The notes below the pieces were generated by a model that was not told the origin of the DNA, searched no databases, and worked only from the letters and a program-made list of their open reading frames with translations. This document shows positions 1-64,000 of a DNA stretch of 64,000 bases, piece by piece (positions within the stretch are counted from its first letter, which is position 1; every line of letters starts with the position of its first letter). The stretch is from Dysgonomonas sp. Marseille-P4361. Its GTDB lineage: Bacteria; Bacteroidota; Bacteroidia; Bacteroidales; Dysgonomonadaceae. The stretch spans positions 1 to 64,000 of the forward strand of contig NZ_OPYL01000008.1 of NCBI RefSeq assembly GCF_900343125.1. The letters are read 5' to 3'. The position numbers and the translations under genes were made by a program.

Positions 1-214
1 CTTTAATATAGCATTGAGCTGATATAGGTAGTTTTTTCTTTCCAAGGAGAAGTTTCTCAAAACTATGCGTGAATTTTCATCATCCCATTCTTCCTGCATT
101 AATTTTAGTCCGGTGGCAACCTGACGCATCTGACGTTTATGATAAATTCGGAGACTGAGAAAACCTTCTTCTTTGTTTTTTTTTTGATGGTCGGAATACT
201 ATACGGATACTCAT
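1..214 (-). CDS. Tyrosine recombinase/integrase, N-terminal fragment with apparent frameshift
   Basis: The minus strand reads as the N-terminal arm-type DNA-binding domain of a Bacteroidota tyrosine integrase. It runs from an ATG at 214 (MSIRIVFRPSKKK) and then, one frame over, into EEGFLSLRIYHKRQMRQVA and a TGLKLMQEEWD-like segment that stays open to the left edge. The two frames meet in a run of ten A (176-185 on the plus strand, as T). Losing one A would restore a single frame. The downstream frame has its own stop at 199-201, so the gene as given cannot be read continuously. The catalytic domain lies outside the window. A homopolymer sequencing error, a decayed gene and slippage or phase variation are all possible. 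Family assignment rests on the N-terminal pattern only. Confidence 0.6.
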
Positions 215-330
215 AGGTATGTTTTTTAGGTTAAAAAATAAGAGACAAAAATAGAATAAAAAATAGTGCTCTCTTAGCATATCATCAAGACTATTTGTAC
301 GTAGAGACATTTATCTTAGTCTTTAAGAAG

Positions 331-356
331 TTACCAGCAAAACACAGCGATACAAT
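331..356 (+). repeat. 26-bp direct repeat, left copy
   Basis: This segment starts TTACCAGCAAAA and ends GATACAAT. It matches 4885-4910 at 24 of 26 positions, the differences being a C/T and a T/C transition. The copies lie in the same orientation about 4.55 kb apart and bracket the oxidoreductase/pirin/YceI cassette. Read on the minus strand, both give an IVSL(C/Y)FAGNFL reading, so they may descend from a longer element. An attachment-site or small-repeat role is inference. Confidence 0.65.
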
Positions 357-424
357 AGAACAAAAAATAGGTAAATTTTGTAGAACACTACACTTCAGAC
401 AATTGAATATGTAACTATTGCGAA

Positions 425-441
425 GAGGGCTCAAGCCCCTC
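425..441. other. GC-rich hairpin within a GC-rich island
   Basis: GAGGGC and GCCCCTC arms with a TCAA loop and one bulged C form a short stem. The surrounding 65 bases are clearly richer in GC than the flanking AT-rich DNA. This could be part of a structured RNA or a remnant of mobile DNA. No tRNA arms or known RNA could be recognised. Confidence 0.3.
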
Positions 442-645
442 CGAGGCCACTTGAAAGACTGCGAGTTGGAGACAGCAAGCGGTAAAATCATCTGATTATA
501 GTTTAAATAATCTCATGAATTACTCTAAAAACATTACGAGAATTTATAAATAATCGAAAATAATGACTAGGCAGTTCTAGTTTTTTAGTAAATTTAGAAA
601 ACAGTAAAATACAAGTCATACAATTTGACTCAAAACAATAGAATC

Positions 646-1557
646 ATGAAAAGTACTATTTTATTTGCTCAATCTTATGGACAAGCCGATGTATTGGACT
701 TTCTTACTCAAGATTTACCTATTTTAGTCTCAGGAATGGCACGTATTAAGGTAAAAGCATCTGGTATTAATCCCATTGATGCTAGAAGAATGACAGGTGA
801 GTTTAAGCATACACCTCTACCTCAAACCTTTGGAACCGAATTTGCAGGAATTATTGTAGAGGTTGGATCTAATCCTAATGGCTGGTCGGTTGGAGATGAA
901 GTTTTAGGCTCAGGCGGAGCATTCACTCATGCGACAATAATTGATGTCCCAATAGCTAACCTTGTTGCTCGTCCACAACCGATAAATTGGGAAGTGGTAG
1001 GTACAATAGCTGGTGCTGCTCAAGCGGCAATGACGATCTTGGATGAAATAGGAAAAGTTGATTCTCTACTAACACATGGAGCTTCAGGGGGTGTTGGCTC
1101 CATTACCATCCAACTGGCTAAAGAGCGTGGGATAGAAGTTGTAGCTACTGCTTCTGCTAAGAATCAGGACTATCTGAAAAAACTAGGTGCAACTCCAGTC
1201 ATTTATGGAGAAGGGTTAATTGATAGACTAAAAGAAATTCATCCTACACCATTCGAAGCCTCCATCGATATGTCCGGAACGGAAGAGGCTACCCAGACAT
1301 CGCTACAATGCGTCAAGGCTAATGGTTTTATAGGTTCTATTGCAGGGAAACGGCTTTCGTCACCACGTGTACAAGCTGTCTGGGTGAAAAGAAGTCCCAC
1401 GAACTTAAAATATGTGGTTGACGGAATAGCCGATGGCCGATTTACTTGGGAAGTAGATAGTAATAATATTTATCCTTTTGAAAAAGCAGCCGAAGCTTAT
1501 ACAAATATCCTTAAGGGGCATACGAGAGGCAAAAGTGTATTGATATTTAATGAATAA
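646..1557 (+). CDS. Zinc-free MDR-family NADPH:quinone oxidoreductase/alcohol dehydrogenase
   Basis: This is a medium-chain dehydrogenase/reductase of the quinone oxidoreductase (zeta-crystallin-like) branch, expected to reduce quinones or enones with NADPH in the cytoplasm. The N-terminal GroES-like fold carries GINPIDARRM, and the Rossmann nucleotide site is GASGGVGSITIQLA near residue 145. The structural-zinc cysteine cluster of classical alcohol dehydrogenases is absent. Length (303 residues) fits the family. I chose ATG at 646. An in-frame TTG at 625 would add seven poorly conserved residues. It heads a three-gene run with gaps of 18 and 14 bp, suggesting a redox or stress operon. Substrate is unknown. 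Confidence 0.85.
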   Translation: MKSTILFAQSYGQADVLDFLTQDLPILVSGMARIKVKASGINPIDARRMTGEFKHTPLPQTFGTEFAGIIVEVGSNPNGWSVGDEVLGSGGAFTHATIIDVPIANLVARPQPINWEVVGTIAGAAQAAMTILDEIGKVDSLLTHGASGGVGSITIQLAKERGIEVVATASAKNQDYLKKLGATPVIYGEGLIDRLKEIHPTPFEASIDMSGTEEATQTSLQCVKANGFIGSIAGKRLSSPRVQAVWVKRSPTNLKYVVDGIADGRFTWEVDSNNIYPFEKAAEAYTNILKGHTRGKSVLIFNE

Positions 1558-1575
1558 CATCAACTGTATAGTTAT

Positions 1576-2448
1576 ATGAAAGAAATTGTTTTAATCACGG
1601 GTGCTAATGGTTTGGTAGCAAACCAAACAGCTAAAATACTTAGCGATAAATATGAGATTCGCTTCTTAACAAGAAACCCTAATCGGGCAAATGAATACAA
1701 GTGGAACATTGCAGATAAATATATTGATGATCAAGCCCTAGACAAGATAGACTATATTATCCATCTTGCTGGGTCTAAATTAAACGACGGTACCCCTCTA
1801 ACAGAAGAACGTAAAAAATTGGTATGGGATACCCGTATTGGAGCTAGTGAATTACTTCTTGAAAAATTAAAAGACAGAAATCAAAAACTAAAAGCATTCA
1901 TTTCAGCTAGTGCTTTAGGTTATTATTCGTTTTCAGATAAAACCTTAGCTATTGATGAAAATGGAAGTAAAGGCAATGATTTTTCTGCTATTCTATCAGA
2001 TGGTAGGGAAAAAGCTGCCGACAAATTCAAAATTCAACATGTAGCTGAGCGAGTTGTCAAATTTCGAATCAGCTTAGTTTTGGGAAATGAGGGAGGAGTA
2101 TTTCCCGATTTCAAGGAACAAGTCTCTGTTTACTCACATAGATTGAGGTACATTAATGGTGTAACCTATTTTCCATGGGTACATATTGATGATATGGGTG
2201 GTATGTTTGCCTATGCTGTGGAGAATAGCTCGTTAAATGGAGTGTTTAATACTACAGCTCCAGAAAGTACAACTCAAGAATCAATATTGAAATTGATGTA
2301 CTATCTGAAAGAACAAGATACCACGTCATTCAATACACTTGACACATCTTATAATGGTCAGCACTTGACCTCAGAAAAAATAATAAAAGCAGGTTATAAA
2401 TTTAGATTTCCCGACATTAAGTCTGCATTAAAAGATTTACTGAAATAA
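1576..2448 (+). CDS. TIGR01777-family NAD(P)-binding epimerase-like protein (YfcH/SulA-like)
   Basis: This short-chain dehydrogenase-like protein resembles the TIGR01777 (YfcH) family, whose biochemical role is undefined. An N-terminal Rossmann motif reads ITGANGLVANQ. Its third canonical glycine is replaced by alanine, which is unusual. Family-like segments include a DTRIGAS stretch near residue 85, SASALGYYS near 110, FRISLVLG near 155 and WVHIDDMGG near 195. At 290 residues it is near the usual length, although the C-terminal domain is poorly conserved. It lies 18 bp after the quinone oxidoreductase and 14 bp before the next gene, so co-transcription is likely. Confidence 0.8.
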   Translation: MKEIVLITGANGLVANQTAKILSDKYEIRFLTRNPNRANEYKWNIADKYIDDQALDKIDYIIHLAGSKLNDGTPLTEERKKLVWDTRIGASELLLEKLKDRNQKLKAFISASALGYYSFSDKTLAIDENGSKGNDFSAILSDGREKAADKFKIQHVAERVVKFRISLVLGNEGGVFPDFKEQVSVYSHRLRYINGVTYFPWVHIDDMGGMFAYAVENSSLNGVFNTTAPESTTQESILKLMYYLKEQDTTSFNTLDTSYNGQHLTSEKIIKAGYKFRFPDIKSALKDLLK

Positions 2449-2462
2449 TAAATATTAAAAAT

Positions 2463-2942
2463 ATGAAAACAAAAAGTGACATCAAAAAAACATTTTTAGC
2501 AGGGCATCTTTTAAGTGGTCCTTACGAAAGATTATTCCTTACTCCTGAACAAGAGAAAGCCTATGTAGATAACTATCTAAAAAATCTGGATGGAGTAATA
2601 GAGTATGAATTTCGATTAGAAGAGTATTTTAATCTGAAGGTTCTTGGGCTTCAATCTGTATTAGGAAGCGTCTCTGTTGTCATTATGGCTGAAGAAGACC
2701 GTCAAAAACTACCATATTATATCCAAGAAACACGAATCATGTATATAGTAGATTCTATAGAAGAGGTATATAAAGAAGCAGAAAGAAGAGGTATTCCAAT
2801 CTTGCAGAAGTACACAAAGAATATTATGGGAGGACAAGGACGTTTGGAATTTGCACCAGGTTACATAGTTGAACTTACTGAAGCTACAAATAAAGAACTA
2901 TTTTTTGCAGATCCGACTGAATACGGATTCCGTCTTCAATAA
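2463..2942 (+). CDS. Conserved hypothetical protein, possible VOC/glyoxalase-like fold
   Basis: This soluble 159-residue protein has no signal peptide or membrane segment. The C-terminal half (VDSIEEVYKEAERRGIPIL, then a glycine-rich turn and GYIVELTE) resembles the betaalphabetabetabeta unit of vicinal-oxygen-chelate proteins, where a charged residue in the last strand often binds metal. The N-terminal half shows no clear match, so function is open. It is the last gene of the three-gene redox-type run and is followed at once by a strong bidirectional terminator. The VOC call is tentative. Confidence 0.6.
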   Translation: MKTKSDIKKTFLAGHLLSGPYERLFLTPEQEKAYVDNYLKNLDGVIEYEFRLEEYFNLKVLGLQSVLGSVSVVIMAEEDRQKLPYYIQETRIMYIVDSIEEVYKEAERRGIPILQKYTKNIMGGQGRLEFAPGYIVELTEATNKELFFADPTEYGFRLQ

Positions 2943-2953
2943 AAATATTGAGC

Positions 2954-3000
2954 AAAAAAAGATGCCCTCCTGTATTTTTTGTACAGAAGGGCATCTTTTT
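2954..3000. terminator. Bidirectional intrinsic terminator between convergent genes
   Basis: An A-run precedes GATGCCCT..CTGTA, and the complementary TACAG..AGGGCATC is followed by a T-run. This makes a long stem with one mismatch and an AT-rich loop. The symmetric A/T flanks let it stop transcription from the plus-strand redox operon and from the minus-strand pirin gene's neighbourhood. Confidence 0.85.
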
Positions 3001-3012
3001 ATTATATCCAGA

Positions 3013-4041
3013 TCAAGTCATCTGAGGTTTGTCTATAATCTTCCCAAATTGGTAGCTAGCAAAACGTTCTGCATTTTTATCATTGATAATATCCGATTCT
3101 TTCTCGCCCCAAGGCCATCCACCAAACTCAGTTCTGCGGTATTCCTCAAAAGCATCTACCAATTCTTGCTCTGTATTCATCACAAAAGGACCATACGCTG
3201 CAATGGGCTCATTGATAGGTTCTCCTTCCAGTAGAAGTATTTTTGCAGACGAATCCCCTGATTTAATTACTATTTCCTGATCTCCAGCCACATCCACCAT
3301 GTGATTTTGAGAGATTGCTGTTCCTTCAATACTTATATCTTGGTCTCCTTCGTAATATAATATAAAACGATTCATAGTAGACGAGATATTCTCTAATTTG
3401 AACTCAGTATTAGCATCCATTTCTATCAAGGCAATTCCCAGATGATTCTTTGGATCAGCAGCCCATGAATTCTTCAATGCTCCAAGAGCCTTCACTCCAT
3501 AATATTCACCCAGTATGACTTTTATCCTTACATGTCCTCCCGATGGACAGTCTAGATTTGCAACAGGAATATTTTCTGCCCAAAGCATCTTATAATCTGC
3601 TTCTGTCAATTTGTTTTTAGCTGGCAGATTAATCCATATCTGAAATAATCGTAAAGAATTCTCCTTATCATCATTCAACAAAGGGAACATCTCGGAATGC
3701 ATCGCCCCTCTCCCAGCACTCATTAACTGTACATCACCATTACCATAACGACCTTTGGACCCCTTTGAGTCAAAATGATCAACTAAGCCTTCTGGTACAA
3801 TTGTTACAATTTCAAAGCCTCTATGCGGATGCTGAGGAAATCCGGGAACTTTATTACCATGATACATCCTCCATGGTGCTGTTTCACTAAAATCACTCCC
3901 AATTTGTCGTCCTGCTAGATACGATTTAGGAGCCATATTACCATTTCCTTCAGGGTACTTGTCGTATATATTCGATGCAAGTATAAATGGATCTCTGATA
4001 TTCATTCTTCTAGCAACTTGTGAAATACTCTTAATCTTCAT
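3013..4041 (-). CDS. Pirin family protein
   Basis: This is a bicupin pirin homologue, expected to be a cytoplasmic iron-dependent protein. Bacterial members include quercetinases and redox regulators. The N-terminal cupin holds all four pirin metal ligands: H71 and H73 in HPHRGFE, and H115 and E117 in GAMHSEMF. The C-terminal cupin follows from about residue 195, and the C-terminus has the usual EYRRTEFGGWPWG segment. Length (342) is a little above the roughly 290 of many pirins because of an N-terminal extension. It diverges from yceI with a shared 186-bp promoter region and converges on the preceding operon. Physiological substrate is not predictable. Confidence 0.92.
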   Translation of the reverse strand: MKIKSISQVARRMNIRDPFILASNIYDKYPEGNGNMAPKSYLAGRQIGSDFSETAPWRMYHGNKVPGFPQHPHRGFEIVTIVPEGLVDHFDSKGSKGRYGNGDVQLMSAGRGAMHSEMFPLLNDDKENSLRLFQIWINLPAKNKLTEADYKMLWAENIPVANLDCPSGGHVRIKVILGEYYGVKALGALKNSWAADPKNHLGIALIEMDANTEFKLENISSTMNRFILYYEGDQDISIEGTAISQNHMVDVAGDQEIVIKSGDSSAKILLLEGEPINEPIAAYGPFVMNTEQELVDAFEEYRRTEFGGWPWGEKESDIINDKNAERFASYQFGKIIDKPQMT

Positions 4042-4121
4042 TGTATATTTCCTTTCTTTTTAATTAATTTCCTACTTATATAGTTCCAAATACTATACCA
4101 AAAACACTTTTATCTATTCGA

Positions 4122-4156
4122 GTTACCTAATGGTTACTAATTACACGTAGGTAACC
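4122..4156. promoter_or_regulatory. Inverted repeat GTTACCTA/TAGGTAAC: probable operator
   Basis: GTTACCTA at 4122-4129 and TAGGTAAC at 4149-4156 are perfectly complementary arms, with a related GGTTACTA at 4132-4139 between them. They lie just upstream of the yceI -7 element and within the pirin/yceI divergent region. Repeats of this kind are typical of a dimeric winged-helix repressor. An HxlR-type regulator is one candidate, but none is encoded in the window. Confidence 0.55.
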
Positions 4157-4163
4157 ACAAAAA

Positions 4164-4171
4164 TATCTTTG
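4164..4171 (+). promoter_or_regulatory. Candidate -7 promoter element (TATCTTTG) for yceI gene
   Basis: TATCTTTG matches the Bacteroidota TAnnTTTG consensus and lies 56 bases before the yceI-family start. A second match, TATATTTG, lies at 4184-4191. CAAAAATA at 4158-4165 is the same motif for the opposite strand toward pirin, so the two divergent promoters would overlap beside the inverted repeat. No clear -33 TTTG is seen. Confidence 0.5.
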
Positions 4172-4227
4172 CTCTAAAAAATATATATTTGCTACATAAA
4201 CTTATTGATGTATTAAAATAAAATTAT

Positions 4228-4761
4228 ATGGAAAAGAACTTAATAACTACATGGAATATTGATCCTGCACACTCACGCATAGGATTCGTTATAAAACACA
4301 TGGGAATTGCTGATGTTTCAGGATACTTTTCAAATTTTGAAGTAAAAACAGAACATATAGAACCCGATTATTCGGATATAAATGTTCAGATAGCGATTGA
4401 AGCCAACAGCATTAATACCGGAATTGATATGAGAGATAATCATTTAAGATCTGCCGATTTTTTTGATGTGGCAAAATATCCCGAAATATTTTTCACTAGT
4501 ACTAAAGTTGAAAAGACAGATGATACTCACGGAAAATTATATGGAGATTTAACAATACGAGGAATAACAAAAAATATTGGATTAGACATTGTTCATTTTG
4601 GAACAGTTATTAATCCAATGACAGAGCAAGAAACAGCTGGATTTAAAATTACAGGGGTGATTAGTCGTGAAGACTTCACTCTGGGAACCAGTTTTGGAGC
4701 AAACTTCATTTCAGATAAAGTGAAAATTGTAGTTGATGCAGAGTTCAGTCCCGAAAAATAA
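4228..4761 (+). CDS. YceI family protein
   Basis: This is a lipocalin-like YceI beta-barrel protein, a family that binds polyisoprenoids or similar lipophiles. The hallmark start WNIDPAHSRIGFVIKHMGI and the segment MRDNHLRSADFFDVAKYPEI are present, as are the later GDLTIRGITK and GVISREDFTLG segments. Unlike many homologues it lacks a signal peptide, so this copy appears cytoplasmic. Length (177) is normal. It is monocistronic and divergent from pirin, with the GTTACC-type inverted repeat upstream. Pairing with quinone reductase and pirin suggests a stress-responsive group, by inference. Confidence 0.92.
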   Translation: MEKNLITTWNIDPAHSRIGFVIKHMGIADVSGYFSNFEVKTEHIEPDYSDINVQIAIEANSINTGIDMRDNHLRSADFFDVAKYPEIFFTSTKVEKTDDTHGKLYGDLTIRGITKNIGLDIVHFGTVINPMTEQETAGFKITGVISREDFTLGTSFGANFISDKVKIVVDAEFSPEK

Positions 4762-4884
4762 TATAAAATTGAGACAGGATACATAAAGACACGACTTTTC
4801 TGAAACGAATAAAAATTATGTATAAAAGGGATTATATGCTGATAATAGATAAGTTAACAGAATCACTACATTTAGAATAAAAAA

Positions 4885-4910
4885 TTACCAGCAAAATACA
4901 GCGACACAAT
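4885..4910 (+). repeat. 26-bp direct repeat, right copy
   Basis: This is the second copy of the repeat at 331-356, differing by two transitions. It lies about 120 bp downstream of the yceI gene and just before a strong stem-loop, at the point where the locus changes from the redox cassette to the polysaccharide utilisation locus. Confidence 0.65.
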
Positions 4911-4933
4911 TAAGGAGGGCCTTAAAATATAAA

Positions 4934-4965
4934 CAGCCCGATTATTAGTACAAATAATCGGGCTG
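4934..4965 (-). terminator. Stem-loop, probable terminator of the SusC-to-barrel operon
   Basis: CAGCCCGATTATT pairs perfectly with AATAATCGGGCTG across a six-base loop. On the minus strand it is followed by a T-rich tract, so it probably ends the operon whose last gene stops at 5060. It may also act for yceI on the other strand. Confidence 0.7.
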
Positions 4966-5059
4966 CTGTGATATTTATCTATTGCTTTCCACTCTCATTG
5001 TAAATGAAAAACAACTTATTATAGATATAATTCTATATGTCATCTACACTTATAATGAA

Positions 5060-5929
5060 TCATAGGCAAAAGGCTAACCTTACTTTTATTCCAGCGGCTA
5101 TTGAGTTAATTTTCTTACTTAAGATTTTATCCTCTGAGTCATTAATAGCAGCTTTGGAAAGTAATATACTATTATGAATATAATCTTCCGGCATTTCTTT
5201 ATTGTATTGAATAAGCCTCTTATCATCTGCCTTTTTAATATCGTTTAGTCCATAATCAAGATATACTCCTGTGTACAAGCCCAAATCTTCGGATAGTTTC
5301 CATTTCAACCCTGTTTCTAGGGCAAGTATATAGACTATTTTAAGATCAAGTGTCCCTTTTTTATCTATACTTTTAAATGCTCCAAACCCCATAAAGTAAG
5401 GATCGTCTTGGATAGGATTCTCCCATTCCGGATAATAACCATAGTTATTAAAATCTGCATTAGTAACTTTAGATGTTTTTGATACAGGAACTCCTATTTT
5501 CATACCAGCAGAAACATAAAGACTGTGTTCATTGAATACTGGGGTTTGATATTGACATATAATTGGAATATTCAGATATGTTGCACTTTGTTTCTCCTTA
5601 TAATTTTTAATAGTTGTATGAAAAACAAAATCATACTCACCATCATTTGCAGCATAGCTATCAGATAGTCCATCAATTGTACTTTTAGCTGAATAAAAAG
5701 ATAATTCTAACCCGGAACCAATACTCCAGTTTTCATTAAAATTATAATTATAACCAAAGCCTACAGTACCTCCTACCCCATTCTTAGAATCACCAATATT
5801 CAAATCATACTGCAAAGTGGACAAACCTCCGGCTCCCCACACAGAAACCTCATGTGTCTTATTGTTTTGGGCGGAGAGTATGCTGCAGATCAATAGACCT
5901 GCAACAAACATTAATATATTTTTCTTCAT
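5060..5929 (-). CDS. Outer-membrane beta-barrel protein (PorT/OMP_b-brl-like)
   Basis: This 289-residue protein has a signal peptide (MKKNILMFVAGLLICSILSA, cleavage before QN). Alternating hydrophobic/polar strands follow, among them GFGYNYNFNENWSIGSGLEL, KLSEDLGLYTGVYLDYGL and a C-terminal IAAGIKVRLAFCL strand. This resembles small outer-membrane barrels of the PorT/OmpW-like kind common in Bacteroidota. The aspartate- and lysine-rich loops offer no specific function. It is the last gene of the SusC operon, 18 bp after the large T9SS enzyme gene. It might be a structural or transport accessory of the locus, but no biochemical role can be read from sequence. Confidence 0.75.
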   Translation of the reverse strand: MKKNILMFVAGLLICSILSAQNNKTHEVSVWGAGGLSTLQYDLNIGDSKNGVGGTVGFGYNYNFNENWSIGSGLELSFYSAKSTIDGLSDSYAANDGEYDFVFHTTIKNYKEKQSATYLNIPIICQYQTPVFNEHSLYVSAGMKIGVPVSKTSKVTNADFNNYGYYPEWENPIQDDPYFMGFGAFKSIDKKGTLDLKIVYILALETGLKWKLSEDLGLYTGVYLDYGLNDIKKADDKRLIQYNKEMPEDYIHNSILLSKAAINDSEDKILSKKINSIAAGIKVRLAFCL

Positions 5930-5947
5930 CTTTTTTGCATTTATGTA

Positions 5948-8900
5948 TTATTTAACAATAATCTTTAAGGTTTCTACAAAGCCGCCTGATTTAACTTTCA
6001 CCATATATATTCCTGATGAAGTTGGCATATTAACGGTCGTTGTCTTGCCCTCCACTCTTTTGCTACTAAAGCATACACCTTGGAAATTATATATTTCAAT
6101 TACAGCATTATTGAGTAACTCATCATCTAAATCGACTTCGACATTCAAAGGCTCAAACATCGTTATCGGATTAGGATATGCATTAACCCCCATAGGTTTA
6201 AGTTCTATATTCTCTGCACAAGTTCTTAAGACTTCGTCGTCTGTAGTGGTTACTTCTAAATAATAGCTTGCTTTATTATCAAGGAGCATATCTTTACGAG
6301 GTCCGGCTGAATAACTGGCTTTATTACCAATTTCCGTTCCATTTTTGAACCATCTATATGCTTTAAACTTATATCCTCCGTTTGTACTACTATTATTATT
6401 GGCAATAAGAGTATTATTCCATCTTACAACAACAACCTGTCCGAATTCAAAATATTTTTCAACCTTAAACTCATAAGATTTGATAATCTCCGCATTCGAT
6501 TCTGATTGAACTGAAAAAGGAATTGTTTTAACACCAGGACGATCAATTGTTAACTGTATAGTCTTGTTATCAACCTCTTGTCCTTCATATAAAACTTTGG
6601 CTCCCAGTTCTTCTGTAATTATCTCTAACGATAGATTGTTTGTCCCGCAAGGAAGAGAATATGCACCTATTAAATCATCCCATTTAAGTCGATCGCCATT
6701 GACAATAATAGCCTCTACTTTAGTATCCCTTGTAAATACTTTCAATGAAGCCTTCTCGCTAACAGCAGATCCTTCAGTATTTGAAACAACACAATGATAA
6801 TTCCCCGAATCTTCGAGTTTAGCACTATTTATATTTAAGAATCTTGATGTCTCTTTATCTATAACTTCATCATTCTTGTACCATTGATAAGTTAAAAAAC
6901 CTCCTGATGCCTCTACCGAAAACGTTACAGATTGGTCTGTAAATACCTCAAGTGATTTCGGCTGACTTGTAATTGAAGGTTTTGTTGCTACCTCAACTTC
7001 TCTTTCTATCTTAAATACACGTACATCCTGACTAGGCACTGAATAAGGAATATCGTTATCTTCAACTTCTACAATTTGCCCTGTCCATAGTTCTTTAATT
7101 TCTTTAATTAAGCCGGACTCTACTCCTAATCTACTCAATTCTATACTACCTTCTAAGGCTGCATTATCCTTGAAGTTAAAGATGGCAAGGTATGTGTAAT
7201 TCCCTTCCTCGAGCATAAAGAAACTTTCGGAACGATCGTACCCACTAGCTAAGTAACCTTCTACCGGATAGAATGACTTGCCGAGTTTAGCTATTGCATT
7301 TATTTCAGCATTAGTCGCAATTTGTAAGTTTCTGTCGCGTATCTCTTGACTACCCGGATAAGATCCTTTGAGGCTTAAGTTATCACCTAGCATGTAAAGA
7401 CCTGTTATAGCTCCGGAAGTGATACGTGCTCTATTTTCTCCTTCTTTGTATAATTTGCGAGATTCTCTGTCATGAAAAATCAGATGATCGCCATCATTAA
7501 ATGCATACACTCGGTCTAGCCACCAGCCAAAAGACAAGCTATTCAACATATAACCAGTATGAGACTCGTGTTCTGACATTTGTCCCCAAGTATCACAACT
7601 TATTCGTTTAGAGTGTCCATACTGAGCTGGGAATGTAGGAGCTATAGATAATGCTAAGAATATGTCTTCTCCACACAGGTCGACCAAATACTGCATTCCA
7701 TGATTATAAGCTTGTACACCTGTAGTCACGCCTTCTTCATAAAATGAATCCGCTTCCAAAGTGGCATTATTTATAAAGTCTAGTTTTATATATTTAAAGC
7801 CCCATGCTTTAAATCTGTCAATATTATACTTCATCATCATCTTTGTTCCCGGATGAGTAGGATCTAATGCTTTAGATTCAATCTTAATCGGTTTCCCATT
7901 AGAATATAAATAAGCATCTTTATATTTATATTTTCCATTTGTTCCTTCCATAGCACGCTCGGCTCCATCATCGCCCCACCAGTCAGAGAATGGAGTCATA
8001 TAGATACCTGCTTTTTGTCCATTTGCCTCACAATGTTTCACAAAATCTATCAACTGTTGTTCTGTGAAATTCTCATTCCACCATGAGTCTAGACCAATAT
8101 ATACGGCATCGCTATCAAAGCTTTTAGGGCTGAGTTCATTCTTTATAAAGTCAGAAACATCAGTTACTCCTTCATAATTCACTTTAGTTTCCATCCCGCT
8201 CCAGCTATTCCATCCAAAAGGTGTTGCTTTTTCCCATTTGCGAGGAGGAGCAATCGTAGCATTTGCATCGGCATATGCTTCCATGCCTTTTCTCCAATCC
8301 TCAAAATAACCGACTAATACTTTTGGCGATTTGAGAGATTTACCAGATATACTACCATGCTCTTTCTTAGTAGATGAGTTGATGTCTCTTGTCAATTTAT
8401 GAGTTATTCCTCCAAAGCATTCAAGATAATCAATGTACCTATTGTCTTTTGTCGAGAAGCGAACTCCCGTTTTCCACACATCATGTTCTACCGAACCAAT
8501 CACTAATCCGTCACGTTGTTTTCCATTGAATATAGAAGTTACCTCAAACGACACAGAATCTGTTGATAAAGGATAAGACCCATATCTTACAAAACCGTCA
8601 TTATCGAAAGGAACTGTTAATACCCGATTATCAGAACTTTGAGGCAAGAATGCATTACGAGTAGTTGTTACTACCGGTGCAATATAATTACTGGAAATTG
8701 AATTATCTGATTGAACATAAGCTTCTGTCAAGAAATAATCTTTACCGGGATAGAAATAAAATACTTGTTCTAAATTAGCATCTTGTCCAGCATAAGTGAG
8801 AGTATATTTTGTGCCAGAACCAAACTTATCGCTAATACTTTCTTTATCCAATGTAGGAATTTCATAATCGGAGCTTTTTAGTGTTTTCGTATTCGTTTTA

Positions 8901-10648
8901 GCATGTACATATACTCCTGAAAGAATAGATTTACCATTGTAAGTATAATCTAATGTTTTGTTGCTCTCATCATATACTATCTCCCAATTTCCTTCAGCAA
9001 TAGCCAAATTCCCATCACCATTGAATGTAGCTGTAGCAAACTCACTTCCTTCCTTAGCTTGATCTATTGTCTGTACTCCCCACTCATAAGTTCCTCTAGG
9101 AATATGTAGAGCATATGAAGTCGTATTTATCGCTGTTGACAGATCCGACACTTTAAGTTTTCCTGTAGTTATATCAACAGGAATAATCGTAACGATTTCC
9201 CCTTCTTTATTTTTAATATAAAGATTGTATCGAAGAGCCTGTTCCGGAGTTTCCTTATCACTGCCAGCAGTCCAAGAGAAAATTATTTTACCTGCCGAAT
9301 ATCGAGCTTTCAAGTCTGAAGGAGTTGCAGGCTTCGTATTCTTAGTCAAGTTTCCGTCATTCTTCCATAGTTGTAATGTTGGAGGCCAACCTCCCATTAC
9401 AGAAATATCTAAATAACCATCATTGTCAATATCTTGAGTGCTAACTACTCCTCCAGATCGTACACCCGATATTGAACTTGCTTCTTTAGCGAAAGTCTGA
9501 TCACCATTATTAATATAAAAAGAGGTATGTGTTCCCTGTCCTTCTCCTGTCAACACAAAATCAAGTAATCCATCGGCATTAAAATCAGCCATATCTCCCC
9601 CACCTTTTTGAATAGCAGAGACTCCTAAATCACTTCCTGTTTTTTCTTCATAAGAAATAGTTCCTTCTGTTTGCGATTTATAGAAATACAGGTTTGTATT
9701 AGTAGTCCATTGATCTCCATCTTTACGTTCCCCAGTAGTTATAATATCAAGATAACCATCATTATTTAAATCTCCTACAATAGTTTGCCCTTTCTGAGTC
9801 TGTCCCGCTTTACTTATATCACTAGACCAAGATGTTTTACGAAATGTAGCATCACCTTTATTTAAATAAATAGAGGATAATGCCGTATCAACATCATTAT
9901 TCCAACCGTGAGCAATAATATCAAGGTATCCATCATTATTAAGGTCAGCAAAAACAACTCCTCCTCCTGCAACAGCATCGAAGTTTTTACCTTCTACAAT
10001 TCCCTCTTGCAAAATAAATGTTCCGTTACCTTTATTATTTTTATAAAGAGAAACCTTTTTTACTCCATCTCTATCTCCTGTAACTACAATATCTTTATAT
10101 CCATCGTTATCGTAGTCACCTACAGCTATAACTCCAGCATATTGACCTTCTTGTCCCGGAAATAATCCTTCAAGCCCTGTATTATTAACAAGTTCCAACT
10201 TGTAATTCCCTTTTTCTCCTCTATTCTTATATAAATGGAAAAACAGATCTTCGGATTTATTACTATTTTCATCACCTGTTGTGCCCATATATAGCAGGTC
10301 AAGATAACCATCATTGTTGTAATCTATCCAACTAAAAACAGTATTGTAAACCCCATCAACTTTTAATCCCAGAGTGCTTAGATCTGCTATGTTATTAAAT
10401 CCTGATGAGGAGTTAGTCATTAAAATACCATGCTGATCCCAATTCTCGGCTCTTCCAAGAGCAACCATATCCAGATAGCCATCATTATTGTAGTCCCCCC
10501 AAGTAAAATTTCCTCGAAATATTTGAGGAACCTCCGATGGCGTTACATTTGAGAATTTTGGAAATTCTACCTGAGCCTGTAAATTTACGAAAGAAGTAAG
10601 TAACAGACTTAGTATTGCCAAGCCTTGTATTAATATGTTTTTTTTCAT
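5948..10648 (-). CDS. T9SS-exported multidomain enzyme: FG-GAP propeller, FN3, GH36-like clan D hydrolase, Ig-like domain
   Basis: This 1566-residue protein is predicted to be extracellular. A signal peptide (1-25) precedes seven FG-GAP/VCBS-type repeats at roughly 40-435, with calcium-binding loops such as DYNNDGYLD. A fibronectin-III-like region follows (about 437-540), then a beta-sandwich and TIM-barrel hydrolase (about 550-1210), an Ig-like domain (about 1218-1300), further beta domains, and a T9SS sorting domain beginning near NAYPNP (about 1492). The hydrolase has FGWNSW, a KLDF motif with candidate nucleophile Asp957, and RISCDTWG with candidate acid/base Asp1019, as in GH27/GH36 enzymes. 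The catalytic half closely resembles the lipoprotein encoded at 24657-26759. Alpha-galactosidase activity is likely but unproven. It lies 22 bp after the GH36 gene in the operon. Confidence 0.85.
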   Translation of the reverse strand: MKKNILIQGLAILSLLLTSFVNLQAQVEFPKFSNVTPSEVPQIFRGNFTWGDYNNDGYLDMVALGRAENWDQHGILMTNSSSGFNNIADLSTLGLKVDGVYNTVFSWIDYNNDGYLDLLYMGTTGDENSNKSEDLFFHLYKNRGEKGNYKLELVNNTGLEGLFPGQEGQYAGVIAVGDYDNDGYKDIVVTGDRDGVKKVSLYKNNKGNGTFILQEGIVEGKNFDAVAGGGVVFADLNNDGYLDIIAHGWNNDVDTALSSIYLNKGDATFRKTSWSSDISKAGQTQKGQTIVGDLNNDGYLDIITTGERKDGDQWTTNTNLYFYKSQTEGTISYEEKTGSDLGVSAIQKGGGDMADFNADGLLDFVLTGEGQGTHTSFYINNGDQTFAKEASSISGVRSGGVVSTQDIDNDGYLDISVMGGWPPTLQLWKNDGNLTKNTKPATPSDLKARYSAGKIIFSWTAGSDKETPEQALRYNLYIKNKEGEIVTIIPVDITTGKLKVSDLSTAINTTSYALHIPRGTYEWGVQTIDQAKEGSEFATATFNGDGNLAIAEGNWEIVYDESNKTLDYTYNGKSILSGVYVHAKTNTKTLKSSDYEIPTLDKESISDKFGSGTKYTLTYAGQDANLEQVFYFYPGKDYFLTEAYVQSDNSISSNYIAPVVTTTRNAFLPQSSDNRVLTVPFDNDGFVRYGSYPLSTDSVSFEVTSIFNGKQRDGLVIGSVEHDVWKTGVRFSTKDNRYIDYLECFGGITHKLTRDINSSTKKEHGSISGKSLKSPKVLVGYFEDWRKGMEAYADANATIAPPRKWEKATPFGWNSWSGMETKVNYEGVTDVSDFIKNELSPKSFDSDAVYIGLDSWWNENFTEQQLIDFVKHCEANGQKAGIYMTPFSDWWGDDGAERAMEGTNGKYKYKDAYLYSNGKPIKIESKALDPTHPGTKMMMKYNIDRFKAWGFKYIKLDFINNATLEADSFYEEGVTTGVQAYNHGMQYLVDLCGEDIFLALSIAPTFPAQYGHSKRISCDTWGQMSEHESHTGYMLNSLSFGWWLDRVYAFNDGDHLIFHDRESRKLYKEGENRARITSGAITGLYMLGDNLSLKGSYPGSQEIRDRNLQIATNAEINAIAKLGKSFYPVEGYLASGYDRSESFFMLEEGNYTYLAIFNFKDNAALEGSIELSRLGVESGLIKEIKELWTGQIVEVEDNDIPYSVPSQDVRVFKIEREVEVATKPSITSQPKSLEVFTDQSVTFSVEASGGFLTYQWYKNDEVIDKETSRFLNINSAKLEDSGNYHCVVSNTEGSAVSEKASLKVFTRDTKVEAIIVNGDRLKWDDLIGAYSLPCGTNNLSLEIITEELGAKVLYEGQEVDNKTIQLTIDRPGVKTIPFSVQSESNAEIIKSYEFKVEKYFEFGQVVVVRWNNTLIANNNSSTNGGYKFKAYRWFKNGTEIGNKASYSAGPRKDMLLDNKASYYLEVTTTDDEVLRTCAENIELKPMGVNAYPNPITMFEPLNVEVDLDDELLNNAVIEIYNFQGVCFSSKRVEGKTTTVNMPTSSGIYMVKVKSGGFVETLKIIVK

Positions 10649-10670
10649 AAATATTGATTTTCAGAGTATA

Positions 10671-12851
10671 CTATAAACCAACTGCCGTTATTTCCAATAT
10701 ACGGCTACTTAATCTATCTTTAGTAAAAAGGTCTAAGCCTACTTTCATCAGATATTCTCCGGAGAAAGTCTTTTCATTACAAGATAATTTAGATGTTTTA
10801 CCAGGCATTAGATTTATTTCTTTAACCCGGTATGATTTATTTTTATCCAGACCTTGCAGTTTTAGATTCTTAAGATTGTCTGCATATCTTGGGAAAATAT
10901 CATATACATATAAGACTGCTTTATCCTTTGGTTCATCTACATACATAACTGAAGCGTGATTGCCTTCGTATGGAGATGCCAAACGATATATATCACCATC
11001 ATAAATTACTTCTTTCAGATTATTGTAATTCTTAACAGCGTCTTTACAGAAGGTCTGATCGTCTTTTGATAGTTCTTTTATATTGATATCAAAACCTAGC
11101 TTGCACATCATTGCAACATCTGTTCGGAATTTAACACTAGTGTCTTTATTCCAGCTTGTCACATGTGCAGCCATAGCCTTAGCAGGGAAAAACTGAGAAT
11201 ATCCCCATTGGATAAAGATTCTCTCAATAGGATCAGTATTGTCGCTACACCAAAATTCTGTAAAGTATTGCAAAGCATCGTAGTCTGAACGACCTCCACC
11301 TCCAGAACAAAGCATCATAGGCAGGTTTGGATATTTTGCTTTTATTCTATCCAATACATTGTATAGACCTTTTACATATTCTATGTACAGATTGTTTTGC
11401 TTATCTTTTAAGTATGGAGAATATATATTCGTTATCGGGCTATTACAATCCCATTTAAAATAGGCTATATCTGGATTTTCTGTCATTAGATTATCTATTA
11501 CAGAGAAAGCATGATCTTGTACCTTCGGATTACTTAAGTCCAAAACCAATTGATTTCTGAAATAGTAAGGTTCTCTATTTGGTAATTGGATAACCCAATC
11601 CGGATGTTTTTCATATAGCTCACTCTTCGAATTTACCATTTCCGGCTCTACCCATATACCAAACTTAACACCTGCTTCTTTCGCTGTTTTCACTAAACCT
11701 GGGACTCCGTTAGGTAGTTTATTCTTTGTGACTTGCCAATCTCCTAACCCTTGAGTATCGCTATGACGTGGATACTTGTTTCCAAACCATCCATCATCGA
11801 GCAAGAACATATCCACTCCAAGATCTTTGGCTTCTTTCATCAGACCGGCTAATTTAGTTTCGTCAAAATCAAAGTATGTTGCTTCCCAGTTATTCAATAA
11901 AGATAGGCGATCTCCTTCTCCATCTTTCAACTGATACTTGCGAGCCCAACGGTGGAGGTTGCGACTACCTTGTCCTTTACCCTGATTGCTTAGAGTAAAG
12001 ATAAACTCCGGAGTCTTAAAGACTTCGTTCGGTTCTAAAACATAATGAGACGCCTCTGGGTTGATTCCCGAAATTACACGAAGATTATCCAAATTATCCA
12101 CCTCGAATGTGAATCGGAAGTTTCCAGTCCAAGCCAATGTACCCATCAGCACTACTCCTTCATTTTCTCTTGCTGCCTGGTCTAAACCTACTGTAAAGAA
12201 GGGAGAAACAAACATATTTGCTCTTGCTCCTAGTTTAGTATCTAAAATTTTCTTTCCAAAATTTAACTGTTGAGTACTTTCACGAACTTCATTTGCCCAA
12301 TCTCCGCTAAACTCTGTCAAATGATAAGACGAGTTTCGGAAATAAAGCATTGATGAAGCATATTGTTTTATAGAAACAGCTTTCTTTTCTTTATGAACAA
12401 TCTCAGTCCATGATTTTATAACATTTTCTTTTGCAAAGGTTGTATAATACAGCTTCACTTCCACCGGATAAAGATCATCCCTTAAAGTGATAATTGTTTC
12501 TTCTACGTTGTTATCTATCTTTTTAGATGTATGTGAAACGTATTTCAATATTGAAGTTAAATTTCCATCATTATGCTCAATAGAAAAAGCCGGCTCAAAA
12601 TAAGAGTCAGCACCGGATACAGGATAAGTTTCCCAACTCATTCCATCTGTTTTCTCTTTCAAAGGAATATTCGTATAGTCTGAAGGAGAAGAAAACTTTT
12701 CCCCTAAATATAATTGAAACAGGCGTCCATTTTTCCCGGTTTGTAACACTAAATCCGTCTGATCTGTAGAAATTCTAATTGTTATAGGATCTGCTTTGAT
12801 TGTACTAATACCAATTAGCAACATCAATAAAATAATTGTTTTCTTTATCAT
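10671..12851 (-). CDS. GH36 alpha-galactosidase
   Basis: This classical GH36 enzyme would hydrolyse terminal alpha-1,6-galactosyl residues of oligosaccharides or galactomannan by retention. A signal peptide (MIKKTIILLMLLIGISTIKA) indicates periplasmic location. The N-terminal beta-supersandwich (about 25-320) is followed by the TIM barrel with LLDDGWFG, GIWVEPEM, KWDCN and CSDNTDP. Catalytic residues are Asp468 (nucleophile, in KWDCN) and Asp537 (acid/base, in SDNTDP). Length (726) is normal. It follows the SusD gene by 66 bp, an interval containing a GC-rich hairpin, and precedes the T9SS hydrolase by 22 bp. It is the clearest indication that this locus processes alpha-galactosides. Confidence 0.95.
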   Translation of the reverse strand: MIKKTIILLMLLIGISTIKADPITIRISTDQTDLVLQTGKNGRLFQLYLGEKFSSPSDYTNIPLKEKTDGMSWETYPVSGADSYFEPAFSIEHNDGNLTSILKYVSHTSKKIDNNVEETIITLRDDLYPVEVKLYYTTFAKENVIKSWTEIVHKEKKAVSIKQYASSMLYFRNSSYHLTEFSGDWANEVRESTQQLNFGKKILDTKLGARANMFVSPFFTVGLDQAARENEGVVLMGTLAWTGNFRFTFEVDNLDNLRVISGINPEASHYVLEPNEVFKTPEFIFTLSNQGKGQGSRNLHRWARKYQLKDGEGDRLSLLNNWEATYFDFDETKLAGLMKEAKDLGVDMFLLDDGWFGNKYPRHSDTQGLGDWQVTKNKLPNGVPGLVKTAKEAGVKFGIWVEPEMVNSKSELYEKHPDWVIQLPNREPYYFRNQLVLDLSNPKVQDHAFSVIDNLMTENPDIAYFKWDCNSPITNIYSPYLKDKQNNLYIEYVKGLYNVLDRIKAKYPNLPMMLCSGGGGRSDYDALQYFTEFWCSDNTDPIERIFIQWGYSQFFPAKAMAAHVTSWNKDTSVKFRTDVAMMCKLGFDINIKELSKDDQTFCKDAVKNYNNLKEVIYDGDIYRLASPYEGNHASVMYVDEPKDKAVLYVYDIFPRYADNLKNLKLQGLDKNKSYRVKEINLMPGKTSKLSCNEKTFSGEYLMKVGLDLFTKDRLSSRILEITAVGL

Positions 12852-12863
12852 AGCTTTAATTTA

Positions 12864-12891
12864 CCCCTCTGCCGTAAAAACAGCAGAGGGG
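12864..12891 (-). other. Intergenic hairpin between the SusD and GH36 genes
   Basis: CCCCTCTGC and GCAGAGGGG form a nine-base perfect stem with a ten-base loop, about a dozen bases before the GH36 start. No T-tract follows on the transcribed strand, so it is unlikely to be a simple terminator. A role in mRNA stability or partial attenuation after SusCD would be typical of such loci. A stem with the same core occurs at 30175-30194. Confidence 0.6.
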
Positions 12892-12917
12892 AGTTATATT
12901 TATTTTACTTAATTTGA

Positions 12918-14483
12918 TTATCTATAGCCTGGGTTCTGATCTTCTCTTGATATATCTTCGTTAAGATCGATTTCTGTATTTGGAATAGGTAATCTCATAT
13001 GAAACTCTTGGATTAAACCTGCTTCTCTAGCCCATCTATTACGTTCTTTCACCAACTCAACATATTTTCCTGTACGAATTAAGTCGATACGACGCCAGTA
13101 TTCTGCAAATAGTTCGCGAATTCGTTCGTCCATTATTTTGTCTCTGAACTCGTCCTTAGACATAGTCTTCCATGCCTTATCCTCAGGTAATGTTCCACCC
13201 CAAGCACGAGCTCTTACTTCGTTTACTACGGCGATTGCTTCTTCAGTCTTATCTAATTCGTTCAAACATTCAGCATAACACAGCTTTATATCTGCCAAGC
13301 GTAAAATGTGAATATTTTTACCCGAATGCCACATATTATTTATTCCTAATCCAGAATTTTCATCAGTGCGAAAATCTTCATATTTCTTGATATGCGGTTT
13401 TAACTCATCATGTTCATCACCAAGATCTTCCCAGAGAATATTACTATAGTCAGGAGTAACCCCGTTGTAAGTAAAATCGTAACGAATACTTTCTTCTTTA
13501 CGCAAATCTCCTTCTTCCCACAAGCCTCCGTTTTCTACAGTTTCATAAGCAAATTCTGTAGGAAGAATTTTATCATAACCAGAAAAACTACATTTATCTC
13601 CGAAGAAAGACTGTACTGCTCTAGAACCTATTTGAAATTGTATCTTATTATTATTGGGACTTGTTGTACTATACTGCAATGCAAGTATAGACTCAGCTGT
13701 ATTAGGTTTGTTGTAGTCGAAAAGATCAGCGAAAGCAACGAGCTGATATGAATCCATCATTTGCTCAAAACATTCTTTTGCCTTACTGAAATCACGCAAA
13801 CCTGTTTCTTCAGGAGCTGACATATAAACTTTTCCCAACATAGCCCAAGCGGCTCCACGAGTTACTCTGCCCGAAGTATTTGTCTCAGGACTATATTCTG
13901 TAGCTCTCGTAAAATCTTCTATTATAAATTCCCATACATCTTTAAGTGGTTGGCGACCATCTCCTAACTCAAGATCTCTATCTCTGTCTTTTATTGGAAT
14001 TTCTCCCCAATACATAGTCATTTCGAAACTAAAGAATCCTCGTAAGAAGCTTGCTTCTCCCATCAAATGAGCTGCTAGTGAGCCTTCGGTCAAGTCAAAA
14101 GAGTTAAGACCTTTGATAATCTTAGCAGCCTCATTGATCATAGGCCAACGCGAATCCCATTGATTTTTATTATAACCCAATTCTCCGTTAAGATTTGTAT
14201 CAAATCGGTCAAAAGCTGCTTTTGTTGGCTCAGACTTCATTTGAAATGCACCTTGTTGCACCTCATCAGTTCCCATCATCATAATCAGTCCGGCCTCGTC
14301 TGATCTAATATCTCCCCATCTTGTATAAACTCCCTTTAGAACTTTTTCGATAGTTTTGACATCTGTATATACCACTTCTTCTTCCAAGTCCTTTTTACTA
14401 CTTTCATCCAAAAAGTCACTACATGAAGTTATAGAAAGAAGAATTAAGGTTAATAACCATATATATCTGTTTATTACTTTCAT
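12918..14483 (-). CDS. SusD/RagB-family surface glycan-binding lipoprotein
   Basis: This SusD-like protein is the lid and glycan-binding partner of the SusC transporter encoded just upstream. A lipoprotein signal ends at SITSC (Cys21), and the following SDFLDE is acidic, as in Bacteroidota surface-export signals, placing it on the cell surface. Helical TPR-like segments include the family pattern LMGEASFLRGFFSFEMTMYWG and, near the C-terminus, LRLADIKLCYAECLNE and RIRELFAEYWRRIDLIRTG. Length (521) is normal. The spacing to the SusC gene is 21 bp. Ligand specificity cannot be read, but neighbouring GH36 and GH36-like genes suggest alpha-galactosylated glycans. Confidence 0.95.
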   Translation of the reverse strand: MKVINRYIWLLTLILLSITSCSDFLDESSKKDLEEEVVYTDVKTIEKVLKGVYTRWGDIRSDEAGLIMMMGTDEVQQGAFQMKSEPTKAAFDRFDTNLNGELGYNKNQWDSRWPMINEAAKIIKGLNSFDLTEGSLAAHLMGEASFLRGFFSFEMTMYWGEIPIKDRDRDLELGDGRQPLKDVWEFIIEDFTRATEYSPETNTSGRVTRGAAWAMLGKVYMSAPEETGLRDFSKAKECFEQMMDSYQLVAFADLFDYNKPNTAESILALQYSTTSPNNNKIQFQIGSRAVQSFFGDKCSFSGYDKILPTEFAYETVENGGLWEEGDLRKEESIRYDFTYNGVTPDYSNILWEDLGDEHDELKPHIKKYEDFRTDENSGLGINNMWHSGKNIHILRLADIKLCYAECLNELDKTEEAIAVVNEVRARAWGGTLPEDKAWKTMSKDEFRDKIMDERIRELFAEYWRRIDLIRTGKYVELVKERNRWAREAGLIQEFHMRLPIPNTEIDLNEDISREDQNPGYR

Positions 14484-14504
14484 TTTATTCTTTTTTTAAT
14501 GTCC

Positions 14505-17500
14505 TTAAAAACTTAAATTAATTCCAAAAACATACATTCTTGAAGGTGGGTATCCCCAATCTCCAAATTCTGGATCTAAACCTTTGTATGGAGTAACAGT
14601 AAATAGATTTGATCCTGTAAAGTACAGTCTCAGATTGTCTACATGCATAGGTGTAGTCAATTTCTTTGGAAAAGAATAAGAGAGTGTCAATGTTGACATC
14701 CTCAGATAAGAGGCATCTTGAATCGACATATCTAATTCATGAGGATTGTAACGATTGTAACCGCTTGCATTAGTTATCACTTTAGGTATAGATGTATCTG
14801 TATTCTCAGGAGTCCATCGATCTAACAAATCTGTAGTTGCTATACCCATACCAACACTACCGAGTAACGTTTCGTAATAGTTCGATATTTTTTTGGCTCC
14901 ATATGAATAGGTAAATACAGCAGAAAGAGAAAGCCCCTTGTAAGAAACATCGGTAGAGAATCCTCCATAAAATTTAGGATCTTTTTTACCTACAATCACT
15001 CTATCGTATTGGTCTACTACACCATCAGGTGTACCATCAGGCCCTGACAAATCCTGAGCAAATAAATCTCCCAATTCTACAGTCTTTCCATTATAGTCAA
15101 GCCCCTGCCATAGATTACGATTCCACTCTTGAGCAATACCTCCCGACTTTAGAATATAAATATTATTCAAAGATTCGTTTAAGAAAATATTTCCTTCACG
15201 GCCATCGTTGCGTATATACTGAATATCACCATATAAGCTTTTTATTTCGTTTTTGTCGAAAGAGATATTACCGGCGACATTCCAGCTAAATTCTCTGTTT
15301 TTTATAATATCGGCACTCAGAGAGATTTCAACTCCTTTATTACGCAAAGATCCAATATTCTCCCATGTATTTGTATAACCAGTAGATGTTGCCAAATTTC
15401 GCCTTAACAGCAAATCATCATTGTCTATAAAGAATGCATCTACAGACACATTTAGACGAGACTTTAGAAATACCATATCAAGTCCTATATTTGTTTGTTT
15501 TTGTTTCTCCCAAGTTAATAAAGGAGTACCTCTCAGTCCATCATTATATAGATCCGACGACGGTACTTCTGTTCCATCTTCAGTAACAGTGACCCCTATT
15601 TTAGACTTATACAATGAGCGATAGGCATATTCTGCAATATCTTGGTTACCTACAATACCATACCCTACTCGAAATTTAAGTTGGTCAAATAGTGTTTGAT
15701 CTTCCATAAAGCTTTCTTCCGCAATATTCCATGCTGCTGAGAAAGAAGGAAAGATACCCCAACGCTCTCCAGGTGCAAATTTGGAAGAACCATCATAACG
15801 TGCAGTTCCTGTAAACAAGTAGCGTCCATCATAACTATAATTCGCTCTTACGAAATAAGATAACAAGGTACTTGCATTAAAGTCCGAACCAAGGCTGGAT
15901 TTTTCTAAAGCAGCTGCACCTCCAAGGTTATAATACAATTGTGCATCTGTTGCAAATCGTTCTCCTTGTATCTTTGTATAATTTGACATTCTACGACTTG
16001 CCGTTGTACCTAATATAGCCGATACTTTATGTTTCTCTTTAAAAGTATTATTGAATGAAATGGTATTATCCCATTGCCAGCTTAAGTCACTCCATCTTTC
16101 ATGTTTTGCTCTCGCGTCGCCACTAGTATGTCTAATCGATTCTTGAATATTACTTGGAGTAAACTCGAACCAAGACTGATCTCCATAATCCAAAGAAAAA
16201 GTTGAGCGTACATCAAACATCTTCATAATATTTGCACTGATATAATTAGATGAAGTTATACGATTACGAATTCTTTTTCGAGTAATATCTTGAGAGTTGA
16301 AAGGATTATAATTATTGTTACTTTCTTCACTAAGAGCTCTATAATAGAGTGTCAGGTACTGTTCATTGTATTTCGTCGCAGGATCACTATAAGGAGCATA
16401 ATCCAATAGAGGATTAGCATACATCGACTTATTAAATACATCATCGGAAGGAATGTCATCTTCCAGCCTATTATATCCGGTACTAGTACCTACCTTCAAC
16501 CATGGTTTGATTTGATAATCGGCGTTAATTCTTCCATTGTATTTATCTTGAAGGGTTCCTTTAACCATTCCGTCAACATTAGCATAGCCAAAACTCAAAT
16601 AAAAAGAGCTTTTATCTGTACCTCCTGAAAAACTTAAAGAGTGATTCTGTTCTATTCCTGTTTGAGTAAACTGATCAAGCCAATCATAGTTGCCTCCTGC
16701 TTGCCACGAATTAAACTCCTGCTCTGAGAAAGCAATCCCCGGTTTCATCAAAGTATTATCAATATATTCTTGACGATTTGCTCCAGGGTTATTATACATA
16801 TAGCCATTTGCAAAGGCATCAACGCGCAGTTCTGCTAGCTGACTTCCTGAAAGAGTTTTAGGACGATTAGCAAATTTAGAAAAACCTACCCACCCGTCAT
16901 ATGTTACTTTTCCTACTCCACTGTGTCCTTTTTTTGTTGTTACCAGAATAACTCCATTAGCTCCCTTTGAACCGTACAAGGCTGTAGCTGAAGCATCCTT
17001 TAGAACTTGTACTGATTCTACATCATTCAGATTGACAGAATTAAATCCTCCCTGATTATTTTCTATCACCATACCATCTACAACATAGATAGGATTAGAC
17101 CCTGAATTGATTGTGTTTGTTCCTCTAATTTTCAAAGAAGTATCGTCACTTGGTTTTACCGAAGGGTTCACAAATACTCCGGATACACGTCCTTGAAGAG
17201 CTTCATTGATATTAGTCACTGGTCGTTCTACTAGCGTCTTACTATTGACCTGCCCTACAGCCCCGGTCAAATCGCTTTTTTTCATAACAGCTCCAACAAC
17301 TACAACTTCATCTAACAGTTGAGAATCTTCAACCATTAAGATATTAAGGAATGTATTGTCTTTAATTTCTACTTCTTGGCTAACGTATCCTATCATAGAA
17401 AAATGTAGTTTTGTTCCTCCATCAACTTCGATAGAAAACTTACCATCAATATCTGTCATTGTTCCTGTTGTTGCATTTGGTATCACTACAGATACTCCTA

Positions 17501-17651
17501 CAAGAGGTCCAAGTTCGTCCTGCACTATTCCTGTTATTTTTAGCTTAGATTGTACTATATCATTCTCCGATGCGGATAATGGAATAGTAAACAGAGCAAG
17601 TAACAAAAGAGTACAGCATAAGGCTGAAAATAATTTGTCCTTTATTCGCAT
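14505..17651 (-). CDS. SusC/RagA-family TonB-dependent outer-membrane transporter
   Basis: This is the outer-membrane importer of the first locus, powered by TonB. After the signal peptide come a carboxypeptidase-D-like domain (KITGIVQDELGPLVGVSVV), the TonB-box-like region near LLDEVVVVGA, a plug with SGSNPIYVVDGM and a long 22-stranded barrel ending in an aromatic residue (GINLSF). Length (1048) is normal for the family. It is the first gene of a five-gene minus-strand operon with gaps of 21, 66, 22 and 18 bp. The 225-bp interval upstream separates it from the GH95 gene. I could not identify a convincing TAnnTTTG element there. Confidence 0.96.
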   Translation of the reverse strand: MRIKDKLFSALCCTLLLLALFTIPLSASENDIVQSKLKITGIVQDELGPLVGVSVVIPNATTGTMTDIDGKFSIEVDGGTKLHFSMIGYVSQEVEIKDNTFLNILMVEDSQLLDEVVVVGAVMKKSDLTGAVGQVNSKTLVERPVTNINEALQGRVSGVFVNPSVKPSDDTSLKIRGTNTINSGSNPIYVVDGMVIENNQGGFNSVNLNDVESVQVLKDASATALYGSKGANGVILVTTKKGHSGVGKVTYDGWVGFSKFANRPKTLSGSQLAELRVDAFANGYMYNNPGANRQEYIDNTLMKPGIAFSEQEFNSWQAGGNYDWLDQFTQTGIEQNHSLSFSGGTDKSSFYLSFGYANVDGMVKGTLQDKYNGRINADYQIKPWLKVGTSTGYNRLEDDIPSDDVFNKSMYANPLLDYAPYSDPATKYNEQYLTLYYRALSEESNNNYNPFNSQDITRKRIRNRITSSNYISANIMKMFDVRSTFSLDYGDQSWFEFTPSNIQESIRHTSGDARAKHERWSDLSWQWDNTISFNNTFKEKHKVSAILGTTASRRMSNYTKIQGERFATDAQLYYNLGGAAALEKSSLGSDFNASTLLSYFVRANYSYDGRYLFTGTARYDGSSKFAPGERWGIFPSFSAAWNIAEESFMEDQTLFDQLKFRVGYGIVGNQDIAEYAYRSLYKSKIGVTVTEDGTEVPSSDLYNDGLRGTPLLTWEKQKQTNIGLDMVFLKSRLNVSVDAFFIDNDDLLLRRNLATSTGYTNTWENIGSLRNKGVEISLSADIIKNREFSWNVAGNISFDKNEIKSLYGDIQYIRNDGREGNIFLNESLNNIYILKSGGIAQEWNRNLWQGLDYNGKTVELGDLFAQDLSGPDGTPDGVVDQYDRVIVGKKDPKFYGGFSTDVSYKGLSLSAVFTYSYGAKKISNYYETLLGSVGMGIATTDLLDRWTPENTDTSIPKVITNASGYNRYNPHELDMSIQDASYLRMSTLTLSYSFPKKLTTPMHVDNLRLYFTGSNLFTVTPYKGLDPEFGDWGYPPSRMYVFGINLSF

Positions 17652-17876
17652 AATTCGTTTGGTATTAAATAAAAATGTTTAAATAGTTTTAATTTAAAGA
17701 GAGTATATTTCTCATAGATATTACCAGTTACATAGAACAAATAGAATTATAAAAAAGCAAAAACCACAATTCCTGAATCCAAAAGAATAGCATGATTGTT
17801 TAAGTATCTTGATCCTTTTCTGTATTTATACATTTACTCTATTATTTTCTACATTTGTTTTATTTGCACTTAGTTT

Positions 17877-20285
17877 TCAATAACAGCATTTTAACTCTAA
17901 CACATCGCCTTTTTTCATTGAGATATTTTCACCCTCATTGACTTCTATGGTAATATCATTAAGTTTATATTTAAGTTTCGAATTTTCAGGCAATTTTACT
18001 TTAAATTCGTTATCTACATTTGCTCGTATTTCTGCTGTTTGTATTTTTCCATTTTTCCATTTCATATCTATAGTAGCGCCTCCTTTTACAGCAAACCCTT
18101 TGAGGTAACCATCTTTCCACGCTTGAGGTAAAGCCGGCAGAAAATGAATATATTCCTCGTGAGATTGCAGTAACATTTCGGCAACACCTGCTGCTCCAGC
18201 TTCATTTCCATCAAATATAAACAGATCATATGGAGCTCCTGCAATCCCTTCAGGGGAGATTGTCAGCAAATTTTCACGAGTAAATTCTCGTTGCAACTGA
18301 ACTAAACTCTTATAAGCCTTTTCTGCATCCAACAACCTGGCATACAGACATATCATATTTGCTCTACTCCACTCCACATCTTCCCAGCCTTCAGCTGACA
18401 ATCGCAATTCGATTGTTTTTTTTGCCGCTTCTGCCAATTCCGGAGTCTTTTCCTTTGATATTTGATTATATGGGTATAAACCAAGAAGATGTGTAGTATG
18501 CCTATGATTGGGTTGAGCTTCGTCAAAATCTTCATACCATTCTTGAATTCCTCCATTACACCCTATACGTATTGGTGAAAGCTTCTCTCTTGCTGATTCT
18601 AATTCCAACCTAAACTTTTCATCTATATCTAAGATTTTACTTGCATCTATACAGCTTGTAAATATTTCATATGCCAGCTGCCTGTCAGCAGTTGTCCCCA
18701 TTGATATAGACAAATGATCCCCTTTATATATGAAGGAGTTTTCGGGGGAAGTGCTAGGCCCAGCAAGTAACTCTCCTGTGTGAGGATGAAGCACCATAAA
18801 ATCTAACAAGAACTCTGCATTTGATTTCAATAGAGGATAAGCTTGTTTACGCAGGAAATCTTTATCTAATGTATATTCATAATGCGTCCATAAATGTGTA
18901 GCTATCCACGAACTCGCTAAAGGGAATAGCCCCCAGTTTACGCCATCGCCAGAAGCTGTATATCCCCACACATTAGCTATTGTATGGGCAGTCCATCCTC
19001 TGGCTTCATACACTTCACTAGCTGTACGAGATCCGTGTAGTGCCAAATATTCGATATATTTAAATAAAGGAGTATTCAGCTCGTGCAGATTTCCAATATT
19101 AGAAAGCCAATAGTTCTGTTGTGTATTTATATCTAAATGATAGTCGTTAGCCCAGCCCATATTACATGCCAAATTATCATTCCAGATCCCTTGAAGATTT
19201 GCAGGAAGTGGTGAATCTTCACGTGAAGCTGCAATTAATAAATATCTGGCATAGTTGAAAAACAAAGCATCAAGACCAACATCAGTCCCTCCGTCTTTTA
19301 CTTTTTCCCATCTTTCATCTGTTGGTAATTCCCAGTTAGGACTATCACCCAAATACAGCTCAGCACGATTGTAAAGCTGCTGATAATCTGCCATATGTCG
19401 TTCTTTGATTGTTTGATAATCTTGAGACAAGATATTTTTCACTTTCAAACGACTATCTTTTACATATTCATTATTATTATAGTTAGTTCTCACATCAAAA
19501 GCTAATATCACTTCCGTTGCTTTTTCAACAATCAAGACACTATCTTTTATCGTAATTTTTCCATCTTTCATTGCCACTCCCAGATTTCCATGAAAATCGA
19601 CACCAGACAATCCCTTGAAAGACACTTTTCCTTCAAATTCAATTCCCTCCTCTGTTTCATAATACTTAACTCCTCTATACATATCGAATAGAAGAGAGAA
19701 TGATATACTCTCTTTTTTATCTGCCGAAAAGTTTGCAACAAATATCTGATCTGGATTACTACAGAAATATTCTCTAAGATAATGAACCCCACCTTTGCTA
19801 AATGAGATTGTATTAATGGCATTATATAAATTCAACTCTCGCTTATAATCAATTACATCTTCATTGCTTGAATATAAAAAGTTTAAATTTAAGTCGCCTA
19901 AAGGGACATGAGAGCCAAACTTTTCGCCATTACCGGCTAAATACTTTGTTGCTAAGTCATTCCCTTTTCTATAATCTCCATCAAAAAAAGATTGCCGAAT
20001 CTCATCTACAATCTCTTTTCCTGCTGACCGGTGCATTTTATCATTATACTGTCCGGACCAAAGAGTTATTTCATTGAGAGTTATTATCTCTTTTTCAATC
20101 CCCCCAAATGTTGTGATACCTAACCTTCCATTGCCTAATGGAATTGACTCCATCCATTCTTGAGCCGGCGTGTCATACCACAACTGATGGACGCTATCTT
20201 TTTGTTCTTTTTTGATGGATTTGTTACATGCTACACATAATATAACAGAGCATAACAAACACAGAGGGAGTCTCATATTCTTCAT
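17877..20285 (-). CDS. GH95 alpha-L-fucosidase/alpha-L-galactosidase-like lipoprotein
   Basis: GH95 enzymes invert alpha-1,2-L-fucosyl linkages, and several Bacteroidota members prefer L-galactose. The family start is clear (LWYDTPAQEWMESIPLGNGRLG), as are NEITLWSG, the (alpha/alpha)6-barrel segments NLQGIWNDNL and WGYTASGDG, and AGPSTSPENSF. The C-terminal beta domain ends the 802-residue chain, the usual length. A lipoprotein signal ends in a Cys followed by NKSIKK. The basic rather than acidic residues suggest retention on the periplasmic side. It lies between the HTCS gene and the SusC operon with its own promoter candidate. Which deoxy or non-deoxy sugar it removes is open. Confidence 0.92.
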   Translation of the reverse strand: MKNMRLPLCLLCSVILCVACNKSIKKEQKDSVHQLWYDTPAQEWMESIPLGNGRLGITTFGGIEKEIITLNEITLWSGQYNDKMHRSAGKEIVDEIRQSFFDGDYRKGNDLATKYLAGNGEKFGSHVPLGDLNLNFLYSSNEDVIDYKRELNLYNAINTISFSKGGVHYLREYFCSNPDQIFVANFSADKKESISFSLLFDMYRGVKYYETEEGIEFEGKVSFKGLSGVDFHGNLGVAMKDGKITIKDSVLIVEKATEVILAFDVRTNYNNNEYVKDSRLKVKNILSQDYQTIKERHMADYQQLYNRAELYLGDSPNWELPTDERWEKVKDGGTDVGLDALFFNYARYLLIAASREDSPLPANLQGIWNDNLACNMGWANDYHLDINTQQNYWLSNIGNLHELNTPLFKYIEYLALHGSRTASEVYEARGWTAHTIANVWGYTASGDGVNWGLFPLASSWIATHLWTHYEYTLDKDFLRKQAYPLLKSNAEFLLDFMVLHPHTGELLAGPSTSPENSFIYKGDHLSISMGTTADRQLAYEIFTSCIDASKILDIDEKFRLELESAREKLSPIRIGCNGGIQEWYEDFDEAQPNHRHTTHLLGLYPYNQISKEKTPELAEAAKKTIELRLSAEGWEDVEWSRANMICLYARLLDAEKAYKSLVQLQREFTRENLLTISPEGIAGAPYDLFIFDGNEAGAAGVAEMLLQSHEEYIHFLPALPQAWKDGYLKGFAVKGGATIDMKWKNGKIQTAEIRANVDNEFKVKLPENSKLKYKLNDITIEVNEGENISMKKGDVLELKCCY

Positions 20286-20307
20286 TGGTATTACGTTGGT
20301 TTAAACA

Positions 20308-20315
20308 CAAAGATA
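20308..20315 (-). promoter_or_regulatory. Candidate -7 element (TATCTTTG) for the GH95 gene
   Basis: The plus strand reads CAAAGATA, that is TATCTTTG on the minus strand. It ends 23 bases before the GH95 start and matches the Bacteroidota TAnnTTTG consensus. A TTG-like -33 candidate lies near 20332 but is closer than usual. Confidence 0.5.
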
Positions 20316-20422
20316 GCCTCCCCTAGTATATCAAGGTAGGAATAATAGCTCAGAAGATAGTACAAATGTTCATTTACTGCACACACTCAGTACAATAAGG
20401 GTTCGTTTATATCGAATAGTTT

Positions 20423-23400
20423 TTACTTGATGTTATCTCTTATATGCTCTTCAAACTCTTTTGGCGTCATGCCATAGTGAGCCTGAAATATTTTTATAAA
20501 GTAAGAAGGAGTATTAATACCGACCATATAAGCCACCTCATTGATACGGTATTTGCCTTCGCTTATAAGTTCTGCGGCTTTCTGTAATTTACACAATCGA
20601 ATATATTCAACCGGGCTTGTCTTCAATATTTCAGAAACTTTCCTGTGCAACCCGGATCTGCTTACATTCATGCTTTCGGCTAATGAAATGACATTGAAAT
20701 CTGAATTATCAATATTTTCCTGAATGATATTATTCAACCTATCAATAAACTCTTCATCTGCTTTATTCATATTGACCTGATTACTAAAAGCTATTGGCTT
20801 CTTCAAGAATATACTTGTCTCTCTTATCCTATTGGCGACAAGCGATACGAGAAGAGTATTAAGGTATCTGATAGAAAATGGCTTCTCTACATATGCATCA
20901 GCTCCTAATTCTAATCCTCTTATTTTACTTTCCAAGTCGCTCTTTGCTGTCAAAAGAAGCACTATTATATGACTAAGTTTTTCATCACTTTTTATTTTCT
21001 CACACAACTCAAACCCATCCATTTGGGGCATCATGATATCGCTTATGACAACATCTACCTTTTCTTTATATAATATTTCTAAAGCTTTAACTCCATTTTC
21101 GGCTGAAAAAACATTATACTTTTCTTCCAGTTTTTTTCTCAGAAATAGTAGAATATCGGTATTATCTTCCACTAGCAATAAAGTCATTTTTGAAATTTCA
21201 TGTGTATGCTCAGAAGGCTTATTATCTACAGAACTATCTTCATTAATATTTATTTCCGTTTCGTTTTCTGGTTGAAGAGATGGAATATGTAGTATAAAAT
21301 TATTTAATCCTTCATCTATAGTATATGTTAATGAACCTTGATGCATCTCTGCCAACGACTTGGCTAGAGAAAGGCCTATCCCTGACCCCTCTGCATCTTT
21401 ACGTTCTCCTTTAACTTGAACAAACGGATCAAAAACTCTAGTCCTGTATTCCTCAGGGATTAAATCTCCATCATTTTTTATATGTACAATGAAACCTCCT
21501 TCTAGATCAGCAGAAAGGTATATATCAATATGTTTATTAGAATATTTTATTGAGTTCGATATCAAATTATTGATTAACTTAAAAAGTTCATCCTTATCTG
21601 CAACAATATCAAGTGATAATACATTATTCTGCGTATGCACTTTTAATTGCTTATCCGAATCTTTTATCTTGAGTTTAAACAGATAACAACTTTGCTCTAC
21701 GAGTGCAACTAAATCAAATTTCTCCAATTTTAGTTTTTGCTTCTCATTACCTACTTTTCTGAAATCCAACAATTGATTTACTAATTTCAAGAGGTTATGC
21801 GTGTTACTTTTAATTATATTTAAATACTCTTCTGTTGATCTATCTTTATTAGTATTATTTTCCAAAAGAGTCTCTAAAGGAGCACTAATCAAAGTCAATG
21901 GTGTTCTAATTTCATGAGCAATGTTCGTAAAGAAGTTAACCTTATCTTCGTATAGTTCTTTTTCTTTTTCAATTCGATAAACTTTTTGCTTTTCTTTTAC
22001 ACGTTTTGTATATCGATTTATAGATAGTTTTATGACTGTTAGTATTATAACGAATAGACAAACAGTATAGATAACATAAGCAGTTGTAGTCTTCCACCAA
22101 GGAGGTGTTACGACAATATCAATATATGTGGCATCTGGATTCCACAGCCCATCACTATTTGAAGCCTTCACCTTAAACCTATATTTCCCTGGTGACAGAT
22201 TAGAATATGAAGCGAATTGAGATGCAGAGGCTTCGATCCACCCTTCATCTACATTCTCCATCATATAAATATACTTATTACTATTAGGAGAAGAGTAACT
22301 AAGAGCAATAAATCCAATTGTAATATTGGTTCGGTTATAAGGCAGTGTTATTTCTTTTGTATGCATCAAACTTTGAGGTAATAGTGATTCAGAATCACTA
22401 ATACTAACCGTTAACTCTTCATTAAAAATTGATATTTTGTTTATAAAAACAGGTGGTATATACTGATTAATAGACATCTGACTTGGGTTAAAGCTTATAA
22501 GCCCATTGGATGTTCCGAAGAATAATTCCCCCGAACTTGTAATCAATCCCGAATTATAATTAAACTGGTTAGAGGGCAACCCATTATCTTTCGTAAAAAC
22601 AGTTATTTCTTCGGTTTTAGGATTAAATTTCACTAATCCTTTATTTGTTCCGAACCACAGGTTGAGCTCATTATCCTCTACTATTTTATATGCTACATCA
22701 TCAGGAAGACCATCCTCTACTGAATACCTTTTAAATTCGTCTTTGTCTTTTTGATAGACACAGATGCCTCCTCTATCGGTAGAAAACCAGATTTGTCCCA
22801 GATGGTCTTCAGTCATACTACTTACAGAGTTAGAACTTAAGGTATTTTCTTTAGTCCCTGCCACAAAGTGACTAACATGTTTGGTCTCCGGATTGTATCT
22901 AAGTACACCAGTTCCCATTGTTGCTAACCAAATATTACCATCCGAATCTTCGATAATATCATGAGTGTAACTAGAGCCAAACTGTGTTTGTCTCGTAAAT
23001 TTTTTTGAACCTTCTTCCGCGAGATATACACCCCAGGCATTACCTAACCATATATTATTGTTTCTATCTCTGCATAAGGCATAAATACTTTCTTCATTTA
23101 AGCCCATATACTCTGCGCTATAATGTTTAGATGAATAATGTTTATTTATGACATCTAGCCCATTTTTGAAAAAACCAACCCATATTTCATCGCCATTTTC
23201 AAGCAAAGACAATGTTTTATTATAATATAAATTCGGTATTTTTTTAAAATCAGAAGTATGAGGATCAAAGGAAAAAACTCCTGCATCATCTGTCCCAATC
23301 CACAATTTTTTATTTTCATCTTCAATAATTCTTCTGATTCTTTTAGTCTTTAAAGAATTCTCTTTCTGTGAGGGAAAATATGTTTTAAAATCGTAACATG

Positions 23401-24415
23401 TATTAGGGATATTATCTACCCCTCCAGAGCCTGTACCTATCCAAATATTTTTCTCTTTATCCTGAAATATTGTTTCTATAATATTGTCAGAAAGAGAAGA
23501 TTCTTTCACAAAGTCTTCTTCTGAATGTTTTACATTGTATGTCTCCAAATTGATGATATAAATACCTTGTTGTGTACCAACCCATAGCTCTTTTTCATTG
23601 AGAATAGACAGAGATCGTATTATTTTATAATTAGCATCTACTACAGAAAAATCATAAAATGTCTTTTCAGATACATTAAACTTAAAAAGCTTTTCTTCGT
23701 GAATTCCAATAATTAACTCGCCTTTGAAATACGCCAGGTCATAAATGTTTTTATTTTCTAACGAAATTGATCCATTCCTATTTTCTAAATATTGTGTAAA
23801 TTGATCTAGTTTATAATCATAACTATAAATACCACAACCATTTGTACCTATCCAAACCTGACCATCATCACTTATAACCATACACTGAGGATTGCTCTCA
23901 CTAGGCAGAAGATCATCTACGACTGTATATCGATAAAGTTTACCGGATTGACCTTCATATTTAAAAACACCTTGATTAGGACAGACGATCCATATATTTT
24001 TCTGACTATCAACTTGTATATCGGAAATCCAGTTGCTAATAGTTTCACCTGCGGCTGTTTTAACATCAAAAAAAGAAAATGTTTCGTGTAGCGGATCGTA
24101 TATATAAACCCCTTTGTCTGTACCAAGCCATAATTTCCGATCAGAGCTTTCTGCAATTGCTCCGATATTATTATTTCCTTTATCTTGTACCTTATCGTAA
24201 CAGTCAAAAACCTTTATAGCATTCCCATCATATCTATTCAAACGATTTTTTGTTCCAAACCAAAGAAAGCCATAGCTATCCTGAAAAATAGACTTCACAT
24301 TATTCTGTGATAATCCGGCATCACTATCTATATTTTTGAAATTAAAATCTGATGAATATACCGATGAATGATATATAAAACATGCTATAATTATTAAGAA
24401 AAGATGTTTAATCAT
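20423..24415 (-). CDS. Hybrid two-component system sensor/regulator (HTCS)
   Basis: This single-polypeptide sensor kinase and transcription factor typically detects an oligosaccharide in the periplasm and activates its PUL. A signal peptide (about 1-22) is followed by two Reg_prop beta-propellers (repeats like DSYGFLWFGTKNRLNRYDG and IWIGTGSGGVD), a Y_Y_Y domain (about 690-765), a membrane helix (about 776-797), HisKA with NIAHEIRTPLT (His near 832), HATPase with GSGIGLSLAKS, a receiver domain with ISDIMMPQMDG (phosphoacceptor near 1126) and a C-terminal AraC-type HTH. Length (1330) is standard. It lies downstream of and divergent from the GH36-like lipoprotein gene, and upstream of the GH95 and SusC genes. 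It is the likely regulator of this PUL. Confidence 0.96.
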   Translation of the reverse strand: MIKHLFLIIIACFIYHSSVYSSDFNFKNIDSDAGLSQNNVKSIFQDSYGFLWFGTKNRLNRYDGNAIKVFDCYDKVQDKGNNNIGAIAESSDRKLWLGTDKGVYIYDPLHETFSFFDVKTAAGETISNWISDIQVDSQKNIWIVCPNQGVFKYEGQSGKLYRYTVVDDLLPSESNPQCMVISDDGQVWIGTNGCGIYSYDYKLDQFTQYLENRNGSISLENKNIYDLAYFKGELIIGIHEEKLFKFNVSEKTFYDFSVVDANYKIIRSLSILNEKELWVGTQQGIYIINLETYNVKHSEEDFVKESSLSDNIIETIFQDKEKNIWIGTGSGGVDNIPNTCYDFKTYFPSQKENSLKTKRIRRIIEDENKKLWIGTDDAGVFSFDPHTSDFKKIPNLYYNKTLSLLENGDEIWVGFFKNGLDVINKHYSSKHYSAEYMGLNEESIYALCRDRNNNIWLGNAWGVYLAEEGSKKFTRQTQFGSSYTHDIIEDSDGNIWLATMGTGVLRYNPETKHVSHFVAGTKENTLSSNSVSSMTEDHLGQIWFSTDRGGICVYQKDKDEFKRYSVEDGLPDDVAYKIVEDNELNLWFGTNKGLVKFNPKTEEITVFTKDNGLPSNQFNYNSGLITSSGELFFGTSNGLISFNPSQMSINQYIPPVFINKISIFNEELTVSISDSESLLPQSLMHTKEITLPYNRTNITIGFIALSYSSPNSNKYIYMMENVDEGWIEASASQFASYSNLSPGKYRFKVKASNSDGLWNPDATYIDIVVTPPWWKTTTAYVIYTVCLFVIILTVIKLSINRYTKRVKEKQKVYRIEKEKELYEDKVNFFTNIAHEIRTPLTLISAPLETLLENNTNKDRSTEEYLNIIKSNTHNLLKLVNQLLDFRKVGNEKQKLKLEKFDLVALVEQSCYLFKLKIKDSDKQLKVHTQNNVLSLDIVADKDELFKLINNLISNSIKYSNKHIDIYLSADLEGGFIVHIKNDGDLIPEEYRTRVFDPFVQVKGERKDAEGSGIGLSLAKSLAEMHQGSLTYTIDEGLNNFILHIPSLQPENETEININEDSSVDNKPSEHTHEISKMTLLLVEDNTDILLFLRKKLEEKYNVFSAENGVKALEILYKEKVDVVISDIMMPQMDGFELCEKIKSDEKLSHIIVLLLTAKSDLESKIRGLELGADAYVEKPFSIRYLNTLLVSLVANRIRETSIFLKKPIAFSNQVNMNKADEEFIDRLNNIIQENIDNSDFNVISLAESMNVSRSGLHRKVSEILKTSPVEYIRLCKLQKAAELISEGKYRINEVAYMVGINTPSYFIKIFQAHYGMTPKEFEEHIRDNIK

Positions 24416-24531
24416 ATCCGATATTGATTTGAGTTTTTCAGGGTAATTTATGCAATAGAAAGTAAAACATTTATAAAGGAAAAATAAGCTACACTTGTAT
24501 CAGTTTATACCACAAAAGTCTATTCATTTAC

Positions 24532-24539
24532 CAAATATA
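24532..24539 (-). promoter_or_regulatory. Candidate -7 element (TATATTTG) for the HTCS gene
   Basis: The plus strand reads CAAATATA, giving TATATTTG toward the HTCS gene, 117 bases before its start. It is the only clean TAnnTTTG match found in the 214-241-bp interval shared with the divergent hydrolase gene. No good -33 element was seen. Confidence 0.35.
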
Positions 24540-24656
24540 CACTTAAGATATTAGGAGAGGCTTACATTCTATTTCATTTTAAGTTTATTTCCTTTCTTTG
24601 TTCCTAATCTTATTATTATTGAATGTATCATGGAACATATTTACAAAAGTAGCAAA

Positions 24657-26759
24657 ATGAAAATAAAAACGATTTTACTCTTTATTCAAATCATAGGTTT
24701 ATTACACCTCGCTTCGTGTACTGGATCTTATGACAAAGATATCTATGATTGGTCTATCCAATTCAACCAAGATCAAAAAACACTGACATTCAAACATAAA
24801 AGCAACACTTTATTAAAAGGAGTTTCTTCTATATTTAAATTAGATAGCAGCTATATATCCAGTTCTGATTATCCAAAGATTTCTGTCGAACAAGAGTCTC
24901 TGAATGATAAAATAGGCTCAGGACAAAAAGTAATTTATAGTTTTTCAGGATTAGAAAATATGCCTGATCTAAACCAAGTATTCTATTTTTATGAAGACAG
25001 ACCTTATTTTCTTACCGAAACCTATCTTACCGACAAAAACAAAGAACTTAAGTCTAACTATATAGCACCTATATATACTGTTGAAGACAATTTGTTTCTG
25101 GAAAAGTCTGCATCAAACAGAGTATTGAGAGTACCTTTTGATAATGATAACTTTGTTCCATACCTTTCCCATCCTTTGACAGTAGAAGATACATCTTCCG
25201 AAGTTACAGCTTTTTTTAACGGAGAAAACAGACAAGGACTAATTATAGGCTCTATAGAACATGATACTTGGAAAACAGGAATACATTACCAAACTGCAGA
25301 CAGCTCAAAAATATCTCTTCTTGAATGTTTTGGAGGATTAGCAAATGAATTAACTCGCGACGTGAGCGAAAGAGAAGACAGACCATCGTGTGAACACGGT
25401 TATGTAAAAGGGAATACGATAAAATCACCTAAGATTATTTTAGGATATTTTGAAGATTGGAGACGAGGAATGGAAACTTACGGAGAGATATGTGCTACAA
25501 TTGCTCCTCCTCGTAAGTGGGAAAAAGGGACTCCTTTTGGTTGGAATAGTTGGGCTTCCATGGCTACAAAAGTCAATTATGAGGGAGCTATAGATGTTTC
25601 CGACTTTATTAAATCTGAATTACAAGAAAATAATTTTAGCAACGACGACATTGTCTATATTGGTCTTGATTCTTTTTGGGACAATTTTAAACCCGAACAG
25701 CTAAAAGAGTTTGTTGAACATTGTCATAAAAATGGTCAAAAGGCTGGAATCTATTGGTGTCCGTTTTCGGATTGGTATGGCAATCCGGAAGCTTATGTAG
25801 AAGGGACAAATAACGAATGGAAGTACAAAGACATTTATTTATATGCCCCAAGTGGCAAACCAAGAAAAATAGAATCATTAGCTGTTGACCCTACCCACCC
25901 TGCCACAAAAAAGAGAATAGACCATTACATCAATATGTTCAAAGAAATGGGATATGAATATATAAAATTAGATTTCATCAATAATGGTACTTTAGAGGCT
26001 GTATCCTTTTACAATCCGGATGTTACAACAGGGAAACAAGCGTATAACGAAGGGATGTCTTATCTAACAGATGCATGTGGAGATAATATATTTTTAGCCC
26101 TTTCTATTGCACCGACCTTTCCTTCCCAATACGGAACATCTAAAAGAATAAGTTGTGATGCTTGGGGAGCTATGACTGAAGGCGAGATTGGCACAACTGG
26201 CTATATGCTGAATAGTTTATCTTTTGGATGGTGGCTCGACCGAGTTTACCCTTTCAATGATGCTGACCATATTTTATTATATCAACCCAGCGAATCTGCA
26301 GATTACCAACTAGGTGCTAATAGAGCACGTATCACATCAGCAGTTATTACTGGTATTTACATGCTAGGGGATAATTTTAGTTTGAAAGGCAGTATAAAAG
26401 GAGATATAGAGGCTCGTATCAGAGCTACCGAAGTAGCTACAAATAAAGACATTAACGATATAGCAAGAATAGGCAAATCATTCTATCCAGTAGAGGGGTA
26501 TACAGCAAAAGCTGCTAATAAAACAGAGGCCCAATTTATGCTTAAAACTTCCGATTATATCTATTTAGCTATTTTTAATTTCAACAAACAAGACAACATG
26601 ATTGATACCGTTGATTGTAAAAGGCTTGGAATAGAAACAAAAGCAAGTTTGAGTGTTAAAGAATTATGGACTTCTGAATTCTCCGTTATAGAAGATGGAA
26701 AGCTATACTGCAACATACCACCTCAAGATGTTCGGGTATATAGAATAGAAAGTAATTAA
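24657..26759 (+). CDS. GH36-like (clan GH-D) putative alpha-galactosidase lipoprotein
   Basis: The protein is a single-enzyme counterpart of the catalytic half of the large T9SS protein at 5948-10648. The two share APPRKWEK, TPFGWNSW, YIKLDFINN, LALSIAPTFP and TGYMLNSLSFGWWLDRVY. From this start, Asp439 (in KLDF) is the candidate nucleophile and Asp501 (in RISCDAWG) the acid/base. I chose the ATG at 24657 because MKIKTILLFIQIIGLLHLASC is then a clean lipoprotein signal. An in-frame ATG at 24630 adds nine residues. Length is about 700 residues, with an N-terminal beta-sandwich and a C-terminal beta domain. It is divergent from the HTCS gene and probably membrane-anchored. Substrate is inferred only from relatives and neighbours. 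Confidence 0.85.
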   Translation: MKIKTILLFIQIIGLLHLASCTGSYDKDIYDWSIQFNQDQKTLTFKHKSNTLLKGVSSIFKLDSSYISSSDYPKISVEQESLNDKIGSGQKVIYSFSGLENMPDLNQVFYFYEDRPYFLTETYLTDKNKELKSNYIAPIYTVEDNLFLEKSASNRVLRVPFDNDNFVPYLSHPLTVEDTSSEVTAFFNGENRQGLIIGSIEHDTWKTGIHYQTADSSKISLLECFGGLANELTRDVSEREDRPSCEHGYVKGNTIKSPKIILGYFEDWRRGMETYGEICATIAPPRKWEKGTPFGWNSWASMATKVNYEGAIDVSDFIKSELQENNFSNDDIVYIGLDSFWDNFKPEQLKEFVEHCHKNGQKAGIYWCPFSDWYGNPEAYVEGTNNEWKYKDIYLYAPSGKPRKIESLAVDPTHPATKKRIDHYINMFKEMGYEYIKLDFINNGTLEAVSFYNPDVTTGKQAYNEGMSYLTDACGDNIFLALSIAPTFPSQYGTSKRISCDAWGAMTEGEIGTTGYMLNSLSFGWWLDRVYPFNDADHILLYQPSESADYQLGANRARITSAVITGIYMLGDNFSLKGSIKGDIEARIRATEVATNKDINDIARIGKSFYPVEGYTAKAANKTEAQFMLKTSDYIYLAIFNFNKQDNMIDTVDCKRLGIETKASLSVKELWTSEFSVIEDGKLYCNIPPQDVRVYRIESN

Positions 26760-26834
26760 TAAAATTTAGCTAGAGTATCATTTTAAATAAACTCTTAACA
26801 GTTCATATTCCACCCTTTACAAACAAGGATTAAC

Positions 26835-26867
26835 ATCAAGGGTTTGCTCAAAAAGCAAACCCTTGAT
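26835..26867. terminator. Stem-loop between convergent genes
   Basis: ATCAAGGGTTTGC and GCAAACCCTTGAT form a perfect 13-base stem around a seven-base A-rich loop. It lies between the plus-strand GH36-like lipoprotein gene and the minus-strand GH97 gene. T-tracts are imperfect, but position and symmetry support a bidirectional terminator separating the two loci. Confidence 0.75.
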
Positions 26868-26905
26868 CAACATACTCCCCTTTTGTAATAATACTATAAA
26901 CTCAA

Positions 26906-28876
26906 CTATTTTCTAGGGCTTAATATTGCAGCCCAGCCTCCACCTTTGTACATATGAATATTTAATGTATCACCTTTAGATACTATCCTTTTCTCTACTT
27001 TAAAGTCTGCTCCATTTCTATTAGCATTAACTCCATCCTGGAAAATTATAATATCATATTGTTGATCATCAATAAAGTCTAGTTCTATCGTTTTCTTTCG
27101 TTCATCCCAGTTTGTCATTGCTGCAACATACCAGTTATTCCCATTTCTGCGAGCTATCGATAACTCCTCTCCTATAGTACCTGAGAGAGCTTTCGTTTCG
27201 TCCCAAACAGTTGGTATCTTTGATATAAACTCAATGAATTCTGGAGTTTTATAATAATTAGTCGGACTATCAGCTATCATTTGCAAAGGACTCTCGTACA
27301 CAATAAACAATGCAGCTTGATGAGCCCTAGTTCCTTGACTCATAGGATGTGTCCATCTCTCACTAAAAGCACCTTCTTCCGCGTTCATTGTTGCACCTGG
27401 TGTATAATCCATCGGTCCTGCTGTCATTCGGGTAAAAGGCAATAGTAGATTATGTTTAGGCGTGATATCAAAAGAACATTTATGATGTTCTGCTCCATAA
27501 ACGCCTTCGTAGGTCATCACATTAGGATATTTACGATGTAAGCCTGATGGTTTAAAAGAACCATGAAAATCAACTAGTATTTTTCTATCAAGAGCAGCTT
27601 TAGCTACAGCCTCATAATAGTTTACCATATCTTGATCGGAGCGTTGCATAAAATCGACTTTAATACCCTTTATTCCCCATTTCTGGTAGATATCCAAGAT
27701 ACCCTCAATATCTTGTTCCAGAGGTTTCCATAATGCCCACAATACAACTCCTACCCCCTTCGACTCTCCGTAACGGACAAGTTCAGCCATATCAATCTCG
27801 CCACGAGGTTCGCTAATATTTGTTGTACTCACTGACCAACCTTCATCTAACAAAATATATTCTAAACCATATTTTGCGGCGAAGTCGATAAAATATTTAT
27901 AAGTTGCAGTATTTACTCCAGAAACAAAGTCTACATCGTAAACATCGATTCCAGACCACCATTCCCAAGAAATTTTACCGGGTTTGATCCAACTCAGATC
28001 ACCTTCTACCTCTGGTCTAGAAAGTTGATAGACCAAATTATTTTCTAACAAAGATTTATCATCCTCCGTTATCATTATCAGTCGCCATGGAAAATTTCTT
28101 TTTCCATCAGTTTTTGCCAGGTAATCTGAATTACGAATAATTTTCTCATCTCTATCCGATCCGTTTTTAGGCTCTTTCTCCAAGATAACCGGAGGGAACT
28201 TCCCTGTCAAAGTATTTCCACTTGTACCATACAGAAACATATTGGGATAGTCGAACAAGTCTGCTTCCATAATGACCATCTTCTTTCCTTTTTCCGAACT
28301 CATATAGATCGGTAAATAACCATTTCTGGTGTTTGGTATATCAGACACATTCAGATAATCGAAATGAGCTTCGTTATGAGTTATCATCTCAGGATTATTA
28401 TCTTTTGGCCAATATGTTGTATAGTCTCCTGCAAGGTTCAACTCTACACTTTCGTTAGCGACAAAGATCTCTTTTTCCTTCAAATTAGTCTCGAAACGAT
28501 ATGCGGCTCCGTTGTCGTAAACGCGAAAGGTTACACTATAATTCCCTTTACATTTTAATGTCAATTCATTATAATGTTCTCTAACGTTCCGTTGTTTAGT
28601 CGGCACAATAGCTTCTACTACCTCGTCTACCGATTTTCTTAAAACTTTCTGAACAGAAGGTTTAACCCCCAATTGTATTTTCTGATTTTTTACCTCTAGA
28701 CTTAATTTACTAGGCAAAAGAAGGATATTATCTCCTGACTGAATACTCCACTGCAATATTTCTCCATCGGTTACTGTTACTTTCAGTTTCCCATTGGGAG
28801 ATTTTACAATGTATTCTTTTGCTGTAAGAGACAGAACGGAAATAAACAGAAGTAGTAAAATAATACTTTTTTTCAT
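26906..28876 (-). CDS. GH97 glycoside hydrolase, retaining alpha-galactosidase-type
   Basis: GH97 contains both inverting alpha-glucosidases (SusB) and retaining alpha-galactosidases. This protein has a signal peptide (MKKSIILLLLFISVLSLTA), an N-terminal beta-sandwich (about 20-280), a barrel starting near GKISWEWWSG and a C-terminal beta domain. The motif GIKVDFMQRSDQ places Asp408 where retaining members carry their nucleophile, so a retaining alpha-galactosidase-like mechanism is favoured. LLDEGWS and YEGVYGAEHHK supply further conserved acidic residues. Length (656) is normal. It is the last gene of the long minus-strand operon, 19 bp after the first GHL10-type gene, and probably acts in the periplasm on imported oligosaccharides. 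Confidence 0.93.
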   Translation of the reverse strand: MKKSIILLLLFISVLSLTAKEYIVKSPNGKLKVTVTDGEILQWSIQSGDNILLLPSKLSLEVKNQKIQLGVKPSVQKVLRKSVDEVVEAIVPTKQRNVREHYNELTLKCKGNYSVTFRVYDNGAAYRFETNLKEKEIFVANESVELNLAGDYTTYWPKDNNPEMITHNEAHFDYLNVSDIPNTRNGYLPIYMSSEKGKKMVIMEADLFDYPNMFLYGTSGNTLTGKFPPVILEKEPKNGSDRDEKIIRNSDYLAKTDGKRNFPWRLIMITEDDKSLLENNLVYQLSRPEVEGDLSWIKPGKISWEWWSGIDVYDVDFVSGVNTATYKYFIDFAAKYGLEYILLDEGWSVSTTNISEPRGEIDMAELVRYGESKGVGVVLWALWKPLEQDIEGILDIYQKWGIKGIKVDFMQRSDQDMVNYYEAVAKAALDRKILVDFHGSFKPSGLHRKYPNVMTYEGVYGAEHHKCSFDITPKHNLLLPFTRMTAGPMDYTPGATMNAEEGAFSERWTHPMSQGTRAHQAALFIVYESPLQMIADSPTNYYKTPEFIEFISKIPTVWDETKALSGTIGEELSIARRNGNNWYVAAMTNWDERKKTIELDFIDDQQYDIIIFQDGVNANRNGADFKVEKRIVSKGDTLNIHMYKGGGWAAILSPRK

Positions 28877-28895
28877 TTCTAAAATCTATTCTGTT

Positions 28896-30143
28896 TTACT
28901 TCTTTTCCTCCGCTGATTCGTATTTATCTATTGCACGTTTGAATTCATCCCATAGATCAAACTGAATTACCTGTACAATATCAAAAACAACCAATCCATC
29001 GGTCTGTTCCAGAGATACATATGCAGCATCTTCCATTATTTCGTGTTCCAATGCATAAATGCTACCTACCATTGAGTTGTCTCCATTTATAATACGTTTC
29101 CCTTTAGCATAGGCAAACTCGATAGACTCATTATCATCTAAGCCATAAACACGCTCTAAATAAGCTCCGTTCATATAACGATCAAGATGCTCTGCAAATC
29201 CTGTATTTTTATAATTCTCCGAAGCCCATGGATATTCTCCGTATGGATCATAGCTTTTGCTTGCCCAGTTTTGTCCTTGGCGGTACAATACATGATGCCA
29301 AGATGCATTCCAATACTCAAGTCGTACATTCGGTTTAATAGCTTTGATTTCTTCTTTTGCTTTTTTCACAAAATCATGTATCACCATAGCTCTATATTCG
29401 TACCAAAGTGGCGCTAGTTCTTTATCGCTTACATATGTTTCGCCATTTTCATCTTTTTCCCATGTAAAGATATCAGCAGGGAAGTTTTTCACTTCTCTTC
29501 CTATATATGCTTCAAAGCCTTTTTTACTTGCTTCTGAAAAATCTGATTCTACTCCCGAATAGCGGCAATAGTCCAATGCAAATCCATCAAAATCATAATT
29601 TGTAACAAGCTCTTTGATAAAGCTCATACAATATTCTTGTACCTCAGGTAAAATAGGATTTAGGAATACAGCAACCTTTGTAGGGTCATCCTTCATATCG
29701 AGCATACCATTGGCTGTATATTGAAGAGATGTTTTTCCATCCCAAGTATTATCATCGTATACTACACCTGTCTTGTCAGAAGGGCGTCCTGCAGGAAAAA
29801 TCATAGCAGAAACACATACTTCCAGCTCTCGTTTACGAGACTCATCGATGAAGAATTGTAAATAATCCCAATCCAAATCAGGACGAGATGGTTTTAATAT
29901 TTTACTATAATAATTTGCATAACCATTTAGACCTCTGGCATCTATAACGACTGTATTAAAACCAGCTTCTTTTGTTTTGTCCAGATAGTAGCAAATAGAA
30001 TCTTTGTTGGAGAAACGCTCAAAGTTTGCTTCTGCATCAAACCACATATATTTGGGTTTCTCTGCTACTTTTTGCTTTGTTTCGCCACAAGATGTCATAC
30101 ATAGAACACATATAACCCCAATCAATAAACCTATTTTCTTCAT
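28896..30143 (-). CDS. GHL10-type putative glycoside hydrolase lipoprotein (copy 1)
   Basis: This resembles the glycosyl-hydrolase-like 10 (YngK-type) TIM-barrel family. A lipoprotein signal ends at CMTSC, followed by GETKQK, which is not strongly acidic, so periplasmic anchoring is likely. Barrel elements include MWFDAEANF, the family's FDGFALDYCRYSG segment near residue 190 with acidic residues suited to catalysis, and RLEYWNASWHHVLYRQGQNW. Length is 415. It is homologous along its full length to the upstream neighbour at 30221-31534, so the pair reflects duplication. No activity can be assigned from sequence alone. Confidence 0.8.
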   Translation of the reverse strand: MKKIGLLIGVICVLCMTSCGETKQKVAEKPKYMWFDAEANFERFSNKDSICYYLDKTKEAGFNTVVIDARGLNGYANYYSKILKPSRPDLDWDYLQFFIDESRKRELEVCVSAMIFPAGRPSDKTGVVYDDNTWDGKTSLQYTANGMLDMKDDPTKVAVFLNPILPEVQEYCMSFIKELVTNYDFDGFALDYCRYSGVESDFSEASKKGFEAYIGREVKNFPADIFTWEKDENGETYVSDKELAPLWYEYRAMVIHDFVKKAKEEIKAIKPNVRLEYWNASWHHVLYRQGQNWASKSYDPYGEYPWASENYKNTGFAEHLDRYMNGAYLERVYGLDDNESIEFAYAKGKRIINGDNSMVGSIYALEHEIMEDAAYVSLEQTDGLVVFDIVQVIQFDLWDEFKRAIDKYESAEEKK

Positions 30144-30174
30144 TTTCTTATTTAGTTGTCTATTTTAAATAATC

Positions 30175-30194
30175 GCAGAGGGATACCCCTCTGC
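30175..30194 (-). other. Intergenic hairpin between the two GHL10-type genes
   Basis: GCAGAGGG and CCCTCTGC form a perfect eight-base stem with a four-base loop, 32 bases before the copy-1 start. The same stem core occurs in the hairpin at 12864-12891. It lies inside an operon, which favours a role in mRNA processing or stability over termination. Confidence 0.55.
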
Positions 30195-30220
30195 AATTAC
30201 CTTCTGATAATATTTAGTCT

Positions 30221-31534
30221 TTATTGTTTTTCCACTCGGCTGATTCCGTCTTTTATCGCAGCCCACTGATCGTAATTATTATTAACATGAGATATTTCGA
30301 ATACCATCAGTCCATCCGTATTCTTAAGACAAAGATATACTGCATCTGAAACAGCCTTTACATCATTCCCATACGCATAAGATGCTATAGATCCATAGAC
30401 CTTACAAGCTCCTTGTGTATAGTTAGAGTAAGTAGTTACAAAGTTCTCTACAGACCATTCACTTCCTGGATTTTCAGATTTCCAAATATGTTCAGTATAA
30501 GCTCCTAAAGAGAAAACATCAAGCTGATCGGCAAAGCCTGTTTTGCTATATGCATCAGTGTAAACATCACTTGCTTTAGGTTTATAATTCTTACTAGCCC
30601 AGTTTTGTCCAACACTATATCGAGACGACCATTGAGCTGAAGCCCATAAATGAATTTCTTTTTCCGAATCAATTGCCTTAACTTTTGAACGAATATTCGT
30701 AATCAAATCTGTAATTGTCTGAGATCTGAACTCAATCCATTTATTGTATAGAGGTCCCATACCTCCTGTCTTAGTTATTATCTGATTCTTATCTGAGATC
30801 TTTTCTCCCGAGTATGCTTCAAAAGCACTCAGGGTTGAAGAGCCAAATCCATAATCAGCTCCATACCAACGACAATAATCCAAGCATATTCCTTTAAGTT
30901 TAGGGTATTTTCTTACCACCTCTTCTACTATAGAAATTACAAATGACTGAACCTCTGGTATTGTTGGATCGAGCATAGCCCCATCTACATCTGTTATATT
31001 ACGGATGTCTTCAAGCGCGGTCATTTCTCCATCTGAATTCTTTATTAATGCCACTTGAGTTTTACCATCCCATTCCGGATCATCATATACCAGGCCTTCT
31101 TTAGTTTTTGTATATCCAAAACCAAGAACCGAAATACTAGCAATAACATTGATTTCTAAGCGTTCAGCTTCTTCAAGCCAATAACCTAAATAATCCCAAT
31201 CACGCTCTACTTTTTCGTTTCCCCAAGTAGTTAGTTTTGGTAAGATATCGCTATCATAAAGAGCATAACCGATTCCAGGTTTAACATCAACATATATTTC
31301 GTTAAAACCTGTATCTTTTATTTTTTCCAAAGTTGCAGTAATCTTAGCTTTTGTAGCAAAAGTTGTGAAATTTGCGTGAGCATCAATCCACATTTGCTTA
31401 GGTTTAATTACAACTTCTTTATCATCTCCTAAATCTAAAGGAATATCTGGTTTTTGTACATCAATTCCATTGTCATTATCTGAACATGAAACCAGAAAGC
31501 AAAAAACTGTAGCTATTAATAAGAATTTTCTCAT
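30221..31534 (-). CDS. GHL10-type putative glycoside hydrolase lipoprotein (copy 2)
   Basis: This is a paralogue of the protein at 28896-30143. The shared pattern includes MWIDAHANF, YDDPEWDGKTQ, a LKGICLDYCRWYG segment in place of FDGFALDYCRYSG, and SVGQNWASKNYKP. A lipoprotein signal ends at FLVSC and is followed by SDNDNGID. This acidic stretch resembles the Bacteroidota surface-export signal, so it may be surface-exposed while its paralogue is periplasmic. Length (437) is slightly greater owing to the linker. It lies 34 bp after the DUF5018-like gene. Hydrolase activity is inferred from fold only. Confidence 0.78.
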   Translation of the reverse strand: MRKFLLIATVFCFLVSCSDNDNGIDVQKPDIPLDLGDDKEVVIKPKQMWIDAHANFTTFATKAKITATLEKIKDTGFNEIYVDVKPGIGYALYDSDILPKLTTWGNEKVERDWDYLGYWLEEAERLEINVIASISVLGFGYTKTKEGLVYDDPEWDGKTQVALIKNSDGEMTALEDIRNITDVDGAMLDPTIPEVQSFVISIVEEVVRKYPKLKGICLDYCRWYGADYGFGSSTLSAFEAYSGEKISDKNQIITKTGGMGPLYNKWIEFRSQTITDLITNIRSKVKAIDSEKEIHLWASAQWSSRYSVGQNWASKNYKPKASDVYTDAYSKTGFADQLDVFSLGAYTEHIWKSENPGSEWSVENFVTTYSNYTQGACKVYGSIASYAYGNDVKAVSDAVYLCLKNTDGLMVFEISHVNNNYDQWAAIKDGISRVEKQ

Positions 31535-31568
31535 GATTAATATTTTAGTTATAAGTAAGCTTTAAAGC

Positions 31569-33050
31569 TTACTCATAACATGTCAATTTATATGTATATA
31601 ATCCTAATCTACCAAGCCAGATAGCCAAATGAGCCTCGCTATTTTCTTCATCCCAATACCAATCTACCCATGATCCATAACTCCAACCACGGTTGACAGA
31701 ATGTGCTATATTAAGATTTGCATGAGCCAATGTTTTCAGGTCTGTATGCAATACAGCTGCAGAGTGCCACCATCCCGTTCCACTAGTAACGACTACATAT
31801 GTTTTACCATTGATAGGTAATGCTGAAACAACAGGGGCACGTCCACCTGAACGGGCTGTAGAAAATCCTGTTCCTACCCACCAAGCCTGTAATGTAGATT
31901 GCCATAATCCTGGCATTGTTGCTGTTGTCAGTCCTGAAGGAGAGTTTACATAACAGCGAATAGAGTTTGCTGTTGCAGCAGTGCCGTCTGTATCTCCTAC
32001 TACATAGCTTGGTTTATCTGAATCGTCTAAGGCTGAAATCATTTGGAACGCACTAGAATCATCACTTGCAAAGCCAGTAGTAACTATAGAGTGAGTAGAC
32101 GCTAATTTACCACCTGTCACTTGTACTCTATAGTGTTCTCCTTTTGCGCTACGTGGAGCCATTGCTGTAATCCAAGCATTACCAGTGATATCACCCGACA
32201 CTTGGAAGTTGCTTGAACCATCCGAAGTTGAAGCCATATTTATATTTATCTTTCCTACAGAGGTTGGAGCATCTCCCGGCTGAAGCCAATAGAAAATCTC
32301 CGTCTCATTTCCGTTTGTTACTGCTCCTACACAACGTCCTTTGTAGTCGGAAGTGATCATCTTCAGGTTCGATATATTTATAGATCCTAGGTTTAATGTT
32401 CCAGACTCGGCTAAAGTACTTTTATTTACCACTTTAACAATATATGGAGATTTAGGATTCTCATCAATATATGCACGAGAAAGTAATACTATCGAATTGC
32501 CACAATAAGCATGATACATTATTAAGTCTCCATATTGTTTTGAATCGGCAAAATCAAAGTTTCCAACCTCACCAGGATATCCTAGCTCAGCAAAACTTTT
32601 TACTGTACCTATCTCTGCATAAGTAAATCCAGAGCCGAAAGGTAGTAAGTCTGATGCTCCCCAAGTAACAACATACTCATGTACATTCTTACCATCTTCT
32701 GATGTTACAGTATATTTAACTCCCCCCTCCTGAGTAAAGTCTTGAGGTAAGCTTGGATCAGGTGAAACTGTTGCTCCTTTTGACAAATAGAAAACTGGAG
32801 TTGCCGAAGATAAAAATTCTTTTTCATCCATATGAGGTGCAATTTTAATCGTGATAGTATCTTGCCCGACAGATGAATTAAATACATATTCTAATGGTGC
32901 ACCATTCTCATCAACAATTGTTTTCTTCACCTTAAAAGCAAGCTCTACATTAGCATCTCCACTTAGATTATCATCGCTATCGCTACAGGCAATAAAAGAG
33001 AAGACTGTTATAATAGATAGTATTATATATAAGACATTTATTTTTTTCAT
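31569..33050 (-). CDS. Surface lipoprotein with DUF5018-like N-terminal domain, putative glycan-binding protein
   Basis: A lipoprotein signal ends at SFIAC and is followed by SDSDDNLSGD, a strongly acidic run typical of surface-exported lipoproteins. The first domain (about 30-130) resembles the DUF5018 beta-domain found in accessory PUL lipoproteins, with an EYVVTWG end strand. The remainder (about 140-493) has repeated beta-rich blocks, among them WITAMAPRS, ALPINGKTYVVV and EAHLAIWLGRLGLYTYKL, consistent with a beta-propeller. No catalytic signature was found. Its position after SusCD is that of a SusE/SusF-like surface glycan-binding protein. Ligand is unknown. Confidence 0.7.
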   Translation of the reverse strand: MKKINVLYIILSIITVFSFIACSDSDDNLSGDANVELAFKVKKTIVDENGAPLEYVFNSSVGQDTITIKIAPHMDEKEFLSSATPVFYLSKGATVSPDPSLPQDFTQEGGVKYTVTSEDGKNVHEYVVTWGASDLLPFGSGFTYAEIGTVKSFAELGYPGEVGNFDFADSKQYGDLIMYHAYCGNSIVLLSRAYIDENPKSPYIVKVVNKSTLAESGTLNLGSINISNLKMITSDYKGRCVGAVTNGNETEIFYWLQPGDAPTSVGKININMASTSDGSSNFQVSGDITGNAWITAMAPRSAKGEHYRVQVTGGKLASTHSIVTTGFASDDSSAFQMISALDDSDKPSYVVGDTDGTAATANSIRCYVNSPSGLTTATMPGLWQSTLQAWWVGTGFSTARSGGRAPVVSALPINGKTYVVVTSGTGWWHSAAVLHTDLKTLAHANLNIAHSVNRGWSYGSWVDWYWDEENSEAHLAIWLGRLGLYTYKLTCYE

Positions 33051-33109
33051 ATCTAAATGATTAATTTGTTTGAAATATTATAAATCATATGATAGGATCT
33101 TTTGTAACA

Positions 33110-33131
33110 GATAGTAGATTTCTCTACTATC
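33110..33131 (-). other. Intergenic hairpin upstream of the DUF5018-like gene
   Basis: GATAGTAG and CTACTATC form a perfect stem with a six-base loop, directly after the small lipoprotein gene, which stops at 33134. It is in the same class as the other intra-operon stems of these loci and could protect the upstream SusCD message. Confidence 0.5.
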
Positions 33132-33133
33132 CA

Positions 33134-33574
33134 TTACTCATAATATCCTCTCAAACGATAATAACGTACTGTTCCTACTCCGGATTTAACTTCTATTGTC
33201 ATTCCCTCGCCTGATATATCATGTTTACCGGACAATGAAGGAGTTATCATTTGGTCGTATTCCAAACCTGCAGTTAGATAAACATTCGTTAAATCAACTT
33301 CATCAGACAATGACTTGGAAACAGCAAAGAGAACCAATCCATATCCACCCTCTACATCTTCTTGAGTAAAAGGAGCTTCTACAAGGTTACCATCTTTATC
33401 ATATTCATGAATAACACCAACAAACTGGCTTCCTCCCTGCGTTGCCTGACAGCTAATATTCTTGATTACATTTGAAGAATGGACAAATTCCTCATCTGCT
33501 TCAGCACAACTCCATACTAGAAATGCTATTGAAAGGCATAATAATAATGTTCCTATTTTATTTATAGTTTTCAT
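33134..33574 (-). CDS. Small surface lipoprotein of unknown function
   Basis: This 146-residue protein has a lipoprotein signal ending at FLVWSC. The following AEADEEF is acidic and suggests surface export. The mature chain is predicted beta-rich, with VIKNISCQATQGG and a C-terminal GVGTVRYYRLRGYYE strand. It resembles the small DUF4984/DUF-type lipoproteins often encoded after SusD, but I cannot name a family. It lies 21 bp after the SusD gene. A role in glycan binding or in the SusCD complex is inference from position. Confidence 0.65.
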   Translation of the reverse strand: MKTINKIGTLLLCLSIAFLVWSCAEADEEFVHSSNVIKNISCQATQGGSQFVGVIHEYDKDGNLVEAPFTQEDVEGGYGLVLFAVSKSLSDEVDLTNVYLTAGLEYDQMITPSLSGKHDISGEGMTIEVKSGVGTVRYYRLRGYYE

Positions 33575-33595
33575 ATTTTTCTATATTATACTTGG

Positions 33596-35299
33596 TTACC
33601 AAAGTGGATTATCTTCACACAATTTATTACTTCCTATTTCGATTGTTGGAATTGAGAAATAGTAATATTTTTCTAAGAAAACTCGTTTAGCATCAGCTCC
33701 TCCATCACACGACACTCTCTTATAAGAGAAACTGCCATTTTCTAATTTCGAAATTTCTACACCATGAGCAGTCTGTCCGTTAATTACTTTCTCTGCTAAT
33801 CTCCATCTACGTAAATCCCAATAGCGGAAACCTTCTCCTGCCAGCTCAACACAACGCTCTTTGCGTAATAGAGTCATAAATGCCTCTTTGTTTGGAGCAT
33901 CAGTTTTAGTTTTAGCCGGAAGACCTACACGTCCACGAACTTCGTTAAGAGCCGCCAAAGCTTTATCTGAATTTTGTTCATAACCCAGTTCAGCATAAGC
34001 TTCTGCTTTGTTTAACAATACTTCGGCATAACGAAGAACTGCATCATACTGAGTACTTCCATTAGAGATAAAAGTTGTATAGTTCTCTTGTAAGTATTTA
34101 CGCAAATAATAACCTGTACAAGTATGTCCATCGGTATGACCATTTTGAGTAAATGCTTTAAAACTATCAGAACCATCTGTATAGGTCTGTATTTCACGAC
34201 CTTCCCACTTAGCTCCGTTATAAAGAATAGTTGCATGGAAACGAGGTTCTCTTTCTGTATATGGATTATCAAATTTACCTGAATATGTATCCCAGTTAAA
34301 TTCAGTTCCATCAGAGAACTCATACAAGTCTGCTAATTCTGCTGTAGGCACATGCTCTGCATAAACTGTTGTATTGTGAGCAGCTCTATCACCAAAAGGA
34401 CGATTGTATAAATCATACTTATGAGTCAATGCTTGATCTTTATAAGATAGAGCAAACAAGATTTCAGATGAATTATCCTGTCCTCCGTTCACTTGAAATA
34501 CTTTCGCATAATCAGGAGCTAAAGCAGCGCCCAATTCTTTTACTTTTTCAGCTGCATCAACGGCTATTTTCCATTCTTTTGCATGCAAAGCCATACGTGA
34601 CAGTAATCCATAAGCAGTTCTTTTGGTTGCACGTCCTTCCCAAACGCTTCCCCAAGATTCTGGTAAACGTTCTGCAGCCCATTGCAACTCGTCCATTACA
34701 AATTTCCAACTGTCAGCTTCAGACAAACGAGCTCTGTGTATATCAGCCTCTACTGCTCCATCGTCTACTCCGCCATTAGTTCCTGAATTTTCGGTACGAA
34801 GAACAATTCCTCCATATACTCTAATTAGTCGGTAATACGAATACGCACGGCAAAGGCGTACTTCTGCACGACGAACTTCGCTCCATTCTTCTCCAAAGTT
34901 TTCTACTCCATAGCTAGTAATTTCGTTTAACAGTACATTTGCTCGTCTAATTCTATCATATACGCTTGACCAACAGTCAAGAGCCCCTGCTCCTCCTTTG
35001 GAAAAAGCACTTAACTGAAGTAATGATTTGTTATAACCATGATTATACTGATCCCATGATGTTGATTTCATTAAATCCGAATAGCTGTCAAAATACTGAG
35101 AACGGCTCTCTGCCACTTGAGACACATCCGAAAAGGTCTTGTAAGATGCAGTAATATACATATCAGCTGCTTCGTCTGAGCTCCACACTGCTGTACTTGA
35201 CACCTCTCTTGTGTTTTCTAAATCCGTTACGTCTCCACAAGAAGACAATGTAAGGAATACTGCTACAGCACTTAATAAAATAAATTTTGTTTTTTTCAT
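33596..35299 (-). CDS. SusD/RagB-family surface glycan-binding lipoprotein
   Basis: This is the SusD-like partner of the SusC encoded 23 bp upstream. A lipoprotein signal ends at LTLSSC (Cys21) and is followed by GDVTDLE, acidic as in surface-exported lipoproteins. The TPR-like core contains EVRRAEVRLCRAYSYYRLIRV, and the C-terminal RagB-type segment contains LRYAEVLLNKAEAYAE, LNEVRGRVGLP and GEGFRYWDLRRW, all typical of the family. Length is 567. It should select the glycan of this second locus. The ligand cannot be deduced, but downstream GH97 and GHL10-type genes suggest an alpha-galactosyl- or related hexose-containing glycan. Confidence 0.95.
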   Translation of the reverse strand: MKKTKFILLSAVAVFLTLSSCGDVTDLENTREVSSTAVWSSDEAADMYITASYKTFSDVSQVAESRSQYFDSYSDLMKSTSWDQYNHGYNKSLLQLSAFSKGGAGALDCWSSVYDRIRRANVLLNEITSYGVENFGEEWSEVRRAEVRLCRAYSYYRLIRVYGGIVLRTENSGTNGGVDDGAVEADIHRARLSEADSWKFVMDELQWAAERLPESWGSVWEGRATKRTAYGLLSRMALHAKEWKIAVDAAEKVKELGAALAPDYAKVFQVNGGQDNSSEILFALSYKDQALTHKYDLYNRPFGDRAAHNTTVYAEHVPTAELADLYEFSDGTEFNWDTYSGKFDNPYTEREPRFHATILYNGAKWEGREIQTYTDGSDSFKAFTQNGHTDGHTCTGYYLRKYLQENYTTFISNGSTQYDAVLRYAEVLLNKAEAYAELGYEQNSDKALAALNEVRGRVGLPAKTKTDAPNKEAFMTLLRKERCVELAGEGFRYWDLRRWRLAEKVINGQTAHGVEISKLENGSFSYKRVSCDGGADAKRVFLEKYYYFSIPTIEIGSNKLCEDNPLW

Positions 35300-35322
35300 A
35301 ATCTTCTATTCTCTTGTATTGA

Positions 35323-38300
35323 TTAGAATGTAACGTTAAGTCCCATGCTATATGTTTTTTGTTGCGGATAATGTCCATTACTTACTGAAGGACTTTCTGG
35401 ATCCACATATTTAAAATGACTAAAAGTAAGTAGGTTTGTTCCTGCCATATAAATATTGATTCTAGAGAATGGAGTTTTTTTCAATAGCTTAGCTGGAAGA
35501 TTATATCCTATTTGAGCATTTTTCAAACGAAGATATTCTCCATTTACCACCCACCAGCTTGAACGCCATGCATTATTTCCATTAGAGATAGTACTCAGAC
35601 GAGGGTATTTTGCTCCGGTATTTTCAGGAGTCCATGAATCTTCTGCCAAATAAGAAGGAGTATTTCCGCTTCCAGAGAAAACACTTGTATAGCTAGTAGA
35701 GGATGTTACTCCTGTATCATAAACGCCTGATAACTCGTAGTCAACATGAGATACTCCCTGCCATAGCATACTTGCATAGAAGTCCTTATATGACACGTCT
35801 AGATTTAATGAGAAATTGATTTCAGGTATTTGTCCATAGCCTATTTTGACGTAATCATGGTCTGCATTAATAACTCCGTCTCCATTATAATCCAGATACA
35901 TAATATCTCCCAGACGTTTTTCTCCACTTGGAGCTACCGGATATACATCTAGTTGTTCTTGTGTCTGAAAAAGACCTAAAGCTTTATAGCCATATCTGGC
36001 ACCCATAGATTCTCCCAATACTCCTCTATAATTAGGGTAATTGTCGCTAACAGCTTTAGATAGCACACGGTTACGAGCAAATGATACATTTCCTCTAAGG
36101 CCATAACTCCAATCAGAGTTGATACGGTTATTATGTTTTACTGTCAATTCAATCCCTCTGTTATCTACCTTTCCTGTATTTCTGAATGAAGGATAATAAC
36201 TTCCCAATGAAGTAGGATAAGAGCCTGATTGTTCTTCCAAAATATTTTCCGTTAATTGGTAGAAAACATCAACTTCTAAACCTAACATTCCTCTCCACAT
36301 TTCGACATCAACCCCCACATTGAATGTTTTAGTAGTATACCAAGTTAAATCGCTATAGAGATATGGATTTTTAGTGTAGAACTGTGATATTGGTCTTCCC
36401 CCTAAAATCATGCTATTTCCAGCTAATTTATAAGTAGGCTTATCAAGAAATGGTTCTACAGTAGCATCATTTCCTGCTACTCCATAACTACCTCGAAGTT
36501 TTAGTAAGTCTACATTAGGCAATGCTTTTTGGAAAAACTCTTCTTGAGAGATCACCCATCCAGCTGATACCGAAGGGAAGAATCCCCATCTATTTTCTGT
36601 CGGGAATTTATAAGAGGCATCGTTACGGAAAGCAAATTCTAATAAGTATTTGTTATCGTAAACATAGTTTAAACGACCAACCCAAGATTGATATCCCGTA
36701 TAGCCGTGTGATCCTGATATAGCTGCTTCAGGAAATTCCCCTCCATGTTCTATATCTACAGGATTATCAATAACATAACCTCTTTTGGTTCCTGTCATAG
36801 TATTAGAGTAGTTTTTTGTCTTTTCATACAATGCTATTGCAGAAACATTATGTTTCCCGAAAAGACGAGAATACTCTAATTGTGGACGTAACATGTAAGT
36901 ATCTCCCCAAGAAGAAGCTTTACTATAGCCTCTTGCTTTATTATACCCACTAGCTCCTGCTACCCACTCGTCAAAACTACTGTTCACTCCATATAGTTCA
37001 TAATAACCGTCAAAATTAGAATCCGCAGTATGGCCATAGTCATAAGAAGCAAAAAGAGAAGCCTTTAATCCTTTTAGATAATCTGTTATATCTGAAAAGT
37101 CATACTCCAGTTTATAATTTGATTCTAAGCGCCAACGATTTTGTTTTTTATAACCTGAATTATATAGAGCAGCATAACCATTTACCAGATAACTTGATCC
37201 TTGCCAGGCAGTTGGCATTCCGTTATATTCTGATTTAATGATAGGAATAGAATTGATAGCCTGTCTGATAGGGTCAAACTCTTGTTGCCCTCCGATTGCC
37301 GAACCCGGCCAATTTCTATCAGTTCTATAGCCTGATATATTAGTTGTAAACTTTAAGTTCTTTGCTACTTTTATATCTAAGTTAGCACGTACATTATAAC
37401 GATTAAAAGATGTATTTTTTAAAGTTCCTTCTTGATCCATCACTCCAAGACTGGCAAAATATTTCACTTTATCAGTTCCTCCCGAAGCAGACACATTATG
37501 CTGATTGGTTGACCCAGTTTGAAATACTTTTTCCAGCCAGTCTGTTTGTCCCCAGATACTATTAGGATCATTACTCATCACCTTGTTTTGTATATCGGCA
37601 GTCCACAAAGGATCTAGACCATCCATAGATCGAGCTTTATTGTGCCAATACATATAGTCAGGAGCATTTAGGAATTCAGGCATAGCTGTATTTTCTGTTA
37701 GAGTGAATGAGCCATCATACATTATTTTTGCAGGGCTTTCACTTCCTCCTTTTGTGGTAATCAAAATAACACCATTAGCTCCCTGTACACCATAGATTGC
37801 GGCAGAAGCATCTTTCAATACAGATATGCTCTCTATATCGTTAGGATTTACATAGTCCATAGATCGTGCAACTCCATCGACCAATACCATTGGTCCATTA
37901 CCTCCAAACGACTGCAATCCTCTAACATATAGAGCTGTACCATCATCTCCGGGTTTACCAGAACTCTGAATACTTGTCAACCCCGAAATTTTACCAGTAA
38001 GCAAGTTAGAAGTGTTTTGCATAGGAGCTTTCATCAGATCCTTTGAGCTAACTTGAGATACGGATCCGGTTAAGTTTATTTTCTTCTGAATCCCATAACC
38101 TACTACAACTACTTCGTCAAGAGCTGAAGCTGATTCTTTCATTACGACCTCGATACTCTCTTGATTGTTTACTTTAACTGTGATGCTCTCATAACCAATA
38201 TAGCTAAAACGCAGAGAAGCATCTGGTTTTACTTTAATTGTAAAATTACCGTCTACATCAGTAATTGTTCCTTGAGAAGAACCTTCCACCATCACATTCA

Positions 38301-38568
38301 CTCCGATTAAAGGAACTCTTTGCTCATCAAGGACAGTTCCTTTTACAGTGATTTCTTGCACAAGATTGTACGCTTTTTCAGCGTGCTCTCTTTCTCCATT
38401 TCCGGAAACAACGAAGTCTTTCATTGCTGCTTTCTCGCTTGCAAAAGTATTTTCTGCAAACAAAGAGAAGACACACACAAAGCTTAGAAATGTTGTGACT
38501 TTCATGATTTTAAATAAAGGTAAGTCCCGTTTAAAACTTACATGCATTAAAGCATTACTTTTTTTCAT
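35323..38568 (-). CDS. SusC/RagA-family TonB-dependent outer-membrane transporter
   Basis: This is the outer-membrane importer of the second locus. The chain (1081) begins with a cytoplasmic-type N-region before the hydrophobic signal core (MKVTTFLSFVCVFSLFA). This extended leader is common in the family, and a shorter start at 38505 is possible. Next come a carboxypeptidase-D-like domain (VKGTVLDEQRVPLIGVNVMV), LDEVVVVGYG before the plug, a GNGPMVLVDGVARSM plug segment and a barrel ending in SMGLNVTF. It lies 34 bp after the epimerase gene and 23 bp before the SusD gene, so cytoplasmic and outer-membrane functions are co-transcribed. Confidence 0.96.
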   Translation of the reverse strand: MKKSNALMHVSFKRDLPLFKIMKVTTFLSFVCVFSLFAENTFASEKAAMKDFVVSGNGEREHAEKAYNLVQEITVKGTVLDEQRVPLIGVNVMVEGSSQGTITDVDGNFTIKVKPDASLRFSYIGYESITVKVNNQESIEVVMKESASALDEVVVVGYGIQKKINLTGSVSQVSSKDLMKAPMQNTSNLLTGKISGLTSIQSSGKPGDDGTALYVRGLQSFGGNGPMVLVDGVARSMDYVNPNDIESISVLKDASAAIYGVQGANGVILITTKGGSESPAKIMYDGSFTLTENTAMPEFLNAPDYMYWHNKARSMDGLDPLWTADIQNKVMSNDPNSIWGQTDWLEKVFQTGSTNQHNVSASGGTDKVKYFASLGVMDQEGTLKNTSFNRYNVRANLDIKVAKNLKFTTNISGYRTDRNWPGSAIGGQQEFDPIRQAINSIPIIKSEYNGMPTAWQGSSYLVNGYAALYNSGYKKQNRWRLESNYKLEYDFSDITDYLKGLKASLFASYDYGHTADSNFDGYYELYGVNSSFDEWVAGASGYNKARGYSKASSWGDTYMLRPQLEYSRLFGKHNVSAIALYEKTKNYSNTMTGTKRGYVIDNPVDIEHGGEFPEAAISGSHGYTGYQSWVGRLNYVYDNKYLLEFAFRNDASYKFPTENRWGFFPSVSAGWVISQEEFFQKALPNVDLLKLRGSYGVAGNDATVEPFLDKPTYKLAGNSMILGGRPISQFYTKNPYLYSDLTWYTTKTFNVGVDVEMWRGMLGLEVDVFYQLTENILEEQSGSYPTSLGSYYPSFRNTGKVDNRGIELTVKHNNRINSDWSYGLRGNVSFARNRVLSKAVSDNYPNYRGVLGESMGARYGYKALGLFQTQEQLDVYPVAPSGEKRLGDIMYLDYNGDGVINADHDYVKIGYGQIPEINFSLNLDVSYKDFYASMLWQGVSHVDYELSGVYDTGVTSSTSYTSVFSGSGNTPSYLAEDSWTPENTGAKYPRLSTISNGNNAWRSSWWVVNGEYLRLKNAQIGYNLPAKLLKKTPFSRINIYMAGTNLLTFSHFKYVDPESPSVSNGHYPQQKTYSMGLNVTF

Positions 38569-38602
38569 AAATTGTAATGAATTAGATTTAACATTTTTCG
38601 AT

Positions 38603-39775
38603 CTATTTTTTATCTATTTCCTCTAGCGTTTTCCAACACTGAAGGAGTCCCCTAGGCACATGAAAACAGCCTTTCCACTTGCCACCTTTAAGAGAAAGTA
38701 AAGGTTCCCCCTGCCTGTTTAAGTAACCAAACCATTCTCCGTATTGAGGATCTTTAAAGTGTCTCCACGTATAATTATGTATTTTTTCAAACCATTCCAG
38801 ACATTCTTTCGATTGAGTTAGATTATAACCTTTCAACAGAGCTATAAGAGTTTCTATATGTACCCACCATAGTTTTTGATCCCATTCTAACTGTTGTGTG
38901 GGACGTCCTAAGCGATCCATGAAATAGAATATTCCTCCATGCTCTTTGTCCCAGCCATATTCGAGCATAGTTATAGCTATTTCAACTGCTTTCTCGGCTA
39001 ACTCAGGACGATTTAATCGTTTCGAAAGATCCATAGAGAACCACATAGCCTCTATAGCATGCCCAGGATTAACTAGTCTCCCATCAAAAGTATCTGACAG
39101 TTTTCCGTCAGATTCTATATTTTCCACAATGATCCCGCCTAATTCGGGGCGATAGAAGTCTTCAAAAATAGTTTTGATACAATCTTCTATCAGGATATCT
39201 AAAGATTTAGCATCTAACAAGTGTTCTATCTCCAGTGCGAGATTGCAAAGAATCATTGGTAAAGCAAAGTTTTTGAGATTCCTAGTTCCCGGATAACTCT
39301 TATTCCATTGCCCTTTGGGATTATCTGCTTTGGATAGAATAATTTCAAATGTTTTTTTTGCTATTTCTCCATACTCTTCGTTATTTGTGGCTTTGTTCAA
39401 TTGACCAAAGGCAATAGTCGCAAAAGTGTAAGAGAAGATATTGTAAGGTTCGACCAATGGTTTTCCTTCTCTGGTAAGAGAAAAATACCAATTTAGATTA
39501 CCATCATGTCCGTATTTTTTTAGGAATTCGGCTCCTTGAATAGCACAGTCTAACCATTCTTGTTTTTTTTCTACAGTGTTGTACAATGTAGAGAACATCC
39601 ATACTTGACGGGCTTGTAACCAAATAAATTTGTCGGTGTCAAATACTTTCCCATCTCTTTCGAGACAAGTAAAATATCCTCCAAACTCATTGTCTTGAGA
39701 ATTGTCCATCCAGAAAGGGATAACATTATCAAGTAGCTCTGATTTGTATTGATTCGCTAATTCTTTAAAATTCAT
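38603..39775 (-). CDS. N-acylglucosamine 2-epimerase (AGE) family protein
   Basis: AGE-family (alpha/alpha)6-barrel enzymes epimerise or isomerise sugars at C2: GlcNAc/ManNAc, cellobiose/Glc-Man, or mannose/fructose. Family segments include NEFGGYFTCLERDG, FIWLQARQVWMFS, NPGHAIEAMWF and KLWWVHIETLIALL, with the catalytic-type histidines in the latter two. The chain has no signal peptide, so it acts in the cytoplasm. I prefer the ATG at 39775 (MNFKELANQY). Another in-frame ATG at 39784 adds three residues. It lies between the MFS porter gene and the SusC gene, suggesting that it acts on the sugar the porter brings in. Sequence alone does not discriminate among the substrates. Confidence 0.87.
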   Translation of the reverse strand: MNFKELANQYKSELLDNVIPFWMDNSQDNEFGGYFTCLERDGKVFDTDKFIWLQARQVWMFSTLYNTVEKKQEWLDCAIQGAEFLKKYGHDGNLNWYFSLTREGKPLVEPYNIFSYTFATIAFGQLNKATNNEEYGEIAKKTFEIILSKADNPKGQWNKSYPGTRNLKNFALPMILCNLALEIEHLLDAKSLDILIEDCIKTIFEDFYRPELGGIIVENIESDGKLSDTFDGRLVNPGHAIEAMWFSMDLSKRLNRPELAEKAVEIAITMLEYGWDKEHGGIFYFMDRLGRPTQQLEWDQKLWWVHIETLIALLKGYNLTQSKECLEWFEKIHNYTWRHFKDPQYGEWFGYLNRQGEPLLSLKGGKWKGCFHVPRGLLQCWKTLEEIDKK

Positions 39776-39805
39776 ATAATACACTTAAATAGATATATAA
39801 TTCGG

Positions 39806-41227
39806 TTACTTAATTCGTTCAGAGGTTTCTGACGGAGTCCAAAATTTTTCAATTTCTTCTAACGATTTCCCTGTAGTTTCGGGCATCAATTTCCATACAA
39901 TAAGGATATATGGTATACACATGACCGCAAATAAGAGGAATGTTCCGGCTGGTTTTAGAGTTTCTAACATCCAAGGAGTCAATTGTCCTATAAGGAATGT
40001 TCCGGTCCAAAGGGAAAATCCCGCAATGGACATAGCTATCCCCCTTACTTTGGTAGGATACATTTCTGAGAGGAACACGAAAATGACTGCAGATATGGAT
40101 ATGGCACAGAAGAACACGTATGAAAGGAAGAACACTAATAACATTTCACTAGGCAGTCCTAATGATTCTGATTGAGTAAAATAGAAAGTAATCAGTAACA
40201 GACACAGAATCATTCCCGATACTCCGATATAAACCAATTTTTTACGTCCTATTTTATCTATAATGAAAACAGCGAGTACTGTTGTAAGTACATTAACCAA
40301 TCCTACTATGACTTGATAGAAAAGTGAATCGCCACTAGACAAACCTGCACTCTCAAATATTGTTGGTCCATAATACATTACTGCATTTACGCCCATAAAC
40401 TGTCCTAGTATGGCAATGGCTGCGCCAATCAATACCGCTTTGCGAATACCCGGTTCAAATACTACTCTCCAATTTACTTTCTGACCGGCAGCAACTAATC
40501 GGATCGACTCCAATTCTGTATTTGCTGCTGTTTCTCCACCCAAAAGACGTTCTAAAATAGTATTTGCTTTTTCTTCTTTCCCTTTCAGCACCAACCATCT
40601 TGGACTCTCAGGAATGAAAGAAATAACAATCAAGAAGAATAACGCAGGTACTGCTGCCATTCCTAGCATGGAACGCCAAACCTCCTCGTAGAATATGGTG
40701 CGTAACAGAGGAATTGAAATCTCTGCTGCTCCATTTTGAGAATATTCCAGAAGTTTAAAGTTCACCAAATAAGCACCTAAGATGCCTATAGTCACCGCCA
40801 GTTGATAAAGTGCAACTAACTTTCCTCTATGCTGAGGAACTGATATTTCGGATATATAGAGAGGCGATGCAATAGAAACAACTCCAATCCCCATCCCTCC
40901 TATAATACGAGCAATAACCAAAACATTAAAATCAGTAGAAACTGCACAACCAATAGCTGATAATATAAACAGAATGGCAACAAAAGACATTGTTGGTTTT
41001 CTACCCAGCCTGTCGCACATTACTCCGGCAAAGAGTACTCCTATAATAGAGCCTAAAAGAGCACATCCTACATACCATCCAGATGCTAAAGTATCTAGAT
41101 CAAATTGTTCCGAAACTTGAGAAATTGTCCCTGACACTACGGCTACATCATAACCAAACAAGAAACCACCTAGAGCAGCTACAAGTGTCAGAAATGTGAC
41201 ATACTTCATATTTATAGTTGAATCCAT
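39806..41227 (-). CDS. MFS sugar porter (XylE/GLUT-like)
   Basis: This inner-membrane sugar:proton symporter of the sugar porter family has twelve predicted helices. Signature motifs are all present: GGFLFGYDVAVVSG, CDRLGRKP (loop 2-3), PESPRWL after helix 6, DKIGRKKLV (loop 8-9), and the C-terminal PETTGKSLEEIE. Length (473) is normal. This is not a NanT-type sialic-acid carrier, so a neutral hexose, pentose or disaccharide is the more likely cargo. It is encoded between the Tat-exported DUF4434 protein and the 2-epimerase with gaps of 10 and 30 bp, consistent with uptake followed by C2 epimerisation. Confidence 0.93.
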   Translation of the reverse strand: MDSTINMKYVTFLTLVAALGGFLFGYDVAVVSGTISQVSEQFDLDTLASGWYVGCALLGSIIGVLFAGVMCDRLGRKPTMSFVAILFILSAIGCAVSTDFNVLVIARIIGGMGIGVVSIASPLYISEISVPQHRGKLVALYQLAVTIGILGAYLVNFKLLEYSQNGAAEISIPLLRTIFYEEVWRSMLGMAAVPALFFLIVISFIPESPRWLVLKGKEEKANTILERLLGGETAANTELESIRLVAAGQKVNWRVVFEPGIRKAVLIGAAIAILGQFMGVNAVMYYGPTIFESAGLSSGDSLFYQVIVGLVNVLTTVLAVFIIDKIGRKKLVYIGVSGMILCLLLITFYFTQSESLGLPSEMLLVFFLSYVFFCAISISAVIFVFLSEMYPTKVRGIAMSIAGFSLWTGTFLIGQLTPWMLETLKPAGTFLLFAVMCIPYILIVWKLMPETTGKSLEEIEKFWTPSETSERIK

Positions 41228-41237
41228 AATGTCTATT

Positions 41238-42326
41238 CTATAGATTGAAGTATTCTTTGTATCTATTGTATAGATGTCCTGCTTGCAAATAAGCTGATTG
41301 TGGGCTCATAAAATGAGAGAATTCGAAAGTTATAGCCTTATCAAATCCTGCGCGTTTAGCAGCTTCCAACTTCAACCTTAGTTTGTCGAATTTGATCGGA
41401 AGAAATTTGATCGGCATATCTCTGTCGAAAGTCTCGGCATTTGTCCAACATTGCATGCCATATTTATCTGCCAGTTTCTTATTTACAGTAAAAAATGCAT
41501 CTAGCTCATTATAGTCTATATGTCCGTCCTGAAAAGCACAAGCATCTACAACATCCTTGATTCCATCAAAAATTTCGCTCCATTCCCTTTCATGTTCCTC
41601 AACCGATACAGCATCCGATTTTGCAAGTGTACTCGATGCTGCCATTACAGCTTTTTTACCATCGATCCATGGAGAGATAAAAGTAGGAAGCCCTCCCGAT
41701 ACATCTTTACATTGTTTCCCCATCGAATGAAATGCTGCAATAGCTCCTTTCGTTGCACGGCTTATTTCGCCACTGATATACCAGCCTCCAAAACTTTTAT
41801 AGTGTCCATAAGTCGCCCAAACCTCATCTATTACATATTTATTATGCTCTATTTCGTACGACAGATCACCTGTATCCCAGTATTCACCTGAATCGTAAAG
41901 ACCGAAATAAAATTTCATGCCATATTTGTCGCAAAGTCTCAAATACATATCGACCAAGTCAACGGAAGGCATGTAGCATCCTTTATTCAGCAAATATTTT
42001 GAAGGATAAGTGATAAACTTGCGATAACCAGATCTGATCATAATTACCGTATCTATACCAATCGCTTTCATGTGTTGAAAATCCAGATCCCATTCTCTTT
42101 CACCCCAGTTTTGATGAGGAATATCGTGAGATATTTCATCTACAAAAGTTCCTGATAATTGTAATGCATTCCCTTTAGGTACAATCAACTTACTGTCGAT
42201 AGATAAATCTATCGAATTTTCAACAAGCTCCGGAGCCCTTTGACAACTTGAGGCAAAAACTCCCGTCATAGCTGCTGTTCCTGCAACTGCTGCTTGTTTT
42301 AAGAAATCCCTTCTATTATTTTCCAT
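41238..42326 (-). CDS. Tat-exported DUF4434-family putative glycoside hydrolase
   Basis: The N-terminus NNRRDFLKQAAVAGTAAMTG is a twin-arginine signal, and SSC just after it may be lipidated. The mature chain is a TIM-barrel-like DUF4434 protein with the family opening SGTFVDEISHDIPHQNWG, DFQHMKAIGIDTVIMI, YFGLYDSGEYWD and GGWYISGEI. The last carries an acidic residue placed as in glycosidases. Length is 362. Tat export suggests folding or cofactor acquisition before secretion. It lies 18 bp after the FAD oxidoreductase gene and 10 bp before the porter gene. Hydrolase activity is proposed only by fold and context. Confidence 0.82.
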   Translation of the reverse strand: MENNRRDFLKQAAVAGTAAMTGVFASSCQRAPELVENSIDLSIDSKLIVPKGNALQLSGTFVDEISHDIPHQNWGEREWDLDFQHMKAIGIDTVIMIRSGYRKFITYPSKYLLNKGCYMPSVDLVDMYLRLCDKYGMKFYFGLYDSGEYWDTGDLSYEIEHNKYVIDEVWATYGHYKSFGGWYISGEISRATKGAIAAFHSMGKQCKDVSGGLPTFISPWIDGKKAVMAASSTLAKSDAVSVEEHEREWSEIFDGIKDVVDACAFQDGHIDYNELDAFFTVNKKLADKYGMQCWTNAETFDRDMPIKFLPIKFDKLRLKLEAAKRAGFDKAITFEFSHFMSPQSAYLQAGHLYNRYKEYFNL

Positions 42327-42344
42327 CGTTATTTTAATGTTCTT

Positions 42345-44192
42345 TTATTTGTAATCTCCATGAAGATCTACTGATCTAGAATTGAATGGATCTAAAACTC
42401 TATCAACAAGTACAGCAAATTGCCCTCTCGTTATAGGGTCATCCATGTTTCCCGCAAACGTCTCCATATCGGCAGGTAACACTATATTCTCCTTCTCCCC
42501 AATTTTATTAATGATATTAAACACTTCACGATAGCTCAATGTTTTACCGGTTGCCTCAACTTTAACATAAGGATAAATATCTGTCAGACCACTTATTTCT
42601 GTATCTAATAAAGGATCATTTATTCGCAACCATGTTTCATTCGCCCAACCAACATTTCTTCCTTCTCCCTGCAATATTCCGGTTGCCCCGATTCGTTGAT
42701 ATGTCTTAAAATTTTTGTCATCCTTAGCTACATCTAAATAGGGAAGTAAATATCCATTTTCTTCAAGCAACTTCGCTTGTACATCACGTACCGATACTTC
42801 TCGTATTTCTATATTCTTATCGACAGCTAAGGCAGCCAGAACTCCTGCAGCCTGTCCTACTTGCAATACAACAGGTTGTAATCTGGTTGTACCATTAACC
42901 AGATTAGTTACCGAAATTGATTTTTCAGCTACAATCAATCCATCTACTTCTTTGGGTATCAGTGCACCTAACGGTAAACCATAAGATGGAATCGGATGAA
43001 AATATAAATTAGGTAAGTCATCATAGCCTTTGTATCGGGCATGATGATGATCAACAGGGTAATCACCTACAGCAACAGATGTTCTATAAAGCTTTTCCGG
43101 TTGACTGTAAGGTTTTACTATATGATTTAAATTAAATTGCACAACGCCTTCAATACGTCGGGACTCTCTATAATATGGGATAAAAGGTAATAGGTCTGAA
43201 GTTGGGTACTCATCATCTGCCAAACCTAACGTATTAAAGCCTAATTCTTTTTGGATGAAGTATAGGAAAGACAGCGTAAAATTCTTTGCTTTCTTGAGTT
43301 CCTCCGTCCTTTCTTCTTTTGACAACTCTATCAAATTAAGATAATAATCATTGCCTTCGATAGGCCAATTGATCATATATTTATTATTTGGCAGTTTGCC
43401 ATAATTGATCATATCCTGAGAACTCCACATTCTTTCCGGCTCTTTAGGCTCTATACAAATATCATTTATAGCCGCACAAGCAAAATAGGTAGAGTCATAA
43501 CCCTCGGGGCGTGCAATCGTCACATCTTTTCCGTAATCTTTCAAAATAGCTACATACGTCAGATCTTGTATTATATCGTTGGCTTCGTCAGGTGCGATTT
43601 CTTCTCCAGTAGTTTCTCTTTTATCCATACCTATCTGATATGCCACTCCGCACATTTTAGCGACATCACCCAATTCTGTTGCATCTATCAACACTTTAGC
43701 TATTACTAGCTGAGGTTTACCATCTCTATTAACTGTAGCATACCATAACCCTTCTTTTTTCTCTACAGAAATCAAAGAAGAATTATCCCATAAGCTCAAC
43801 GCTTTTTCTTTAGCTACCATATTATGAAAAATAGCATTCCCTACAGAAGGCTCAAACAAAACATCACTAACCCAACCTGTTTTCAATGCATCCAACGAGC
43901 CATAACGATTGGATAAGGAATCTCTAAATTCTCCAAAGAAACCGCTTGGTAGATTTTTATTACCATCAATAGCACTTACTCCTGCGGAAGTGAGCATTCC
44001 TCCAAGCCAAGAAGTCTCCTCAATCAATAAAACATCTTTAGCCATTCTCGAAGCCTGCACACTAGCAGCAACACCACTGGCGGAACCACCAACAACAAGA
44101 ACATCCACTTTATATTGGATATCATTCTTATTACACCCTAAAAAAACAAAATGAAATAATACAAGCAGCAATAACAATAATCTATTTTCCAC
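42345..44192 (-). CDS. FAD-dependent oxidoreductase (FAD_oxidored family), exported lipoprotein
   Basis: The chain opens with a lipoprotein signal ending at FVFLGC, followed by the dinucleotide-binding motif VDVLVVGGSASGVAASVQA and the family segment EETSWLGGMLTSAGVSAIDG. Further FAD-binding parts lie near LIDATELGDVAKMCG, and the C-terminus has ILQGEGRNVGWANETWLR and a SLH-like RGQFAVLVDRVLDPF. Length is 615. Relatives are often encoded in PULs beside lyases and DUF4434-type proteins, and their substrate is unknown. It is the first gene of the eleven-gene minus-strand run and diverges from the ROK regulator. An oxidised sugar or uronic-type intermediate could be its product or substrate, by inference. 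Confidence 0.87.
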   Translation of the reverse strand: MENRLLLLLLVLFHFVFLGCNKNDIQYKVDVLVVGGSASGVAASVQASRMAKDVLLIEETSWLGGMLTSAGVSAIDGNKNLPSGFFGEFRDSLSNRYGSLDALKTGWVSDVLFEPSVGNAIFHNMVAKEKALSLWDNSSLISVEKKEGLWYATVNRDGKPQLVIAKVLIDATELGDVAKMCGVAYQIGMDKRETTGEEIAPDEANDIIQDLTYVAILKDYGKDVTIARPEGYDSTYFACAAINDICIEPKEPERMWSSQDMINYGKLPNNKYMINWPIEGNDYYLNLIELSKEERTEELKKAKNFTLSFLYFIQKELGFNTLGLADDEYPTSDLLPFIPYYRESRRIEGVVQFNLNHIVKPYSQPEKLYRTSVAVGDYPVDHHHARYKGYDDLPNLYFHPIPSYGLPLGALIPKEVDGLIVAEKSISVTNLVNGTTRLQPVVLQVGQAAGVLAALAVDKNIEIREVSVRDVQAKLLEENGYLLPYLDVAKDDKNFKTYQRIGATGILQGEGRNVGWANETWLRINDPLLDTEISGLTDIYPYVKVEATGKTLSYREVFNIINKIGEKENIVLPADMETFAGNMDDPITRGQFAVLVDRVLDPFNSRSVDLHGDYK

Positions 44193-44221
44193 AATCCAAT
44201 TAGATTTAAAAAATAATAACG

Positions 44222-44229
44222 CAAAAATA
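44222..44229 (-). promoter_or_regulatory. Candidate -7 element (TATTTTTG) for the eleven-gene operon
   Basis: The plus strand reads CAAAAATA, that is TATTTTTG on the minus strand, ending 30 bases before the FAD oxidoreductase start. It sits immediately downstream of the palindrome at 44235-44264, where a bound regulator would overlap the promoter. Confidence 0.5.
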
Positions 44230-44234
44230 GTATA

Positions 44235-44264
44235 TTTTAATTAATACACAATACTTAATTAAAA
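44235..44264. promoter_or_regulatory. Perfect palindrome, probable ROK operator
   Basis: TTTTAATTAA and TTAATTAAAA are exact ten-base inverted arms around the spacer TACACAATAC, with arm centres 20 bp or about two helical turns apart. It lies in the 279-bp interval between the divergent FAD oxidoreductase and ROK genes, abutting a minus-strand -7 element. Local regulation by the adjacent ROK protein is the simplest reading. Confidence 0.55.
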
Positions 44265-44434
44265 ATTTTATTTAATCAATTGAATTTATCTTACATGTTT
44301 TTTATATATTTGTAATATATTTAAATACATCTTCAGGCCTATCCAAAGGAAACTCAGACACAACATCACTCTGAATATACTCCTTGAAAAAAGCCCGTAT
44401 ATTTTTAAATAAATTACTTATTAAAAAATTTAGT

Positions 44435-44442
44435 TATCTTTG
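44435..44442 (+). promoter_or_regulatory. Candidate -7 element (TATCTTTG) for the ROK regulator gene
   Basis: TATCTTTG matches the TAnnTTTG consensus and ends 29 bases before the ROK start codon. A second match, TATATTTG, occurs at 44305-44312 farther upstream. No clear -33 partner was found. Confidence 0.5.
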
Positions 44443-44471
44443 AACAACAAGATCAAACAACAATAAAACTA

Positions 44472-45686
44472 ATGAACAAGAAGCTTTTGACTGAGATCAA
44501 AAAAGGAAGTAAAAATGCTTTAATAAAGAAGAAGATTATTAAACACTTCATACTACAAGGCAGTTCCACCATTACAGTTCTATCCCAAAACATTGGACTA
44601 AGTATACCCACTGTAACACGACTTGTCTCTGACATGTGTCAAGAACAGCTTCTTGAAGATCTTGGAAAACTAGAGACTTCTGAAGGCAGACATCCTAGCC
44701 TTTATGGACTAAAGGCCGATTCTGCATATTTTGTCGGAGTCGACATGAATCAGTTTGGAATTAACATCGGCTTATGTAATTTCAAAGGGGAAATGGTCAA
44801 ATTAGATATGGATATTCCCTACGAATTCAGCAATACACAACAAGCCTTTGAGACGCTTTGTGAACTTATTTTGGAATTTATAAAGAAAACAAACATCAAT
44901 AAAGAACTAATTTTTGGTGCTAATATTAATATATCGGGAAGAGTAAATCCCGCTACGGGCTACAGTTACAGCATATTCTACTTCGATGAGGAGGCTCTGA
45001 GTGAAAAATTCAGCAATCACTTGGGACTGAATGTATTTATAGACAATGATACCAGAGCTATGACTTATGGTGAATATATGGCAGGATCTGTCACCAACGA
45101 AAAGAATATCATTTTTGTAAATATCAGCTGGGGAATAGCTATCGGCATCATAATAGACGGAAAGATATACACCGGTAAATCAGGTTTTTCGGGAGAGTTT
45201 GGACATATCAAAACATTCAACAATGACGTTTTATGCCACTGTGGAAAAATAGGCTGCTTAGAAACTGAAATATCAGGAAAATACATATACCAACGACTAC
45301 ATGAGTTAATAGAAGAAGGTGCAACATCTTATCTATCAACTCGAATAAAAAACAAAGAACACATCACCATTAAAGATATAATAGAAGCCGCAGTAGAGTA
45401 CGAAGATGTCTTATGCATAGAGCTATTTGAAGAATTAGGAGAGAAGCTAGGAGAACAGCTAGCCGGAATCATAAACATATTCAACCCTGAGCTAGTAATA
45501 ATAGGCGGTGTCATATCAAGCACAGAGATGTATATAATGCACCCGATACAAGCCGCTATCAGAAAATATTCATTGAATCTGGTGAACAAAGATTCAGTTA
45601 TTACTGCATCACGACTAAAAGACAAGGCTGGAGTAACAGGAGCCTGCCTTCTCGCAAGAAGCAATATTTTTAACAACAATGACTAA
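44472..45686 (+). CDS. ROK-family transcriptional regulator (NagC/XylR-type)
   Basis: This is a sugar-responsive regulator. The N-terminal winged helix (about 15-80, STITVLSQNIGLSIPTVTRLV) precedes the ROK domain with GVDMNQFGINIG, FIDNDTRAMTYGEY, SGFSGEFGHIKTF (ExGH motif) and a zinc site CHCGKIGCLE. The first nucleotide-binding loop departs from the DxGxT of true kinases, so it is more likely a sensor than a glucokinase. Length (404) is standard. It is divergent from the FAD oxidoreductase operon and followed by the SGNH/phosphoesterase genes. The palindrome at 44235-44264 is the probable target, and an amino-sugar or hexose (phosphate) the probable inducer, by inference. Confidence 0.92.
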   Translation: MNKKLLTEIKKGSKNALIKKKIIKHFILQGSSTITVLSQNIGLSIPTVTRLVSDMCQEQLLEDLGKLETSEGRHPSLYGLKADSAYFVGVDMNQFGINIGLCNFKGEMVKLDMDIPYEFSNTQQAFETLCELILEFIKKTNINKELIFGANINISGRVNPATGYSYSIFYFDEEALSEKFSNHLGLNVFIDNDTRAMTYGEYMAGSVTNEKNIIFVNISWGIAIGIIIDGKIYTGKSGFSGEFGHIKTFNNDVLCHCGKIGCLETEISGKYIYQRLHELIEEGATSYLSTRIKNKEHITIKDIIEAAVEYEDVLCIELFEELGEKLGEQLAGIINIFNPELVIIGGVISSTEMYIMHPIQAAIRKYSLNLVNKDSVITASRLKDKAGVTGACLLARSNIFNNND

Positions 45687-45758
45687 CCACATTTTCAATT
45701 CTAACCCAAAATTAAAAAGTTCTTTTATTAACTAAAGATATATACTTAAAATTTTTAT

Positions 45759-45766
45759 TATATTTG
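45759..45766 (+). promoter_or_regulatory. Candidate -7 element (TATATTTG) for the SGNH/phosphoesterase operon
   Basis: TATATTTG fits TAnnTTTG and ends 37 bases before the first SGNH gene. It is flanked by two copies of AAAGATATATA, near 45734 and 45785, which might serve as a regulator-binding direct repeat. Confidence 0.45.
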
Positions 45767-45803
45767 CTAAATATTATAAAAACAAAAGATATATATCCTC
45801 CTC

Positions 45804-46886
45804 ATGCAACCAAAAATCAAATATCTATTGACTATCCTTTTGATAGCTAACCTATCATTACAAGCACAATTATCATACCATAGTGCTGACTCATTTCCTC
45901 TGCTAGGAAAAATTTCAAAAGAAACGGAGACGCTTTACGAGCGTCTACCGCAAGGTTTAAAAGGAGTAAGCCGTGAAGCTGTTTGGTATTTAGGCAAAAA
46001 CAGTGCAGGACTAGCTGTTCGTTTTTCTACTGACGCCACTACTATTGGAGTAAAATGGAAAGTTAAAGACGGAATACACATGAACCATATGACAGATATT
46101 GGGAGCAGAGGTTTAGATTTATATTGCCTGGAAGGTGATAAATGGATATTTGTAAATGCCGCACGCCCAACTATAGGATCATTGCTTACCGAGACTACCA
46201 TCATTTCAAACATGACTCGTAAGCAACGCGAATACATGCTCTACCTTCCTTTATACGATGCACTGACTGAATTAGAGATAGGGGTAAATGAAGGAGCTAT
46301 CATTGAACAACCTAAAGTAAAACTACCTAATACCCAAAAGCCGATAGTAGCCTATGGAACGAGTATTTTACAAGGAGGATGTGCATCGCGTCCCGGCATG
46401 GCTCACACTAACATTCTTTCGCGGTGGCTAAACACAGAGATCATCAATTTAGGATTCAGCGGGAATGCCCAATTAGATTATGAGATAGCTGAACTAATAG
46501 GATCTTTTGATTCCCCTCTGTACATTCTTGATTTTATGCCCAATGTAGAAACAGATCAGGTAAATGAAAAATTAGAAAAATTCTACAATAGAATAAGGAG
46601 CAAAGCACCTACAACGACTATACTTATTATTGAGAATCCGATATTTCCTAAAGCCAGATACGATACTTATATCAGGAAACAAATTGAAAGTAAGAACGAG
46701 GCGCTCAACAAAATATACAACAGGCTAAAAGAAAAAGACCCTAATATATTTCTGATATCATCTCATAACATTATAGGCAACGATATGGAAGCTACTGTAG
46801 ATGGATTACATTTTACCGACTTAGGCTTCATGCGCTACGCCGAATATCTACTACCTATAATACAAACACATCTTAAGATTAAATAA
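45804..46886 (+). CDS. SGNH/GDSL-family hydrolase with N-terminal beta domain
   Basis: This exported esterase-like protein probably removes acyl groups from glycans. A signal peptide ends at LSLQA. An N-terminal beta-sandwich (about 25-170, SGNH_hydro_N-like) precedes the SGNH fold. The catalytic serine lies in VAYGTSILQGG (Ser187). IINLGFSGNA supplies the block-II glycine, and the Asp-His pair is in VDGLHFTDLGF near residues 337-341. Length is 360. It is the first of four plus-strand genes (gaps of 5, an overlap of 4, and 5 bp) and has its own -7 candidate. Whether it takes acetyl or another group is unknown. Confidence 0.87.
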   Translation: MQPKIKYLLTILLIANLSLQAQLSYHSADSFPLLGKISKETETLYERLPQGLKGVSREAVWYLGKNSAGLAVRFSTDATTIGVKWKVKDGIHMNHMTDIGSRGLDLYCLEGDKWIFVNAARPTIGSLLTETTIISNMTRKQREYMLYLPLYDALTELEIGVNEGAIIEQPKVKLPNTQKPIVAYGTSILQGGCASRPGMAHTNILSRWLNTEIINLGFSGNAQLDYEIAELIGSFDSPLYILDFMPNVETDQVNEKLEKFYNRIRSKAPTTTILIIENPIFPKARYDTYIRKQIESKNEALNKIYNRLKEKDPNIFLISSHNIIGNDMEATVDGLHFTDLGFMRYAEYLLPIIQTHLKIK

Positions 46887-46891
46887 GAACC

Positions 46892-48283
46892 ATGAGAAAA
46901 ACTTTTTTAATAATAACCTGTATACTTGCAAGTATATCCTTCTCTGCACAAACAATTGAGCGCTTCAAAGACGGAGACCGCATTGTTTTTTTAGGTAATA
47001 GTATTACCGACGGAGGACGCTACCATTCTTATATTTGGTTATACTATATGACCAGATTTCCTAATCTGAGAATACAAATATTCAATTCGGGGATTAGCGC
47101 CGACAACGTTTTGAAAATGCAAAAACGTTTCGAAACAGATGTCATACCTTACAAGCCAACCTACTTGTTCCTCACCTTCGGAATGAATGATTCCGGATAT
47201 GAAGAATACAACAAACCCGGCGCTGAAGCATTTGGAGAGCATAAATATGAAGAGACTGTCCGAAATTTTGGACCAATGGAAACCAAAATAAAGAATCTAA
47301 ACAACACCAAAGTCGCGATAATAAGTCCAACTCCATACGAAGAGATAGCTGATCTAACTCAAAGTCCACTAGAGAAAGCCCACAAAGGCAAAACAGATGT
47401 GATGCTACGAATAACCGACTTTCAACAAAAGAAATCGGAAGAAAACAACTGGGGATTTGTCGACCTTATACATCCAATGCTTGCTATCAACCAAAAGGGG
47501 CAAAAAGCCAATCCTGCATTCACTATCAGTGGCGAAGACCGTGTTCATCCTTACAATATGGGACATATGATAATGGCTTATTACATCTTGAAAGCTCAAA
47601 ATTTATCAGGAGAAAAAGTTGCGTATATTAACATTGATGCCAAGAAAAATAAAACATTAATAGCCGAAAACTGCAAAATAAGCAACATTAGGAATAATGG
47701 GAATAAACTAAGTTTTAACTATTTAGCGAACTCTTTGCCATACCCTATCGATACTGTACATATATGGGGATCGGCATCGCAATATGAAGCCTTGGAACAT
47801 ATTCCTTTCATGGAGGAAATGAACGATGAAAGGCTAATTATACAAGGGCTGAGCGATGGAAAATATCAACTTGCAATAGACGGAGAAATAATAACAGAAA
47901 CCTCTTCTCAAGAACTTTCGAAAGGAATCAATCTGGCTGAACACACGAATACTCCTCAATATCAACAAGCTATGGCTGTGATGTATCTAAACGAAGAACG
48001 CTGGGAAATTGAACGACGCATCCGTCAATACAAAGGACTTCAATACAGATATCTGGAGGGAAAAGGTCTATTGTTTGAAGATTCGAGAAAAACGCTTGAT
48101 CAGCTTCAAAGTGAATTGGACACTCACTATATGCTTCCTCATTTATACCCTAACTATACCAAGGCCCGATTCGAAGAAATTAGAAAAACATGGGATATGA
48201 TGCAACAACTCTTAATTGACAGGATTTACTCTATAAATAAACCTATTGAGCGAACCATCACCATCTCTAAAGTAGAATTATGA
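46892..48283 (+). CDS. SGNH/GDSL-family hydrolase
   Basis: This second esterase-like protein of the operon differs in architecture from its upstream neighbour. After a signal peptide (ending FSAQ) the SGNH blocks come at the N-terminus: VFLGNSITDGG with Ser37, FNSGISADNV, TFGMNDSGY (block III GxND) and EDRVHPYNMGH with the catalytic Asp and His near residues 207-210. The second half (about 250-463) is a beta and helical C-terminal region resembling rhamnogalacturonan-acetylesterase-like fusions, without a named family. Length is 463. Its stop overlaps the next start by four bases (ATGA at 48280), implying translational coupling. Substrate is unknown. Confidence 0.87.
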   Translation: MRKTFLIITCILASISFSAQTIERFKDGDRIVFLGNSITDGGRYHSYIWLYYMTRFPNLRIQIFNSGISADNVLKMQKRFETDVIPYKPTYLFLTFGMNDSGYEEYNKPGAEAFGEHKYEETVRNFGPMETKIKNLNNTKVAIISPTPYEEIADLTQSPLEKAHKGKTDVMLRITDFQQKKSEENNWGFVDLIHPMLAINQKGQKANPAFTISGEDRVHPYNMGHMIMAYYILKAQNLSGEKVAYINIDAKKNKTLIAENCKISNIRNNGNKLSFNYLANSLPYPIDTVHIWGSASQYEALEHIPFMEEMNDERLIIQGLSDGKYQLAIDGEIITETSSQELSKGINLAEHTNTPQYQQAMAVMYLNEERWEIERRIRQYKGLQYRYLEGKGLLFEDSRKTLDQLQSELDTHYMLPHLYPNYTKARFEEIRKTWDMMQQLLIDRIYSINKPIERTITISKVEL

Positions 48284-49755
48284 AAATAGTAAAGTATACC
48301 CTTTTCGTCCTCTTAATTTCTATATTCTCTTTAAGTTCAACGGCTCAAGTTAACTTACAAACCATATTGTTGCACGGAAAAGTAACTTGCCAGGGAGAAG
48401 GGATTAAGAATGTAGCTGTCACAGATGGCATTAACATCGTATCAACTAATAGTGAAGGTAAATATACATTACTAACTAATGCGACTACGGACTTCGTATA
48501 TATATCAGTTCCGGCCGGATATAAAGTTCCTATCGAAAACAAAACGCCGGTTTTTCATCATCGATTAACAGATAAAACCAGTTTAAAACAAGAGTTTAAT
48601 TTCGATTTACAAAGATTACCGAACAACGAAGAAAAGCACTCTCTTGTAGTATGGGCCGACCCTCAGGTATACTCTGATGATGATCTGGCTTATGTGCAAG
48701 AGTCAGCCGAAGATGTTGTCACTCATTTACAAAAAACAGCTCCTAATACGCCCGCTTATGGCATGGTGGTGGGAGATATGGTAGGAGACGCGAACGCAGA
48801 ACCTCTATTTTACGATAGGATGAAAGATATAATAGCAAGTACGGGAATCCCTTTCTTCTACCTGCCCGGAAATCATGATATTCTCTACTATGTTCGTAGC
48901 GATCGTCCTTCGAAAGAACTATACAAACAAACATTTGGCCCCACTTATTACTCTTTCGACCGTGGAAAGATACACTATATTGTTCTTGACAATTGTTTCT
49001 ACAATGGAAATACTTGGTATTATATTGGCTATCTGCCCGAAAACCAGCTAGAATGGCTAGAACAAGATCTGGCCAGAGTAGAAAAAGGAAGTACTATTGT
49101 AATATCTATGCACATCCCTGCATACTCGCAACATGCCAGAAAAGGCGAATGGGGAAAAGAAAAACCTAGTTCTGTACTACAAAACAGAAGCCACCTCTTC
49201 AAAATGCTTGACGGATATAATGTTCATATAATGTCGGGGCATATACATGAAACAGATAATTATATTATCCAGAAAAACATCTATGAACACAACCACCCTG
49301 CTATTTGTGGACTTTTCTACGAATCAGAATTGTGTAAAGATGGAACACGAAGAGGTTATACTGTGTACCTGTTTGATGGAGATTCTGTTACATGGCACTA
49401 CAAAGCTGTAGGACAGCCAGACAACATCCAATTTAAATTGTACAATGTAGGAGAGCATCATCAAAAACCAGAATCGATTGTTGCCAATGTATGGAATTAT
49501 GATTCGGAATGGAAAATCTACTGGTATGAGGATGGAGTAAAAATGGGAGAAATGAAGAAGTTCGCAGGCATAGATACGGAGATAAACGAATTTGTAAAAA
49601 AGAACAGACAAAACTTCAAACATAGCTGGGCAAATGCAAGCTCCACTGATCATCTATTTTTCGCTACTCCAAAATCCACATCCAGCACGATCAAAGTAGA
49701 AGTTATAGACCGATTTGGGAACATTTTTACACAAGAGATTAGCAACAAAAAATAG
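48280..49755 (+). CDS. Calcineurin-like metallophosphoesterase (copy 1), exported
   Basis: This is a dinuclear metallophosphoesterase of the MetallophosN/Metallophos/MetallophosC architecture. A signal peptide is followed by a CarboxypepD-like beta domain (about 30-110, GKVTCQGEGIKNVAVTDG). The catalytic domain carries VVWADPQVY, VVGDMVGD, LPGNHD, ISMHIPAY and MSGHIHETDN, the five metal-ligand motifs. A C-terminal beta domain (about 370-491) follows. It begins at the ATGA overlap with the preceding GDSL hydrolase. A near-equal paralogue lies five bp downstream. Hydrolysis of a phosphomonoester or diester on a glycan or lipid is plausible. The sequence does not identify the substrate. Confidence 0.9.
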   Translation: MKIVKYTLFVLLISIFSLSSTAQVNLQTILLHGKVTCQGEGIKNVAVTDGINIVSTNSEGKYTLLTNATTDFVYISVPAGYKVPIENKTPVFHHRLTDKTSLKQEFNFDLQRLPNNEEKHSLVVWADPQVYSDDDLAYVQESAEDVVTHLQKTAPNTPAYGMVVGDMVGDANAEPLFYDRMKDIIASTGIPFFYLPGNHDILYYVRSDRPSKELYKQTFGPTYYSFDRGKIHYIVLDNCFYNGNTWYYIGYLPENQLEWLEQDLARVEKGSTIVISMHIPAYSQHARKGEWGKEKPSSVLQNRSHLFKMLDGYNVHIMSGHIHETDNYIIQKNIYEHNHPAICGLFYESELCKDGTRRGYTVYLFDGDSVTWHYKAVGQPDNIQFKLYNVGEHHQKPESIVANVWNYDSEWKIYWYEDGVKMGEMKKFAGIDTEINEFVKKNRQNFKHSWANASSTDHLFFATPKSTSSTIKVEVIDRFGNIFTQEISNKK

Positions 49756-49760
49756 CAGAC

Positions 49761-51236
49761 ATGTCAACATATATAAAAACATTTATTTCATCGATCCTAT
49801 TCATTCTTTTGCCAACTATATTAATGCAGGCTCAAGTTGACTTAAGGAATATCAACTTCGAAGGTAAAGTGCATGATGAAAGGAGAAAAGGAATACCCAA
49901 TGTATCCGTAACCGATGGATATAATATTGTAAGAACAGATGCAAATGGCAGATATAAGATTTTGAGTAATGCTACTGCTGAATATATCTACATCAGTATC
50001 CCATCTGGCTACGAAGTTCCAATGAAGAATGATGCACCATTATTCTTTCATAAAGTACCGAAGGAATACAAAGAAAAACAAATCTTTAATTTCGAGCTAA
50101 CTAAATCAAAAAAGGATGACAATAAGCATGTCATGGTTGTTTGGTCCGACCCACAAGTCTATTATGAAGAAGAATTAACTCAATTACAAGAAGCTGTAGA
50201 TGATTTAAAAAATCTTATTGCCAAAGATTATCCTAAAACGCCTGTATTCGGATTAGTACCCGGAGACATGATAGGATGGATAAAAGATGCCGACAAACTA
50301 TATCCTCCTATTAAACAAAAAATAGCTGCTACCGGCATTCCTTTTTTTTATGCTGTAGGAAATCATGACATGGATGCTGACGATCGATCAGAATTTTATG
50401 CCAAAACAACTTATAAGAAATATTTTGGTCCCAATTATTACTCCTTTAACAGAGGAAGAATACATTATATTGTGTTAGACAATGTATTTTACACCGCTCG
50501 CAACAATGCCTCTATCGGCTATCTGGATGATAAGCAGATGGACTGGCTAGAGCAGGATCTTAAAACGGTAGCAGAAGGATCTACTCTCATTATTACAATG
50601 CATATTCCGACTTTCTCGCCCGACTCTCGACGTGGAGAGCCACATAAAGATCAGATGCACCGTGTACTCCAAAATAGAGAACCTCTTTACAAACTCTTAG
50701 AACCATACAATGTACATATATTTTCGGGACATGAGCATTATGTTGAAAACTATCAACTAAAAGAGAATCTATTTGAACATGTACACACTACTCTCAGTGG
50801 GCTTTTCTGGATGGCTCCCTGGAGTTGGGATGGCTCTCCTTGTGGTTATGCAGTATATGAAATAGATAATAATGATATTAAGTGGTATTCTAAATCGATA
50901 GGAAAAGATAAGGATCATCAATTCAACGCCTACCCTATTGGATATAACGAACAAAAGCCTAATGCCGTAACTGCCAATGTATGGAATTATGATCCGGCAT
51001 GGAAAGTTTATTGGTATGAAAATGGTGTGAAAATGGGAGAAATGGAACAATTTACAGGATATGATTTTTCTATTGTTGACTATGTTAATAAAAACCAATC
51101 CGGTTTCAAGCATAAAGGCATAGGTGCAGCGCCAACAGAACATATGTTCTATGCTGTTCCAAAGTCAACTGAAAGTTCTATCATGATTGAAGTAATAGAT
51201 CGTTTCAGTAATATTTATAGTAAGATTGTTCAATAA
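49761..51236 (+). CDS. Calcineurin-like metallophosphoesterase (copy 2), exported
   Basis: This tandem paralogue of the preceding gene has the same length (491) and the same domain order. The ligand motifs are conserved: VVWSDPQVY, VPGDMIG, AVGNHDMD, ITMHIPTF and FSGHEHYVEN. In the last, the second copy has HEH where the first has HIH, which may tune metal or substrate preference. It has a signal peptide ending MQAQ. The N-terminal CarboxypepD-like domain and C-terminal beta domain (NVWNYDPAWKVYWYENG) are also shared. The operon ends here, before the stem at 51270-51300. Distinct substrates for the two copies are possible but unproven. Confidence 0.9.
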   Translation: MSTYIKTFISSILFILLPTILMQAQVDLRNINFEGKVHDERRKGIPNVSVTDGYNIVRTDANGRYKILSNATAEYIYISIPSGYEVPMKNDAPLFFHKVPKEYKEKQIFNFELTKSKKDDNKHVMVVWSDPQVYYEEELTQLQEAVDDLKNLIAKDYPKTPVFGLVPGDMIGWIKDADKLYPPIKQKIAATGIPFFYAVGNHDMDADDRSEFYAKTTYKKYFGPNYYSFNRGRIHYIVLDNVFYTARNNASIGYLDDKQMDWLEQDLKTVAEGSTLIITMHIPTFSPDSRRGEPHKDQMHRVLQNREPLYKLLEPYNVHIFSGHEHYVENYQLKENLFEHVHTTLSGLFWMAPWSWDGSPCGYAVYEIDNNDIKWYSKSIGKDKDHQFNAYPIGYNEQKPNAVTANVWNYDPAWKVYWYENGVKMGEMEQFTGYDFSIVDYVNKNQSGFKHKGIGAAPTEHMFYAVPKSTESSIMIEVIDRFSNIYSKIVQ

Positions 51237-51269
51237 TACTGATAAAATAGCTTTAAGAAATATCAAGGT

Positions 51270-51300
51270 AAGCAAAAATTTCGCCAGAGATCTTTTGCTT
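51270..51300. terminator. Bidirectional terminator-like stem
   Basis: AAGCAAAA and TTTTGCTT form an eight-base stem around a fifteen-base loop, between the plus-strand phosphoesterase operon and the minus-strand Rid-like operon. The A/T flanks support termination on both strands. Confidence 0.6.
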
Positions 51301-51316
51301 ATTTTGAATATATAAA

Positions 51317-52462
51317 CTAAAACTCAGGTAAAAGATTATTCGCTATATTCTTTATTGCAATACATTCTATTTCAATCAGCCAGCCCGGTCTACAAACAGG
51401 GGCTAAGACAATAACCTTAGGGATATCTATATAGTTTTTGTCAAAGAAGCGATTAACCAACGAATAGTCGGCTATATCGCGTATATATATAATCATTTGA
51501 GCGATATCAGTCATACCACATTCGGCTTCAGACAATAGCACATTGATATTTTCCAATGTGCGATCGAGCTGCTTCATCACATTGTGCGGATGTACAATCT
51601 CCCCCTTATTATTTATACTAGCTGTACCCGATATATACACATGCCGTCTGTCAGCAAAATCGATAGAAGTCCCTCTTTCGAAAGTAACTCCATAGTCATG
51701 TGTTCTGTTGAGATGCGTTAAGCCATGCAAGAATTTTATCTGCCCCGGCTTCACTCCTTCAATCGCGTATGCATCCATCAACACCAAAGAATGAGGGTGA
51801 ATATGTCGACCCTCGATACCTGTACTTGCAATATAGTGTGTTTCTTTATTCAGCCCTTCTTGTTCAAAATAAGCTACACGAGCTTTTACCATTTCCTGAT
51901 AGTGAATATCAACACCTTGTACATAAATCCATGTCCTTATACAATTATCCTTGAGGGTAGATTGATGTTGCTTAAGGATTTCATTATACGAGTTGAAAAT
52001 ATATTCAGTTTCAGCATATTCATTTTTAAGCGGAGCATGTAATTGCGCTGTATATAAATGTTTGCTGCCACCGTTACGCTGCACTACTAATGTATTCCCT
52101 TCTTTTAGAATAGAGTTATTCCCTTTAATATAATAGAGCCACAATGCCACCTTTGTTCCGTTAAGCGGAGGTTGCTGTACAATAGAAGAGACGGCATTCG
52201 GATATTCTTCGAAATACAAAGATTGATTTATAGCATCACTTACAAAGTAACGTTTCCAAATCAGATCTGTCCCTTCAAAGACTTTGTTATCAGCTATACG
52301 CTGTATCGCTGTATGTATATTTAAGAATTGAGTTTCTACATCTAAGGTTGAATCTGTAATTTGTAGAATAGAATGAAATTCGGATGCATTACCGCCTACA
52401 TCGAAAGACGTTGCTTTCAACTGTATCGCTAAATCATCCCAATATATATTCGTATATTTCAT
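51317..52462 (-). CDS. Rid (YjgF/YER057c/UK114)-family protein with chorismatase-like N-terminal extension
   Basis: The C-terminal part (about 260-375) is a Rid-fold domain with RHVYISGTASINNKGEIVH, VMKQLDRTLENINVLLSEA and a final CRPGWLIEIECIAI strand, as in enamine/imine deaminases. The N-terminal half resembles the FkbO/Hyg5-type chorismatase-like arrangement of the same fold but shows no firm catalytic match. The 381-residue chain has no signal peptide and is probably cytoplasmic. Its start overlaps the stop of the upstream CxxCH lipoprotein gene by four bases, so translation is coupled. Why a soluble Rid enzyme would be linked to an exported heme-type protein is unclear. Confidence 0.8.
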   Translation of the reverse strand: MKYTNIYWDDLAIQLKATSFDVGGNASEFHSILQITDSTLDVETQFLNIHTAIQRIADNKVFEGTDLIWKRYFVSDAINQSLYFEEYPNAVSSIVQQPPLNGTKVALWLYYIKGNNSILKEGNTLVVQRNGGSKHLYTAQLHAPLKNEYAETEYIFNSYNEILKQHQSTLKDNCIRTWIYVQGVDIHYQEMVKARVAYFEQEGLNKETHYIASTGIEGRHIHPHSLVLMDAYAIEGVKPGQIKFLHGLTHLNRTHDYGVTFERGTSIDFADRRHVYISGTASINNKGEIVHPHNVMKQLDRTLENINVLLSEAECGMTDIAQMIIYIRDIADYSLVNRFFDKNYIDIPKVIVLAPVCRPGWLIEIECIAIKNIANNLLPEF

Positions 52463-53931
52463 TGTTTCTTAAATGTTACATTGCTTCCCTTTTCTGTTTT
52501 AGCAACATGAGCAATATCATGCCCGGTAATTTTCACTTTACCTTTTACAAATTCAGGAACATTATATGATTTCATTAAAGAGCTATAAAACTCAACATTT
52601 TTTTGAGGTACAACGAAAGCTTTTTCTGCTTCACCCTTATCATTAATATAAGCGATAAAAGGACGGGTGTACAATCCATCTATACGTCGGCTACTGTACA
52701 CAATCCAACTACTGTTACTACTCCACGAATGATAACTTTCGGCATCATTACTATTTGCTAGTGTAAGAGGGTAATGCTCCTTCGTTTCCAGATTGCAGAT
52801 ATAAAGATCGGCTTCCTTATGCCACACAAAGAAACCGCCATAATCGCCCCTAGTATACAGAAGATACTTCCCGTTAGGAGACACTCTGGGGAATGATGCA
52901 CTTTTGTCCTCTATCTTAGCATTAAAGATCGTATCAACAGCTGTTCCAAACTGCCTGGTTTCAGGATCGAAACTAATACTACAAAGGCTATATTTTACAT
53001 CTCTGAATTCTTCTGGCATTTGGCGAGCCTCTGCGGTAGAGAAATAAAGAGTTTTACCATCGGGAGAAAAGGTAGAGAAAGACTCAAATCTTTGATCCGA
53101 AAACAAGGCCGCTGTTGTAATTATCTCTTGTTTTTCTATATCATATACTACTACGTCGGAGGCTAAATCATATACTTCGACCCGATTTTTATCTATTGAA
53201 TGATAATTTTGCTTTGTTTCGTTTACCGAGAATGCGATAAATTTTCCGGAAGGATGCCATGATGGATACACAAGGGCTGACATTGTATCATCGGTTCTGG
53301 TATTTATTTTTTGCACTTTCCCATCAATCATTAACATTGTAGCGGCATTAGCTCCACGTATATGCATCATCATCTGATCTGGATCTTGCATTCTGAAGGA
53401 ATGACAGTTCATACAATCACTCCCTACCGTTTTATTTTCCAAAATAGCTGTTTGGGTAAAATTCTCCAAATTTCGTTGGTAAATTCCCATTTCATTCCAT
53501 GCTTCGTATCCTGGCTCGATAAGACGATATGCTAAATACGGATCAACAGGTTCTTTAGCTACTTTTATTCTAAAAGGAGAATATGCAGTCCACCCAGCCT
53601 CTTCTTGTGTACATAATGTTACTAAGAATTCATTATCAATAGAAGCTTTTAGCAACTCTTGCCATTTCGATTCAGGTATTTGGATCTGTCCATTCTTAGC
53701 ATGTACTTCAAATCGGACATCGCTACCTTCAAAAATAGCAGCTAAATCCTTATCAGTATCCTCAACTAATTTGAAGTTCAAAGGTGCAATATTGGAAGGA
53801 ACAGTTACTCCAATATAGTCTGGGTATATTGGAAGAAGTGTATCACTCGTTTTATTTATTTCTACAGTTTTGGTACATGCCGATACTATAAGAGAGAAAA
53901 CGATACAAGCTATATATATGACTTTATTCAT
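52459..53931 (-). CDS. Lipoprotein with cytochrome-c-type CxxCH and TolB/PD40-like propeller
   Basis: A lipoprotein signal ends at VSAC and is followed by basic TKTVEINK, which suggests periplasmic anchoring. A fibronectin-like domain (about 30-145) precedes a heme-attachment motif SDCMNCHSF (Cys173, Cys176, His177) in the segment GSDCMNCHSFRMQDP. A WD40-like PD40 propeller follows (about 195-450), with FSPDGKTLYFS, VSPNGKYLLYT and WSSNSSWIVYSS. The isolated CxxCH in a propeller protein would make it a c-type cytochrome or redox sensor if heme is attached. It is encoded between the DUF6057-like and Rid-like genes. Confidence 0.85.
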   Translation of the reverse strand: MNKVIYIACIVFSLIVSACTKTVEINKTSDTLLPIYPDYIGVTVPSNIAPLNFKLVEDTDKDLAAIFEGSDVRFEVHAKNGQIQIPESKWQELLKASIDNEFLVTLCTQEEAGWTAYSPFRIKVAKEPVDPYLAYRLIEPGYEAWNEMGIYQRNLENFTQTAILENKTVGSDCMNCHSFRMQDPDQMMMHIRGANAATMLMIDGKVQKINTRTDDTMSALVYPSWHPSGKFIAFSVNETKQNYHSIDKNRVEVYDLASDVVVYDIEKQEIITTAALFSDQRFESFSTFSPDGKTLYFSTAEARQMPEEFRDVKYSLCSISFDPETRQFGTAVDTIFNAKIEDKSASFPRVSPNGKYLLYTRGDYGGFFVWHKEADLYICNLETKEHYPLTLANSNDAESYHSWSSNSSWIVYSSRRIDGLYTRPFIAYINDKGEAEKAFVVPQKNVEFYSSLMKSYNVPEFVKGKVKITGHDIAHVAKTEKGSNVTFKKQ

Positions 53932-53940
53932 ATGACTAAA

Positions 53941-55701
53941 TTAGTTACTAAAAATAAAATACGACCAATATGTATTTCCAAAATTTTGGTATAGCATATT
54001 TCCCAAGTTAGGATTGTTCCTATTTTTCAAAAACATTTGTTTGTATTCTTTATATTTCTGAATGATCATAGGATTTATCTTATACTTTTCCCATTCAGTT
54101 GGAGATTTTTCGGTGATAACAATAATAGCTTCCTGAAATTTTTCAGGCATATTCAACAGAGCTTCCTCGGTGTTGTAATATTTATCTATCAGCTCAATAA
54201 AAGAAGCCGTTTGTTTCCCAAACAAGAATAACGAAGCTAAATATTCAACAGCCGTTCTATTAGTAGGATCAGTCTCAGCAAGCAGCTGCAACTTAGAGAC
54301 TACATTTGTTGTTAACAACAAATAGTTTTCGTTTGGTAAGCCCCGTCTTTTCTTCCCTAATAAAGGATCTTCTTCTACAGCCTGATCGTTATATAGGAAT
54401 CGGCGTTGATCTGTTGCCCACTCTTTATAGTAGTGGGTTTGTTCTAGTAGTTTGATATATTTTTCAGCAACAGGGTATGCTCCACTAATCAGATTTGTTT
54501 GAACCAATCGTTTATATAGCCTCGGACTACCTGTTTTAGATATAGATATATTACATTCGAAGGTATAGTGCTGAGAAGCTGCAATATCTCCCAATGCAAA
54601 GTTCATTTCGTTGGATATTATCAGAGTAGACATATTTCTATCCGTTTTTGGGACTAAGCCATTAATACCTTTTTGGTCGAATTGAAAAAACTGCTTACCG
54701 AGTTGATTCGTTTCCATCAGAGCAAGATTAAGGTAATAGGCATACAACAGGTTAGTTATAGGCTTTTTGCTTTCTTCAATAATATCGTTCCATCTCTCCA
54801 TTCGTGCATAATAGTCTAATTTTTTATACTGAATAGATGAAAACTGTCCATATATTGGCAACAAATAATATGTAATAACTGTAGCAATTATTACTTGACC
54901 AATTAAAACAAAAAGTCCATTTTTATCTGATATTTTCTGATTTCTTAGTCCGTATGCTAGTAGGATCAAAAGCACTAATCCACCCCAAGCAAAGTAAGTA
55001 ATAGATGGTATCGTAATCCCAATTCCGAAATATAGTGATGGGGTAAATATTTGCTCATATCCTCCTATCCATGCAAAATGAACGCTGACATAGGCTAAAA
55101 TCAAAAGTAGACATAATGGGATAAGTGATAATAATATTTTTTTCTTATCCGTTAGTAATTCCCACAAAAGAACAGCTATAGAAAACAGAAAAGCGACTGA
55201 ACCTCCCCACCAGAACAACAAAGCAGTAAATACAGTAGCAACACCTATTCTCACAATAGGTTTATCTATGTATAAATATACTAGAAAAGCAGCTAACATT
55301 AATATAAAAGCGATTGTTCCTGCTATATAATAGCTATGATCGAGGTGCAAGAACAGAAAGAAAACAGCCGTTAAAAGAGGTAATAGTATAAGGGATATAT
55401 TGGAGTTGATCTTTTTTGAAATTCTATCCATAATTATGGCAACACTCAACACTAAAAAAGTTGTTATCAATGCCCCTACTTTAGGATGAAGATAAAATTG
55501 GAGAAACCATCTGCCAATAATCTCAGACAGACCGCCAAATGAAAAAAGCAGATCTGATAAAAATGTTTTATTGTATAAAAAAAGTTGCAGTTGTTCTGCG
55601 TAATACAAGTGAAATTCAAAAAAATATTGAATCAGTAGAAATAGAGTAATCCCGATAACAAGCCAAATCGTACTTGATAGGAGTTTTTTTATATTCTTCA
55701 T
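53941..55701 (-). CDS. DUF6057-like multi-pass membrane protein with C-terminal repeat domain
   Basis: This 586-residue inner-membrane protein starts with a hydrophobic segment (LLSSTIWLVIGITLFLLIQ) and has about eight to ten further helices to residue 300. A soluble, helical C-terminal half (about 300-586) follows with TPR-like pairs, for example NAIDDERW-type and NLALMETNQLG segments. The pattern matches the DUF6057 family of Bacteroidota. It precedes the CxxCH lipoprotein gene by nine bp and starts the three-gene operon. It could be a transporter or an assembly platform for the lipoprotein. No catalytic signature is seen, so no function is claimed. Confidence 0.75.
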   Translation of the reverse strand: MKNIKKLLSSTIWLVIGITLFLLIQYFFEFHLYYAEQLQLFLYNKTFLSDLLFSFGGLSEIIGRWFLQFYLHPKVGALITTFLVLSVAIIMDRISKKINSNISLILLPLLTAVFFLFLHLDHSYYIAGTIAFILMLAAFLVYLYIDKPIVRIGVATVFTALLFWWGGSVAFLFSIAVLLWELLTDKKKILLSLIPLCLLLILAYVSVHFAWIGGYEQIFTPSLYFGIGITIPSITYFAWGGLVLLILLAYGLRNQKISDKNGLFVLIGQVIIATVITYYLLPIYGQFSSIQYKKLDYYARMERWNDIIEESKKPITNLLYAYYLNLALMETNQLGKQFFQFDQKGINGLVPKTDRNMSTLIISNEMNFALGDIAASQHYTFECNISISKTGSPRLYKRLVQTNLISGAYPVAEKYIKLLEQTHYYKEWATDQRRFLYNDQAVEEDPLLGKKRRGLPNENYLLLTTNVVSKLQLLAETDPTNRTAVEYLASLFLFGKQTASFIELIDKYYNTEEALLNMPEKFQEAIIVITEKSPTEWEKYKINPMIIQKYKEYKQMFLKNRNNPNLGNMLYQNFGNTYWSYFIFSN

Positions 55702-55863
55702 GTTTAGCGAATAGTCTTCATATGGCTGCGAATTTACTTATTTTATTTGACCTATCAAAGGTTTTAACCTCTTACCTCTTCGATACAAAAAATGGTATTC
55801 AATAAGACCTTAGCATATAAAAGAACGCTCTTTTTAATCTGATTATTTAGCATTCATTACCCT

Positions 55864-57618
55864 CTATTTACTTCTCGACAACTTATACCTGATTGTATCC
55901 TTTATCAGTTGACTATCTTCTTTATTGAAAGCTATAAGTTCGCTTGCTATGTTTTTATTCTGAGGGAGTATATCTGCAATAATAGTATAAGCGATGTCTT
56001 TTGTCATCTCACGCAAACTTTCCGTTTGTTTATATTCTTTTTGTAGAATCCTCAAAAATCCTTCTCTGTTTTTAGGTGTAATATCTTCTTCAAAGATCCT
56101 CTTTATCTCTCTTCCTCTTTCTTTTTCCTTTTCAATATTAGAAAAATATTTTCCCAAACAGTTGTAGGGGTCTGCAAATTCTTTCCAACCTTTCAATACT
56201 AAAGATTGCGCATAGTTAGGATCATTCATCTTTTCTGAACTTACCTTAGCTGCTTTTATATATTGAAGATCAGAAGAGTGACGGTCAATTTCTTTCTGAT
56301 AAAAAACATCTGCTTCTTTTTTGTTGTTCATTAAGGAATAGAGATCTCCAATTCTCTCATACATATCTTTTGTCTTATACATCTCAATAGCCTTATCGTA
56401 CAATTTAGCTTTTTCGAAGCATTCACCGGCTCTTAGATTATCCTCGATAAGTTTTTGATACACATCTCCTGCTTCCTGATACAGATTTGCATTTTCAAAC
56501 ATTCTTGCCGCAGCATAATTATCTTTTAGTAATTTTATATAGATATAAGATGCTTGTATATATTTCTTATCTGACACAAGCTTATCTGCACTATCTCTAT
56601 ATTGTTTTCGCAAGAGAGAAAGAGCATCGTCTTCCATCGTATAATATCCGCTACCTCCCGATGTTCGGCTACTTTTCAGTAATTTGCTCAATGAAGATAA
56701 ATCATTCGCAAATTTACTCATCTGAAATGCACCTAAGTCACTTCCTCTTGCAGTACCTTCTCCATCTAAAGGTATAGCATAGTCTAAGGCCTTTTCGGGA
56801 TTATCTTTCAATAATTCGAGTAATTTATCCAGCTGACTTTTGTTTCTGTTAGTTAAATCCTTATAATCTTCCAGTAAACGATCGCCCCAATCTTTTTTGT
56901 CGCCATTTTTGTCTTTCTCTTTAAAGATGGACGAAATAATATTCGAATATCTTAACAATTTAGGTAAACCTTCTCCTTCCTTTATTATATTCTCAGGATC
57001 AGCATTGTTCATCAGTGTTTTATACAACGACAGTTTTAACTTTTCGGACGTACTCAATGGTTCATCTTTCAGTTTATCAACATCGGCTTTCTTTTCAAGG
57101 TCTTCTAAAATATGCTCAATGCTATCCTCTTGAACTACGGATATTCTAAAATGTGTTATTCTTTCCGGGATAAACGGTGCAGCTTTGGGTTTTATTTGTT
57201 CGATCGATTGTTCTTTACCGATAAAAATAGACTCTTCCCACTTTACCTCTTCCTCCAACTCTATTAAGCCCAATTCTGGATGCATAAAGTGAGGATGACG
57301 AGCAAAGAGTTCATCTGCTTCTTCTGTGAATATTTGAGGTTCAATACCTGTATACTGAGGTATGTATAGATGCTTTCCTATCTTCTGACACCATATATTA
57401 TTTCGTATATCTAGTTCCAACACTGATTTATGAAGAATAACCAAGCATCCAGATATGCTATTTAGCTGCATACCGGGTAATGGATAAACAGAGACTTTAT
57501 TTAAGTCTAACTGCATACATTGAATTTCGTGTAACCAATGACTGACTGACAAACCTTTGATATGGATTGCCTGCAACGGAAAACTATTTCTTTGTGTTGG
57601 ATATAATTTTAATTCCAT
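55864..57618 (-). CDS. TPR-like repeat protein of the MoxR-vWA-beta-propeller ternary system
   Basis: The 584-residue protein has no signal peptide. The first 150 residues are beta-rich (KLYPTQRNSFPLQAIHIKGLS, IWCQKIGKHLYIPQYTG) and may be a bpX-type domain. A helical, charged linker follows (about 170-330). Residues about 340-460 are TPR-like tandem helices, with SADKLVSDKKYIQASYIYIK, AARMFENANLYQEAGDVYQK and AGECFEKAKLYDKAIEMYK. The gene overlaps the vWA-propeller gene by ten bases and ends the five-gene operon. The repeats could scaffold partners or recognise an invasion or stress ligand. That role is inference. Confidence 0.72.
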   Translation of the reverse strand: MELKLYPTQRNSFPLQAIHIKGLSVSHWLHEIQCMQLDLNKVSVYPLPGMQLNSISGCLVILHKSVLELDIRNNIWCQKIGKHLYIPQYTGIEPQIFTEEADELFARHPHFMHPELGLIELEEEVKWEESIFIGKEQSIEQIKPKAAPFIPERITHFRISVVQEDSIEHILEDLEKKADVDKLKDEPLSTSEKLKLSLYKTLMNNADPENIIKEGEGLPKLLRYSNIISSIFKEKDKNGDKKDWGDRLLEDYKDLTNRNKSQLDKLLELLKDNPEKALDYAIPLDGEGTARGSDLGAFQMSKFANDLSSLSKLLKSSRTSGGSGYYTMEDDALSLLRKQYRDSADKLVSDKKYIQASYIYIKLLKDNYAAARMFENANLYQEAGDVYQKLIEDNLRAGECFEKAKLYDKAIEMYKTKDMYERIGDLYSLMNNKKEADVFYQKEIDRHSSDLQYIKAAKVSSEKMNDPNYAQSLVLKGWKEFADPYNCLGKYFSNIEKEKERGREIKRIFEEDITPKNREGFLRILQKEYKQTESLREMTKDIAYTIIADILPQNKNIASELIAFNKEDSQLIKDTIRYKLSRSK

Positions 57619-59921
57619 GTATTATCGTTAGTTAACAGATCTAACATTTCTCTGTCTATCAGATCCCCCATATCAGGAGATGGACTATCTGTATAAAAAT
57701 AAGGATTACCACTAGCTTCATTTCCTACAGACATAGCTAAGGACGAATCTACAGCAAGGGGAATTTCTATTTTTTCCCCATCTTTCAAAACAATGGATAT
57801 GAGGCCATAAAACGATTGAAAGACAGTGACTCCGTTCTTAAATTTGAATTCTTTATCATTATAGCGTATTGCTGTTTCCTTAATTTCATCATCCTCGGAA
57901 GAATAATGGACAAGCCTTAACATGGAACTAACTTCCTTCAGGACGTGTTTTCCATTAATAACTAAGCAATTATTCTTAGTAATAGCTATTTGCCTTACAT
58001 TCATTATAATAGAAGAATGAAAATTCATTGCTCCTTCCATATAATATTTTTGAATATTGTTTGCCGCATTTTCTTCTATCTCCTTACATAATGCAGCATC
58101 TTCAATATTTTCGATCTGTAAATCCAAAGTTATACGCCTTAAATATTTATTCTCTTTCGATTTCATTTTTCTATGGCTTCCTTCAATAGCATAAAAGACT
58201 CCTTGATGAAAATAGATAGTGCAAGGTTGGAAAAACATACCTTTCCGTAAGGAGACTGTAGATTCAGCCTTAGTTACAAGATTTATCAGGTTTATTTTTT
58301 TATGATTATCATAACAAAGTAACAATAGAGGCTCATGCATTTCATTATATCCAACCTGATATGCCGAAAGTCCTTTGCCTATTTTATTAAATATGATTTG
58401 CCAACCTTTGTTTTTAGATACTCTTCTGAATAAAAGCCCTCGGTCTATAAAATAACCTTGATCACCTAAAAGCATCAATGGCAAATCGAATCTTTTGACA
58501 AACAATAGACGGAATGGATGCGTATCAGAACTGTCAATATCAACAATTGTAGCAAGACTCTCTTTAGGTACTTTTTTCCAACTCTCGGTCAAGTTGAGAG
58601 CTAAAGATTGTATATGTTTACTACTGTTTTTGAGAATACGGAACACTTCAATTTCACCTCCATTATCAGCATGGATGACATAATCAATATGTTTTCTATA
58701 TTCGTTAAGCAGAGATTTCATTTCAGGATACTTCATTGTAGCAACATTAGATATTAAGACTATCTCGCTATTGCTTGTAGTATAGTTTCTGAAAAAATCA
58801 AGAAAGCCTTCACTTGGATATAAACAAGGGTCTACATGGTCTACAATATTTATAATATCTTTTGTAGAATTGAAATTAACCTCATAGCTACGATTCCCTA
58901 TCAAATAAACTTTATAGTTCATCTTCGATTTAGGATGATTCACTAACGCCAACATCAAGGCACAAGCTATTGTTTTAGGTGTTCCCCAGTTTCGTAGCGA
59001 TATATCGATGAGAATATACTGATTGAAATTATCGTTTTGAAGCGGAGCTTCTCTGTTGATATAAAGAGCCTCATTGTTTGCTAACCTAGATAAGAAGACC
59101 TCATCCTCGTTTGCAAATTCTGATATAAATAGTTTATCAAAGTCGCCCTTGTTGCTAATATCTGAGACTCCTCCCAGCTTTTGCTGACTTGTATCTGAAT
59201 AATGCATCGGGATATTCAACCCTCCCCACAACTGCCTTATAAGTGAACCTATATGAAATGTTTTTGGCTCGGCAATTAAGTCTGAAATCAAATCTCCTTC
59301 CTTCTCCGGATTCAATTCAATATCCACATCCTGCGGTATTGCTACAATCTTTTCTATGAGTGCCTCAGTAGACTCAAAACGTCCGTTTAATAGGGCAAGA
59401 GGTCTAAAGTCAATATTTAAAACAGCCGGATCGAAAGGTACTTTTATATATGACTGGGGATGAATCCTCTGCATCTTTATTTCACCTACAAAAACTCCAG
59501 AATCTTTTATTGATTTCTTATTGTGATAGTTTTGGAATATCGTTTGAAATAATAGTATCAGTTTCTTCCGTTCTTTATATTCTGCGGGTAATTCACTCAA
59601 TTTTCTTAGAAAATGAAATGCATGTTCAATCATTTCACTACTCAACAATGCCTGACGCCTATTTTCTTCGGGTATTGACTCTATTATCTTCCTTATCATC
59701 TTTAGTGACCCGTCTGCATGTTGGCTCGTTGCAATAATAGCCAACAGCAAAGAGCCAAAGGCGGGAAGCCCTTGCACCGAGAGTTCTTCTATAACTTCAG
59801 CAACAGATTCACAATAGGCAATAGTATTCCCATTCGGGATGGCTAACACTTTGTTGTTATCCTCCCATTGCCAGAAGTAATTGTCGTAAACCTGAAAATA
59901 TCTGTATTTCATACTGCTCAT
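57609..59921 (-). CDS. vWA plus beta-propeller protein of the MoxR ternary system
   Basis: This 770-residue cytoplasmic protein is the likely core of the system. After a helical N-terminus (1-200) a vWA-like domain begins near residue 300 with YILIDISLRNWGTPKT. The MIDAS pattern DxSxS is altered (DISLR), while later acidic residues (VDHVDPCLYPS, IVLISNVATM) hold the vWA strand order. The C-terminal 350 residues consist of short beta blocks (LFRRVSKNKGWQIIF, KGMFFQPCTIYFHQGVFYAI, VFQSFYGLISIVLKDG) consistent with a beta-propeller. It overlaps the small upstream gene by four bases and the TPR gene by ten. MoxR would remodel or load this vWA partner, by family precedent. Confidence 0.78.
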   Translation of the reverse strand: MSSMKYRYFQVYDNYFWQWEDNNKVLAIPNGNTIAYCESVAEVIEELSVQGLPAFGSLLLAIIATSQHADGSLKMIRKIIESIPEENRRQALLSSEMIEHAFHFLRKLSELPAEYKERKKLILLFQTIFQNYHNKKSIKDSGVFVGEIKMQRIHPQSYIKVPFDPAVLNIDFRPLALLNGRFESTEALIEKIVAIPQDVDIELNPEKEGDLISDLIAEPKTFHIGSLIRQLWGGLNIPMHYSDTSQQKLGGVSDISNKGDFDKLFISEFANEDEVFLSRLANNEALYINREAPLQNDNFNQYILIDISLRNWGTPKTIACALMLALVNHPKSKMNYKVYLIGNRSYEVNFNSTKDIINIVDHVDPCLYPSEGFLDFFRNYTTSNSEIVLISNVATMKYPEMKSLLNEYRKHIDYVIHADNGGEIEVFRILKNSSKHIQSLALNLTESWKKVPKESLATIVDIDSSDTHPFRLLFVKRFDLPLMLLGDQGYFIDRGLLFRRVSKNKGWQIIFNKIGKGLSAYQVGYNEMHEPLLLLCYDNHKKINLINLVTKAESTVSLRKGMFFQPCTIYFHQGVFYAIEGSHRKMKSKENKYLRRITLDLQIENIEDAALCKEIEENAANNIQKYYMEGAMNFHSSIIMNVRQIAITKNNCLVINGKHVLKEVSSMLRLVHYSSEDDEIKETAIRYNDKEFKFKNGVTVFQSFYGLISIVLKDGEKIEIPLAVDSSLAMSVGNEASGNPYFYTDSPSPDMGDLIDREMLDLLTNDNTWN

Positions 59922-60658
59922 ATATTCTCCAATGCATTATAGGTCTTTCTGAAAGAAGCTATTGATAAATATTCCAATTGAGTAACGTCTATTTTTATGT
60001 AATCATCTTGGTTCAACCAGCAAATATATAAGTCAGTAGATGTATAAAGTTTATTGATACAATCGGATAGTATAGAGTAGTTAAAGTCGAAGCCTGCAGG
60101 TAACAACAACTGCTTATATCTCCAGAACACATTCCCCTTGATAGGTAGTAAAGGTGTACCTGCTATAAAAACGTTTCTGTCTGAAAGAATAGTCCACCTT
60201 AATTCTCTCAAGCGGCTTGCAGGAGCAGTCTCTATATATTTTCCCAACTCTGTCACATCTGTTATCATTGCAAATACATCCTGCATATTAGAGGAAGGCA
60301 CCAATCGTATATTTATGCTATCTTCCTCCAAACCCATAAAATTATCATTGTATCTGGGTAGGGTGACAGGTACTGCTCTAAAAATAGGAGTCCATAGCAA
60401 AGACGGAATATTGCCACAAGGCAAGAGACTGTCTTTAGGGTACAACTTGTTATTTTTCTCTACATAGATGCTGCAACTAGGAATGCTTCGAAGTTTGTGT
60501 TCTGAGGTTTGTTCCTCCGTCAAATCTTTTAGCCATATTGTTTCCCCATCATAGGCCAACTTGAGATTTGTCCATAAACGAAGGCTACCTAATTTATTTT
60601 TGTATATGACATCTATTGCAGCATAATATACTAGAGTGTTTTGAGTATGTTCTGCCAT
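59918..60658 (-). CDS. Small beta-rich bpX-type component of the MoxR ternary system
   Basis: This 246-residue protein has no signal peptide, membrane helix or catalytic motif that I recognise. It alternates beta segments (NTLVYYAAIDVIYKN, SLRLWTNLKLAYDGETIWL) with a helical region (EDVF-type MQDVFAMITDVTELGKYIE) and a PLLPIKGNVFWRYKQLLLPAGF segment near residue 165. Its gene overlaps the MoxR gene by 28 bases and the vWA gene by four, so the three should be translated in fixed ratio. The position between MoxR and vWA is that of a bpX-type adaptor in such systems. The exact bpX class cannot be assigned here. Confidence 0.68.
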   Translation of the reverse strand: MAEHTQNTLVYYAAIDVIYKNKLGSLRLWTNLKLAYDGETIWLKDLTEEQTSEHKLRSIPSCSIYVEKNNKLYPKDSLLPCGNIPSLLWTPIFRAVPVTLPRYNDNFMGLEEDSINIRLVPSSNMQDVFAMITDVTELGKYIETAPASRLRELRWTILSDRNVFIAGTPLLPIKGNVFWRYKQLLLPAGFDFNYSILSDCINKLYTSTDLYICWLNQDDYIKIDVTQLEYLSIASFRKTYNALENI

Positions 60659-61764
60659 AGTGCTTCAATCTCACTTTCTATATGTTGCTTGTGTTCTACG
60701 TCTTTTATCCAATTACCCCTTGTCTGAATGTATCTCAATTTATCCTTTAAGATAGTTTGTTCCGAGAAAGATAAAGTTCCTGAACGCCATTGCTCTTTGA
60801 GCAGGTTAATATCTTTTATCAATTCATCTGCATTGGGAGCTCTGTTTTTCAATGCCTGATGATGCTGAGCAATACTATCGTCCTTTTCTATAACATTGTC
60901 TATTATACCTGCTAATAATTCTATCTGCTCCTCTGTGTCCCAAATATGTTTCATCACCCATAGATCTGACAGAATAGCTTCTGTTCGACCACAAATGGTA
61001 GCACTTGCAGCAATTAAGTTCTGAACTTTTACTGCACGCCTATCTGACACTTTAACTCCGGCATTACGCAAGGCTCTGATTGCCTGAAGATAATCTTTAC
61101 GGATATTATCAAGATTTACTTGCCTGCTTTGAGCTTGTAATTCCTTTATTTCTTCGGGCTTAATCAGTGGAGGTTGCTCTGTACTTTTATTATCAAGCTT
61201 CCATCCTGCAATTAAGACTCCTTCCAGTAAATCGGGTGCAACATAATCGCATTGTATACGAATGAGGAAACGATCGAGAAGAGCATTTAGCGACTCATCT
61301 TCGGGCAAAAGATTACTAGCACCCACAAACATCAATGCCGGCAATTGACGGGTCTCTTTTCCTCTACGAAACACTCTTTCGTTCAGATTCATTAGCAAGC
61401 TGTTGAGGATTGCACTATTTGCGTTAAATATCTCGTCAAGAAAAACCATCGATGCTTCGGGCATCATACTTTCAGTATTTGTGACCAACTCTCCCTCTTT
61501 CAGTTTACGAATATCGAAAGGTCCATATATTTCATTTGGCTCTGTAAATCGGGTTAATAAATACTCAAAGTTTCTACCATCTTCAATACAAGTTGATAGT
61601 AAACGGATAATTGCACTTTTTGCTGTTCCCGGAGGACCTAACAAAAAAGTATTCTCTCTGGCAATAAGACCAATAGCCAATAAATCCACAATTTCATCTT
61701 TGCCTATAAATGTGTTCTTTATGAAAGAAAGTACTTCGTTTAATTTTTGCAGTTTTGTTTCCAT
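60631..61764 (-). CDS. MoxR-family AAA+ ATPase
   Basis: This AAA+ ATPase of the MoxR/RavA-like branch is the motor of the ternary system. Walker A is LLGPPGTAKSA (Lys49 and Ser50), Walker B MVFLDEIF (Asp110, Glu111), and a sensor-1-like stretch is VGASNLLPEDESL. FTEPNEIYGPFD shows the typical MoxR insert. The C-terminal lid region and a charged helical tail (about 290-377) follow. Length is 377. The start lies seven bp after the small upstream gene. MoxR proteins usually act as chaperones that activate vWA partners, and the vWA partner here is encoded two genes on. Confidence 0.93.
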   Translation of the reverse strand: METKLQKLNEVLSFIKNTFIGKDEIVDLLAIGLIARENTFLLGPPGTAKSAIIRLLSTCIEDGRNFEYLLTRFTEPNEIYGPFDIRKLKEGELVTNTESMMPEASMVFLDEIFNANSAILNSLLMNLNERVFRRGKETRQLPALMFVGASNLLPEDESLNALLDRFLIRIQCDYVAPDLLEGVLIAGWKLDNKSTEQPPLIKPEEIKELQAQSRQVNLDNIRKDYLQAIRALRNAGVKVSDRRAVKVQNLIAASATICGRTEAILSDLWVMKHIWDTEEQIELLAGIIDNVIEKDDSIAQHHQALKNRAPNADELIKDINLLKEQWRSGTLSFSEQTILKDKLRYIQTRGNWIKDVEHKQHIESEIEALWQNILKTL

Positions 61765-61771
61765 TTATATT

Positions 61772-62395
61772 TTATTCAAATTTTCCCCATAAGTTTTTCT
61801 TATATATACTCAATTCTGATTCTATGTCTTTGTAAAGCGAGGGATGATGCGACAACAGTAAGGCATCGCGTTTAATAACTCTATCAATATATAATTGATT
61901 CAGACATTTATCTTCCTTTATTACTAAAAAATCGAGGCTATCTATATTCTCCAAACCATAGCCAATAGCCGAATAATGCCAAACGTGCAATATGTCTTCC
62001 AATATCTGAATTAATGGATCAGTATCATCTATCAATTTTAGCTCAAACAAAAGATCTGAAATAAACCTTAATGTAAGATCGGCTGATAAAATAGCAGCCG
62101 GAGTTATCGCCTCATTATAGGGTTGTACCAACCTACGAACTTCATCCAAATTCTGCTCTCTGTAAAGAAGCAGCTGGCTCGAATAATAGAACAGACAAGC
62201 CGCCCATATTGCCGCTTGAGAGCTAAATATAGGTGATGTGTAGGGGTATGATAATACTTCTTGTTTATAGTCTTTTTCCAGATACGAAATTGTTGCTTCT
62301 ATCTCATCAGGATTAATTTCCAGTATATTTTTGTAAAGTATAACTTCCCCGGTTAATCTGACATGACGAATCATGTCGAAAAAATAACTTTTCAT
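61772..62395 (-). CDS. First gene of the MoxR ternary operon, unknown helical protein
   Basis: This small soluble protein is largely helical, with YLEKDYKQEVLS, IWAACLFYYSSQLLLYREQ and LIQILEDILHVWHYSA. I know of no family name. I chose the ATG at 62395 (MKSYFFDMIRHVRLTG) because the residues before it, from an upstream in-frame ATG at 62452, are poorly conserved-looking and hydrophobic. The longer form of 226 residues is possible. It precedes MoxR by seven bp and appears to head the operon. It may be the equivalent of the extra bpX-type subunit in related systems, a guess from position only. Confidence 0.65.
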   Translation of the reverse strand: MKSYFFDMIRHVRLTGEVILYKNILEINPDEIEATISYLEKDYKQEVLSYPYTSPIFSSQAAIWAACLFYYSSQLLLYREQNLDEVRRLVQPYNEAITPAAILSADLTLRFISDLLFELKLIDDTDPLIQILEDILHVWHYSAIGYGLENIDSLDFLVIKEDKCLNQLYIDRVIKRDALLLSHHPSLYKDIESELSIYKKNLWGKFE

Positions 62396-62452
62396 TTCGA
62401 GGTGCAAGATAATAAAAAATATATGTATTGTATTGTCAATACCATACTTCAT

Positions 62453-62698
62453 ATACAGAGCTATATATAAAAATATACTATACTAAAACGGTATAAAATC
62501 AACTCATACGAAAGTAATATATAGCATTTCCTATAGCTTCCTACTACTCTATGAAATAAAAAGCAGCAAGAAAATCCTCAAATCGAATACAGATACAGAT
62601 TCGCATTATTTAATTATCTTTGTTGTAATAGAGTTAAAGCACATAAGTTTATTTAATAATTACTATTTTCACATAGTAATCATAATCATAGATAATCA
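62453..62698. other. Divergent intergenic region of the MoxR and CydD operons
   Basis: The 246 bp are AT-rich. On the plus strand a TATCTTTG at 62615-62622 matches the -7 consensus for the cydD-like gene. For the MoxR operon I see no clean TAnnTTTG element. No stem-loop, repeat or operator-like palindrome stood out. Confidence 0.5.
62615..62622 (+). promoter_or_regulatory. Candidate -7 element (TATCTTTG) for the cydD-like gene
   Basis: TATCTTTG fits the TAnnTTTG consensus and ends 76 bases before the ATG at 62699. A -33 TTTG partner at the usual distance is not visible. Confidence 0.45.
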
Positions 62699-64000
62699 AT
62701 GAGTTCTAATCCAGAAAGCGCTTCCAGTTGGCTAGGTAAAAAGATAATCGAAGCAAAAGGAGCATATATTTCTGCATCAATACTAACCGTACTAAGTGCA
62801 GGGTGCTTCGTTATCTTCGGATGGTATCTGGCGGTGTTTGCCGCTTCGTGGCTGATAGATGGTAAAATATTACCCTCTACGTTATTATACTCATCCATAT
62901 TCCTTACGGGAAGATACATCTTTGCGCATTTTGCCTCACAGTTCAATTACAAAGCTGGTAATATAATTGTTTCCAGAATAAAGAAAAAGTTATATCCTAT
63001 ATTGCTCAACAGCAGCAAATACGATTCAGTATCAAGCACCCTATTAGTTACCAGAGTAAGTGATGATCTAAAGCCTTTCTACGCCTTTTTTATTCCATAT
63101 GCCATAGCATCAATCTTAGTAAGTGTGTTGTTGCTCATTATTTGTTTTTGGATGGAAAAATGGGTCGGTCTGGCTCTCTTGGTTTCACTTATCATTATAC
63201 CTATGCAGATGATTATTATAGGCATAGGAGCCGAAGCGCTTCACAAAAAACATATAAATCTTTTTCTTAAATATTCGGCTGTTTTCTACAACCGTCTTCA
63301 AACAATTGCCGAAATTGTCAATCTGGATAACTTCAAACCTCAGTATCGTTTTTTGTCCGAAAAGAGCAAAGAGTTAAACAAGGCTACAATAAATGTAATG
63401 CGGGTTGCAATTCTTTCATCGGCTGTTTTAGAATTTTGTGTTACCATCTGTATTGCTGTTGTTGCCGTCTATTTAGGAATGAGTTTATTGGGAATAATGA
63501 CAGGTCCTAGTTATGGAAATGGATACGATTTTCATACAGCATTATTCTTGCTCATTCTTGCACCTTATTTCTTCTTTTATCTGAGGAAATTTGTAAGTGC
63601 CTACCATGACCGTAATAAAGCTTTAGCATCGGCCAAGTTGATTATACCGATACTAAACGAGCATGTAGAAGCTCCTTTGGCTGACAACAGAGAAGAACTT
63701 AAGTCTTTCAATGTTACAGGACTGAATTTTTCTTATCCAGATTCTCCGGTTAGAGTTTTGCACGATATCAATCTCGAATTACCACTGAAAGGACTTGTTC
63801 TTGTAAAAGGCATATCGGGTTCCGGCAAGTCCACTCTTTTGAGAATATGTACCGGGAGCTTGTCTGTTGAGAATGGTTTTGTATCGGTAAACCAAAAAGA
63901 CAATGAATGGTCTCAACAATGGCTGAAAGCCAATTCGTCTTATATGAATCAGTTTCCTTTCATTTTTGACGGCACATTACAGTACAATGTATTTTTAGAA
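62699..64000 (+). CDS. cydD: CydD-like thiol reductant ABC exporter subunit (partial, runs off right edge)
   Basis: The visible 434 residues are a fused ABC permease-ATPase of the CydD type, which with CydC exports glutathione or cysteine and supports cytochrome bd assembly. The six-helix membrane domain (about 20-310) contains VLSAGCFVIFGWYLAVFAASW, VRIL-type loops, and LLILAPYFFFYLRKFVSAYHDR, the CydD-like PExYxPLR equivalent. The nucleotide-binding domain begins with LNFSYPDSPVRVLHDINLEL and holds Walker A KGISGSGKSTLL and a Q-loop MNQFPFIFDG. The signature motif and Walker B lie past the window. Start ATG at 62699 is chosen as the first in-frame ATG before the conserved core. CydC would be expected downstream. 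Confidence 0.8.
   Translation, partial: MSSNPESASSWLGKKIIEAKGAYISASILTVLSAGCFVIFGWYLAVFAASWLIDGKILPSTLLYSSIFLTGRYIFAHFASQFNYKAGNIIVSRIKKKLYPILLNSSKYDSVSSTLLVTRVSDDLKPFYAFFIPYAIASILVSVLLLIICFWMEKWVGLALLVSLIIIPMQMIIIGIGAEALHKKHINLFLKYSAVFYNRLQTIAEIVNLDNFKPQYRFLSEKSKELNKATINVMRVAILSSAVLEFCVTICIAVVAVYLGMSLLGIMTGPSYGNGYDFHTALFLLILAPYFFFYLRKFVSAYHDRNKALASAKLIIPILNEHVEAPLADNREELKSFNVTGLNFSYPDSPVRVLHDINLELPLKGLVLVKGISGSGKSTLLRICTGSLSVENGFVSVNQKDNEWSQQWLKANSSYMNQFPFIFDGTLQYNVFLE

What the first reader, a model, noticed from the sequence alone, without database searches (positions are those of the whole stretch)
55864..62452. Five-gene MoxR-vWA-beta-propeller ternary system
Seen: a MoxR AAA+ ATPase, a beta-rich small protein overlapping it by 28 bases, a vWA plus propeller-like protein, and a TPR-like repeat protein follow each other with overlaps of 28, 4 and 10 bases, headed by a small unknown gene. 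Known: computational work on bacterial conflict systems has grouped MoxR, vWA, beta-propeller and bpX-type proteins as a ternary system with almost no experimental data. Inferred: MoxR powers a conformational switch in the vWA/propeller protein, with the TPR protein as scaffold or recognition element. This is the most likely place for an undescribed biological activity in the window.
Basis: partly seen in the sequence, partly recalled or inferred. Interest (0 to 1): 0.75.

Follow-up and report, generated by a model that had tools for sequence, protein, structure and literature searches.

The report
Known MoxR-vWA-propeller operon, soluble variant
This is a five-gene bacterial protein-remodelling machine of an already named but functionally untested kind; the copy here has no recognisable membrane anchor, and many relatives in two other genera sit beside spare transfer-RNA genes and RNA-repair genes, which gives a first testable hint of its job.

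Summary
Five tightly packed minus-strand genes (62452 to 55864) match the Pfam families bpX4, bpMoxR, bpX2, bpX0 (plus sub-threshold bpX1) and bpX3. This is the beta-propeller MoxR-vWA ternary system of Kaur et al. 2020 (PMC7159879, section 22). Gene order is the same in the 78 complete loci of 80 named relatives.

Corrections and additions. The vWA domain has no Pfam hit. It keeps D-x-S/T but lacks the aligned beta-4 aspartate in 79 of 79 proteins. A low-confidence model still aligns best, within ties, to integrin vWA-plus-propeller chains. The TPR protein here has no membrane helix by hydropathy; 72 of 78 relatives have one to six. The operon is unique to this genome among 101 of its family but near-core in one other genus (136 of 148). 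That fits horizontal gain here, and maintenance at least as well as defence.

New lead: in Chryseobacterium and Flavobacterium the operon often borders an accessory tRNA array with RNA ligases and exonucleases (50 of 80 loci with at least three tRNAs). The island persists where the operon is absent, and the window lacks it, so the link is suggestive only.

The parts
61772..62452 (-). bpX4 protein, first gene; likely true start 62395 (207 aa)
   Evidence: PF19920 7.6e-61, residues 23-225; first gene in the 78 complete relatives
60631..61764 (-). bpMoxR AAA+ ATPase
   Evidence: PF20030 1.5e-99, AAA_lid_8 5.1e-11; closest solved structure by sequence E. coli RavA 1.2e-42
61615..61638 (-). P-loop GPPGTAKS (the GXXXTAKS variant described for these systems)
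   Evidence: residue 43 of the protein; same eight residues in 80 of 80 MoxR proteins compared (window plus 79 relatives; the cut L038 frame left out), Walker B also found in 80 of 80; variant described in PMC7159879 section 22
59918..60658 (-). bpX2 protein, start overlaps MoxR by 28 bases
   Evidence: PF19918 9e-72; same 28-base overlap in 52 of 80 relatives; model mean pLDDT 90.4, pTM 0.55
57609..59921 (-). vWA / beta-propeller protein
   Evidence: bpX0 and sub-threshold bpX1 in Pfam; model
59349..59831 (-). bpX0 helical domain, residues 31-191
   Evidence: PF19915 8.7e-28; helices in model
58599..59039 (-). divergent vWA domain, residues 295-441, D306-x-S308
   Evidence: strand/helix order in model; structural rows to integrin chains (which carry a vWA or alpha-I domain, recalled) begin at residue 295; no Asp at 391 or 392 in 79 of 79
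58041..58505 (-). propeller-like blades, residues 473-627
57684..57854 (-). bpX1-like stretch, residues 690-746
   Evidence: PF19917 2.6e-05, below cut-off
55864..57618 (-). bpX3 + TPR protein, no membrane segment by hydropathy
   Evidence: PF19919 1e-41; highest 19-residue hydropathy 1.22
57097..57615 (-). bpX3 domain, residues 2-174
56293..56514 (-). TPR-like repeats, residues 369-442
   Evidence: several sub-threshold TPR families; the C-terminal half that holds them also matches in eight unnamed relatives and in the 78 complete named loci

Best explanation
It is a beta-propeller-type MoxR-vWA (bpX) system. Shown: the five families, their fixed order and translational packing, an intact AAA+ P-loop and Walker B, an incomplete MIDAS, and the lack of a membrane helix by hydropathy. 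Inferred: bpMoxR forms an ATP-driven ring like RavA and NorQ. The bpX0-vWA-propeller protein is its adaptor, docks on the ring and holds the client mainly through its propeller and flanking domains, because its metal site is incomplete. bpX2 and bpX4 are dedicated subunits, and bpX3-TPR is a scaffold. ATP turnover then pulls on or remodels the client. In most relatives the scaffold carries one to six membrane helices between bpX3 and TPR and would hold the machine at the inner membrane; in the window's branch it is soluble and would work in the cytoplasm. The client is unknown. The window copy was most likely gained horizontally.
For: Families. Order in 78 of 78 complete loci and one strand in 80 of 80. 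P-loop and Walker B in 80 of 80 proteins compared. RavA as nearest solved structure by sequence. vWA then propeller in one chain. No Asp at the aligned beta-4 end in 79 of 79; PMC7159879 says a subset of these vWA domains lack one or both aspartates, and in NorD (PMC9976466, passages) MIDAS mutants lose target activity but still bind NorQ. Membrane helices in 72 of 78 relatives and in none of the other four proteins. The no-helix forms group with the window (UFBoot 97, 31 taxa). Horizontal gain: present only in this genome among 101 of its family and 295 of its order; none in the roughly 13 kb upstream of cydD in 10 congeners.
Against: No biochemistry was found. The model of the vWA protein is poor (mean pLDDT 57.9, pTM 0.34), and its integrin rows are tied in Z with propeller-only rows. 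Profile searches did not link the vWA region to any PDB sequence or to the genome's own Bat-type vWA proteins. Asp occurs at the neighbouring aligned columns 393 (3 of 79) and 394 (16 of 79), so a shifted alignment could hide a metal ligand in a minority. No complex was modelled. PMC7159879 describes a propeller in the third component; I did not find one in the bpX3-TPR protein by Pfam, and its structure was not predicted.
Confidence: 0.65

Rival explanations
1. Conflict (anti-phage or abortive) system, as in Kaur et al. 2020 and the first reader: the bpX proteins sense an invader, the MoxR-vWA pair sets a threshold, and the bpX3-TPR protein acts as effector at the membrane.
For: Authors' classification. 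Sporadic spread: 10 of 395 genomes of the phylum, 10 of 150 Flavobacterium, one genome in the own family. bpX3 with its linker is the least conserved of the six gene products (mean identity 0.60 against 0.92 for MoxR, 46 loci). Membrane helices in most relatives.
Against: No PADLOC match for the five proteins. No known effector domain. Single-copy and near-core in one genus (136 of 148). Of 20 flanking gene families tested in Pfam, several are RNA- or translation-related; of 10 flanking proteins tested in PADLOC, only an exonuclease (DEDDh) and one weak PtuA-like protein matched.
Confidence: 0.3
2. RNA and translation maintenance: the machine remodels RNA-protein complexes (damaged tRNA, stalled ribosome or repair enzymes) and works with accessory tRNAs and RNA ligases.
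For: Accessory tRNA array beside the operon: 42 of 80 loci with at least three tRNAs downstream, first one at median 911 bases, 503 of 508 on the operon's strand; 8 more loci with at least three upstream only. RNA ligase in 20 of 80, any of six RNA- or translation-related families in 47 of 80. Single cREC gene within 14 kb of bpX2 in 18 of 18 hand-picked genomes that have it, of 20 searched (two of the 18 copies carry internal stops). In Flavobacterium the RLIG1-like ligase is in 8 of 10 bpX2 carriers and 1 of 140 others (plus one fragment), always within 12.5 kb. The operon lies at opposite ends of the island in the two genera. In Anabaena a tRNA array, RtcB, a slipin and an AAA ATPase rise together when one repressor is deleted (PMC10272220, passages).
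Against: The island stays without the operon in three Chryseobacterium genomes (L134, L135, L137), in reduced form in a fourth (L136), and in one Flavobacterium (L147). Counts are not phylogenetically independent. 21 of 80 loci have no tRNA nearby (four of these have almost no flank), among them Kordia, Rufibacter and Kapaibacterium. In Flavobacterium cREC is not near bpX2. The window has no tRNA, and its genome has no PF09414 ligase and no cREC.
Confidence: 0.25
3. Membrane or respiratory-complex chaperone like RavA-ViaA: it matures or tunes an envelope enzyme.
For: RavA is the nearest solved MoxR by sequence. RavA and ViaA act at the inner membrane (PMC9489729, abstract). Membrane helices in most relatives. 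The window operon is divergent from two ABC-transporter genes that look like cydDC (label recalled, not tested).
Against: No membrane helix in the window's branch. The stretch upstream of the cydD-like gene is variable in 10 congeners, so adjacency says little.
Confidence: 0.15
4. Horizontally acquired passenger without function in this genome.
For: Absent from the other 100 genomes of the family searched.
Against: All five frames are intact with native overlaps; orthologues keep the same order over large distances.
Confidence: 0.05

Closest known systems
MoxR-vWA-beta-propeller ternary system (Kaur et al. 2020, eLife 9:e52696, subsystem 4; Pfam bpX0-bpX4, bpMoxR)
   Same: All five proteins match families named for it; GXXXTAKS P-loop; divergent vWA followed by propeller-like blades; linked extra genes
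   Different: No membrane segment in the TPR component; no L12/ClpS insert seen by eye in the vWA protein; no propeller found by Pfam in the TPR component
RavA-ViaA (E. coli)
   Same: MoxR ATPase with a vWA partner; RavA is the nearest solved structure by sequence
   Different: Five genes instead of two; propeller, bpX0 and bpX2-4 domains; the NCBIfam RavA match scores 178.6 bits against a cut-off of 681, so it is not RavA
NorQ-NorD
   Same: MoxR plus vWA adaptor that remodels a client
   Different: NorD has a MIDAS whose T and D are needed for target activity; here the aligned beta-4 Asp is missing in 79 of 79
Anabaena TrcR regulon (tRNA array, RtcB, slipin, AAA ATPase; PMC10272220, passages)
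   Same: Same guild as the island beside this operon in many Flavobacterium and Chryseobacterium: tRNA array, RNA ligase, slipin, AAA+ ATPase
   Different: A regulon, not one locus; its AAA protein was not compared here; the window lacks the island

Membership tests
MoxR-vWA-beta-propeller ternary system | MoxR ATPase of the bpMoxR type with GXXXTAKS P-loop | tested here: met
   PF20030 1.5e-99; GPPGTAKS in the window and 79 relatives
MoxR-vWA-beta-propeller ternary system | vWA domain with a beta-propeller C-terminal to it in one protein | tested here: inconclusive
MoxR-vWA-beta-propeller ternary system | Linked bpX-family genes in conserved order | tested here: met
   bpX4, bpX2, bpX0, bpX3; order in 78 of 78 complete loci
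MoxR-vWA-beta-propeller ternary system | (typical, not defining) membrane segment in the third component | tested here: not met
   None by hydropathy in the window; also none in 6 of 78 relatives with the same ordered operon
MoxR-vWA-beta-propeller ternary system | (typical, not defining) propeller in the third component | tested here: inconclusive
   No Pfam propeller in protein 5; its structure was not predicted
MoxR-vWA chaperones that use a MIDAS | DxSxS-T-D metal site | tested here: not met
   D306 in 79 of 79, S or T at 308 in 79 of 79, K/R/I at 310, no D at 391 or 392 in 79 of 79; D at 393 in 3 and at 394 in 16
RavA-ViaA | Equivalog score for RavA | tested here: not met
   178.6 bits against cut-off 681
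Known anti-phage defence system | Match to a PADLOC model | tested here: not met
   0 families for 5 of 5 proteins
Anti-phage defence | Protection against phage | not testable with these tools
   needs an experiment
RNA-repair system | RNA-joining or RNA-processing enzyme in the system itself | tested here: not met
   No such Pfam domain in the five proteins; such enzymes are only neighbours in some relatives

The most novel reading that the evidence does not exclude
The bpX MoxR-vWA machine is an ATP-driven remodeller of damaged tRNA or stalled translation complexes. In Flavobacterium and Chryseobacterium it belongs to one guild with an accessory tRNA array and with RNA ligases, exonucleases, a cyclic-phosphate receiver (cREC) and a slipin, so these 'conflict' systems would be translation-damage repair machines. 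The window's soluble form would be the cytoplasmic branch of the same machine.
Probability: 0.25. Interest if true: 0.75.

Novelty: new member of a known kind. Interest (0 to 1): 0.45.

Why it matters
The beta-propeller ternary systems were called enigmatic by the authors who described them, because they show no conventional effector. This work gives a clean catalogue: a fixed five-part core, three membrane states of the scaffold (none; one or two helices in one protein; split and with several helices) and an incomplete vWA metal site. It also gives a concrete, testable neighbourhood hint, a tRNA array plus RNA-repair genes, in two genera where the operon lies on opposite sides of the same kind of island. 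If the hint is right, a predicted immune system would be an RNA or translation maintenance machine.

Tried and rejected
Empty-site test at the window locus: the DUF6057 neighbour is found in only 4 of 25 genus genomes counting the own one, and the DNA upstream of the cydD-like gene holds different genes in the 10 congeners compared, two of which (L128, L131) resemble each other, so no clean empty site was found there. Operon extension into the DUF6057 / PD40 genes: they follow after a 162-base gap, and phmmer with these two and the next protein found no homologue in the 80 relatives' loci, so I leave them out.

vWA homology by sequence: profile A3 (24 of the 79 proteins) gave no PDB sequence, and hhalign against three proteins of the genome's own Bat-type operon (BatA, BatB and DUF58 labels recalled, not tested) failed. 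The single-sequence templates make this a weak test.

Phage origin: only the MoxR matched PHROGs. A second MoxR-vWA set beside the Flavobacterium operons was looked for in L132 and L133 and not found.

Rows dropped: L063 and L073 (short vWA frames); L038 (cut MoxR)'s motif count; one search used 30 of 80 loci plus the window; one search used 38 of 45; A3 used 24 of 79; A4 used 51 of 81. One search kept the best 80 of 161 loci, mostly Chryseobacterium. L038 and L063 lack the bpX3/TPR gene and so count as 'none''s own tally of 8; I report 6 of 78. The 20 Chryseobacterium, 15 bpX2-less Flavobacterium and the other handles were picked by hand.
Full report
Observation. Five minus-strand ORFs run from 62452 to 55864 with overlaps of 28, 4 and 10 bases and a 7-base gap between the first two. 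Pfam names every one: bpX4, bpMoxR (plus AAA lid), bpX2, bpX0 with a sub-threshold bpX1, and bpX3 with sub-threshold TPR repeats. There is no NCBIfam match over its cut-off (RavA scores 178.6 against 681) and no PADLOC match. The set is the beta-propeller MoxR-vWA ternary system of Kaur et al. 2020; I read its section 22 in full and passages elsewhere.

Gene order. A scan of named genomes with a bpX2 alignment found 161 loci and kept the best 80. In 78 the order bpX4, MoxR, bpX2, vWA, bpX3/TPR is complete; the other two are cut by contig ends. All 80 lie on one strand. In 15 of 79 loci an extra gene sits between bpX4 and MoxR, and in L073 the vWA frame is short with a 641-base gap before bpX3. 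The 28-base MoxR/bpX2 overlap recurs exactly in 52 of 80. In 52 loci bpX3 and TPR are separate genes, in 24 they are fused, and in 2 the pattern is mixed.

Spread. bpX2 is in 10 of 395 genomes of the phylum. In the order (1 of 295) and the family (1 of 101) only the window's own genome has it. The tree of MoxR, bpX2 and vWA (31 taxa) puts the window with Chryseosolibacter and a Kapaibacterium MAG (UFBoot 87), far from Chryseobacterium (midpoint rooting). Horizontal gain is the simplest reading; the fetched stretch upstream of the cydD-like gene is variable in 10 congeners and holds no bpX genes.

Scaffold. By hydropathy, none of the other four proteins has a membrane helix in any of the 80 loci, while the bpX3/TPR component has one to six in 72 of 78. 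They lie between bpX3 and TPR, or at the gene split. The six soluble relatives (L024, L026, L029, L043, L044, L051) and the window form one group with UFBoot 97. So membrane anchoring is a property of part of the family, not of all.

bpX2. The model is confident (mean pLDDT 90.4, pTM 0.55) but has no significant match among solved structures.

Conservation. Among 46 split-type loci (Chryseobacterium and close kin) the mean pairwise identity is MoxR 0.92, TPR 0.75, bpX2 0.73, bpX4 0.71, vWA 0.69, bpX3 0.60; a neighbouring gene that looks like a purine nucleoside phosphorylase (label by eye, 37 loci) has 0.90. The adaptor and scaffold parts evolve faster than the motor. This fits variable clients or a conflict role and does not decide between them.

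Neighbourhood lead. Clustering of flanking ORFs and Pfam on 20 cluster examples showed RNA- and translation-related genes: RLIG1-like and Rnl2-type RNA ligases, RNase_T exonuclease, RNase H-like (PF04308, YkuK type), cREC, R2K ATP-grasp, endonuclease V-like, phosphoesterase and slipin; other examples were unnamed or housekeeping. ARAGORN then showed tRNA arrays. In 42 of 80 loci at least three tRNAs lie downstream, the first at a median of 911 bases (741-1618), 503 of 508 on the operon's strand; the commonest isotypes are Glu, Leu, Arg, Pro, Cys and His, and there is no Ala, Gly or Val in these downstream sets. Eight more loci have at least three upstream only; nine have one or two; 21 have none. 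There are 621 tRNAs in 977,135 flank bases, against 91 tRNA matches in one whole 5.3-Mb genome, G714 (only 150 of its 418 candidates were scored, so that figure is a lower bound).

Tests of the lead. In 20 hand-picked Chryseobacterium genomes with bpX2 (19 in one contig, one in two), cREC is found in 18, always single and within 14 kb of bpX2; two of these copies carry internal stops. A strong Rnl2-type ligase match (75 bits or more) near bpX2, within 15 kb, is found in 13, and G772 has a fragment there; 12 of these 13 genomes also have other PF09414 matches far away, mostly weak, but of 80 bits or more in G714 and G762. In 12 genomes of that genus without bpX2, cREC is in 5 and a strong ligase in 1. 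In 150 Flavobacterium genomes the RLIG1-like ligase is full-length in 9, and 8 of these are among the 10 bpX2 carriers, within 5.3-12.4 kb (Fisher p 7.6e-11, not corrected for descent; the two calls used the same draw as far as the handles show). Against the lead: in Flavobacterium a strong cREC match occurs in 5 of 10 carriers and is never near bpX2 (other contig, or 2.4 Mb away in G925). In the bpX2-less genomes L134, L135 and L137 the phosphorylase-like gene is followed directly by the array and its RNA genes, L136 keeps a reduced array, and L138 shows none. In L147 the Flavobacterium island stands without the operon. So the operon is an optional module beside an island that also exists without it. 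What speaks for more than accident is that it sits at the island's start in Chryseobacterium and at its end in Flavobacterium, on the same strand in both. A similar guild (tRNA array, RtcB, slipin, AAA ATPase) rises together in an Anabaena repressor mutant (PMC10272220, passages). The window and its genome lack the island as far as tested: no tRNA in the window, no PF09414, no cREC.

Literature. Searches (7 papers; 5; 9; 4; 1) listed all they found, and the listings and passages that I saw hold no experiment on this subsystem and no link to tRNA arrays. Searches listed only 12 of 476, 107 and 32 papers. The library holds only open-licence papers, and the 2016 RNA-repair review I recalled is not held, so the claim of novelty for the tRNA link is provisional.

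Verdict. A correctly spotted, already named system; a new member with a soluble scaffold. Its role is open. I give the machine reading 0.65, and for the role conflict 0.3, RNA/translation maintenance 0.25, RavA-like membrane chaperone 0.15, rest unknown.

Noticed in passing
L085:16723-19003, L076:16953-18780 and 40 further loci: Ordered accessory tRNA array (His, Lys, Arg, Asp, Pro, Glu, Asn, Cys, Tyr, Leu, Phe, Gln, Trp types), in most of these loci followed by an RNase H-like (PF04308) gene and often RNA-repair genes; a few calls have odd anticodons, such as agt or ata here and opal tca in the upstream mini-arrays.
   Followed up: partly
L049:7750-8253, L042:6416-6928: Endonuclease V-like gene directly upstream of bpX4 (overlapping by one base in L049, 2 bases apart in L042), so probably cotranscribed with the operon.
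   Followed up: no
L032:15064-20695, L030:11695-15039: WGR/HEAT, SWIM zinc-finger and reverse-transcriptase-like genes convergent with the bpX operon in several Flavobacterium.
   Followed up: partly
window 52459-55701: DUF6057 membrane protein followed by a PD40-propeller protein with a CxxCH haem-type motif, same strand as the operon, after a 162-base gap; DUF6057 homologue found in only 4 of 25 genus genomes including its own.
   Followed up: partly
L026 (record titled Williamsia MAG): bpX operon that groups with Bacteroidota copies in a record titled as an actinobacterium; probably a mislabelled or mixed bin.
   Followed up: no
L041:4510-5295 family (20 loci), L149:10514-11035 family: Two unnamed small protein families (261 aa and about 175 aa) that recur in the tRNA/RNA-repair island; the first has no Pfam match, and a member of the second family (L025:6747-7304) has none either.
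   Followed up: no
[quoted passage not shown] absent in the window.
   Followed up: no
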